A stretch of DNA of 38,699 nt, from contig JAFUJS010000014.1 of the NCBI GenBank assembly GCA_017468115.1, forward strand, positions 1-38,699, written 5' to 3'. The stretch is from Clostridia bacterium. GTDB lineage: Bacteria; Bacillota_A; Clostridia; Oscillospirales; CAG-272. Below, piece by piece: positions 1 to 38,699 of the stretch (position 1 is the first letter of the stretch; every line of letters starts with the position of its first letter). The notes beneath the pieces are model-generated. The model was not told where the DNA came from. It did not search any database and worked only from the letters and a program-made list of their open reading frames with translations. Both the position numbers and the translations under genes were made by a program.

Positions 1-56
1 ATCTCTTCTTTCAATTCTTTTGTGTAACTCTTGAATTTTTGTCCTTTTTTAGCCAT
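1..56 (-). CDS. Transposase OrfA N-terminus, IS3-like (partial)
   Basis: Only the first 18 codons are in the window. They read MAKKGQKFKSYTKELKEE, which resembles the start of the helix-turn-helix OrfA of IS3/IS150-type transposases (basic residues, then the SYTKELK motif). The ATG at 54-56 has a strong GGAGG-type ribosome site at about 66-70, inside an inverted repeat. The rest of the gene, including any DDE domain made by frameshifting, is off the left edge. The family call rests on a short peptide and could be wrong. Confidence 0.55.
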   Translation of the reverse strand, partial: MAKKGQKFKSYTKELKEE

Positions 57-137
57 AATTAAAAACCTCCTATGGTTTCATTATACCATAAGAGGTTTTT
101 GCCTTTTTATTTTTTGTGAACTATTTGGGGTTCACTT
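1..137 (-). mobile_element. End of an IS3-family-like insertion sequence, cut by the window edge
   Basis: A transposase start codon at 54-56 reads leftwards out of the window. Upstream of it, 117-134 (TGAACTATTTGGGGTTCA) would give an element end starting TGAACCCC, as in IS3-like elements. A 40-bp imperfect inverted repeat at 61-100 overlaps the ribosome site and could hold it in a hairpin. The other end lies outside the window, so the outer boundary near 134-137 is inferred. Confidence 0.5.
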
Positions 138-160
138 CAAAAGCCTGTTCCTTTTTTATT

Positions 161-228
161 GAATTGACGCTTTGCGTCATGAATTGAGCCGTTGGCTCAT
201 GAAGAATGAATTGATGCCTAGCATCATT
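161..228. repeat. Tandem array of three hairpin modules
   Basis: Three consecutive modules share the linker GAATTGA and end in TCAT or TCATT (161-180, 181-200 and about 201-228). Each holds a different self-complementary stem: GACGC/GCGTC, GAGCC/GGCTC and GATGC/GCATC. The stem changes while pairing is kept. No coding potential is seen here. Confidence 0.6.
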
Positions 229-410
229 GTAGGGCGGGGGCTTGCTCCCGCCGTTTCTTAGGTGTTCTTTTGTACAAGGATTGACAATCCCCCCTCACTA
301 TCGTGGCTCTCCCCAACACAAGGTACGCCCTACGGGTGCCTTTGACAAGGGAGGCTCTGAAGATTGCTCGCCTTTGAGGGCTTTCGGCGGGAGATAAACC
401 CCCGCCCTAC
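229..410. repeat. Composite intergenic repeat with 12-bp inverted ends and a MITE relic
   Basis: GTAGGGCGGGGG at 229-240 is the exact reverse complement of 399-410. Inside, 283-355 matches the reverse complement of the left half of the MITE at 15560-15706, including the motif GGTACGCCCTAC and the end CAAGGGAGGCT. A further hairpin, GGGTGGAT/ATCCACCC, lies at about 430-450. With the array at 161-228 this accounts for most of the gene-free stretch before 493. Confidence 0.55.
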
Positions 411-465
411 GGTTTGTTTGTCTTTATTCGGGTGGATATGGAATCCACCCCTACGATATTGAGAT

Positions 466-493
466 AAAAAAGGAGCGATTTCGCTCCTTTTTT
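466..493 (-). terminator. Rho-independent terminator of the tRNA-editing gene
   Basis: AGGAGCGA (471-478) pairs with TCGCTCCT (481-488), extended by A/T pairs. On the minus strand it is followed by a T-run, directly after the stop codon of the 493-1041 gene. Confidence 0.8.
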
Positions 494-1041
494 TATTCTA
501 TTGGTGGTGTGTAGTCAACAAAGGTTGGGGTGTGGTTTAGTGCAGGAATGATTTTGTTTATCAAATCATCGGTTTTTAGCTTTATTGATGAGGTGTTAAT
601 ACAGGGGTGGCAGCTAAAATGCTCATGGCTCAAAATTTCCTTGTCTATAACTAAGGAAACACGGCACTCTGTGTCGTTAATTAGCCCCATTATGCTGACA
701 GAGCCCGGGGTCAAATCAAGCATTGAATTTAGGTCCTCTGGAGTGCCGAAGGAAAGGCGTGAGGAATTTACCTTTGGGGAAAACTCCTTTGTTACAAAAT
801 GCTTGTCTGCCGGAAGGACAAACATATAAAAGCGTGTTTTTTGCCTGTTGCAAAGAAAAAGGTTTTTGCATATAACATTATCAAGCACCTTTTCAATTTT
901 TGCGCAGTCGTCCATTGTGCCCGCAGGGCTATGGTCAACTCTGTAATATTCTATGCCGAGGCTGTCAAGAAAATCATATACCTTAATTTCTTTTTCCAGT
1001 CTACCCTCGTTGGTTTTTGGTCGTCCTACAAACAGCTCCAT
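493..1041 (-). CDS. Prolyl-tRNA editing protein, YbaK/ProX family
   Basis: The 182-residue product has the single YbaK/EbsC aminoacyl-tRNA deacylase fold of stand-alone ProX/PrdX proteins. These cytosolic enzymes hydrolyse Ala-tRNA(Pro) (some relatives Cys-tRNA) mischarged by prolyl-tRNA synthetase. Visible family features are the N-terminal segment VYDFLDSLGIEYYRVDHSPA, the CKNLFL segment carrying the conserved lysine (about residue 59), the VLPADK strand, and the glycine-rich loop LTPGSVSIMGLIND. Length matches the free-standing family. The ATG follows AAGGAGAGAAA closely. It stands alone, divergent from the zinc-finger gene, with its own terminator. Family assignment is firm; the exact misacylated substrate is inferred. 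Confidence 0.9.
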   Translation of the reverse strand: MELFVGRPKTNEGRLEKEIKVYDFLDSLGIEYYRVDHSPAGTMDDCAKIEKVLDNVICKNLFLCNRQKTRFYMFVLPADKHFVTKEFSPKVNSSRLSFGTPEDLNSMLDLTPGSVSIMGLINDTECRVSLVIDKEILSHEHFSCHPCINTSSIKLKTDDLINKIIPALNHTPTFVDYTPPIE

Positions 1042-1056
1042 TTTCTCTCCTTAATT

Positions 1057-1084
1057 TTTTGGGACAAAGTGTCCCAAAAGTATA
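1057..1084 (-). promoter_or_regulatory. Inverted repeat over a possible promoter of the tRNA-editing gene
   Basis: TTTTGGGAC-N5-GTCCCAAAA (1057-1079) has perfect 9-bp arms. It abuts a TATACT -10-like hexamer on the minus strand (1079-1084), so it could be an operator or a 5' leader hairpin. The matching -35 is weak. Confidence 0.4.
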
Positions 1085-1234
1085 CCTTTTTCGGAATTGT
1101 TTTTCTTGCATTCCCTCTTTTCAGGGTTTACAATATAATTGTACAGAAGCAATGCTCTTTTCCCGTTTAGGGCATTTCTCCACTCTTTTGTACATTATAT
1201 TTTATTTCTATTAAAATGTCAAGGAGGTTATTTT

Positions 1235-1663
1235 TTGTGGAGCAATAAAAACGGCTGTTTGCCGCTTGAATTAAGCGTACACAGGTGCGCACTTTGCGGC
1301 GATGGCATTTTTTGGGGACATAAATACTTTTTTATTAAGGACAGAGCCTTCCACTCACAGTGCTTACAGGAAAACTTGTCGGTTAAAGAGGTGCTTTCTC
1401 TTTTGGGCGTTGAGGAAAAGACCGCAGAGGGCGATGCCGCACCGAACCCGAACCTTTTAGGCCACGTTTTGCTGGGTCCTTATAAAAATATTCTTGTTCT
1501 TGAGAGCTTTTGGCATTATTTCAAAAGACGCTTTCCTTTTTACAGGGAGATAGTTTTATCTCTTTCGATTTACAAAAAGGAAAAGGGCGTTTGGTTTTTT
1601 TCAAGCGACCAGGATATGCTTGAAAAATGGGCTATAATGAAAGTGAGAAAATGGCAGAATTAG
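1235..1663 (+). CDS. Small protein with a LIM-like zinc-finger half
   Basis: I do not recognise the family. The 142-residue protein has C18-x2-C21-x18-H40-x2-C43 near its N-terminus, the spacing of one LIM or treble-clef-type zinc site. A mixed, aromatic-rich C-terminal half follows (FWHYFKRRFPFYREIV). The start is a TTG at 1235, chosen because AGGAGG at 1222-1227 lies 7 nt upstream; no better in-frame ATG has a ribosome site. It overlaps the next gene by 13 nt, so the two are translationally coupled. A DNA- or RNA-binding helper of the downstream sigma-like protein is possible but only suggested by context. Confidence 0.55.
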   Translation: MWSNKNGCLPLELSVHRCALCGDGIFWGHKYFFIKDRAFHSQCLQENLSVKEVLSLLGVEEKTAEGDAAPNPNLLGHVLLGPYKNILVLESFWHYFKRRFPFYREIVLSLSIYKKEKGVWFFSSDQDMLEKWAIMKVRKWQN

Positions 1664-2046
1664 AAACGGTAAAAAAGGAGCTTAAGGCTCTTAAAAGCAC
1701 AAATACGGTTATCAGGGCTTTGGAAAGGACCCAGCTTTCACACCTGAAAAGGATTGAAATGCTAAAAAGACTGGAGCAAACACCACAAGTGAAGGATGCA
1801 ATCCGCCGTGAGGAATGTATGCTTGCACAGCTGAATATTTCAAAGTATATAAACGACTCCCGCACGACCGAGGAAAGATATATTGAGGCAATAAACAGCC
1901 TAGAGCCAATTGACAAGGCTATCATTCTCGACAGCTATATAAACGGCAGGGCTTATTGGCAAATCGGTCAAAAAATCGGCTTTTCCGAGGAGGGGATTAG
2001 AAAGAGGGTCAAGAAAATTCTTTCCACCCTGGCAAAAAGAATATAA
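1651..2046 (+). CDS. Sigma-70 region 4-like helix-turn-helix protein
   Basis: The 131-residue, highly helical protein begins with a charged coiled-coil-like segment (ELETVKKELKAL onward). It ends in a helix-turn-helix resembling sigma-70 region 4 or phage late-gene activators of the RinA/ArpU type (SLEPIDKAIILDSYINGR, then YWQIGQKIGFSEEGIRKRV). No sigma region 2 is present, so it cannot be a complete sigma factor. ATG 1651 was chosen because it follows the purine-rich GTGAG; an upstream in-frame ATG at 1627 is possible. It overlaps the zinc-finger gene by 13 nt. Such proteins are common in prophages, and this pair may be a phage remnant, but no other phage genes are visible. Confidence 0.6.
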   Translation: MAELETVKKELKALKSTNTVIRALERTQLSHLKRIEMLKRLEQTPQVKDAIRREECMLAQLNISKYINDSRTTEERYIEAINSLEPIDKAIILDSYINGRAYWQIGQKIGFSEEGIRKRVKKILSTLAKRI

Positions 2047-2052
2047 CAAAAA

Positions 2053-2217
2053 GGAACAGATGAAAATAGGATGATGTTCTTAGCGGAGAATTTAAAAAAC
2101 GCCACTAAGTGCAAGCATCGCATTTGTCTGGACAAACGCATTATGGGCTAAGCCCAAACACCTGTTACAAGCAGAAAGAGAGAACAAATCGGAAAATCCC
2201 AAATGTTCTCTCTTTTT
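2053..2217 (+). ncRNA. Candidate structured RNA (class not identified)
   Basis: A closing stem pairs 2053-2062 with 2159-2168 (GGAACAGATG with CACCTGTTAC, two mismatches). It encloses three hairpins: 2079-2109 (CTTAG/CTAAG with an inner GG/CC), 2120-2139 (TTTGT/ACAAA, loop CTGG) and 2144-2156 (TGGGC/GCCCA). A 12-bp terminator follows at once. A TATAAC at 2042-2047 would place a start near 2053. No reading frame of note lies inside, and the next gene runs the other way, so it is not an obvious riboswitch. I could not match it to a known RNA class. Confidence 0.4.
2175..2217 (+). terminator. Strong rho-independent terminator
   Basis: AAAGAGAGAACA (2175-2186) pairs perfectly with TGTTCTCTCTTT (2204-2215) and is followed by Ts on the plus strand. 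It ends the transcript of the sigma-like gene and/or the RNA candidate. Confidence 0.8.
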
Positions 2218-2221
2218 GTGT

Positions 2222-2473
2222 TGGTTTAATGAAATCGTGGCAGTGCCACGATGAAATCTTCACTTTGTTCAGATGAAATCCAAGGCGTTGCTTTGGATGA
2301 AATCAAATCCGTCTAACTTCAACCCTGCAAAGCAGGATTTCATCGCCATAGCGATTTCATCCGCCAAAGGTGGATTTCACCCGTCGAATAGGGATTCCCC
2401 GAAAAGTCGCAGACTTTTTGGGGGGGTCTCGTAGACGGATTTGACTGTGTGATACTCCGTTAAGAGTATCACA
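2222..2473. repeat. Array of hairpin modules separated by GATGAAATC / GATTTCATC
   Basis: This stretch has no gene. It holds short palindromes (GTGGCA/TGCCAC, CCAAGGC/GCTTTGG, CCTGC/GCAGG, CGC/GCG, CCGCC/GGTGG) joined by the linker TGAAATC, which inverts to GATTTCA in the right half. An outer pair, AAATCCGTCT and AGACGGATTT, and a final perfect hairpin GTGTGATACTC/GAGTATCACAC (2446-2473) follow. AAAAAGGAACAGAT near 2049 recurs inverted near 2475, so the whole interval has inverted ends. Confidence 0.55.
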
Positions 2474-2491
2474 CTATCTGTTCCTTTTTCT

Positions 2492-3991
2492 TTAATACGA
2501 AGGCGCAACGAAGCGCTTTTTATTGGCACGGCAGATACGCTGTGCGCTGAAGCGGCCACTCATAACCGCTGTGGGAAGTCCGCCGCTTTGGATTAGCCAT
2601 TGTCCTGCAAGAATAAATTTCTTTAGTCCCTTGACAATGCCCTTTTGCATAAGTGTCTTTCCTCTCGGGGTGTGAACAAAGCCCTGGAAATTACCGTGGC
2701 GAGAGTATAGATATCTCTCGTAGGTCATTGGTGTGATAAAGTCAATTATTTCAAGGGAGTCAGCAAGGCTTGGGTAATATGCCTTCAGCTCCTCTAAAAG
2801 TGCGCTTGCAATTCTCTTCTTTTCCTCTACGTAGGTGCCGTTTTCCTTGGCTTGCTTCCACCAGCGATACATATCGTCAGCACCTGAAAGGGTTATTTGG
2901 AAAATGTCGCTGCCGTCGCTCTTTACAGTTCTGTCGTAGGAATAGTTTCTTATGGAAATTGTATCATACACACGCTCCACAGAAACAGGATTTTTTACAG
3001 GGATTGTAACGGAAAGCGGCAGGTTTGATGTGTCCTTCTTACACTTAACAACTGCGGTTGTAAAGGTGTAAATTGGGTAGTCCCTCTCGTTTTCCAGACG
3101 TGTGTCTATCTTTCTTACCCTGTACTTGCCCTTAAGCAGGTCCTTCAGGCAATGCTCAACGGGGGTGGTTGACACAACCCAGTCGGCATAAAGGCGGCTG
3201 CCGTCTTGTAGCTCCACGCCCTTTGTTACATTGTCCTCAACGATAATCTCTTTAACCTCGCTCTTGGTTGTAATCTTACCGCCAAGGCTAAGATATCTTT
3301 GCTCCACCCTTTCGGTAAGGGCAAGTGAGCCGCCCGCAGGAATACCTGCATCATTTGCGGTAACGTGTCCCATCATATAAAGAAAGCTCATAAGATTATA
3401 GTCGGAGCCCATATAGGTGGAAATTGCGTGCCTTAGGTATGGGTTTTTGAAGCGCTTTGTGAATTTCTCGCAGGAAATTCTGGCTGTTTTTTCAACTATA
3501 ATATAGTCTCCTGCCATAGTGAAGGCAACCTTCAAAAGCTCCCCAAGGTTCATCATATCCGACGGCTTATCTACCGGTGGGTTGATTTTTTGGAAGCGCT
3601 TTATCAGCTTGCATAAATGCTTTATTGCCCTTTCGTCCTCGGGGGCAAAGGAAATAAGCTCATTTTCAAGCTTTTGTAAATCCGCATAAAATGTAAATTT
3701 CTTTCCTTCTCCATAGTCAAAAACGCATAGGTCGTCCTGATAAAAAATCTCGGTATCCTCTTTTATTGCGTGGATTTCTCTCCACAGGGGATATGTGGTT
3801 GATTTTGGATTAACGCCGGAGAGCCAATGTATACAGCCGTCAATATAACAGCCCCTTCTCTCCCATCCGATGCAGGCGCCACCTGTAACGTGGTTTTTCT
3901 CCAAAACCTCTGTTTCAAAGCCGTTTGCCTGTAAATAAATTCCGGCACTCAGCCCTGAAATTCCGCCGCCGATTATTAAAACCTTACTCAT
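2492..3991 (-). CDS. NAD(P)/FAD-dependent oxidoreductase, phytoene desaturase (CrtI)-like
   Basis: The 499-residue protein opens with the dinucleotide-binding motif GGGISGLSAGIYL (residues 8-20) and an ADP-ribose acidic end (VLEKN). It then has the GGAC and G-W-R-G-Y segment typical of the CrtI / retinol-saturase / carotenoid isomerase superfamily. A C-terminal FAD motif, GQWLIQSGGLPTAVMSGR, completes the fold. Length is normal for the family. These enzymes saturate, desaturate or isomerise isoprenoid or other hydrophobic substrates; no carotenoid genes are nearby, so the substrate is unknown. The ATG follows an AGGAG-type site (TAGGAGAAAAATATG). It is a single-gene unit with its own promoter. 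Confidence 0.85.
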   Translation of the reverse strand: MSKVLIIGGGISGLSAGIYLQANGFETEVLEKNHVTGGACIGWERRGCYIDGCIHWLSGVNPKSTTYPLWREIHAIKEDTEIFYQDDLCVFDYGEGKKFTFYADLQKLENELISFAPEDERAIKHLCKLIKRFQKINPPVDKPSDMMNLGELLKVAFTMAGDYIIVEKTARISCEKFTKRFKNPYLRHAISTYMGSDYNLMSFLYMMGHVTANDAGIPAGGSLALTERVEQRYLSLGGKITTKSEVKEIIVEDNVTKGVELQDGSRLYADWVVSTTPVEHCLKDLLKGKYRVRKIDTRLENERDYPIYTFTTAVVKCKKDTSNLPLSVTIPVKNPVSVERVYDTISIRNYSYDRTVKSDGSDIFQITLSGADDMYRWWKQAKENGTYVEEKKRIASALLEELKAYYPSLADSLEIIDFITPMTYERYLYSRHGNFQGFVHTPRGKTLMQKGIVKGLKKFILAGQWLIQSGGLPTAVMSGRFSAQRICRANKKRFVAPSY

Positions 3992-4009
3992 ATTTTTCTC
4001 CTAAAAAAT

Positions 4010-4073
4010 GGTCAACCAAAGCCCTTTGGTTGACCTATGGAAGTATTATAACACATATTCCTTAAAAAAACAA
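4010..4073 (-). promoter_or_regulatory. Promoter plus 5'-terminal inverted repeat of the CrtI-like gene
   Basis: On the minus strand TTGTTT (4068-4073), a 17-bp spacer and TATAAT (4045-4050) make a good sigma-A promoter. A perfect 11-12-bp inverted repeat (GGTCAACCAAAG / CTTTGGTTGACC, 4010-4035) falls at the predicted transcript start. It could be a regulator's operator or a stabilising 5' stem-loop. Confidence 0.6.
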
Positions 4074-4112
4074 TAAAAAAAGCAGGAAAACCAATATTTT
4101 CCTGCTTTTAAT
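4074..4112 (-). terminator. Terminator of the small secreted protein gene
   Basis: AAAGCAGGAAAA pairs with TTTTCCTGCTTT across the loop CCAATA. On the minus strand the stem runs into seven Ts. It lies just before the CrtI-like promoter. Confidence 0.8.
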
Positions 4113-4240
4113 GGTTTATGCCTTGCGAGAGTGATACGAACCACTTTTGGAACGAACAAAACTCCCGTCTTTTGCGTTAAAATTTTTTGAAATATTTTTA
4201 TTCCTCGTCGGAAGCTGCTGAGACGGTTGTCTCCGGGAAC

Positions 4241-4534
4241 TCACCTTGATAGCTTGGTTGCTGATGCAGTTGTTGATTCAACGCCGTTTTCATATCCGGC
4301 ATTGGCTGTCCACCTTTCCCCACCGTCTAAGATATAGGTAATAGTCTTACCAAAATCAAACTTGGTAGAAATGTCGGCAGTAATTACAATAGTGTCGCCA
4401 TCCACAGTCTGAGAATATGCGCTATCATAATCAGCCTTTGTGCTTACTCTATATTCCTCTGCCGATACAGCAAGGGTAAAGGTCAACATACACAAGGTGG
4501 CTAGGATAGCTATTATCAAAAGCTTATTTTTCAT
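4241..4534 (-). CDS. Small secreted protein, possibly truncated by a frameshift
   Basis: The 97-residue product starts with a clear Sec signal peptide (MKNK, hydrophobic core LLIIAILATLCMLTFTLAV, cleavage after SAE or nearby). A short mature region mentions VDGDTIVITADIST, reminiscent of beta-helix or adhesin surface proteins, but too little remains to name a family. AGGAGAG precedes the ATG. Beyond the stop, another frame (QQPSYQGEFPETTVSAASDEE, ending near 4199) looks protein-like and Pro/Thr/Ser-rich. A single-base frameshift near 4245-4265 may therefore have cut the true C-terminus; alternatively the gene is the relic of a much larger surface protein. Confidence 0.55.
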   Translation of the reverse strand: MKNKLLIIAILATLCMLTFTLAVSAEEYRVSTKADYDSAYSQTVDGDTIVITADISTKFDFGKTITYILDGGERWTANAGYENGVESTTASATKLSR

Positions 4535-4605
4535 AAAACTCTCCTAAATGTAATTTATCATTTTACTACATTCTTACACACATGCGGAAAACTGTCAAGT
4601 TCAAT

Positions 4606-4637
4606 AAAAAATGCACCCCCGAGGGAGTGCATTTTTA
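4606..4637 (-). terminator. Terminator of the pyruvate oxidoreductase gene
   Basis: AAAAATGCAC and GTGCATTTTT form the stem, with CCC/GGG pairing towards a short loop. A T-run follows on the minus strand, immediately after the stop codon of the large gene. Confidence 0.8.
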
Positions 4638-4646
4638 TTTTGAGAA

Positions 4647-7600
4647 TTAGTTGTTCTCGTCCGGAGCGTAGAGTGTTACAAATCTCTTAAGTCTTTCGTA
4701 CTTAGCCTTTGCAGCCTCTTCACTCTTAGCGAAGAGAACCTCTGCTCTGTCTGGGAACTGCTGTGCAAGACGGCTGTAACGTGTTTCGCTTGTTAGGAAT
4801 GCACGGTAGTCGCCTGTTGGCTCCTTGGAGTCGAGCATGAATGGGTTCTTGCCCTCTGCCTTAAGTGCTGGGTTGTATCTGAACAGATCCCAGTAACCAG
4901 CCTCAACAGCCTTCTTCATTTCGCCCTGGCAGTTTGTCATACCACCCTTAAGACCGTGCATCTCACATGGAGCATAGCCGATGATAAGTGATGGACCCGG
5001 ATAAGCCTCAGCCTCTGCCATAGCCTTAAGTGTTTGAGCTGGGTTAGCACCCATAGCGATTTGAGCAACGTATACATAGCCGTAGGACATTGCGATTTCA
5101 GCAAGGTTCTTCTTACCGATAGCCTTACCAGCTGCAGCGAACTGTGCAACCTGACCGATGTTAGAAGCCTTAGATGCCTGTCCACCTGTGTTGGAATAAA
5201 CCTCAGTATCGAATACCATTACGTTTACGTCCTCGCCGGAAGCAAGCACGTGGTCAAGACCACCGAAGCCGATATCGTAAGCCCAACCGTCGCCACCGAA
5301 GATCCATACGGACTTCTTGGAGAGGTATGTCTTTTCAGCAAGGATGTCCTTAGCTGTTGGGCAACCAGCCTCTGCTGCCTTTTCAAGCTCTACGATGAGT
5401 GCCTTTGTAGCCTCTTCGTTAGCCTTACCGTCGTTCTTTGTATCGAGATAAGCCTGTGCGACAGCCTTGAACTCGTCAGATGCCTTTTCAGACGCCATCA
5501 TAGCCTCAACCTTGCCGATAAGCTTTTCACGAATTGTCTTTTGACCGAGGTACATACCAAGACCATGCTCAGCATTATCCTCGAAGAGGGAGTTAGCCCA
5601 AGCAGGACCTCTGCCACTATCCTTATTTACTGTGTAAGGTGTGGAAGGTGCGGAGCCGCCCCAAATTGATGAACAGCCTGTTGCGTTAGAAATGTACATT
5701 CTCTCGCCGAAGAGCTGTGTAATAAGTCTTGCGTATGATGTTTCAGCACAGCCTGCGCAGGAGCCTGAGAACTCGAGAAGTGGCTGGTTGAACTGGCTAC
5801 CCTTTACAGATGTTTCGCTGAATGGAAGCTCCTTCTTGGAAACATTTGCAACTGCGTAGTCGAATACAGGCTGTTGTGCGCCCTGTGTTGCCTGTGGAAC
5901 CATCTTAATTGGCGCCTTGTCTGGGTTAACCTTTGCCATTGGACATACGTTTACGCAAAGTCCGCATCCCATACAGTCAAGTGGGCTGATAGCGATTGTG
6001 AACTTGTGGTCCTCAAAGCCCTTTGCACCCTTAACCTCGGCATACTTTGTAGCCTTAGGAGCCTTCTTCATCTCATCCTTGTTCATAATGTAAGGACGGA
6101 GTGTTGCGTGTGGACATACGTATGAGCACATATTACATTGGCTACAGTTGTTTTCAGGAATCCACTCAGGAACCATAACTGCAACACCACGCTTTTCGTA
6201 AGCTGCAGCGCCCTGTGGGAATGTACCGTCAACATAGTCAGTAAATGCAGATACAGGAAGCTTATCGCCCTCCATCTTGGAAACAGGAAGAAGCACGTTT
6301 TCAACATACTTAACAAGATCTGCTCTGTTGCCGACAACCTTTTCCTTCTTGTTTGTAACCTTAATGGTCTTCCAAGCCTCCGGAACCTCAACCTTAACAA
6401 GTGCGTCCTTACCGGCATCGATAGCCTTGTAGTTCATTTCAACTACTGCCTCGCCCTTCTTTAGGTAGGACTTCTTAGCCATGTACTTCATCTTTTCGAT
6501 GGCTTCGTCAATTGGCATAATGTTAGCAAGTGTGAAGAAGGCGGATTGGAGAATTGTATTTGTTCTCTTACCCATACCGATTTCAGCAGCCTTATCAATT
6601 GCGTTTACGATATAGAACTTAATGTCGTTTGTAGCGATGTACTTCTTAACCTCGTTTGGAAGGTACTTTTCAAGGTCCTCAACGCTCCACTGGCAGTTGA
6701 GAAGGAATGTACCGCCAGGCTTAACATCGTTTACAATCTTGTAGCCCTTAAGCAGGTAAGATGGGTTATGGCAAGCAACGAAGTCAGCCTTTGTAATGTA
6801 GTAAGGGCTCTTAATCTGCTTGTCACCAAAGCGAAGGTGAGAAATTGTAACGCCACCTGTCTTCTTGGAGTCGTACTGGAAGTAAGCCTGAATAAACTTA
6901 TCTGTGTAGTCACCGATAATCTTAATGGAGTTCTTATTAGCACCAACTGTACCGTCACCGCCAAGACCCCAGAACTTGCAGGAGATTGTGCCCTGTGCGC
7001 TTGTGTCAGGAGCAACCTTTTCAGGAAGTGAAAGTCCTGTAACGTCGTCTACGATACCGATTGTGAAGTTAGCCTTTGGCTCTCTCTTCTTAAGGTTCTC
7101 GTAAACTGCGAAGATGGAAGCAGGTGTTGTATCCTTAGAGCCAAGACCGTAACGGCCGCCAACAACCTTAGCCTTGTGGCCCTTGATTGCAAGTGCGGAA
7201 ACAACGTCGAGGTAAAGTGGCTCACCAAGTGAACCAGGCTCCTTAGTTCTGTCAAGAACAGCAATCTTCTTTGCTGTCTTTGGAATTGCCTCATAAAGCT
7301 TGTCTGCAACGAATGGACGGTAAAGTCTAACCTTTACAAGACCAACCTTCTCGCCAAGAGCTGTGAGGTAATCAATAACCTCCTCACAAACGTCACATAC
7401 AGAGCCCATAGCAACGATAACTCTTTCAGCGTCAGGTGCGCCGTAGTAGTTAAAGAGCTTGTAGTCTGTACCAAGCTTTTCGTTAACCTTGTCCATGTAA
7501 TCCTCAACGATTGCAGGGAATGCGTTGTAGTATGTATTACATGCCTCTCTGTGCTGGAAGAAGATATCTCCGTTTTCAGCAGAGCCACGAAGAACAGGAT

Positions 7601-8237
7601 GCTCAGGGTTGATAGATCTATTTCTGAAGGCTTGGATTGCGTCCTTGTCAACCATTTCCTCAAGGTCCTTGTAATCCCAAACCTCAATCTTCTGAATCTC
7701 GTGTGAGGTACGGAAGCCATCGAAGAAGTTAAGAACAGGAACTCTACCCTTAATTGTGGAAAGGTGAGCAACTGCACCAAGGTCCATAACCTCCTGTGGG
7801 TTTGTGCAAGCCATCATTGCATAGCCTGTCTGACGGCAAGCGTATACGTCGGAGTGGTCGCCAAAAATGTTGAGTGCATGTGATGCAACGCAACGTGCAG
7901 ATACGTGAATTACGTTTGGAAGCAACTCACCTGCGATTTTGTACATGTTAGGGATCATAAGAAGAAGACCCTGTGATGCTGTGTAGGTTGTTGTGAGCGC
8001 ACCTGCTGCAAGTGAGCCGTGAACTGTACCAGCGGCACCTGCCTCGGACTGCATCTCAGTAACCTTTACTTGTTCACCAAAAATGTTCTTAAGACCTGTA
8101 GCTGACCAGGAGTCAGTAAGCTCTGCCATAACACTTGATGGTGTAATGGGGTAAATTGCTGCAACTTCTGTAAACGCATAGCTGACAGTAGCAGCGGCGG
8201 TATTACCGTCCATTGACTGTTTCTTTCTTGTTATCAT
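4647..8237 (-). CDS. nifJ: Pyruvate:ferredoxin (flavodoxin) oxidoreductase
   Basis: The single-chain 1196-residue homodimeric PFOR oxidises pyruvate with CoA to acetyl-CoA and CO2 and reduces ferredoxin. It is the hub of clostridial pyruvate metabolism in the cytosol. All parts are present: the pyruvate-binding domain (YPITPSSVMAEL, 29-40), the CoA-binding middle region, the two-cluster ferredoxin insert (C698-x2-C701-x2-C704-x3-C708 and C755-x2-C758-x2-C761-x3-C765), the proximal cluster cysteines C827 and C830 (CAGC), and the thiamine-diphosphate motif GDGWAYDIG (982-990) with YSNTGGQ. The start is ATG 8237, 10 codons inside the longest frame, because a GGAGGG site precedes it. Codon use is strongly biased, as for a highly expressed gene. 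Confidence 0.97.
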   Translation of the reverse strand: MITRKKQSMDGNTAAATVSYAFTEVAAIYPITPSSVMAELTDSWSATGLKNIFGEQVKVTEMQSEAGAAGTVHGSLAAGALTTTYTASQGLLLMIPNMYKIAGELLPNVIHVSARCVASHALNIFGDHSDVYACRQTGYAMMACTNPQEVMDLGAVAHLSTIKGRVPVLNFFDGFRTSHEIQKIEVWDYKDLEEMVDKDAIQAFRNRSINPEHPVLRGSAENGDIFFQHREACNTYYNAFPAIVEDYMDKVNEKLGTDYKLFNYYGAPDAERVIVAMGSVCDVCEEVIDYLTALGEKVGLVKVRLYRPFVADKLYEAIPKTAKKIAVLDRTKEPGSLGEPLYLDVVSALAIKGHKAKVVGGRYGLGSKDTTPASIFAVYENLKKREPKANFTIGIVDDVTGLSLPEKVAPDTSAQGTISCKFWGLGGDGTVGANKNSIKIIGDYTDKFIQAYFQYDSKKTGGVTISHLRFGDKQIKSPYYITKADFVACHNPSYLLKGYKIVNDVKPGGTFLLNCQWSVEDLEKYLPNEVKKYIATNDIKFYIVNAIDKAAEIGMGKRTNTILQSAFFTLANIMPIDEAIEKMKYMAKKSYLKKGEAVVEMNYKAIDAGKDALVKVEVPEAWKTIKVTNKKEKVVGNRADLVKYVENVLLPVSKMEGDKLPVSAFTDYVDGTFPQGAAAYEKRGVAVMVPEWIPENNCSQCNMCSYVCPHATLRPYIMNKDEMKKAPKATKYAEVKGAKGFEDHKFTIAISPLDCMGCGLCVNVCPMAKVNPDKAPIKMVPQATQGAQQPVFDYAVANVSKKELPFSETSVKGSQFNQPLLEFSGSCAGCAETSYARLITQLFGERMYISNATGCSSIWGGSAPSTPYTVNKDSGRGPAWANSLFEDNAEHGLGMYLGQKTIREKLIGKVEAMMASEKASDEFKAVAQAYLDTKNDGKANEEATKALIVELEKAAEAGCPTAKDILAEKTYLSKKSVWIFGGDGWAYDIGFGGLDHVLASGEDVNVMVFDTEVYSNTGGQASKASNIGQVAQFAAAGKAIGKKNLAEIAMSYGYVYVAQIAMGANPAQTLKAMAEAEAYPGPSLIIGYAPCEMHGLKGGMTNCQGEMKKAVEAGYWDLFRYNPALKAEGKNPFMLDSKEPTGDYRAFLTSETRYSRLAQQFPDRAEVLFAKSEEAAKAKYERLKRFVTLYAPDENN

Positions 8238-8278
8238 AAAAAACCCTCCAGTTTTATTTATTAACAAATTTTGGCATA

Positions 8279-8307
8279 ATTATAATGCGTCCATAAAAAT
8301 GCACGCA
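8279..8307 (-). promoter_or_regulatory. Possible promoter of nifJ
   Basis: TATAAT on the minus strand (8279-8284) sits in the near-palindrome GCATAATTATAATGC about 40 nt upstream of the nifJ start. The -35 (TGCGTG) is poor. The AT-rich gap up to 8386 shows nothing else clear. Confidence 0.35.
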
Positions 8308-8386
8308 CACAATAATAATAGCACTTATTTAATTAAATTTCAATAGTTTTATACTATTTTTTGTTTTTTGTCGAATTGTACAAGGA

Positions 8387-8599
8387 TTATTCCTCGTCGC
8401 TTTCAAATTCGTTCATTTCCACATTATTCAGCTGTCCTTTGGGAATATTTCCCTTGACTCTTTCAAAATAAGCAATCTTTTGGCGTATCATTGCGCTAAG
8501 CTCGTTTTGAATACTCATGCCCTCTGCCATTGAAACATAGGCAAGCTTTTTTGCTATGTCCTCGCTTAGGCGAAGCTTGAATACGTTATTCTTTTTCAT
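8387..8599 (-). CDS. Small ribbon-helix-helix-like protein
   Basis: The 70-residue product has a short basic N-terminal strand ([11 protein letters not shown]) followed by two helices ([15 protein letters not shown] and [20 protein letters not shown]). This is the layout of Arc/CopG-type DNA-binding proteins, with an acidic tail (EFESDEE). AGGTG precedes the ATG. It lies 149 bp upstream of nifJ on the same strand and divergent from comM, so it could regulate either, or itself. Family is inferred from pattern only. No toxin gene is adjacent, so I do not call it an antitoxin. Confidence 0.6.
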
Positions 8600-8632
8600 A
8601 TAATCACCTCTTTATTATTTTATCATATATTC

Positions 8633-8661
8633 TTGCTATTTCATAGAATTTATGGTAAAAT
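8633..8661 (+). promoter_or_regulatory. Promoter of the comM unit
   Basis: TTGCTA (8633-8638), a 17-bp spacer and TAAAAT (8656-8661) lie about 30 nt upstream of the chosen comM start. Confidence 0.65.
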
Positions 8662-8692
8662 TTTTGTAAGAAAATGTTTTTTCGAGGTGCTT

Positions 8693-10240
8693 ATGATTAG
8701 TTATGCTTACAGCGCAGGGCTTTTTGGCATTGACGGCTATCTTGTTACAGTTGAATGCCATTCCACAAAGCGTATGCCCTGCTTTGAAATAGTAGGTCTG
8801 CCCGACAACGCAATCAAGGAGTCAAAGGAAAGGGTCCGTGCGGCGGCAATCAACTCCCGTCTGCCCTTTCCCGACAATGAAATTGTGGTTAACCTTGCTC
8901 CCGCAGACAAGAAAAAGGAAGGCTCGTCCTTTGACCTTGCTATTTTAATCAGCGTTCTTCTTTCAAACAGGGTGTTTGAAAATCCAAGTCTTTTAGAGGA
9001 TGCCTGCTTTATCGGCGAGCTTTCCCTCTCGGGCGACATCCGTCCTGTCCGTGGCGCACTTTGTATGGCTGTGGCGGCTAAGGGCGCAGGCAAGAAAAAG
9101 CTGTTTGTACCTGTGGAAAATGTTAAGGAAGCCAGCGTTATTGACGGCATTTCTGTTTATGGCGTTAAAAATGTAATCGAAATTGTAAACCACTTTAACT
9201 CCATTAAGGAAATTGTGCCACAGAAATATAGCGCCGAGGGCGAGGATAAAAGAGCTGCTTACCCCGACTTTGCCGATGTTATGGGACAGGCTATGGTAAA
9301 GCGTGCGGCAGAGATTGCGGCGGCAGGCGGACACAATATGCTGCTTATAGGCCCACCGGGTACAGGTAAGTCTATGATAGCAAAGCGCATACCCTCTATT
9401 CTTCCCGAAATGACCTTTGAGGAATCTATTGAAACAACTAAAATACACTCTGTTTCCGGCATTTTGCCCGAGGGGGTTTCTCTCATAAGAGAAAGACCCT
9501 TCCGCTCCCCTCATCATACTATGAGCGCACCGGGGCTTGTGGGCGGCGGAAAAATCCCTGTACCGGGCGAGGTTTCTCTTGCTGACAACGGTGTTTTGTT
9601 CCTTGATGAGCTGCCGGAGTTTAACAGAAGCGTTACCGAGTCCTTAAGACAGCCTCTTGAGGACGGAAAAATCACTATTACAAGGGCGGCAGGAAGAATT
9701 ACCTACCCATCAACCTTTATGCTGGTGGCGGCAATGAACCCCTGTAAGTGCGGCTACTTCGGGCACCCGACCCACCCCTGCAACTGTAAGCCTGCTGACA
9801 TTAAAAAATACATTTCCAAAATCAGCGGTCCATTGCTTGACAGAATTGATATTCAAATTGAGGTTCCCTCTCTTGAGTACAAGGAGCTTTCAGGCGGCAA
9901 GAGTGCCGAGCCCTCAAGCGTTATTCGTGAAAGGGTAAACCGCGCCCGTGCCTTTATGCAAAGGCGACTTAAGGGCGAGGTAAACGAAAACGGTGCGCCT
10001 GTTTCCTCAAATGCGCAAATGGAGTCAAGGCACATACGCAAGTATTGTAAGCTAAGCCCCGAATGCTCCGCCCTTTTGGAAAAGGCATTTGTTGCCCTTG
10101 GTCTTTCCGCCCGTGGACACGACAGAATTTTGCGTGTGGCAAGAACAATTGCCGACCTTGCCTGCTGTGAGGACATTTTGCCAAACCATATTGCCGAGGC
10201 AATACAGCTGCGTGGACTTGACAAGAAATATTTTAACTAA
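8693..10240 (+). CDS. comM: YifB/ComM family Mg-chelatase-like AAA+ ATPase
   Basis: The 515-residue protein has an N-terminal ChlI/Lon-protease-like domain ([18 protein letters not shown] onward), an AAA+ core with Walker A GPPGTGKS (about residues 220-227) and Walker [10 protein letters not shown] (about 300), and a C-terminal Mg-chelatase domain ending in IADL and the [11 protein letters not shown] helix. ComM homologues are hexameric helicases that promote branch migration during natural transformation; in Firmicutes the role is less tested. ATG 8693 was chosen over an earlier start because CGAGGTG sits just before it. A DUF1292 gene follows 12 nt downstream in the same operon. Confidence 0.93.
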
Positions 10241-10252
10241 AGGAGAAAAAAT

Positions 10253-10603
10253 ATGAGAAACAATCTAAGACTACCACCTGAGGGCTATGAGGAAATAGAC
10301 CTGCTTGATGTTTTATTAGACGAAGAAAACAAAGATCCAATTGCGCTTGCTCTTGAAGATGGCAGAATTATCCACTTCGAGCAGATAGCAGTTATACCTA
10401 TGAAGGTAAATGGTGAAAGCGTTTTGCATTGTCTTTTGAAACCTATTGATGAAATAGAAGGCATTGGTCCTGACCAGGCTATTCTTTTCTATTTGGATAT
10501 GGACGACGACGGAAACGATATTCTTGCCATTCAAGCCGATGAAAAAATTACACAGGAAGCATATCAAATTTACCTTGATCTTGTTTCCGGTTCCGATGAA
10601 TAA
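10253..10603 (+). CDS. DUF1292 family protein
   Basis: The acidic 116-residue protein carries the DUF1292 core (IALALEDGRIIHFEQIAVIPM, then VLHCLLKPIDEIEGI and ILFYLDMDDDGNDIL). This small domain, common in Firmicutes, has no assigned biochemical function. AAAGGAG precedes the ATG, 12 nt after comM, so the two are co-transcribed and share the terminator at 10605-10635. It is probably cytosolic, since it has no signal or membrane segment. I cannot say what it does for ComM. Confidence 0.85.
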   Translation: MRNNLRLPPEGYEEIDLLDVLLDEENKDPIALALEDGRIIHFEQIAVIPMKVNGESVLHCLLKPIDEIEGIGPDQAILFYLDMDDDGNDILAIQADEKITQEAYQIYLDLVSGSDE

Positions 10604-10604
10604 C

Positions 10605-10635
10605 AAAAAGAACAGGCGCTTGCCTGTTCTTTTTA
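10605..10635. terminator. Bidirectional terminator between convergent genes
   Basis: AAAAAGAACAGGC pairs with GCCTGTTCTTTTT around a short loop. It has A and T flanks on both sides, so it serves the comM unit (plus) and the lipoprotein gene (minus), whose stop codon it overlaps. Confidence 0.85.
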
Positions 10636-11124
10636 GTTGACTTTTATGCTTTCAAAGGTTATTTTGTAGTGGTAGCCGTCTCCTGTGATTTCTGCGCTTT
10701 TCGGCATTTGGTTTTTGCCGATTTGAAGGGTGTACTGCCCTCTTTCGTTAAGGAAGGTCAAGACAGCGTCCCCGTTTTCGCCCTCCCTAGCAGAGCTTAG
10801 CTCTGTTTCGTTTAGGCAAAGCACCGTTACAAGTGCGTAAATGCCGTCTATGCTTTCCTTTTCCAGCGGAATTTTAATGTCCTTGCTTATTGCCAAGGCT
10901 CCATTGTCGTTTATTACAAAGCTGACGGTGTTAAGCTCTGTCGGCTCAAGGATTTTCAGGGTCAGCTCCCCTTCTTTTTTCTCCAAAATACATTTGAATT
11001 TTTCATTTATTTGGCACTGTGCCTCAATATTCCTGTCCTGATATTCCAAAATGCCGTAGGTGGGTCTGTCGCACGAGGAAAGGACAAATACCAGCACCAA
11101 AAGAATTAATATAAGCCTTTTCAT
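10633..11124 (-). CDS. Lipoprotein of unknown function
   Basis: The 163-residue product starts with a type II signal peptide (MKRLILILLVLVFVLSSC); the lipobox cysteine is residue 18. The mature part is mostly beta-strand and charged, and I do not recognise a family. ATG 11124 was preferred to a start seven codons earlier because GGGAGG lies just upstream and it begins the signal peptide exactly. It lies 33 nt downstream of spoIIE on the same strand and may be in its operon, which hints at a sporulation or envelope role without proving it. Confidence 0.75.
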   Translation of the reverse strand: MKRLILILLVLVFVLSSCDRPTYGILEYQDRNIEAQCQINEKFKCILEKKEGELTLKILEPTELNTVSFVINDNGALAISKDIKIPLEKESIDGIYALVTVLCLNETELSSAREGENGDAVLTFLNERGQYTLQIGKNQMPKSAEITGDGYHYKITFESIKVN

Positions 11125-11157
11125 AAAATACCTCCCTTGTGGCATTTTATGATTTTT

Positions 11158-13464
11158 TTATTTGATTAATGCTACAAGCACACTCATATCGTCCCTTGAT
11201 GCGTTTCTTTCCTTAGCCTCCTTGATTATTTTTTCGGGCAGGCTTCTTATATCCTGTGGGTCTGTTGACTCAAGAAGCTTTACAACCCAGCTGTCGCTTG
11301 ACTTAACCGGCAAAATGCCGTCGCTAAGCATAACGCACACGTCCCCCTTTTCCAGCCCGAAGGCAAGCCTTTGGGCATCAAGCTCCTTCATTATGCCAAT
11401 GGGCGCAGTTCTTGCAGAAAGCCTAAACGCCTTGCCCCCTCTTTTTACAAAGGACGGACAGGCTCCGCTTTTGGTAAAGCTTGCCTCAAGGGTAAGCATA
11501 TCTATTTCCAAAAGGTCCACCGACGAGGAGCATTCGGTATTCTTTGCACGTACTAAATTGTTGAGCATTGAAAGCGCCAGCTCCCTTTCGCTTGTAACCT
11601 TAAGGATTTTTTCAAGAAAATGGGCGCACATTTGAGATGTGAGCCTTGCCTCCTTGCCGCTGCCCATCCCGTCGCAGAGCAACAGGTAGTGCCTTTTGCC
11701 CTCTCCCTCAAAGCTGCTTAGGCTGTCTCCGTTTACGTCCCCCTCCTTGGCGCTTGCCTGAAGGGTGTAGCTTTCTATTTCGTATTTCGGCACGCTGAAT
11801 GCCTCAAGCACGCCTACCCCTCCGTTTACCTCTAAGGTTGGCTGAGCTATGCCTATTTCCAGCTCCTGCTCAAGGGTTTCTTTGATTTCCTCTATGCTAC
11901 AGCTTGTCCTTATCGTATCAATGCCTGTTACGATAATGTGCCTTTCTCTGTCTCCCAAAACCTCTGCCCCCTCAAAAACCAAGCCCTTTTTGGAAAGTGC
12001 TCTTGCAATTTTGTCGGAGCTTGCCCTGTCAAAGACTAAGGGCTTTTCCTTAGTAACCAGAGAAAGGAGCCTTGACATTAAGCGATAGTCCCTTGCGCAA
12101 ATGTCCAGCTTGTCGTTTTTGACGCCCTGCCTTACTATATCCCTTGCCGTAAGGTTTACCTCGTCAATAATAGGCTCAATGTTGGGGCAACGGTGCAAAA
12201 ACCTTTGGTCTATGTCGGATTTATCGCACTCGCCACGGGTAAAGGCGCCCTCGCCAAGCCTTTTAATGTTTGCCTCGGTTGCCTTGGCGTCCCCCTGCCA
12301 GCAAATTTCCTTTTTCGGACAGGTGTAGCAATGCCCCTCGGCAATTTCAAGGGCTGACCTGTAAAAATAGCCACGGTCAGGGGCTTTTATTCGTTTTGAC
12401 ACATCCTTCAGAATATGGGAAACACCCTCAAAGGACAAGGACGCCTCGCTAAGCCTGCCCCTTAGCCTTTTTGCCTCGCCCTCGGCAAGGACGGTTGAGG
12501 CATTTTTTGACTCTGCTATTTGGTTTTTTACCAGCTTTGGCTTTGGCAAAAGCTCAAAGCGAATTAAGGGGTACATAATAAGGCAAACGGCTAGCAGCTC
12601 CGGTGCCAGATACACTATTGCATCATAGCCCGAGGCATAAACCGCAAAGCCCATTGACATACAAAAGGCGCACATTGTTGCAAGGTATGGGGACAGCCTC
12701 CACAAGAAGCCCGAAACCACACCGCCTATGCCGTAAATCGGCGCAAAAATCGGCGCTTGGGCTATGCCTAAAACAAGACCCAAAACCCCTGCCTTGGTGC
12801 CGGATATATACCTAGAGGTATATAAAACCACAGCATAGGAAAATAAAATTGCCAAATCTATGCCCTGTATTTCCTTGCCCGAAAGACCATAGGCAAAAAC
12901 AAAGGCAAAGGCTAAGATTGCAAGACTTTTTTCGTTGCTCCTTGCGTTTTCTACAAAGGCGCCCGACATCAGATATACCAAAATTCCCTCAAAAACGAAG
13001 AAGAAAACCAAGGCAAAGATATCGTAGTAAAGATAGCCGTTTTTTATAACGTAATAAAGTCCTATTCCAAAGGCGACAAGGGCAGAAATTGTTACCTTGA
13101 GAAAGATATTTTCGCAAAACAGACCGGAAAGCACGCCCCCTGCCCTTTCCTCTCCCAAAATGTGGTGGGTGGGGCTTTCCTTCCTTTTAATAAATGAGGC
13201 GATTATTCTTAGCCCCAGCATGGCAATAAGCGCCACGATGTATTCGATTTTTACGTCCATTAAGAATACAACGGACAAAATAGCCCCGCAAAACGCAAAG
13301 GGGGTATACCTTCGGCAGGCGCCAACAAGGGCAAGCCCGAAGGGATAAAGCCCAAAGGCGAATTTTATGGGTGTCAGTGCAAAGCCCAAGACGAAAACGG
13401 CTATTTCGTAAAGCACCATTTTTACCTGTGGGGACAGCTTGATTTTTTCCTTTAGCTTCAGCAT
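11158..13464 (-). CDS. spoIIE: Stage II sporulation protein E (PP2C phosphatase)
   Basis: The 768-residue protein has a hydrophobic N-terminal third with about ten membrane segments, a central cytosolic region with a cysteine-containing segment (CYTCPKKEICW), and a C-terminal PP2C domain (LLLCDGMGSGKEA near 592-604, VCVMLSDGILP near 705). In the family SpoIIE sits at the polar septum, interacts with FtsZ, and dephosphorylates SpoIIAA to switch on sigma-F in the forespore. Length is slightly below B. subtilis SpoIIE. AAAGGAG precedes the ATG. The upstream region has a Spo0A-type promoter. This is the strongest evidence that the organism forms spores. Confidence 0.95.
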   Translation of the reverse strand: MLKLKEKIKLSPQVKMVLYEIAVFVLGFALTPIKFAFGLYPFGLALVGACRRYTPFAFCGAILSVVFLMDVKIEYIVALIAMLGLRIIASFIKRKESPTHHILGEERAGGVLSGLFCENIFLKVTISALVAFGIGLYYVIKNGYLYYDIFALVFFFVFEGILVYLMSGAFVENARSNEKSLAILAFAFVFAYGLSGKEIQGIDLAILFSYAVVLYTSRYISGTKAGVLGLVLGIAQAPIFAPIYGIGGVVSGFLWRLSPYLATMCAFCMSMGFAVYASGYDAIVYLAPELLAVCLIMYPLIRFELLPKPKLVKNQIAESKNASTVLAEGEAKRLRGRLSEASLSFEGVSHILKDVSKRIKAPDRGYFYRSALEIAEGHCYTCPKKEICWQGDAKATEANIKRLGEGAFTRGECDKSDIDQRFLHRCPNIEPIIDEVNLTARDIVRQGVKNDKLDICARDYRLMSRLLSLVTKEKPLVFDRASSDKIARALSKKGLVFEGAEVLGDRERHIIVTGIDTIRTSCSIEEIKETLEQELEIGIAQPTLEVNGGVGVLEAFSVPKYEIESYTLQASAKEGDVNGDSLSSFEGEGKRHYLLLCDGMGSGKEARLTSQMCAHFLEKILKVTSERELALSMLNNLVRAKNTECSSSVDLLEIDMLTLEASFTKSGACPSFVKRGGKAFRLSARTAPIGIMKELDAQRLAFGLEKGDVCVMLSDGILPVKSSDSWVVKLLESTDPQDIRSLPEKIIKEAKERNASRDDMSVLVALIK

Positions 13465-13497
13465 ATTTTTCTCCTTTATATAATAAGCTTTTACTTT

Positions 13498-13532
13498 ATT
13501 ATATAAGCAGACATAAGTGGATTTTGTCGAAA
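13498..13532 (-). promoter_or_regulatory. Spo0A-activated sigma-A promoter of spoIIE
   Basis: On the minus strand TCGACA (13525-13530) is separated from TATAAT (13498-13503) by 21 bp. The box TTTGTCGAAA (13523-13532) overlaps the -35. The long spacer plus an overlapping 0A box is the known design of Spo0A-dependent spoIIE and spoIIG promoters. Confidence 0.8.
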
Positions 13533-13641
13533 GACGGGGCTGTATTTTTTCTCTTTTTCGGGGAAAATAGTGGGAAATATTTTTTCCTTTTGGGTCTTAT
13601 TTTCTTTTGTAAATATGTGTCAATAAATTTTTCTTTTTTTA

Positions 13642-13670
13642 TTGTATTTTGGTTCTAAAAATGATATACT
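13642..13670 (+). promoter_or_regulatory. Promoter of the SLOG-flavin reductase-esterase unit
   Basis: TTGTAT (13642-13647), a 17-bp spacer and TATACT (13665-13670), preceded by TGA as an extended -10. The first gene starts 28 nt downstream. Confidence 0.7.
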
Positions 13671-13697
13671 CTAAGTAGTTCGTTTAAGGGGGTATTT

Positions 13698-14168
13698 ATG
13701 GACAGGAGCAAGGCGTGCTGCTTTACAGGGCACAGAGATATTGGGCCGGACTTTAATAAGGACCTTCTTAGTCGTGGCGTTAGCTATTTAATTAACAGGG
13801 GCGTTGACACATTTATTGTAGGTGGCGCACTTGGGTTTGATACCCTTGTCGCACAAGCGGTTTTAGAAGCAAAGCGTGAAAATCCAAACATTAAGCTTTG
13901 GGTGTTTACGCCATGCCAAAATCAGGATGCATCTTGGTCGCCCTCGGACAAGAAAATCTACAAGGATATTCTTTCTAGGGCTGACTATGTTGATATGCCA
14001 AACACAGGCTACTATGCAGGCTGTATGAAGGACAGAAATTACAAGATGGTTGATAATGCCTCATTTTGCATTTGCTACTATGACGGCACCTTCAAAAGCG
14101 GAACGGGGCAAACCTACCGCTATGCACAAAAATGCGGCTTGACTATTTACAATTTATATAATAGGTGA
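13698..14168 (+). CDS. SLOG/DUF1273 (YpsA-like) family protein
   Basis: The 156-residue protein has the hallmarks of the DUF1273/YpsA branch of the SLOG nucleotide-binding superfamily: CCFTGHRDI at the N-terminus, the glycine-rich loop VGGALGFDTLVAQAVL, then FTPCQNQDASW, and a late GTGQTYRYAQ. SLOG domains bind nucleotides or nucleotide-derived signals. YpsA affects cell division and stress in B. subtilis, but its ligand is unknown. AAGGGGG precedes the ATG. It is first in a tight three-gene unit with a flavin-reductase-like protein (2-nt gap) and an esterase. Confidence 0.85.
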   Translation: MDRSKACCFTGHRDIGPDFNKDLLSRGVSYLINRGVDTFIVGGALGFDTLVAQAVLEAKRENPNIKLWVFTPCQNQDASWSPSDKKIYKDILSRADYVDMPNTGYYAGCMKDRNYKMVDNASFCICYYDGTFKSGTGQTYRYAQKCGLTIYNLYNR

Positions 14169-14170
14169 TT

Positions 14171-14770
14171 ATGGAAAAGGTTTCTTGGCAGGGCGGCGCC
14201 CTTGTTGCGCCTGTGCCTGCGGTTATGGTATCCCTTGGGGATATGGAATGCTCGAATATTATTACGGTGGCTTGGTGCGGTATTACAAACACTATTCCGC
14301 CTAAAACCTACATTTCGGTAAGACCCTCTCGTTACTCCTTTGATATACTTATGGACAAAAGGGAGTTTGTTATTAACCTGACCCCGTCCTCTCTTGCCAA
14401 AAAGGCAGACTGGTGCGGTGTTTACACGGGGCGCAAGGTTGATAAGTTCAAGGAGTGCGGCTTTACTAAGGAGAGGGCAAGCAAGGTGGGCGCACCTATG
14501 ATTGGAGAGTGCCCTATTTCCATTGAATGTAAGGTTACTGATATTATTCCTCTTGGCTCCCATCATATGTTTCTTGCAGACATTGTGGCTGTCAATGTGG
14601 AAAAAAGCCTGCTTATGGGGGACAAGCTTTGTATAAATCGTGCCCATCTGTGTGCCTTTGCCCACGGTGAGTATTACAGGCTTGGGGAGCGCATCGGTAA
14701 GTTTGGCTTCTCTGTTAAAAAGAAAAATATGCCGAAGAAAACGGCTAAAAAGCAAGGAGATAAATTATGA
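14171..14770 (+). CDS. Flavin reductase-like (FMN split-barrel) protein
   Basis: The 199-residue protein has the flavin-reductase-like FMN-binding split-barrel: PVPAVMVSLGDMECSNIITV, the PPKTYISVRPSRYS strand-turn, and FVINLTPSSLAKKADWCG. Many anaerobe members act as small flavoproteins of unknown electron partner. ATG 14171 directly follows the stop of the upstream gene; a GTG at 14165 overlapping that stop is possible, but neither has a well-spaced ribosome site, so translational coupling is likely. The C-terminus is lysine-rich (KKKNMPKKTAKKQ). Its stop overlaps the next ATG (ATGA). Confidence 0.85.
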   Translation: MEKVSWQGGALVAPVPAVMVSLGDMECSNIITVAWCGITNTIPPKTYISVRPSRYSFDILMDKREFVINLTPSSLAKKADWCGVYTGRKVDKFKECGFTKERASKVGAPMIGECPISIECKVTDIIPLGSHHMFLADIVAVNVEKSLLMGDKLCINRAHLCAFAHGEYYRLGERIGKFGFSVKKKNMPKKTAKKQGDKL

Positions 14771-15420
14771 TTTTTGAAAATGGCGACAGAATTGTTTTTG
14801 CGGGAGACTCCGTTACTGACTGCGGAAGAAAGCGCCCCTATGGAGAGGGTCTTTGGGAGGGACTTGGCAACGGCTATGTAAGACAGGTTGACTCTATTCT
14901 TTCCTGCCTCTACCCGGAAAAGCTTATACATATTACTAATGTAGGCTGCAGTGGCGCTACAAGCGCAGATATGCTCCGTGATTGGGGCGAAAATGTTGAA
15001 AAGTGCAACCCCGACTACGTATTCTTTATGATTGGAGCAAACGATGTATGGCGTCAGTTTGACGAGCCTGCCTTTGACCACACAGAAAGAAGCCCCGAGG
15101 CATACAGAGCCAACATTGAGGCTGTTTGTGAAAGAACAATGCCAAGGGTTAAGGGTATGTTTATTATCAGCCCCTTCTATATGGAAGCAAACAACGAGGA
15201 CGCAATGAAGAAAAGGACCGTTGAGTATGCACAGATTTGTAAAGAGGTTGCAGAAAAATACGGCGCTACCTACATTGATGTTCAGGCTGACTTTGATGAG
15301 CACCTAAAGCATCGCTACCCTGCTTATATTTCTTGGGACAGAGTTCATCCAAACTGGGTTGGCGGTATGCTTATTGCAAGAAACATTCTTAAGGCAATCG
15401 GCGCAGACCCACTATATTAA
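14767..15420 (+). CDS. SGNH/GDSL hydrolase (esterase-like)
   Basis: The 217-residue product shows the SGNH blocks: VFAGDSVTD with nucleophile Ser15, a glycine block NVGCSGATSADML, GAND with the oxyanion asparagine, and DRVHPN with the catalytic Asp and His (about 191 and 194). The family hydrolyses acyl groups; close relatives are carbohydrate acetylesterases, but the substrate here is not determined. No signal peptide is present, so it acts in the cytosol. The start overlaps the previous stop by 4 nt (ATGA) and follows AAGGAG, giving tight coupling. It is the last gene of the unit; the hairpin just after it derives from an IS200 end and may act as its terminator. Confidence 0.88.
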   Translation: MIFENGDRIVFAGDSVTDCGRKRPYGEGLWEGLGNGYVRQVDSILSCLYPEKLIHITNVGCSGATSADMLRDWGENVEKCNPDYVFFMIGANDVWRQFDEPAFDHTERSPEAYRANIEAVCERTMPRVKGMFIISPFYMEANNEDAMKKRTVEYAQICKEVAEKYGATYIDVQADFDEHLKHRYPAYISWDRVHPNWVGGMLIARNILKAIGADPLY

Positions 15421-15530
15421 AAAAATCCCCACGTTTTACGTGGGGTATTTCATTTTCGGGCATAGCCCTAATACTACCGGCTACGCACAAGTGAGCTTTT
15501 TATTAGCCTGCTAGCCATGCATTTGTTACG
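15421..15530. repeat. Solo IS200-type end (relic or palindrome-associated element)
   Basis: This matches the right end of the IS200 element at 15782-15885 (shared TATTTCATTTTCGGGC, ATAGCCCTAA, GGCTACGCACAAGTG) but has no transposase. Its hairpin is CCCCACGT/ACGTGGGG instead of CCACCCGC/GCGGGTGG: a different sequence with the same fold. Confidence 0.65.
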
Positions 15531-15559
15531 CATGCCCAACTTTAAGCAGGACTATTCTC

Positions 15560-15706
15560 AAGCCTCCCTTGTGAAAGGCACCTGTAGGGCGTACCTTGTG
15601 TTGAGGACGAACCACGATAGTGGGGGAAGGATTGTTTTTGTGCGACATTACAATCCCTCCGTCATTTTCACTTGAAAATGCCACCTCCCTTTCACAAGGG
15701 AGGCTT
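15560..15706. repeat. MITE-like element with 19-bp terminal inverted repeats
   Basis: AAGCCTCCCTTGTGAAAGG (15560-15578) is the exact reverse complement of 15688-15706. The 147-bp element codes for nothing. A half copy in opposite orientation is at 283-355, and a fragment of its end is at about 21463-21474. Confidence 0.7.
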
Positions 15707-15778
15707 TTTGGCAAAATGCTTTTCGCTTTCTTTTATTACTTGTCTTTTTCGTTGGGTCGTGTGGCTTTTGCTGTATAA
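15695..15778. repeat. Left direct repeat, part 1 (before the IS200 insertion)
   Basis: These 84 bp match 21481-21564 with only a few differences. The copy continues at 16489 after the inserted IS200 element. Confidence 0.8.
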
Positions 15779-15885
15779 TAAATATCCACCCGCCTAGCGG
15801 GTGGTATTTCATTTTCGGGCATAGCCCTAAACACTACTGGCTACGCACAAGTGCGTCTAGAATTGGCCTGCCAGCCATGCGTTCG

Positions 15886-16356
15886 CTACTTACTACCCAT
15901 AAATGGGTCCTGTGGGTCGAACATTGCCAACTGATCACTTTCTTTGTCTTTTTGCAATTGATCAGCGATATATTCCTTTATCGCCTTCGTATTTTTACCC
16001 ACAGTATCTACGTAATATCCCTTGCACCAAAATTCTCGGTTTCGGTATGCAAATTTCATATTTCCCCATTTCTGAAATATCAATAATGCACTTTTTCCTT
16101 TGAGATATCCCATGAACCCCGAAACACTCATTTTGGGCGGGATACTTACCAGCATATGTATATGGTCGGGGCACACTTCTCCCTCTACTATATCCACACC
16201 TTTCCATTGGCATAATTTTCGCATTATCTCTCTTATTTCTAACCGTTTTTCTGCGAAAAACACTTTCCTCCTGTATTTTGGGGCAAACACTATATGGTAC
16301 TTGCAATTCCATTTCGTATGTGCTAAACTATTTGTGTCTATGGCTTCTTTTCTCAT
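15886..16356 (-). CDS. tnpA: IS200/IS605-family transposase TnpA (Y1 HUH)
   Basis: The 156-residue protein is a Y1 single-strand transposase: the N-terminal KYHIVFAPKYRR strand, the HUH metal site H65-I-H67 (CPDHIHMLV), the FWCKGYYVDTVG strand, and the late helix with the probable nucleophile Tyr129 in YIADQ (the YxxxQ pattern). It cuts and joins single-stranded DNA at hairpin ends during lagging-strand synthesis. Full length for IS200, with no visible inactivating change. GGAGG precedes the ATG but lies inside a potential hairpin. Confidence 0.92.
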   Translation of the reverse strand: MRKEAIDTNSLAHTKWNCKYHIVFAPKYRRKVFFAEKRLEIREIMRKLCQWKGVDIVEGEVCPDHIHMLVSIPPKMSVSGFMGYLKGKSALLIFQKWGNMKFAYRNREFWCKGYYVDTVGKNTKAIKEYIADQLQKDKESDQLAMFDPQDPFMGSK

Positions 16357-16360
16357 AGAT

Positions 16361-16427
16361 AAATCCTCCGTATGTTTTTTAGATTTGACTGGCAGGTCGC
16401 TCTAATTATATCACATACGGAGGATTT
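16361..16427 (-). promoter_or_regulatory. Ribosome-site sequestering hairpin around the tnpA promoter
   Basis: CATACGGAGGATTT (plus strand, 16414-16427) is the exact reverse complement of 16361-16374, the tnpA ribosome site. A TGATATAAT extended -10 on the minus strand (16405-16410 core) lies between the arms. Native transcripts would start after the upstream arm and stay open, while read-through transcripts would hide the ribosome site. Confidence 0.65.
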
Positions 16428-16488
16428 TTCCCTCATCGGTTGAACCTCTTTTGAACCACGCGACTATCGCGTGGTTTTCGTTATACAA

Positions 16489-16580
16489 CAAAAACAGGAA
16501 TCGCAAGGAGTCCTGTTTTTTTATATGTTGGATTTAAGAAATTTTGTGTACTTGCTAAGGGCAAAGAGGCAGAAGCCGAT
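16489..16580. repeat. Left direct repeat, part 2 (copy of the MFS 3' end)
   Basis: These 92 bp match 21565-21655 with one extra T and one substitution. They include a copy of the MFS terminator and its last codons. Confidence 0.85.
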
Positions 16581-16752
16581 ATAGCGAAAGCCGATGTCAA
16601 TCTGTTGTGTTGTGGATTTGCTTCGCTTTGCCGTTATTTCGTGGATAATGATTTGCTCTATTATTGTGCGAAGCGCTTCGGGAGTCATCTCACTTAAATC
16701 TGTGTACTTGTTTGCAATATCCACAATTTTTTTGAATTTTTGACGCTTTTGC
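16521..16752 (-). pseudogene. C-terminal remnant of a large serine recombinase joined to the MFS tail
   Basis: The frame opens straight after the stop of the downstream aconitase-X gene (16753-16755). It reads KKIVDIANKYTDLSEMTPEA, then a REIIIHE-like strand and TTQQIDIGFRYIGF, resembling the DUF4368 C-terminus of transposon-type large serine recombinases. At 16580 it runs in frame into the duplicated transporter tail (LFALSKYTKFLKSNI). The join shares the bases ATCGGC, a microhomology. The catalytic and DNA-binding parts are gone, so this is a scar, not a working gene. An ATG within it could allow a 67-residue peptide, which I consider unlikely to matter. Confidence 0.7.
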
Positions 16753-16754
16753 CA

Positions 16755-17198
16755 TTACTCTACCTCAACTACACCATTCGGCTTTACGGTAATCTTCATT
16801 CCGTCCTTCACATAATCAAGGAACTCGTCGCCAAGTCCGTCAATAACAGGCATTGTCACGCCGTCAACCCAAACGTCAGCCAAGACTGCGCCTGCGGCTG
16901 CAAGTGAGTCAATATGGTTAGCAAAAAGCATACAAGCAGGGTTCTTTTCCATAGAGCACGCACAGTAAAGCACAAGACCGCCCGTGGTCGAACCAATGGT
17001 CTGTGGCAGGCAGAGAGCCTTGCCAAGCAGAGATTTTCCGTACAAATCCTTATTACTTTGATCTCCGCATTTTACCTCTTTATCACCAAACTGCAATGCC
17101 ATCTGAAGCGATGCAAGTGTGTTAAAGCCTTCTTTAGTTACAACTGCCTCGGCAGAAACCTCGCCGGGAGTAACAACTCTTCCTTTGAACTTTTTCAT
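16755..17198 (-). CDS. Aconitase X swivel-domain (small) subunit
   Basis: The 147-residue protein matches the DUF126 swivel domain: GRVVTPGEVSAEAVVTKEGFN at the N-terminus, then SLLGKALCLPQTIGSTTGG and a cysteine-bearing ADVWVDGVTMPVIDG segment. In aconitase X enzymes it pairs with the catalytic subunit and closes over the Fe-S active site. Known activities of the family are cis-3-hydroxyproline dehydration in bacteria and mevalonate-5-phosphate dehydration in archaea. Its ATG overlaps the stop of the large subunit by one base (TAATG), so the two are made together. It is the last gene of the cassette. Confidence 0.92.
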   Translation of the reverse strand: MKKFKGRVVTPGEVSAEAVVTKEGFNTLASLQMALQFGDKEVKCGDQSNKDLYGKSLLGKALCLPQTIGSTTGGLVLYCACSMEKNPACMLFANHIDSLAAAGAVLADVWVDGVTMPVIDGLGDEFLDYVKDGMKITVKPNGVVEVE

Positions 17199-18472
17199 TA
17201 GTTTTTACCTCCCGTAATAGTCTTGAGAATTTCCGCATCAGTATAGTATCTTGCGCTCGTATAAGTACGAAGCTTGTTAGAGGATGTAATAACGGGCATC
17301 TTCTTGCAAAGAGGGTTATTCATATACATCAGAGGACAGATGTACGAGGTAATAACGCCTGTCACCTTAAGTCTTGCCGCATATTCGGTCTTGTTGAATG
17401 CCTCAAGAACGCCGGGAGCCGCAGTGAACACCGTCTTTACCGTAACCTTCTTTTTGCCGTTCTTTTTAAGTTCTGTTTCGAGATTTATAGTCCAATCCTT
17501 GAGTTGTTCAAGAGAAAGGTGAGGACATCCAACAAAACAAAGCTTAGGAGTAGCATCAGGGTTCTTCCAGATAACGGGATAGTTGTTCTTTACTCTTTCA
17601 AGCTCTGCATCGTCAATAACGTACTCTTTTGCGCCTTCGGCAATAAGGCTCTCGCCAAGCTCTACGGCTTCGGGAGTAAGACCCTCGATATGGTAAAGTC
17701 CAACCGCGCCGTTGGATGCCGTTGCCGCACCGAAATCCTTGAGATATGCACAGGCAGAATCGTTCAATTCATTGCCAATCCATTTATCAAGTCCTACCAC
17801 ATAAGGAACATCCTCCATGACCTTCATACCAATGGCAGAACCAAGGAGCTGCGCTTCGGGCTTCTTGGTGGTCTTGATTTTTACTACCCAAGTCGCTTTT
17901 CTTCCTTCGTCGGTGAGAAGTCCGAAGTAAGGAACATAGCCGACGATAGAGCCCATGATGTCGATAATGCCTGAGTTGCGGTTACATCTTGCGCCAAGCA
18001 CTGAGTTTGCGTAAACGACCGCGCTCGACTCTGCCCAAGAAAGCACGTCGCCCTTTTTCGGCTTGTTGCCTACCTCGTCCATGTAGCAGGTACAGGTAAA
18101 GGCATTCTTGTCCATGAGTCCGAGCTTTTCAAGCTGACCTTCGTAAAAATCCTGCTTGGTATACATAAACTTATTAAACACAAGGTTCTGCAAAAAGTTA
18201 GCGGGTACGTTCTTATCAAGAGGACGGGGATCGACCGAGAATTTCTGCTCGGAGCATACGCCTGCATCAAGAAGCTGTTGCATCAGATCGTAAACAGGCG
18301 ACATAACCTTGAGCCCAAAGGAGGTTACAAGGTGGTTGTATTTTGATGTAATCGGCACAAGCTTTTCTGCCTCAAACGCATCGCCGTACATCACGAGTGT
18401 TTTCATTACCTTTGCAAGCGTTTCACCCTGCGCACCGTCAAGTATCGCTTGCTGTTCTTTCGTAAGTATCAT
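17198..18472 (-). CDS. Aconitase X catalytic (large) subunit
   Basis: The 424-residue protein is a DUF521/aconitase X catalytic subunit. Diagnostic segments are DAFEAEKLVPITSKYNHLV near the N-terminus, TCTCYMDEVGN with C127 and C129, and SWAESSAVVYANSVLGARCNR with C163; a further cysteine is in CFVGCPHLS. Several of these are candidate Fe-S ligands. The enzyme would dehydrate a hydroxy acid. ATG 18472 was chosen because AGGAGA lies 7 nt upstream; a start six codons earlier would include that site. It lies 22 nt after the flavoenzyme gene, in one operon. Whether the substrate is a hydroxyproline, a mevalonate-like acid or something else cannot be told. Confidence 0.92.
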   Translation of the reverse strand: MILTKEQQAILDGAQGETLAKVMKTLVMYGDAFEAEKLVPITSKYNHLVTSFGLKVMSPVYDLMQQLLDAGVCSEQKFSVDPRPLDKNVPANFLQNLVFNKFMYTKQDFYEGQLEKLGLMDKNAFTCTCYMDEVGNKPKKGDVLSWAESSAVVYANSVLGARCNRNSGIIDIMGSIVGYVPYFGLLTDEGRKATWVVKIKTTKKPEAQLLGSAIGMKVMEDVPYVVGLDKWIGNELNDSACAYLKDFGAATASNGAVGLYHIEGLTPEAVELGESLIAEGAKEYVIDDAELERVKNNYPVIWKNPDATPKLCFVGCPHLSLEQLKDWTINLETELKKNGKKKVTVKTVFTAAPGVLEAFNKTEYAARLKVTGVITSYICPLMYMNNPLCKKMPVITSSNKLRTYTSARYYTDAEILKTITGGKN

Positions 18473-18494
18473 GTTTCTTTCTCCTATCAAATTA

Positions 18495-20564
18495 TCACAG
18501 TTTCATACAGATGTTCCAAGCACCCCAAATAACGGTTCTGAGATTTCCAACCTTGGCGGCATCACCGATTACGTGAATGTGTCTGCCTTTAGAAGCCACA
18601 GGCGAAGGATTATAACCAACCGAGAGGATAACGGAATCGGCATTGACTGTAAACGTCTTTCCTTCCTTGTCCTTCAAGGTCACATTTCCGTTACCTATCT
18701 CGGAAAGTGAGGTTTCAAGATACACGGGGACTTTATTTGTCTTGAAGAAGTCACGGAGATAACTTGTGTTAGCAAGACAAATGCCCTTGGTTGTGATGAG
18801 GTCATCCTGCATTTCTACAATAACAGGCTTCTTTCCATTCAAATAAAGATCGTATGCTATTTCGCAGCCTGTAAGTCCACCGCCGATCACTACAACATTG
18901 TCGCCTACTGTCTTGTTGCCAAGCAGATAGTCTACCGCCTCGACTGCCATTTCCGCGCCCTTAACGGGGATTCTCTTTGCAACAGCGCCCGTTGCCACAA
19001 TGATCTCGTCGGCATCAAGAGATTTTACATCCTTGATCTCGGTATTCATTTTTACAGTAATTGGATGTTTTGAAAGCTCGCGGATATACCACGCGATAAG
19101 CGCTCTGTCCTTTTCCTTGAAGGAAGGAGCTGCCGCCGCAATAAATACACCGCCAAGCTTGTCACCCTTTTCATAAAGGGTTACGCTATGTCCGCGCTTT
19201 GCACAAACGATAGCGGCTTCCATACCACCGATACCGCCACCGATGATGGCGATCTTCTTTTTCTTCTTTGCAGGCTCGATGTGATATTTCTTTGACTGCA
19301 TAGTTTCGGGATTGAGCGCACAACGTGCAAGTCCCATCGTATCGGTAAGGTCTTGGGTATTAGCATGACCTTTGGAGGACGAGAAGTTAAAGCAACCACT
19401 GTGACAACAGATGCAAGGCTTAATATCCTGGGTTCTATCTTCAATCAGCTTTGTGATCCATTCGGGATCAACGAGGAACTGACGGGCAACACCAACACCA
19501 TCTATTCTGCCATCGGCAACTGCCTTTGCTCCAACCTCCATATCCATTCTTCCCGCGCAAACGACGGGGATATCAACAAATTTCTTGATGTGTGCCACAT
19601 CGTCAAGGTTGCAGTTTTCGGGCATATACATCGGTGGATGCGCCCAATACCAAGAGTCATATGTACCGTTGTCGGCGTTGAGCATATCGTAGCCTGCATC
19701 CTGCAAATACCTTGCCGCACGCTCGGATTCCTCCATATTTCTGCCAACCTCGGTATATTCCTCTCCGGGCATAGCTCCTTCGCAGAAGCCCTTCATCTTG
19801 GACTCTACAGAGTAACGGAGAGATACGGGATAGTCGTTTCCGCAGGCTTTCTTGATTGCTTTTACGACCTCTGCGGCAAAACGGTAGCGGTTTTCAAAGC
19901 TCCCGCCATACTCATCGGTACGCTTATTGAAAAATTCTATTGCAAATTGGTCAAGCAGATATCCCTCGTGAACGGCATGAACCTCAACACCGTCAACGCC
20001 TGCCTCCTTACATAGCTTTGCGGTCTTGGCGAAAGCTTCAATGATCTCGTGGATCTGCTCCACCGTCATTTCGGGGCATTCGATATCGTGCGCCCATCTT
20101 GACGGCTGTGGAGAAGGAGAGGCAAGCTCGTGGGAAGTATCAATGATAGGCTTAATCAACGCACGGGTGAACTTGTTCTTGTGCAGAGGTGCAACAAGCT
20201 CGGTGATTGCCCAAGAGCGCCCCATTCCTGCCGTGAGCTGAATAAAGAGCTTTGCGCCTGTCTTATGAATCTCATCCATAAAGACCTTTAGCTCATCAAA
20301 CATTTTCGGATTCTGCCAGAGCCATTTCCCCCAAAAGGTATCACGCAAGGGAGCAATGCCGGGGATTATAAGTCCTACATTATTGTTTGCTCTTTCAAGG
20401 AAAAGCTTTGCCGCTTCCTTGTCAAAATGGCAACCCGTAAGCTCGAACCAACCGAACAGCGAAGTGCCTCCCATAGGGCACATTACGATTCTGTTTTTAA
20501 TCTCCACATTACCGATCTTCCAAGGAGTAAATAATGCCTCATACTTTTCATCAATTTTGTTCAT
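18495..20564 (-). CDS. 2-enoate reductase-like OYE/Fe-S/FAD flavoenzyme
   Basis: The 689-residue protein has the three-part build of FadH, BaiH and clostridial 2-enoate reductases. First is an old-yellow-enzyme FMN barrel (VMCPMGGTSLFGW near 27-39; HAVHEGYLLDQF, 196-207, with likely proton donor Tyr202; NKRTDEYGGSFENR). Next are Fe-S cysteines at 384/386/387/391 and 415 (CALNP). Last is an FAD/NAD(P)H module with GGGIGG (442-447) and a second GGGLTG. The opening MGGT segment is most like 2-enoate reductases, which reduce alpha,beta-unsaturated acids with NADH. ATG 20564 follows GGAGG at 11 nt. Being cotranscribed with a dehydratase supports a hydroxy-acid to enoate to saturated-acid route. 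Substrate unknown. Confidence 0.88.
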   Translation of the reverse strand: MNKIDEKYEALFTPWKIGNVEIKNRIVMCPMGGTSLFGWFELTGCHFDKEAAKLFLERANNNVGLIIPGIAPLRDTFWGKWLWQNPKMFDELKVFMDEIHKTGAKLFIQLTAGMGRSWAITELVAPLHKNKFTRALIKPIIDTSHELASPSPQPSRWAHDIECPEMTVEQIHEIIEAFAKTAKLCKEAGVDGVEVHAVHEGYLLDQFAIEFFNKRTDEYGGSFENRYRFAAEVVKAIKKACGNDYPVSLRYSVESKMKGFCEGAMPGEEYTEVGRNMEESERAARYLQDAGYDMLNADNGTYDSWYWAHPPMYMPENCNLDDVAHIKKFVDIPVVCAGRMDMEVGAKAVADGRIDGVGVARQFLVDPEWITKLIEDRTQDIKPCICCHSGCFNFSSSKGHANTQDLTDTMGLARCALNPETMQSKKYHIEPAKKKKKIAIIGGGIGGMEAAIVCAKRGHSVTLYEKGDKLGGVFIAAAAPSFKEKDRALIAWYIRELSKHPITVKMNTEIKDVKSLDADEIIVATGAVAKRIPVKGAEMAVEAVDYLLGNKTVGDNVVVIGGGLTGCEIAYDLYLNGKKPVIVEMQDDLITTKGICLANTSYLRDFFKTNKVPVYLETSLSEIGNGNVTLKDKEGKTFTVNADSVILSVGYNPSPVASKGRHIHVIGDAAKVGNLRTVIWGAWNICMKL

Positions 20565-20650
20565 ATAGATAGTTTCCTCCAACAATTTATTGTTTTTATT
20601 TATCTTATTTTATTTAAAACTCACGACCAAGAAGATTTGATCGATGTTCA

Positions 20651-21103
20651 TTATTTGGGTATTCCTTCCTTACTGAGTTCGGTTAAATTTGCGGTAATTG
20701 ATTCAAGCGCCTGATAGAAAATATCTCTTGTTTCATCGGTTAAATCCTTACCCGCAAGTTCAACGGCTCTGCTTGCACGCAGACTGATCTCCTGCGCGGA
20801 TTTCTTTCCTTGCTCCGTGAGAACCCAAAGTCCACGATAGAGGCTTCCGTCGACATCCTTCTTTTTGGCAAGTCCTTTTTCCTCAAGAATGGCTATCATA
20901 CGAGATGCATCAGATTTATCCTTGCCACTGACCTCACATAATTTCGGCACAGTAATACCGTTTGAATATTTGTTCATTGTAGTGAGATACATGGCGTGAG
21001 AACTCTTTAATCCATATTTCGAAAGCTCTTCGGAGGCAAGCTTACGCCAACAACGAGATATCTCGAAAATTGCAAATGAAAATCTTTCAAATCTGTCTAA
21101 CAT
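20651..21103 (-). CDS. MarR-family transcriptional regulator of the cassette
   Basis: The 150-residue protein is a typical MarR winged-helix dimer: an N-terminal dimer helix, the helix-turn-helix ITVPKLCEVSGKDKSDASRM, and the wing ILEEKGLAKKKDVDGS. It reads in the same direction as the enzyme genes and starts 86 nt upstream of the first, so one transcript is likely. An AAGGAG site precedes the ATG. Two copies of an 18-bp palindromic site cover its own promoter, so it probably represses itself and the enzymes until a small acid ligand binds. The ligand may be the pathway substrate; this is inference. Confidence 0.92.
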   Translation of the reverse strand: MLDRFERFSFAIFEISRCWRKLASEELSKYGLKSSHAMYLTTMNKYSNGITVPKLCEVSGKDKSDASRMIAILEEKGLAKKKDVDGSLYRGLWVLTEQGKKSAQEISLRASRAVELAGKDLTDETRDIFYQALESITANLTELSKEGIPK

Positions 21104-21126
21104 TTGATTTATACTCCTTAATCAAA

Positions 21127-21180
21127 AAGTTGAAATTACAACTTTTATAGTATACCACTAAGAAGTTGAAATGTCAACAA
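21127..21180 (-). promoter_or_regulatory. Cassette promoter with two MarR-type operators
   Basis: On the minus strand TTGACA (21172-21177), a 17-bp spacer and TATACT (21149-21154) form a near-consensus promoter. AAGTTGAAATTACAACTT (21127-21144) is palindromic and falls just downstream of the start. AAGTTGAAATGTCAACAA (21163-21180) covers the -35. Their centres are 36 bp apart. Confidence 0.8.
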
Positions 21181-21296
21181 GTTTTAGGATATTGACAACA
21201 CTCTTTCATATTATAAGTATTTTCATAATAAAAAAGTTTTTTTCGTATGTCTATTCTTTGTTTGTTGCGACGCAAATTTTGGAGAGCGAAAGCATA

Positions 21297-21341
21297 AAGA
21301 AAAATGCAACACAGACTTTTTGTCCATGTTGCATTTTTCTT
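21297..21341. terminator. Terminator-like hairpin without a partner gene
   Basis: AAGAAAAATGCAAC and GTTGCATTTTTCTT pair perfectly (14 bp), with T-runs on both strands. No gene on either strand obviously uses it; it may be left from an earlier state of the cassette. The rest of 21181-21480 is AT-rich with no gene seen. Confidence 0.55.
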
Positions 21342-21409
21342 GTTTAGACACTCTCAATCGGCATTTTCTCTTGGATTTAAATTAATATCCTTATGAAAAC
21401 CTGCCTTTA

Positions 21410-21464
21410 CGCGGGGTATTTCATTTTTGGGCTTAGCCCTAATACTACCGACTACGCACAAGGG
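21410..21464. repeat. Degenerate IS200-type end relic
   Basis: It shares GGGGTATTTCATTTTTGGGC, TAGCCCTAATACTACC and CTACGCACAAG with 15441-15493 and with the IS200 right end. Its hairpin is weakened (CCTGC/GCGGG with a G-T pair). Confidence 0.55.
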
Positions 21465-21480
21465 AGGCTTTAAGAGGGAG

Positions 21481-21655
21481 CAAGCGAGGCTTTTTGGCAA
21501 AATGCTTTTCGCTTTCCTTTATTACTTGTCTTTTTCGTTGGGTCGTGTGGCTTTTGCTGTATAACAAAAACAGGAATCGCAAGGATTCCTGTTTTTTATA
21601 TGTTGGATTTAAGAAATTTTGTGTACTTGCTAAGGGCAAAGAGGCAGAAGCCGAT
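21481..21655. repeat. Right direct repeat (uninterrupted copy)
   Basis: The intact partner of 15695-15778 plus 16489-16580. It spans the gap downstream of the MFS gene, its terminator and its last codons, and proves where the IS200 element went in. Confidence 0.85.
21565..21600 (-). terminator. Terminator of the MFS transporter gene
   Basis: AACAGGAATC pairs with GATTCCTGTT, flanked by A- and T-runs, overlapping the MFS stop codon. A copy is present at 16489-16524, where one stem base is changed (GGAGTCC), so pairing is slightly weaker. Confidence 0.8.
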
Positions 21656-22831
21656 GCCCATTACACAAACTGCTACCCAAAGGACAGCGGTTGCGCACCA
21701 GCCACGCTCCGACACTATGGCAATGCCATACATTGAGATTGCCGCACCCACGTAGGTGCAGGCATTACATACTCCGCCAACGGTTGCCGCCCTTCCTGTT
21801 TTTGCGTATCTGCCCGGCAGGCAGGAGATTAAAAGGAAGTTTGTGGAGTGCATGCAGGCGCTTGTCAGTGCCGCCAAAATCAGGCAAACCATTCTTATGA
21901 CGGGGTCGTTTATGTTAATAAGCACGGCAAGTATTATACAAAGCCCACAGCTGATGCCGAAAAGCACCATTGAGCCTGTGATTTCATTATTGAAAAGGGG
22001 CTTTTTGTGAATTGCCCTTACCAGGAAAAGACTGATGATTGAAAAGATTGGAAGGGCAACCGAAACAAGAATTGACTCCTCGGCGCTAACTCCAAACTCC
22101 TCCGAGTAAAGGGTTGGCAGCCAGCTTTCTATTCCATCACGCATAAAGCCCATTGCAACTATGGCAAGAAATACAGGAACAATGCCTGTTGACACAGCTG
22201 TTTTTATAATTGGGGTGCTCTCTGTCCTTTCCAAGGACACCTCTTTTTTCCTAATTGACTCCTTGCCAAGGACAAGAGTCATTGCAATAAGGAAGATTAT
22301 GCCTACTACAATGGAAAACACCATTGAGGAGAAAAACACAGCCTGCCAGGACATAAACCTGATGCAGATTGGTGCGTATACATATAATAAAATGGTAGAA
22401 ACGTGTGCGCCGCAGGTAACAATAAGGTTGGCGGTAACATATTTCTCGTGGGAAAGCTTGTCGGAAAGAATGCGGACAATGGGTGGCCACAAAAGTGCCT
22501 GTGCAAAGCCGTTTACAGCCCAGACAGCCACCATAAGCGGTGGGGAAACAAGAGGAAGCAAAAGGTTGCACACGCCTGAGGTCATAAGCCCTGCAAACAT
22601 AAGGTATTTTGGCGGCAGCTTATCGCCTAAAACTCCGCTAACCAGCTGACCCAAGCCATAAAAAACAAAAAGGGCAACGCCAATAGATGCGCCTGTGGTC
22701 TTGTCAATAACACTCTTTTCCAGCATTTCCACCATTACAACAGCAAAGGTTTTTCTGGAAAAATAGCTGGCAAAGTACGCAACAGTACAAAGAAAAACTA
22801 TCATTTTATTTGAATATTTGACTCTCTGCAT
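21596..22831 (-). CDS. MFS transporter, organophosphate:phosphate antiporter (GlpT/UhpT)-like
   Basis: The 411-residue protein has twelve hydrophobic segments and features of the OPA branch of MFS: the N-terminal SYFSRKTFAVVMVEML, the loop GVLGDKLPPKY, the AQALLWPPIVRILSDKL segment and DGIESWLPTLYSEEFG. Relatives exchange phosphate for glycerol-3-phosphate, hexose phosphates or similar anions in the cytoplasmic membrane; the substrate here is unassigned. AGGGAGG precedes the ATG. The gene has its own promoter and terminator. Its last 17 codons are duplicated 5 kb away, so its 3' end marks the insertion point of the cassette, but the gene itself is intact. Confidence 0.88.
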   Translation of the reverse strand: MQRVKYSNKMIVFLCTVAYFASYFSRKTFAVVMVEMLEKSVIDKTTGASIGVALFVFYGLGQLVSGVLGDKLPPKYLMFAGLMTSGVCNLLLPLVSPPLMVAVWAVNGFAQALLWPPIVRILSDKLSHEKYVTANLIVTCGAHVSTILLYVYAPICIRFMSWQAVFFSSMVFSIVVGIIFLIAMTLVLGKESIRKKEVSLERTESTPIIKTAVSTGIVPVFLAIVAMGFMRDGIESWLPTLYSEEFGVSAEESILVSVALPIFSIISLFLVRAIHKKPLFNNEITGSMVLFGISCGLCIILAVLININDPVIRMVCLILAALTSACMHSTNFLLISCLPGRYAKTGRAATVGGVCNACTYVGAAISMYGIAIVSERGWCATAVLWVAVCVMGIGFCLFALSKYTKFLKSNI

Positions 22832-22876
22832 ACAGCCACCTCCCTTTTAAATTTATAAGTTATATTTATAAGCATA

Positions 22877-22910
22877 TGCTAATATTAGCACAAAGCTTTA
22901 CTAAAATCAA
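22877..22910 (-). promoter_or_regulatory. MFS promoter with a palindrome over the -10
   Basis: TTGATT (22905-22910), a 17-bp spacer and TAATAT (22882-22887) on the minus strand. The perfect palindrome TGCTAATATTAGCA (22877-22890) covers the -10 and may be an operator. Confidence 0.65.
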
Positions 22911-22919
22911 CGATAAAAA

Positions 22920-22953
22920 TAAAAAATCACGCAGAAATGCCTGCGTGATTTTT
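22920..22953 (-). terminator. Terminator of the uL15-like repeat protein gene
   Basis: AAATCACGCAG and CTGCGTGATTT pair around a short loop, with a T-rich run on the minus strand, 11 nt after the stop codon. Confidence 0.8.
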
Positions 22954-22963
22954 GTGTTTAAGA

Positions 22964-25387
22964 TTATTTTACCTTGTAGGTTACATGAACAGCCTTACCG
23001 CCTGTCAATGCAATCATTTCAAGTGCTGTGTCGGAGAATTCTCCTGCCTTAATGGTAAGTGGCTTGTCAAGAACACCTCTTGCAAGAACCTTAATGCTCT
23101 TAGCCTTCTTATCAACAAGTCGCTTCGCCTTGAGGGCATCAATATCAACTACTGCACCAGCCTCAAACGCCTTTGCAAGTGTGTCAATATTAACAATAGC
23201 CTTCTTATTGTCGTTCTTTGTGATGTAATCTACATCCTCTTCAACAACAACCTCGATTTGCTTTTCCTCAACGAGAGCATGTGCGTCCTCAGCGGCAACG
23301 CTTACTACAACAGGCTCTTCAACTGGTTCTTCTACAACCGGTTCTTCAACTGGTTCTTCTACAACCGGTTCCTCAACTGGTTCTTCTACAACCGGCTCTT
23401 CAGCAGGTTCTTCTACAACCGGCTCTTCAACCGGTTCTTCTACAACCGGCTCTTCAGCAGGTTCTTCTACAACCGGCTCTTCAACCGGTTCTTCTACAAC
23501 CGGTTCCTCAACTGGTTCTTCTACAACAGGCTCAACAATTGGCTCCTCGTATACAGGCTCAACCACAGGCTCTTCCTTTGGTTCTTCCTTTGGCTTAGAG
23601 GAAACGATAACAACGTTGCTATCCTGAACAAGTGCCTTAACAAGCTTGCGAGCGATAAGAGCATCTGTCTCCTCGTATGGGTACTTCTTAACGTAGTCAA
23701 CAACCTTAGCCTTTTCGTCCTTTTCAATCTCGAACTTAGCCATAACCATGTCAACAACTTCCTTAGCCTTTCTAAGACCAAGTCCGCTCTTAACCTTAAG
23801 GAGTGTTGGAACGTCAGCAAAGAGCTTATTGTCCTTTGCCTCGTGGTGGTACTTAGACTTATCAAGCTCACTAGGATCAATAGCGCAGTAGATAAGAACT
23901 GTCTTACCACGGAGCTTCATCTTAAAGAGCTGATCTCTGCCTCTGTTGTAGCTATCGAACTTCCAGCTGATTCTGGACTTAACACCCTTGTAGGAAAGAA
24001 TGTGGTTCTTTAGCTGACCGTAGTAATCCTTAACGCCATCATCACTCTGAATGAGGTTAGCGGTAAAGCTACGGTTGTACTTAATATCGATGGTGTTACC
24101 CTCGTTATCTATATATGTAGGAACAATTACAGGTGCTGGTGCAACAAATACGGTTTCTTCTTCCTCGGTTACATTTGTGTCTGCAACTGCCTCGGAAACA
24201 TCCTGGGCATTTGCTTCGGCTGCTGCTTCCTCAGCCTTATCAGACTCACCCTCAGTAGCATCGCCATCAGCCTCGCCACCCTCTTCTGAAGCCTCAGAGC
24301 CTGCTTCCTCAGCATTGTCCTCAGCAAATTCATATACAGGTGCTTCCTCTACCGACTCCTCTGCTACTGCATCGTCAACAACTTCCTCAACGGTGTCTTC
24401 AACGACAGGCTCCTCAACGGTATCGTCAACAGCTTCCTCAACGGTGTCTTCAACAACAGGCTCCTCAACAGTATCGTCAACAACTTCCTCAACAGCATCC
24501 TCAACGATAGGCTCCTCAACGATTTCCTCGTAGGTTTCCTCTACTGCCTCCTCAGCGTCAGCAGCAACGGAGTAAAGCTGAAGTGTAAATACAGAATCAA
24601 CCTCTGCCTTTTCAATAATAGCCTCGCCCTCAGGCTCAACACCCCAACCGATAAAGTCGCTGTCGTAGTCGTAGTCAGCAGGTGTGTTTAGCTTAACGTA
24701 GTGAGCTTCCTTATAGATAAACTTATCCGTTTCGCTGTCAACAAAGAGCAGCTCAATTACAGATGATGTATCAAGCTCATTATCGTTTGGCTCTGCATTT
24801 TCGTCAAATAGTGGGTACAGGTTGATTGCAAAGAGTGCTGTTGCATCATTCTTGCTGATAACAACGTCGCCATTCTTTTCAAAGCTCCAGCCCTTAACCT
24901 CTACAGGAACATCCTGCTCCTCAGGGAGAAGGGTGTTAATCTTGATCGCCTCAGAATCAAGAAGCTCACCATTTGCGTCCATATAGTTGAGCTGAATGAA
25001 TACGCCCTCTACTGTCTCTTCCTCTGTTTCCTCAACAGCAGCCTCTGCAGCCCAAATAGCGTAAAGAACTGTTGTACGAGTAAGAAGGAATTCAGACTCT
25101 GTGAGCATATACTGACCCTCCGGATCAAGGCTCCAGCCCAAAAACTCTTTTCCTTCCTTCTCGGCAGGTCTAACCCTTACCATAGAAAGGAACTTGTACT
25201 TTTCATAATCAATTTCGTACTCCTCGCCCTCTTCGGTTGTGTCAACGTAAACAACCTGACACTTTACGGTGGCGATAAGAATTGCAAGGAGCAAGCAAAC
25301 TCCTGCAAAGATGGCACAGCCAACAACATCAACATTAAAGATGTCGAAGCCGCCAATGCTTAAGAATAAACCGTTAACCAGATTCAT
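22964..25387 (-). CDS. Membrane-anchored acidic repeat protein with a uL15-like C-terminal domain
   Basis: The 807-residue protein has one membrane segment (about 19-41). Three regions resemble InlB/Listeria-Bacteroides beta-repeats (65-112, 130-195, 208-275; each with a GW motif such as FLGWSLDPEG). Three 17-residue acidic repeats follow (290-340), then a Glu/Ala-rich stretch and a basic globular domain (430-590; YNRSFTANLIQ, SRISWKFDSYNRGR). Eight 9-residue VVEEP-type repeats follow (621-692). The C-terminus (725-803; IVNIDTLAKAFEAG, ARGVLDKPLTIKAGEFS, ALTGGKAV) resembles the C-terminal part of ribosomal protein uL15. TTGGAGG precedes the ATG, and there is a near-consensus promoter. It is not the ribosomal L15 gene, which is much shorter and lies in the spc operon. 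Function unknown; an envelope or scaffold role is a guess. Confidence 0.8.
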   Translation of the reverse strand: MNLVNGLFLSIGGFDIFNVDVVGCAIFAGVCLLLAILIATVKCQVVYVDTTEEGEEYEIDYEKYKFLSMVRVRPAEKEGKEFLGWSLDPEGQYMLTESEFLLTRTTVLYAIWAAEAAVEETEEETVEGVFIQLNYMDANGELLDSEAIKINTLLPEEQDVPVEVKGWSFEKNGDVVISKNDATALFAINLYPLFDENAEPNDNELDTSSVIELLFVDSETDKFIYKEAHYVKLNTPADYDYDSDFIGWGVEPEGEAIIEKAEVDSVFTLQLYSVAADAEEAVEETYEEIVEEPIVEDAVEEVVDDTVEEPVVEDTVEEAVDDTVEEPVVEDTVEEVVDDAVAEESVEEAPVYEFAEDNAEEAGSEASEEGGEADGDATEGESDKAEEAAAEANAQDVSEAVADTNVTEEEETVFVAPAPVIVPTYIDNEGNTIDIKYNRSFTANLIQSDDGVKDYYGQLKNHILSYKGVKSRISWKFDSYNRGRDQLFKMKLRGKTVLIYCAIDPSELDKSKYHHEAKDNKLFADVPTLLKVKSGLGLRKAKEVVDMVMAKFEIEKDEKAKVVDYVKKYPYEETDALIARKLVKALVQDSNVVIVSSKPKEEPKEEPVVEPVYEEPIVEPVVEEPVEEPVVEEPVEEPVVEEPAEEPVVEEPVEEPVVEEPAEEPVVEEPVEEPVVEEPVEEPVVEEPVEEPVVVSVAAEDAHALVEEKQIEVVVEEDVDYITKNDNKKAIVNIDTLAKAFEAGAVVDIDALKAKRLVDKKAKSIKVLARGVLDKPLTIKAGEFSDTALEMIALTGGKAVHVTYKVK
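23312..23527 (-). repeat. Eight in-frame 27-bp repeats
   Basis: Encodes eight copies of VVEEP(V/A)EEP without gaps (216 bp). Copies are nearly identical at the DNA level, so copy number is likely to vary between strains. Confidence 0.9.
24368..24520 (-). repeat. Three in-frame 51-bp repeats
   Basis: Encodes VEEPIVEDAVEEVVDDT and two close variants, directly after the third InlB-like repeat of the same protein. Confidence 0.85.
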
Positions 25388-25421
25388 CTTTGTCCTCCAA
25401 TGTATATTTATTTGTATTATA

Positions 25422-25450
25422 ATTATACACTAATGTTATTTTTTTGTCAA
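25422..25450 (-). promoter_or_regulatory. Near-consensus promoter of the uL15-like repeat protein
   Basis: TTGACA (25445-25450), a 17-bp spacer and TATAAT (25422-25427) on the minus strand: a perfect sigma-A match, implying strong expression. Confidence 0.8.
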
Positions 25451-25576
25451 TAATTTTTTTGCTATTTTTTTCAAAAAAACATACACTTGGTCGGCTATTT
25501 TTCACTTTTTGCCCCATTTTTCGGGTGTTTTTCCCACAGCGAACCCGTCTTGTTGCGAGGCGAGAGAATTTTTCTA

Positions 25577-25605
25577 TTGATTTTTTAAGCCGCTTAATGT
25601 ATAAT
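25577..25605 (+). promoter_or_regulatory. Promoter of glyA-fur
   Basis: TTGATT (25577-25582), a 17-bp spacer and TATAAT (25600-25605), about 30 nt before the glyA ribosome site. Confidence 0.75.
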
Positions 25606-25643
25606 ATACCTATGAAAATTTGAATACCGAAGGAGATTTCACA

Positions 25644-26885
25644 ATGGTAAATGAGATTATCGAAAGACTAAAGGAATTTGACGTGGACGTTGCAAACGGC
25701 GTTGAGGCAGAGCTTAAAAGGCAAAGAAGAGGTCTTGAGCTTATCGCTTCCGAAAACCTGGTTTCCGAGGCAGTTATGATTGCTATGGGCACTCCACTTA
25801 CAAATAAATATGCAGAGGGTTATCCCGAAAAAAGATACTACGGCGGATGTGAGTGCGTTGACGTGGTTGAGAAAATCGCTATCGAGCGCGCTTGTCAGCT
25901 TTTCGGCGCTGAGCATGCAAATGTACAGCCACACAGCGGTGCGCAGGCTAACACAGCAGTTTACTTTGCTCTTTTAAAGCCCGGCGACACAGTTCTCGGT
26001 ATGAACCTTGCACACGGCGGCCACCTTACACACGGTAGCCCTGTTAATATGTCCGGTAGCTACTTTAACTTTGTTCCCTACGGTGTAAACGAAAACGGCT
26101 TTATTGATTACGACGAGCTTGAGAAAATCGCTAAGGAAAACAGCCCTAAGCTTATCGTTGCAGGTGCTTCCGCTTACCCAAGAACAATTGACTTTGAAAG
26201 AATTTCAAAAATTGCTAAAGAGGTCGGCGCATACTTTATGGTTGATATGGCTCACATTGCCGGTCTTGTTGCAGCAGGCCTGCATCCATCTCCCGTTCCG
26301 TACGCTGACATTGTTACAACCACAACCCACAAGACCCTAAGAGGTCCACGTGGCGGTCTTATTCTCTGCCGTGAGGAGCTTGCTAAGGCTATTGACAAGG
26401 CAATCTTCCCGGGCACACAGGGCGGTCCTCTTATGCACACAATCGCATCTAAGGCTGTTTGCTTTGGCGAGGCACTTAAGCCCGAGTTCAAGGACTATCA
26501 GGCTCAAATCGTTAAGAACGCAAAGGCTCTTGCAGACACTCTTCTTGAGGAAGGCTTTGACCTTGTTTCCGGTGGCACAGACAACCACCTTATGCTTCTT
26601 GACCTTCGTCCCTTCAAGATTACCGGTAAGGAGCTTGAAAAGAGACTTGACGAGTGCTACATTACAGTTAACAAAAACGCAATCCCCAACGACCCTGAAA
26701 AGCCATTTGTTACAAGCGGCATAAGAATCGGTACTCCTGCGGTTACCTCACGTGGTCGTGTGGAGGAGGATATGGTTGTGCTTGGTAAGCTTATTAAGCT
26801 TTGCGCAACCGAATTTGAGGAAAAAGCAGATTACATCAGAGCCGAGGTTACAAAAATCTGCGACAAGTACCCGATTTACAAATAA
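25644..26885 (+). CDS. glyA: Serine hydroxymethyltransferase
   Basis: The 413-residue PLP enzyme interconverts serine and glycine with tetrahydrofolate, feeding one-carbon units to purine, thymidylate and methionine synthesis. Family blocks are all present: [13 protein letters not shown], the [15 protein letters not shown] substrate loop, [25 protein letters not shown], and the PLP lysine in [13 protein letters not shown] (about residue 230). Length is the bacterial norm. ATG 25644 was chosen because AAGGAG lies 8 nt upstream, rather than an in-frame start eight codons earlier. Its stop codon overlaps the ATG of the fur-like gene by one base. Confidence 0.97.
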
Positions 26886-27292
26886 TGAGAGGCGAATATT
26901 CTACTAAGCAGAGGGAGGCTATTATAGCCTTCCTTTGTGATAGCTCCACCCACTCTACCGCCTCGGAGATACACAAGCATCTTGAAAGGCAGGGTATTTC
27001 TGTGGGAGTTGCCACAATTTACCGCACCCTTGACAAGCTGGAAAGGGACGGAATTGTAAGAAAAATGTCCACAGGGGACGGCAAAAGCGCCTGCTACCAA
27101 TACATTGAAAGCGCAAAATGCCACGAGCATTTTCATCTTAAATGCACAGGCTGTGGTACGCTTATACACCTTGATTGCCATTTTCTTGAGGAAATGGAGG
27201 GGCACATTCTAAAGGAGCACGGCTTTCAAATCAGCTCCGGCAGGACTGTAATTTATGGTCTTTGCCAGCAGTGCTCAAAAAAGGAGAGTTAA
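26885..27292 (+). CDS. Fur-family metal-dependent regulator
   Basis: The 135-residue protein has the Fur fold: a winged helix with TASEIHKHLERQGISVGVATIYRTL, a metal-site segment HEHFHLKCTGCG, and a second cysteine pair CQQC near the end that completes a structural zinc site. Fur, Zur and PerR all share these; the sequence does not tell which metal is sensed, and PerR would need its oxidation-sensitive His residues checked. It starts at TAATG overlapping the glyA stop, so it is translated with glyA. No Fur box is obvious at the glyA promoter. Confidence 0.9.
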   Translation: MRGEYSTKQREAIIAFLCDSSTHSTASEIHKHLERQGISVGVATIYRTLDKLERDGIVRKMSTGDGKSACYQYIESAKCHEHFHLKCTGCGTLIHLDCHFLEEMEGHILKEHGFQISSGRTVIYGLCQQCSKKES

Positions 27293-27386
27293 GAAAGGAT
27301 TATTTAGGCTTTTTTGGTTTGATTTTCGTTTTTTTCGGCGGATTTAGCCTATTTTCAAAACTTTTTCAAAAATTTTTATTTTCCTA

Positions 27387-27415
27387 TTGATTTTTGATTT
27401 CTTTTGTGTTATAAT
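27387..27415 (+). promoter_or_regulatory. Promoter of secG-rnr
   Basis: TTGATT (27387-27392), a 17-bp spacer and TATAAT (27410-27415), about 30 nt before the secG ribosome site. Confidence 0.75.
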
Positions 27416-27456
27416 TCTTTCGCTTATGATATTTTTAATTCTAAATGGAGGTAAAA

Positions 27457-28068
27457 ATGGACACTACAAAAACTCTTGAAGAACTTAACAAGCTAAAAGA
27501 GACTTTTGAAGGCCTTAAGAGCGAAGCTCTTAGCGAGGGTGAAGCCCTTAAGAACGCTGAAGGCGCATACAATTCTCTCTTGAATGCAAAGTCAAACATG
27601 CTTGGCTCTATGACTCCACTTTTCATCGTTTTTGGTATTATTTTGTTAGTTTTTGCAGCATTCCTTGTTGTTGCTATTCTTATACAAAGCAATAAAGCTG
27701 ATAAGGGTCTTTCCGGCGCTATCTCAGGTGGCTCCACTGATACATTCCTCGGCAGAAACAACGTAAACAAGAAGAACAAGATTCTTCTTATTCTTACAAT
27801 AGTTGCTATTGTTCTCTTCGTTCTTTCTGTTATTGCGGTTTATGTGCTTCAGTACGACCTTTCTGACCTTGAGCTTGCAATTTCTTCTGTGCTTGATAGT
27901 GCTATGCTTGCACAGCTGTATCCCGACGACCCGTTCTACTTTGATAAGATGATGAACGATAATCTTGTTGTTAGTATTTCTAAGCAAATTAGTATTATTG
28001 AAAGCAAGATTGATTCTGTTCTCACCGGCATTGCTAACGGTACGCTCGTTACGGACCCACAGGCATAG
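27457..28068 (+). CDS. secG: SecG-like protein-export subunit with extra N- and C-terminal domains
   Basis: The core (about 53-132 of 203) is SecG: a first membrane helix, VVAILIQSNKADKGLSGAISGG with the family GLSGAISGG loop, a DTFLGRNN stretch, and a second helix. SecG assists SecYE/SecA in moving proteins across the membrane. Ordinary SecG is about 75-80 residues; here about 50 helical, charged residues precede it and about 70 follow. ATG 27457 sits 4 nt after GGAGGT; the ATG at 27445 overlaps that site and is rejected. The next gene is rnr, the usual secG neighbour in Firmicutes, which supports the call. Confidence 0.82.
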   Translation: MDTTKTLEELNKLKETFEGLKSEALSEGEALKNAEGAYNSLLNAKSNMLGSMTPLFIVFGIILLVFAAFLVVAILIQSNKADKGLSGAISGGSTDTFLGRNNVNKKNKILLILTIVAIVLFVLSVIAVYVLQYDLSDLELAISSVLDSAMLAQLYPDDPFYFDKMMNDNLVVSISKQISIIESKIDSVLTGIANGTLVTDPQA

Positions 28069-28081
28069 CAAAATAAAAAAT

Positions 28082-28118
28082 ACCGCTTTGGAAATAATAG
28101 TCCAAGGCGGTTTTTATT
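28082..28118 (+). terminator. Terminator between secG and rnr
   Basis: ACCGCTTTGGA pairs with TCCAAGGCGGT and is followed by Ts. It may be partial, letting some transcription pass into rnr. Confidence 0.75.
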
Positions 28119-28147
28119 AGTCTATATTAAATTAAGGGGGATTATAT

Positions 28148-30406
28148 ATGTCTTATACTAAGCTTGAAGATACAATAATTAAATATGTTAGCTCTGACGA
28201 CTACACTCCCCTTCTGCCAAATGTATTACTTGAGGAAATAAGGGCATCCCTTCCCGAATATGAGGACCTAGACGAAAGCGTTTTTTGGCGTGCCGTGTCC
28301 AGACTTGAAAAGGGCTACCACCTTGCCTTTACCAAAAAGGGCAAGCTTGCAAATCCGAAGGAAACGGGCATTTACAAGGGGACTTACTCCTCTTCCTCAA
28401 AGGGCAACTTTGGTTTTGTTACAACAGACGATGGTGAGTTCTTCATTCCACCCCATTTTGGCGGTGGCGCTGTCTTTTCCGACACGGTTGCCATAAAAAG
28501 GATTGATATGTCCTCAAGGCACTACGGCAAGGGCAACGAGGCAGAGGTTATTTCTATAATTGAGCGTGGTCTTAAAACCGTTGTGGGCACACTTGTGGTT
28601 TACCATAGCGGCAGGGCAAGAATTTGCCAAATTGAGCCTGACAACGAAAGAATCAGGCTAAGGATTAATATTCCCGAAAAAGCCCTTGGTCAAAGGGAAA
28701 ACGGGGACAAGGTAATTTGCAAGATTGTTGCCTACCCCCAAAGCGACTACGGCTATGCCACAGGCGAGATTATCGCTTTTCTCGGCAAGGCTGACTCCCT
28801 TGAGGGTAACTACCGTGGTATTCTCCACGAAAACAACATTGTTACCGAGTTCAGAGATGAAACCGTTTCAGAGGCGCAAAAGGTATGCAAGGAGGAGGTT
28901 TCTCCCCTTGGCAGGGTGGATTTAAGAAATGAAACAATTTTCACAATTGACTCCCATGAGGCAAAGGATTTGGACGATGCAATTTCCGTCAAGGAAACAG
29001 AGGATGGTTACGTGCTGGGTGTTCATATTGCGGACGTTTCCCACTATGTAAGAAAGCGCTCCCACCTGGATAAAGAGGCCATGGAGCGTGGCACCAGCGT
29101 TTACTTTACCGACAAGGTTGTGCCTATGCTTCCAAAGGAGCTTTCAAACGGAATCTGCTCTCTTAATGAGGGTGTGGACAGGCTTGCCCTTTCCGCATTT
29201 ATGACTCTTGACAAGAGTGGTACCATTCTTTCAACGGAAATCAAAAACACCATCGTTCGCTCCAAGGTAAAGGGCATTTACAGCGAGCTTAATGATATTA
29301 TCGAAAAGAATGAGGGTAGCCAGTTCTTCCCGAAATACAGACACGTTATCGACGATTTTCAAATTATGCTAAGGCTTTACCGCCTACTTAAGGCTAAGAG
29401 CGAGTCCAAGGGAGCTATGGAGCTGGAAAGCGAGGAGGCCAAGATTGTTCTTAACGAAAAGGGACATCCTGTTGACGTTGTAAAGCGCGAGCGTGGAGAA
29501 AGCGAAAGGCTTATTGAGCAGTTTATGCTCTGCGCCAACGAGGGTGTTGCCACCTTCCTTTATAACGCATCAATCCCCTGCGTTTATCGTGTTCACGACG
29601 AGCCGGACAGAGAAAAAATTGACGCCTTTGCAATCTTTGCAAGGAACCTTGGCATTGATGTTTCTCCCTTGAACGCAAGGAAAACAATTACCCCCTCACA
29701 GCTTTCAAGAATTCTTGAGGATGCTGACAAAAAGGGGCAAAAGCTGATTGTTTCAAGCATACTTCTCCGCTCGCTTATGAAGGCAAAATACTCCTCTGTG
29801 CAAAAGCCGCACTTTGGTCTTAACACAGAGTGCTACTGCCACTTTACCTCTCCAATCAGGCGCTACCCGGACCTGTCTGTTCACAGAATTATAAAGGCGC
29901 TTTTGGCAGGAGAGATTAATGAAAGCACGGTTGGAGAATATGAAAGGCTTGCAAGCCTTAGTGCAGAGCTTTCAACCGACAACGAAATCCGTGCGGTTCA
30001 TGCGGAAAGAGATATTGAGGAGCTTTACAAGGCTGTCTATATGCACGACAGAATCGGCGAGGAATTTGAATGTGTTATTTCCTCTGTTAACTCCTTTGGC
30101 TTCTTTGCAAGGACCGAAAACCTTTGCGAGGGTCTTGTTCCCATCGAAAGCCTTGGCGGCGGCTTTGTCTTTGACAAGGAAAACCATATACTTTCAAGGG
30201 GCAGAACCATTTACCGTCTGGGTATGAGGGTTAAGGTAAGGGTCGACGATGTGAACATTAGCCTAAGGCAGGTTAATTTCCGGCTTGTTAAGGGCGAGGG
30301 CGACTCCCCTGCTCCAAAAGAGATGATTACAAGACACAAAAAGGCAGAAAGGGACATCGGGCGCTACCGCCATCACAAAAAGGCACACACAAGAAAAAGA
30401 CGCTAA
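28148..30406 (+). CDS. rnr: Ribonuclease R
   Basis: The 752-residue 3'-to-5' exoribonuclease degrades structured RNA and takes part in trans-translation quality control. Domain order: an N-terminal winged-helix region, cold-shock domains (GNFGFVTTDDGEFFIPP near 87-102), the RNB catalytic domain with IDSHEAKDLDDAIS (metal-binding D268, D274, D276, D277), HFTSPIRRYPDLSVHR later, and a C-terminal S1 domain (about 635-715) followed by a basic tail (RYRHHKKAHTRKRR). AAGGGG precedes the ATG. It follows secG, as in many Firmicutes. Confidence 0.96.
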   Translation: MSYTKLEDTIIKYVSSDDYTPLLPNVLLEEIRASLPEYEDLDESVFWRAVSRLEKGYHLAFTKKGKLANPKETGIYKGTYSSSSKGNFGFVTTDDGEFFIPPHFGGGAVFSDTVAIKRIDMSSRHYGKGNEAEVISIIERGLKTVVGTLVVYHSGRARICQIEPDNERIRLRINIPEKALGQRENGDKVICKIVAYPQSDYGYATGEIIAFLGKADSLEGNYRGILHENNIVTEFRDETVSEAQKVCKEEVSPLGRVDLRNETIFTIDSHEAKDLDDAISVKETEDGYVLGVHIADVSHYVRKRSHLDKEAMERGTSVYFTDKVVPMLPKELSNGICSLNEGVDRLALSAFMTLDKSGTILSTEIKNTIVRSKVKGIYSELNDIIEKNEGSQFFPKYRHVIDDFQIMLRLYRLLKAKSESKGAMELESEEAKIVLNEKGHPVDVVKRERGESERLIEQFMLCANEGVATFLYNASIPCVYRVHDEPDREKIDAFAIFARNLGIDVSPLNARKTITPSQLSRILEDADKKGQKLIVSSILLRSLMKAKYSSVQKPHFGLNTECYCHFTSPIRRYPDLSVHRIIKALLAGEINESTVGEYERLASLSAELSTDNEIRAVHAERDIEELYKAVYMHDRIGEEFECVISSVNSFGFFARTENLCEGLVPIESLGGGFVFDKENHILSRGRTIYRLGMRVKVRVDDVNISLRQVNFRLVKGEGDSPAPKEMITRHKKAERDIGRYRHHKKAHTRKRR

Positions 30407-30411
30407 GTAAG

Positions 30412-30436
30412 AAAGAGGGATTTTTCCCTCTTTTTT
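30412..30436 (+). terminator. Terminator of rnr
   Basis: AAAGAGGGA pairs with TCCCTCTTT, followed by a T-run, six bases after the rnr stop. Confidence 0.8.
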
Positions 30437-30518
30437 GTGTATATTTACCAAATTATATATATAAGGAAGATTATTTTTGAAGAAAAGTAAAAAAATGCAA
30501 AAAATTTTAATAAATATA

Positions 30519-30586
30519 TTCCAATAATTAAAAAATTATGCTATAATAGTGCTGTGCGCCGTGAAGTAGGCTTGTCCTGCGACGCA
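30519..30586 (+). promoter_or_regulatory. ppdK promoter and 5'-terminal stem-loop
   Basis: TTCCAA (30519-30524), a 17-bp spacer and TATAAT (30542-30547). The predicted transcript would begin with the stem TGCGCCG/CGACGCA (30555-30586, one mismatch). This could shield the mRNA from 5' decay. Confidence 0.6.
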
Positions 30587-30629
30587 AACAATCATTAAGT
30601 AAGTAAAATTTATTTATGGAGGTACTTAA

Positions 30630-33263
30630 ATGAGTACAAAGAAGTATGTTTACCTTTTTACTGAAGGTAACGCAAACATGAGAGAAATTCTCGGTGGTAA
30701 GGGTGCTAACCTTGCTGAGATGACCAACATCGGTCTTCCTGTTCCACAGGGCTTCACAATCTCAACAGAGGCTTGTACACAATACTACGAGGATGGCAGA
30801 CAAATCAACGATGAAATCCAGGCTCAAATCATGGAATACATCGACAAGATGGAGGCTATCACAGGCAAGAAGTTCGGCGACCTTGAGAACCCACTTCTCG
30901 TTTCTGTTCGTTCCGGTGCCAGAGCTTCCATGCCAGGTATGATGGATACAATTCTTAACCTTGGTCTTAACGAAGAGGTTGTTAATGTTATGGCTGAAAA
31001 GTCTGGCAACGCTCGTTGGGCTTGGGACTGCTACAGAAGATTTATCCAGATGTACTCCGACGTTGTTATGGAGGTTGGTAAGAAGTACTTTGAAGAGCTC
31101 ATCGATAAGATGAAGGAAGCAAAGGGCGTTACACTCGACGTTGAGCTTACAGCTGAAGACCTTAAGGAGCTTGCTAACCAGTTCAAGGCTGAGTACAAGG
31201 CTAAGATTGGCGCTGACTTCCCAGCTGATCCTAAGGAGCAGCTCATGGGCGCAGTTAAGGCTGTATTCCGTTCTTGGGACAACCCACGTGCTAACTACTA
31301 CAGAATGCAGAACGAAATCCCATATTCTTGGGGTACTGCTGTTAACGTACAGGCTATGGCTTTCGGTAACATGGGTGATGACTGTGGTACAGGTGTTGCA
31401 TTTACTCGTGACCCTGCTACAGGTGAAAAGAAGCTTATGGGTGAATTCCTTACAAACGCACAGGGCGAGGACGTTGTTGCAGGTGTTCGTACTCCAATGC
31501 CAATCGCTATGATGGAGGAAAAGTTCCCAGAGGCTTACAAGCAGTTTGTTGAGGTTTGCGGTATTCTTGAAAACCACTACAGAGATATGCAGGATATGGA
31601 ATTTACTGTTGAGCACGGTAAGCTCTATATGCTCCAGACAAGAAACGGTAAGAGAACTGCTACTGCAGCGCTCAAGATTGCTGTTGCTCTTGTAAATGAA
31701 GGTCTTAAGACTAAGGAAGAGGCGCTCTTGATGCTTGATCCTAAGCAGCTTGATGCTCTTCTCCACCCACAATTCGATGCTAAGGCACTTAAGGCTGCTA
31801 AGCCGGTTGCTTCTGCACTTCCAGCTTCTCCGGGTGCTGCTTGCGGTAAGATTGTATTTACTGCTGAGGACGCTGTTGAAGAGGGCAAGAAGGGCGAGAA
31901 GGTTGTTCTTGTTCGTCTTGAAACATCTCCAGAGGATATTGAGGGTATGCACTACGCTCAGGGTATCCTTACAGTACGTGGCGGTATGACATCTCACGCA
32001 GCCGTTGTTGCTCGTGGTATGGGTACTTGCTGTGTATCCGGCTGTGGCGAAATCGCTATGGACGAGGAAAACAAGAAGTTTACTCTTGCCGGTAGAACCT
32101 ACGTTGAAGGCGACTACATCTCCCTCGACGGCTCAACAGGTAACATCTACGGCGAGGCTATTCCTACTGTACCTGCTACTATCGGTGGCGAGTTTGGTAC
32201 AATCATGGCTTGGGCTGACGAATACAGACAGCTCCAGGTTAGAACAAATGCTGACACACCAAGAGACGCTATTCAGGCTAGAACCTTCGGTGCTGAGGGT
32301 ATCGGTCTTTGCCGTACTGAGCATATGTTCTTCGAGCCAGACAGAATTTCCGCTATTCGTGAAATGATCTGCTCTGACACTGTTGAGGAAAGAGAGGCTG
32401 CTCTTGACAAACTTCTTCCAATGCAGCAAGGCGACTTCGAGAAGCTTTACGAGGCTCTTGAGGGACACCCTGTTACAATCCGTTTCCTTGACCCACCTCT
32501 ACACGAGTTTGTTCCTACTGAGGAAAAGGATATTGAGCTTCTTGCTCAAACACAAAACAAGACTGTTGCTGACATTAAGAACATCATCGCTTCTCTCCAT
32601 GAGTTCAACCCTATGATGGGTCACCGTGGATGCCGTCTAACAGTTACTTACCCAGAAATCGCTAAGATGCAGACAAGAGCTGTTATCCGTGCTGCTATCA
32701 ATGTTTCTAAGAAGCACCCAGACTGGTCAATCGTTCCTGAAATCATGATTCCACTTGTAGGCGAGTACAAGGAGTTCATGTTCGTTAAGAAGATTGTTGT
32801 TGCTGTTGCTGACGAGGAAATCGCTAACGCAGGCGCTGACCTTAAGTATGAGGTTGGTACAATGATGGAAATTCCAAGAGCTTGTCTAACTGCTGACGAA
32901 ATCGCTAAGGATGCTGAGTTCTTCTGCTTCGGTACAAACGACCTTACACAGATGACATTCGGCTTCTCCCGTGACGACGCTGCTAAGTTCCTTACAGCTT
33001 ACTACGAGAGCAAGATTTACGAGAACGATCCATTCGCTAGAATCGACCAAAACGGTGTTGGTAAGCTTATGAGCATGGCTGTTGAAATGGGCCGTGACGT
33101 TCGTCCAACAATGCACATCGGTATCTGCGGCGAGCACGGTGGAGACCCAACATCTGTTGAGTTCTGCCATAACATCGGTCTTTCCTATGTTTCCTGCTCA
33201 CCATTCAGAGTTCCAATTGCAAGACTTGCTGCTGCTCAGGCTGCTATTAAGAACCCTAGATAA
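30630..33263 (+). CDS. ppdK: Pyruvate, phosphate dikinase
   Basis: The 877-residue enzyme interconverts pyruvate + ATP + Pi and phosphoenolpyruvate + AMP + PPi in the cytosol. In clostridia it can serve glycolysis (as a PPi-using ATP source) or gluconeogenesis. Visible parts: the ATP-grasp N-terminus (ILGGKGANLAEM, VSVRSGARASMPGMMDT), the swivelling phospho-histidine domain GGMTSHAAVVARGMG with H456, and the C-terminal PEP-binding barrel ending in GICGEHGGDP. Full family length. GGAGGT sits 7 nt before the ATG. Codon use (Lys AAG, Arg CGT, Gly GGT) is strongly biased, as in nifJ. Together they control the pyruvate node. Confidence 0.97.
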   Translation: MSTKKYVYLFTEGNANMREILGGKGANLAEMTNIGLPVPQGFTISTEACTQYYEDGRQINDEIQAQIMEYIDKMEAITGKKFGDLENPLLVSVRSGARASMPGMMDTILNLGLNEEVVNVMAEKSGNARWAWDCYRRFIQMYSDVVMEVGKKYFEELIDKMKEAKGVTLDVELTAEDLKELANQFKAEYKAKIGADFPADPKEQLMGAVKAVFRSWDNPRANYYRMQNEIPYSWGTAVNVQAMAFGNMGDDCGTGVAFTRDPATGEKKLMGEFLTNAQGEDVVAGVRTPMPIAMMEEKFPEAYKQFVEVCGILENHYRDMQDMEFTVEHGKLYMLQTRNGKRTATAALKIAVALVNEGLKTKEEALLMLDPKQLDALLHPQFDAKALKAAKPVASALPASPGAACGKIVFTAEDAVEEGKKGEKVVLVRLETSPEDIEGMHYAQGILTVRGGMTSHAAVVARGMGTCCVSGCGEIAMDEENKKFTLAGRTYVEGDYISLDGSTGNIYGEAIPTVPATIGGEFGTIMAWADEYRQLQVRTNADTPRDAIQARTFGAEGIGLCRTEHMFFEPDRISAIREMICSDTVEEREAALDKLLPMQQGDFEKLYEALEGHPVTIRFLDPPLHEFVPTEEKDIELLAQTQNKTVADIKNIIASLHEFNPMMGHRGCRLTVTYPEIAKMQTRAVIRAAINVSKKHPDWSIVPEIMIPLVGEYKEFMFVKKIVVAVADEEIANAGADLKYEVGTMMEIPRACLTADEIAKDAEFFCFGTNDLTQMTFGFSRDDAAKFLTAYYESKIYENDPFARIDQNGVGKLMSMAVEMGRDVRPTMHIGICGEHGGDPTSVEFCHNIGLSYVSCSPFRVPIARLAAAQAAIKNPR

Positions 33264-33351
33264 TTGTAGAAGCGGCTGAGCCGGTAGAAACCAAAGGCAC
33301 ACTTAATTATCTGATTTTCAAAAACCTGTAACTTAATAAAGGTATAAGGTA

Positions 33352-33387
33352 GAAAGCCTTGCGATTTTCGCAAGGCTTTCGTTTTTT
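33352..33387 (+). terminator. Terminator of ppdK
   Basis: GAAAGCCTTGCGA pairs with TCGCAAGGCTTTC and is followed by Ts. It is 89 bases after the stop. The DNA between it and the next promoter (to about 33568) holds a CCGTAC/GTACGG hairpin and no gene that I can support. Confidence 0.85.
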
Positions 33388-33568
33388 ATATGTGCCTTTT
33401 ATTCACGACTACTCGCACTACCGTACAAAGTACGGCTCACGGCTTCCCAGTCGTGGATTTTCTCCACCCCTCAGCACTTCTAGGCTTCGTTTTGCACAAG
33501 AGCGGATAAAGCAAAGCCCCCAACCACCCCTATTTTTTGTTTGTGATGGGTCTTTTTTATTTTCGTAT

Positions 33569-33597
33569 TGCTTTTAATATCTAATTGTGATAATATT
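33569..33597 (+). promoter_or_regulatory. Promoter of the fucosidase gene
   Basis: TTGCTT (33569-33574), a 17-bp spacer and TAATAT (33592-33597), about 20 nt before the AAAGGAG ribosome site. Confidence 0.65.
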
Positions 33598-33629
33598 TTC
33601 TTAGGACTATTTCCAAAGGAGAGTTTATT

Positions 33630-34913
33630 ATGGATATTCAAAGAATAAATAGAGTTCAGCCTCTTATGGACAGGCGATTTGGTATGTTTATACACTGGGG
33701 CATTTATGCTGTGCCTGCAAGGGCTTCAAGGAGCGAGTGGATTCGCTCTGTTGACAAGGTTTCAAACGAGGAGTATCAGCCATATTTTGATGCCTTTGAC
33801 CCTGTGGATTACGACCCGAAGAAGTGGGCTAAGCTGGCGAAGGCTGCAGGTATGAAATATGCTGTGCTTACTGCAAAGCACCACGACGGCTTTTGCCTTT
33901 TTGACAGCCAATATACCGACTACAAAGCGACTAACACCAAGGCAGGAAGAGACCTTGTTAAGGAGTATGTTGAGGCGTTTCGTGCCGAGGGCATTATGGT
34001 AGGTCTTTACTATTCTCTGCTTGACTGGCACCACCCTGACTACCCTGCCTATGGCGATGCCCATCACCCGATGCGAGACAATCCCGAGTACAAGCATCAG
34101 GGCGAGCATTTTGAGAGATATATTGAATATCTGCACGGACAGGTACGTGAGCTGATGACCAACTATGGCAAGATAGATATTCTCTGGTTTGACTTTCACT
34201 ACGACGAAATGACCGGTGAAAAATGGGAAGCCTCAAGGCTTGTTAAAATGGTCCGTGAGATTAATCCCGACGTTATAATTGACGACCGTCTTGGCGGAGA
34301 TATTAAGGTTGATGAGCCTGTTTACTACGCAGGGGACTTCGGCTCTCCCGAGCAGATGATTCCTGTGGGCGGTGTTAAGGACTACCGTGGCAACCCAATC
34401 CCTTGGGAAACCTGTATGACCCTTAACGACAACTGGGGCTACAGCTCCAGCGACACAAATTACAAGAGCGCGCAAAACGTTATACGCCAGCTTGTTGAAT
34501 GCACAAGCAAGGGCGGAAACCTTATTCTTAATGTGGGACCTGATGCAAGAGGCAACATTCCAAAAAAGAGTGTGGAAATTCTTACAGAGGTTGGCAAGTG
34601 GATGGACAAAAACGGGGAAAGCATTTACGGCTGTGGCATATGCCAGATTCCAAAGCCCGAATGGGGACGCATTACCGAAAGCAAAACCCACATTTATCTT
34701 CACTTTACCGACATTAATATGGATACGGTTGCAATCGAGGGCTTAGGTAGCCGTGTCGGTATGCCTACCCGTCTTGACGACGGCTCCCTTATTTCAAGAA
34801 GCGACCCTTGGAATGTGGGCAGCTACGAGGGTGTTGACAACCTTTATATTCATCTTCCTCGCTTTGCTACCCTTGACCCTATTGATACAGTTATCAAGCT
34901 TCCAAAGATATAA
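33630..34913 (+). CDS. Alpha-L-fucosidase, glycoside hydrolase family 29
   Basis: The 427-residue protein has GH29 signatures: FGMFIHWGIYAVPA at the N-terminus, KYAVLTAKHHDGFCLFDS with the conserved His pair, YYSLLDWHHPDY, and DILWFDFHYDE, where an Asp near residue 188 is the likely nucleophile. A C-terminal beta-sandwich follows. It releases terminal L-fucose from host or dietary glycans. There is no signal peptide, so it acts on imported oligosaccharides in the cytosol. No fucose-use genes adjoin it. AAAGGAG precedes the ATG. Substrate linkage is not determined. Confidence 0.93.
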   Translation: MDIQRINRVQPLMDRRFGMFIHWGIYAVPARASRSEWIRSVDKVSNEEYQPYFDAFDPVDYDPKKWAKLAKAAGMKYAVLTAKHHDGFCLFDSQYTDYKATNTKAGRDLVKEYVEAFRAEGIMVGLYYSLLDWHHPDYPAYGDAHHPMRDNPEYKHQGEHFERYIEYLHGQVRELMTNYGKIDILWFDFHYDEMTGEKWEASRLVKMVREINPDVIIDDRLGGDIKVDEPVYYAGDFGSPEQMIPVGGVKDYRGNPIPWETCMTLNDNWGYSSSDTNYKSAQNVIRQLVECTSKGGNLILNVGPDARGNIPKKSVEILTEVGKWMDKNGESIYGCGICQIPKPEWGRITESKTHIYLHFTDINMDTVAIEGLGSRVGMPTRLDDGSLISRSDPWNVGSYEGVDNLYIHLPRFATLDPIDTVIKLPKI

Positions 34914-34938
34914 AAAAGGCGGTTAATCCGCCTTTTTT
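34912..34938. terminator. Bidirectional terminator between fucosidase and ECF subunit genes
   Basis: AAAAAAGGCGG pairs with CCGCCTTTTTT around TTAAT and overlaps both stop codons' flanks; T-runs exist on each strand. Confidence 0.85.
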
Positions 34939-35531
34939 TCTTCAATTTCGGACACGGGGTCCTGTTTTTTCGGCTTTTGGTCAAGGAGCAGCACCTTTCG
35001 CAGCACCCTTACCACCGGCTTGTAAATCACAATTGCTATTACTGTGTTTATGCTGTATTTAATCAGATTGAAGGGCAAAAATACAGGCAAAAGCATGCCG
35101 TTTACCACCTCTTGGGGTGTGCCGTTATAGTGAGGGGTTATAAGAAAGTTCCAAAGTATCATTGTCCCTGTTGTAACAAGTGTGCCAAGGACAAGACCGA
35201 TAATTGCCATATAAAAGCGCCTGTTTTTCTTGTAAAGCAGGGACGGAATTATTGCGTAGGTTACGCTGGAGATTATATTCATAACCATTCCAATGGGTCC
35301 TGTGGTGCTTATTGTTACCATTTCAACAAAGGAAACAACAAGAGAGATAATTATTGTGGCGTAGGGACCCAATGCAAAGCCTGCCATAACTATTACCGAG
35401 TCCTTAAAGTCGAAGCCCAGAAATTCGTTAAATTTGATTGGTACAACCAAGCTTGTAAGCACCGATAAAACATATGCAAGGGCGCAGAAAACACCGATTG
35501 TGGTAATGCTTCTTGCCTTTTTTGATTTCAT
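34923..35531 (-). CDS. ribU: ECF transporter S-component, riboflavin (RibU)-like
   Basis: The 202-residue membrane protein has about six hydrophobic helices and the motif FLGFDFKDSVIVMAGFALGP, typical of RibU-type S-components that capture riboflavin for a shared ECF energising module. The N-terminus ITTIGVFCALAYVLSVLTS also fits the ECF family. ATG 35531 follows AGAAGGAG. An FMN riboswitch and its terminator lie directly upstream, which strongly supports flavin transport. The C-terminal tail is charged (KKQDPVSEIEEKKAD). The energising module is not in this window. Confidence 0.93.
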   Translation of the reverse strand: MKSKKARSITTIGVFCALAYVLSVLTSLVVPIKFNEFLGFDFKDSVIVMAGFALGPYATIIISLVVSFVEMVTISTTGPIGMVMNIISSVTYAIIPSLLYKKNRRFYMAIIGLVLGTLVTTGTMILWNFLITPHYNGTPQEVVNGMLLPVFLPFNLIKYSINTVIAIVIYKPVVRVLRKVLLLDQKPKKQDPVSEIEEKKAD

Positions 35532-35547
35532 ATATACTCCTTCTCGG

Positions 35548-35577
35548 GAAAACAAAAGCCCTCGCTAAAACGAGGGC
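35548..35577 (-). terminator. Riboswitch-controlled terminator
   Basis: GCCCTCG/CGAGGGC hairpin followed by a T-rich run on the minus strand, between the riboswitch and ribU. With FMN bound, transcription should stop here. Confidence 0.8.
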
Positions 35578-35604
35578 ATAGATACGCATAAGTCAGCATA
35601 CTCT

Positions 35605-35707
35605 TCTTTCATCCAGACTGTACTGTCGGCTTTGGAATTTCACCAAATCAACCAAAAAGGCTCGTGGGCTATACCACCGGTAGGGAATTGCACCCTGCCC
35701 CGAAGAT
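35605..35707 (-). ncRNA. FMN riboswitch (RFN element)
   Basis: The minus strand reads the conserved RFN blocks in order: ATCTTCGGGGCAGGGTG, AATTCCCTACCGG, GGTATAGCCCACGAG, TTGATTTGGTGAAATTCC, and GCCGACAGTACAGTCTGGATG, with the family spacings. It sits in the leader of the RibU-type transporter gene. Confidence 0.96.
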
Positions 35708-35722
35708 TATTTATTTTACTTT

Positions 35723-35751
35723 ATTTTAGCACTACTTATATTATATGTCAA
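35723..35751 (-). promoter_or_regulatory. Promoter of the riboswitch-ribU transcript
   Basis: TTGACA (35746-35751), a 17-bp spacer and TAAAAT (35723-35728) on the minus strand. Confidence 0.75.
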
Positions 35752-35766
35752 GTTTTATTTTGGTTA

Positions 35767-35795
35767 TTTACAAAAGAGTGCCGATATGTTAAAAT
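35767..35795 (+). promoter_or_regulatory. Promoter of the asparaginase gene
   Basis: TTTACA (35767-35772), a 17-bp spacer and TAAAAT (35790-35795). It is back to back with the ribU promoter. Confidence 0.7.
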
Positions 35796-35841
35796 AAGTG
35801 TGTAACAATTTTCCCCACACATTAAATTCAGACACGAAAGG

Positions 35842-35882
35842 CGGGAGCATTTGCCGCTTTACTACGGCTTTATTCTCTCCCG
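35842..35882 (+). promoter_or_regulatory. Nested hairpin in the asparaginase leader
   Basis: CGGGAG (35842-35847) pairs with CTCCCG (35877-35882) and encloses GCCG/CGGC. It ends 11 nt before the ATG, where a ribosome site would be expected but none is visible. Confidence 0.5.
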
Positions 35883-35893
35883 TAAACCATAAT

Positions 35894-36910
35894 ATGAAAA
35901 AGAAAATTTGCTTAATACACACAGGCGGCACCATTGGTATGCTCCGTGGCGAGAGTGGCTACTCTCCTAAGGCGGGCTACTTTGGGGCTGTACTTGACAC
36001 CATTGAGGACTTAAGGAACGAGGCTATGCCCGACTTTGACTTTTTCGAGATGGACCCCCTTCTTGACTCGTCCGATATGGCGGTTGGAGATTGGAACAGA
36101 ATTGGCGAGGAAATTGCCTCAAGATACGATTTGTACGACGGCTTTGTAATCCTGCACGGCACGGACACTATGGCTTATACCGCCTCTGCCCTTTCCTTTA
36201 TGCTGGAAAATCTGAGTAAGCCTGTTATTCTGACCGGCTCACAAATTCCTCTTTGCGAGGTAAGGAGCGACGGACGAGATAATCTGGTTACCTCGCTTTT
36301 AATTGCACAGGACGGAAAATTTGGCGAGGTGTGTCTGTATTTCGGTGGCAGGCTACTTCGTGGAAACCGTTCCACAAAGATGTCTGCTGACGGCCTTTTA
36401 GCCTTTGACTCTCCAAACTGCCCACGACTTTGCGAGGCAGGAATAAGCATCAGATATTTGCCTGTTCCGCCTGCTCCAAAGCCACAAGGGGACAAGCTTA
36501 CCCTTTGTCGTCTGTTGGACGTGCCAATCGGAGTTTTGAAGGTGTTCCCCGGCATTCGCTTTCCCATTTTTGATAAGCTGATGACCGAAAAGCTAAAGGG
36601 CATCGTGCTTGAAACCTTTGGCGCAGGAAACATCCCAGGCGAGGGTAATGCCCTTTTGCCGATTATCGAGCGCGCCTTTAATGCCGGCTCGGTTATTACC
36701 GTTTCCTCTCAATGCCCACAGGGCACAGTTTCCCTTGGCACCTATGCCACCAGCTCTCCCCTTAAAAAAGCAGGTGCTGTAAGCGGCTTTGATATGACAA
36801 CCGAGGCTTGCGTTGCCAAGCTCTACTATCTGTTTAGCAAGGGCTACTCCAAGGAAGAAATCAAGGCTCTAATGGAAGAAAATCTCCGTGGCGAGCTTAC
36901 AAAATCATAA
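35894..36910 (+). CDS. ansA: Type I (cytosolic) L-asparaginase
   Basis: The 338-residue protein opens with the asparaginase nucleophile motif CLIHTGGTIGM and has the second signature VILHGTDTM, followed by LTGSQIPLCEVRSDGRDN. It hydrolyses asparagine to aspartate and ammonia. No signal peptide is seen, so it is the cytosolic AnsA type rather than secreted type II. ATG 35894 was chosen because the family sequence begins there; an earlier in-frame ATG would add a low-complexity leader. No ribosome site precedes it; instead a nested hairpin ends just upstream, so initiation may be weak or controlled. Confidence 0.92.
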   Translation: MKKKICLIHTGGTIGMLRGESGYSPKAGYFGAVLDTIEDLRNEAMPDFDFFEMDPLLDSSDMAVGDWNRIGEEIASRYDLYDGFVILHGTDTMAYTASALSFMLENLSKPVILTGSQIPLCEVRSDGRDNLVTSLLIAQDGKFGEVCLYFGGRLLRGNRSTKMSADGLLAFDSPNCPRLCEAGISIRYLPVPPAPKPQGDKLTLCRLLDVPIGVLKVFPGIRFPIFDKLMTEKLKGIVLETFGAGNIPGEGNALLPIIERAFNAGSVITVSSQCPQGTVSLGTYATSSPLKKAGAVSGFDMTTEACVAKLYYLFSKGYSKEEIKALMEENLRGELTKS

Positions 36911-36938
36911 AAAATGCGACACAGGGTCGCATTTTTTG
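36909..36938. terminator. Bidirectional terminator after ansA
   Basis: AAAAAATGCGAC pairs with GTCGCATTTTTT and overlaps the ansA stop. It can also end the lipoprotein gene on the minus strand. Confidence 0.85.
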
Positions 36939-36978
36939 TTTTGATTAATTTGTCTTTAGCTTTTATTTTTTATATTTT
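36920..36978. repeat. 59-bp direct repeat, left copy
   Basis: Matches 37487-37545 with one mismatch. It begins inside the ansA terminator stem and ends at the sequence that, in the right copy, encodes the last codons of the 37530-38576 gene. Confidence 0.8.
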
Positions 36979-37006
36979 TAGGACAGAGGACAGCTCCCCA
37001 TTCCCT

Positions 37007-37408
37007 TCACTCCGCAAACCAAATTTTCAGCACCTTTCCATCGCTAGCTCGAATAGCAATACTACACTCCTCTCCAAGCGAAACCGTACCATCGTCATAG
37101 CAAGAACCGTTCCAAAAGGAAACTACATATAAATCCTCTTCCTTGTCATAAAATACCAGCTGTGGAGCATATCCTTCATCCACCTTGTCTTTGAAAAGAG
37201 AGTTGAAAATAGATGTTGCTACATCAACAGCAACATTTTTATCGGCAATCACTGTGCCATTGTAGCTCCCAAGATTATCATCCAAATTTTTATCGTGATA
37301 TATGCCCTCTTCGTATTCGATCTCTTTCGGTTCTTCTCCTTTTTCACAAGACATAATAGAAAACATTATTAGCAAAATCACGAAAGCAACGGCAATCAGC
37401 CTTTTCAT
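37007..37408 (-). CDS. Lipoprotein with an NTF2-like immunity-type fold (tentative)
   Basis: The 133-residue product has a lipoprotein signal peptide (MKRLIAVAFVILLIMFSIMSC, lipobox Cys21). The mature part has a helix (VAVDVATSIFNSLF), then strands ending in CSIAIRASDGKVLKIWFAE, which resembles the NTF2-fold immunity protein family. That family protects against toxins in some systems, but no toxin gene is nearby, so a defensive role is only a possibility. GGAGG precedes the ATG. It is flanked by the 59-bp repeats at 36920 and 37487, as if inserted or duplicated as a unit. Confidence 0.65.
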   Translation of the reverse strand: MKRLIAVAFVILLIMFSIMSCEKGEEPKEIEYEEGIYHDKNLDDNLGSYNGTVIADKNVAVDVATSIFNSLFKDKVDEGYAPQLVFYDKEEDLYVVSFWNGSCYDDGTVSLGEECSIAIRASDGKVLKIWFAE

Positions 37409-37486
37409 ATATCATTCCTCCTTGTGATTGTGGGTGTATTTAGACGGGGGGATGGCGACCCTTTCACGTCTTCTCAGTATTTGTGC

Positions 37487-37545
37487 CACAGGGTCGCATT
37501 TTTTGTTTTGATTGATTTGTCTTTAGCTTTTATTTTTTATATTTT
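37487..37545. repeat. 59-bp direct repeat, right copy
   Basis: Partner of 36920-36978. It contains the stop and last five codons (KYKK) of the neighbouring lipoprotein gene. Confidence 0.8.
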
Positions 37546-38576
37546 GCCAAGCTGGTGTTTACCTCTGTTACAATGAAATGGACAACTATATCCTCTGACT
37601 CATAGCCCTCCATTTCGGGCACGGCTATGTAGTAAAGACAGCTCTTATCGGTTGTTTCCCATTCCTTGCTGTATTCTAATGATATATACAGGTTATTGCC
37701 CGTTGTGCTAACGCTATGAAAGGTGTACAATGGCAGGTTTTTAACTGCATTTTCTACGTAAATCAGCAAATATTTACGTGTAGATCCATCCTTCGTGAGA
37801 AGTGGAATATTCAAGCCAGGGTGCTTTTCGTTCAGTTTCTCTATGTCCTGGTTGCCTCGCACATATATCATCGTGTTATTTGGCAAATCAAGCTCACAAC
37901 TTTTTACATGATAGCCGTTGTAACCATCAGCATTTTTTATATCCACCTGAGACTTTGCTTGGATTTTTATTTCGCCCTCTATATTATGAGGCTCAGAAAA
38001 TTCAGATCGCTTAATTATAAAGAAATACCAATAATAGACGAAGTCATCTGGCTCTGGCACCGGCTCCGTAGCGCCATCAAATCTCACCTCTTGATAGTAG
38101 TGATCTATAGTGGATCCTTCCTTACTGAGATTTATACCCTTAAATCCATATTCACCGGATTCTACTCGACCATAAAGACGGGTGTCCGCCTCTCTTACTA
38201 TAACAAACTTGTTATTTGAAAGGTTTATTTCGTTTAATTGCTCTTGGGTTATGCTTGGAATCTTTTCTCTAATCTTTTCGTAGGTATCTAAAATTTTATA
38301 ATACGACACCATTTCAGGGAATGCCTCTCCGACATAATCGCTTCCATCTATATTCAAGTCTAACTTTTTGTAAAAGCCCTCGTGTTCTATATTCCGTGCA
38401 TATGCCACATTGACAACGTTTCCAATACTGTCGGCATCATCGTTGTCAGTAGCTAATCCACCGCCCACGCCTGTCTCCGTTTGACTGGATTCACTATCGT
38501 TGGGTGGCAAGGGCGTATTACAGGCACATAGGCATAAAGCCATTACAAGAGCGACTAGCATTAAAATCTTTTTCAT
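37530..38576 (-). CDS. Lipoprotein of unknown function
   Basis: The 348-residue protein begins with a lipoprotein signal peptide (MKKILMLVALVMALCLCAC, lipobox Cys19) and a Ser/Glu/Gly/Asp-rich linker. Two mostly beta-rich regions follow. The last 70 residues (LYTFHSVSTTGNNLYISLEY onward) vaguely recall PrcB_C-type domains, but I would not name the family. AAAGGAGG precedes the ATG. It is on the same strand as the preceding lipoprotein, 121 bp apart; both are envelope proteins and may work together. It would be anchored on the outer face of the membrane. Confidence 0.7.
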   Translation of the reverse strand: MKKILMLVALVMALCLCACNTPLPPNDSESSQTETGVGGGLATDNDDADSIGNVVNVAYARNIEHEGFYKKLDLNIDGSDYVGEAFPEMVSYYKILDTYEKIREKIPSITQEQLNEINLSNNKFVIVREADTRLYGRVESGEYGFKGINLSKEGSTIDHYYQEVRFDGATEPVPEPDDFVYYWYFFIIKRSEFSEPHNIEGEIKIQAKSQVDIKNADGYNGYHVKSCELDLPNNTMIYVRGNQDIEKLNEKHPGLNIPLLTKDGSTRKYLLIYVENAVKNLPLYTFHSVSTTGNNLYISLEYSKEWETTDKSCLYYIAVPEMEGYESEDIVVHFIVTEVNTSLAKYKK

Positions 38577-38603
38577 AAAAAGTCCTCCTTTTGTTTCCCT
38601 CTA

Positions 38604-38609
38604 ATTATA
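38604..38609 (-). promoter_or_regulatory. Possible -10 of the last lipoprotein gene
   Basis: TATAAT on the minus strand, 28 nt before the start. No good -35 was found. The remaining bases to 38699 contain AACCTTG/CAGGTT inverted sequence and no gene. Confidence 0.4.
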
Positions 38610-38699
38610 TTAACACGCTTCAACCTTGTTCAGGTTAAGACGATGTAAATTATCCCTCTATTTACATATTAGACCAAATTTTTGATAAAAGGTTGATGG

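Follow-up and report, generated by a model that had tools for sequence, protein, structure and literature searches.

The modules described below have their closest known counterparts in the bacterial ribosomal protein uL15 (rplO; TIGR01071, PF00828), in the InlB B-repeat or Listeria-Bacteroides repeat (PF09479), in the SipW-like or archaeal-type signal peptidases I (NF046067, TIGR02228), and in the double-wing domains of MmcQ/YjbR (PF04237), DUF1801/YdhG, DUF5655 (PF18899) and the C-terminal domain of T4 MotA. InlB B-repeats are usually surface modules, and uL15 carries a Gly/Arg-rich N-terminal motif that embeds in rRNA. For the YjbR family, binding of DNA by the double wing has been argued (PMC7641849). 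The locus examined in this study lies in a window of 38,699 nucleotides, i.e., the whole stretch of DNA that was analysed, in which a reading frame on the reverse strand (22964-25387) encodes a protein of 807 aa. Its anatomy is practically certain as to domains, helix and tracts, and is laid out here in the direction of the gene, starting from the divergent neighbour:

25644..26882, forward strand: divergent neighbour, constant across homologous loci and outside the tail system
25422..25450, reverse strand: perfect sigma-A-type promoter, TTGACA-17-TATAAT, from the sequence and homologous loci
25394..25398, reverse strand: GGAGG ribosome-binding site ahead of the ATG, read from the sequence
22964..25387, reverse strand: membrane-anchored protein of 807 aa, InlB-like / acidic / double-wing / acidic / uL15
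25268..25327, reverse strand: N-terminal membrane helix (aa 21-40), a helix in the structure model and N-out/C-in by charge counts
25040..25264, reverse strand: InlB B-repeat-like module (aa 42-116), by predicted fold
24803..25009, reverse strand: second beta module (about aa 127-195), without a match alone, from the structure model
24560..24775, reverse strand: third beta module (about aa 205-276), without a match alone, from the structure model
24125..24559, reverse strand: acidic low-complexity tract 1 (aa 277-421, net -58)
23597..24124, reverse strand: basic "mid" domain (aa 422-597), a divergent DUF5655/YjbR double-wing fold
23306..23596, reverse strand: acidic repeat tract 2 (aa 598-694)
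22988..23221, reverse strand: uL15 C-terminal domain (aa 723-800), by PF00828 (E 2.4e-12) and predicted fold
22922..22953, reverse strand: terminator-like hairpin directly 3' of the stop codon

The initial annotation had read the protein as a membrane helix followed by InlB-type repeats, Glu-rich repeats, a basic domain and a C-terminus resembling uL15. This description was borne out: the N-terminal helix is present in the structure model, the predicted structure has the InlB fold in the first of the three repeats, the other two being beta modules without a match of their own, and both acidic tracts are in place. The full-length model has a mean pLDDT of 51.9, with low confidence in the mid region (blocks about 24-61). 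PF09479 scores 14.9 bits in the 807-aa protein, below the cut-off of 27, and reaches the cut-off in the relatives at L188, L189 and L204. At the C-terminus (aa 731-800), PF00828 (Ribosomal_L27A) scores 47.5 bits against a cut-off of 21.5, and structure prediction, which had been proposed as the check, returned the uL15 fold; the match and the fold together rule out a chance resemblance. Of 8000 candidates that were scored, 948 are homologues at E ≤ 0.001, and the top 120 of these were listed.

The promoter, already noticed for its strength, is perfect and was kept, with a spacing of 17 or 18, at 22 of 23 homologous loci, the exception being L019. In shuffled upstream DNA the best promoter score averages 8.7 out of 12, and perfect promoters are uncommon: 47 were found in 604,710 bases (35 loci and the window, both strands), 23 of them belonging to genes of the 807-aa type. 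Since the promoter, the GGAGG and the terminator-like hairpin frame the gene, it probably forms a single-gene transcript; the protein is probably also highly expressed. The divergent neighbour, which we take to be glyA-like, is adjacent at 23 of 26 window-type loci, and at the remaining three (L015, L018, L020) the 807-aa-type gene sits at a contig end. Further along the window, positions 27445-30403 of the forward strand encode a membrane-like protein of 207 aa, with relatives detected by BLAST at 14 of the 35 loci recovered by the genome scan, and a protein of 752 aa, with relatives at 21 of them; an FMN riboswitch (35597-35711, reverse strand, 122.1 bits) probably controls an ORF that is membrane-transporter-like by eye (34926-35531, reverse strand).

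The C-terminal domain departs from ribosomal uL15 in several respects. The whole-protein equivalog TIGR01071 scores 42.3 bits against a cut-off of 77.95 and aligns over model positions 67-143 only, and the Gly/Arg-rich N-terminal rRNA-binding motif is missing from the window protein. When ORFs were scanned whole, this motif was found in 49, all of them frames of 147-212 aa fetched as ribosomal uL15, and in no other uL15-domain ORF so scanned; in alignment A4 it appears in 8 ribosomal rows, the 19 other rows being trimmed to the domain. A uL15 gene of ribosomal size was found in 19 of 22 related genomes and in none of G008, G016 and G019, for which their draft state can account. Because the rRNA-binding part is absent and an ordinary uL15 gene is found in these 19 genomes, we conclude on sequence grounds that the 807-aa protein is not a ribosomal protein. 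A replacement of the ribosomal gene is likewise ruled out by the 19 ribosomal-size copies. The last helix of the domain has a KMIxLTGG-like pattern in 59 of 72 extra-ribosomal domains versus 0 of 47 ribosomal ones (K 79%, M 83%, I 94%, L 78%, T 69%), the M and L standing where ribosomal uL15 shows K/A and A/K; four columns in which ribosomal uL15 shows Y (98%), E (91%), A (91%) and E (96%) are altered in the extra-ribosomal copies. We regard the changed helix as a sign of a new contact. The net charge is positive in 56 of 72 extra-ribosomal domains (median +3), compared with 11 of 47 ribosomal C-terminal domains (median 0).

The uL15 tree, of 82 columns, is weak; its ribosomal rows come from fetched loci. 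The ribosomal rows fall on one side in a quick tree of 119 rows (SH-aLRT 97), and do so again in a tree of 109 rows from which the long-branch L190 was removed as well (support 100/99). In the careful tree of 110 rows, 9 rows with long ends or representing a fragment having been removed, they need two changes and are one-sided in 17% of bootstraps. Since the 119- and 109-row trees agree and the 110-row tree, which retains L190, differs, one split between ribosomal and extra-ribosomal uL15 is favoured, not proven.

The basic domain that the initial annotation had placed ahead of the uL15-like C-terminus can now be assigned: profile comparison and fold put mid in the DUF5655/YjbR/MotA-CTD superfamily, and it is a divergent double-wing domain. 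Its profile (A3) finds three DUF5655 proteins in 298 other genomes (E 2.4e-9 to 4.4e-7), and hhalign of mid versus DUF5655 gives 96.9% (E 1.5e-10); L077, the fourth DUF5655 protein compared, does not reach significance. PF18899 and PF04237 give no match up to E 1 in the window's own copy, and the best Pfam matches among 38 mid members are DUF5655 at E 0.0014 (one member) and YjbR at E 0.079 (two members). Mid is net positive in 117 of 117 copies (median +9), two DUF5655 copies (-3 and 0) being left out, and 16 of its positions are at least 70% basic versus 4 acidic.

Mid and the uL15 domain recur as a C-terminal tail in 113 distinct ORFs (116 minus the three DUF5655 proteins L122-L124; some are cut by the ends of contigs or stretches), of which 58 have both domains, 41 mid only and 14 uL15 only; host proteins were examined on 34 stretches from genomes with several PF00828 matches, plus other fetched loci. 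The uL15 domain ends at most 15 residues from the end of the frame in 67 of 72 cases, and the spacers preceding it carry a net negative charge in 88 of 91 cases (median -0.22 per residue). The two domains need not occur together: 14 of the 72 extra-ribosomal uL15 domains lack mid in the ORF as fetched, and 41 of the 113 ORFs carry mid alone. Mid is the more constant element. The hosts include giant MBG-repeat proteins that are probably adhesins (L180, L182), further large proteins that are surface-like (L030, L031, L073, L076), polytopic proteins for which 6 to 8 membrane segments are predicted (L202, L203, L205, L206, L207) and short membrane proteins. Mid without uL15 occurs on DUF5305 proteins (L028) and on long proteins that are coiled-coil-like by eye and for which a script found no membrane segment (L108, L112, L113, L118); the genomes of the latter also encode membrane proteins with the tail, for which these long proteins are possible scaffold partners. 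They contain repeated YD.LAEK.A-type motifs, with mid at the end. An alternative C-terminal module (GVVWPE../GVMFRRRGRKVYWFDPDGK) takes the place of uL15 in L027, L028, L110 and L114; for that of L114, no Pfam model scores above its cut-off and NCBIfam gives no match. A phage or mobile origin was set aside on a weak test: of the 33 pattern matches that the mid profile produced in a single scan of viral contigs, none was confirmed as a relative.

SipW-like signal peptidases end in uL15 alone (L066:3697-4809, L068:2284-3453, L072:3800-4984, L075:3109-4242), the L075 protein matching NF046067 and TIGR02228, both below cut-off. PF00828 is present in 24 and absent from 96 of 120 listed among their 1723 homologues; the tail is an add-on to these enzymes. 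Genes adjoining the peptidases start with a GGVYATW/GGVFAVW-type signal region, presumably TasA/camelysin-like.

All 35 loci recovered by the genome scan belong to Clostridia, Clostridiales or Oscillospiraceae assembled from metagenomes, many of them of the ruminant hindgut. Mid was found in 109 of the 248 genomes sampled from the order of G022, in 22 of 146 genomes of the family and 6 of 245 genomes (two matches being weak) of the order of G001, the central genome, and in 4 of 299 phylum-sample genomes, i.e., G001 itself and three with DUF5655. The frequencies 109/248 and 6/245 are too unlike for the orders of G022 and G001 to be the same, which excludes a tail confined to a single bacterial order; given its absence from most genomes of the window-type order, mid is not something that these cells generally require. 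In the phylum sample, PF00828 occurs once in 295 of the 299 genomes, is missing from three and exceeds one copy only in G001. At least two matches occur in 46 of the 248 genomes of the G022 order; in G636 the extra match amounts to 33 aa at the edge of a contig. The 113 matches in 45 of these 46 genomes comprise 45 that score best and have ribosomal size, and 68 additional ones, whose frames measure 33 to 5,398 aa and include several contig-edge pieces. G604 has 14 matches in one genome; its thirteen extra domains (L174-L179) include contig-edge pieces, and several lie in large frames with two membrane segments preceding the tail.

The distribution of K/R residues bears on the side of the membrane. 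Among 118 window-type relatives (3 of 121 lack such a membrane segment and were left out), the 30 residues that follow the first membrane segment hold more K/R than all residues before it in 115, with 2 ties and 1 reversal; with flanks of equal length, 86 of the same 118 have more K/R after, 29 are ties and 3 are reversed. In the 93 tail-bearing ORFs with an upstream membrane segment, K/R is higher after the last segment in 81, lower in 8 and equal in 4, some exceptions stemming from crude segment boundaries. The proteins of L030/L031, L073/L076, L180, L182 and L183 show the order large N-terminal region, membrane segment, basic residues, tail. Because of the K/R pattern and of the tail following the last membrane segment in proteins with a large N-terminus, the most likely location of the tail is the cytoplasm. 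It would follow that the InlB-like modules are, unusually, cytoplasmic too, with which two relatives agree: L204:499-1614 combines an InlB repeat, probably cytosolic, with mid and uL15 and no membrane segment was found in it, and L189 has an InlB-like stretch directly after the second membrane segment, ahead of the tail. An extracellular C-terminus with a structural or adhesive role, which the usual location of InlB B-repeats would suggest, is hardly credible against the charge pattern, these two proteins and the occurrence of mid on proteins without a detected membrane segment.

In view of the C-terminal position of uL15, the acidic spacers, the basic domains and the changed helix, we propose a docking tail with a shared partner, a reading that we consider reasonably probable. 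The 807-aa protein has a single membrane helix; its tiny N-terminus would lie outside and the rest in the cytoplasm, where long acidic spacers would hold a terminal two-domain docking module, i.e., the basic double wing and a domain descended from the C-terminal half of uL15, away from the membrane. The tail would bind one shared cytoplasmic partner, linking surface and membrane proteins to the cell interior. The likeliest class of partner is a polyanion, namely nucleic acid, which the conserved basic surface of the double wing would contact, and the uL15-derived domain would make a second contact with its new conserved hydrophobic helix. We lean slightly toward this explanation as a whole, a cytoplasmic docking module with a polyanion as its likeliest class of partner; nucleic acid in particular is a tentative choice, the most likely partner with a protein scaffold as a close second. 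The conserved basic positions of mid could instead serve contacts with proteins or with the acidic spacers, the DUF5655 copies scored are not basic, and the change of the uL15 helix fits a protein interface at least as well. In a pure protein scaffold, tails would bind each other or the long mid proteins, and a cortical layer without nucleic acid would be assembled from acidic spacers and basic domains. Such a layer, possible but rather doubtful, would suit the new hydrophobic helix, the long coiled-coil-like mid proteins in genomes that also have membrane tails, and the flanking of basic domains by acidic spacers; it sits less well with the 16 basic positions kept in mid, with a fold class argued to bind DNA (PMC7641849), and with the KMIxLTGG-like pattern of uL15 tails without mid in the ORF (L073, L196). 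These same ORFs leave docking of the new helix on mid in cis unsupported, since a pattern that occurs without mid is no simple cis docking surface.

To explain a ribosomal fold on a membrane protein, the initial annotation had offered a ribosome or RNA anchor and co-option as a structural domain. Co-option of the domain is supported, and the anchor fares poorly as the motif is absent and the helix has diverged. With an anchor, the uL15 domain would dock on the 50S subunit and keep ribosomes at the membrane, for which the true homology to uL15 and the presence of the tail on signal peptidases, which belong to the secretion path, could be invoked. This is unlikely: no extra-ribosomal ORF examined has the rRNA-binding N-terminal motif, the ribosomal site is already taken by the retained uL15 gene (19/22), the conserved ribosomal columns are changed, and the TIGR01071 score is far under its cut-off.

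If the docking tail has a single partner, it would provide a link between inside and outside in gut organisms known here from metagenome assemblies only; bacteria are not known to have a link of this kind. A docking system in at least two orders of uncultured gut Clostridia, tying the surface to nucleic acid or a cortical scaffold, is a speculative extension; there, polytopic proteins, surface proteins of giant size and a small, abundant scaffold protein of the membrane would carry the standard tail, and signal peptidases uL15 alone. A domain of a core ribosomal protein has become a mobile part of membrane proteins. Databases name members P0002, P0006 and P0031 "uL15 family ribosomal protein," a name that conceals membrane proteins and could distort counts of marker genes or of ribosomes. 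This phrase occurs in no paper of the open-access literature searched, nor was a description of this tail found there, subscription papers being mostly outside that scope. The folds are known; their deployment as a standard tail on membrane proteins that are otherwise unrelated appears, within the open-access literature searched, to be new.

Compared with bacterial uL15, the 807-aa protein shares the entire C-terminal domain of 72 positions, by sequence and predicted fold, and in both the domain is C-terminal; unlike uL15, it lacks the N-terminal rRNA-binding extension and has a different helix pattern, and the extra-ribosomal domain is found on membrane proteins beside a coexisting ordinary uL15 gene. 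Mid differs from other double-wing domains by a conserved extra C-terminal segment (YPYE...L..LIK) and by serving as the tail of membrane proteins. The InlB-like modules, whose copy here stays below the Pfam cut-off, differ from PF09479 repeats in being cytoplasmic by charge, and the peptidases of L066, L068, L072 and L075 add a uL15 tail to the SipW-like, archaeal-type signal peptidase I. If the docking system proves true, it would functionally resemble the tails of eukaryotic adhesion receptors.
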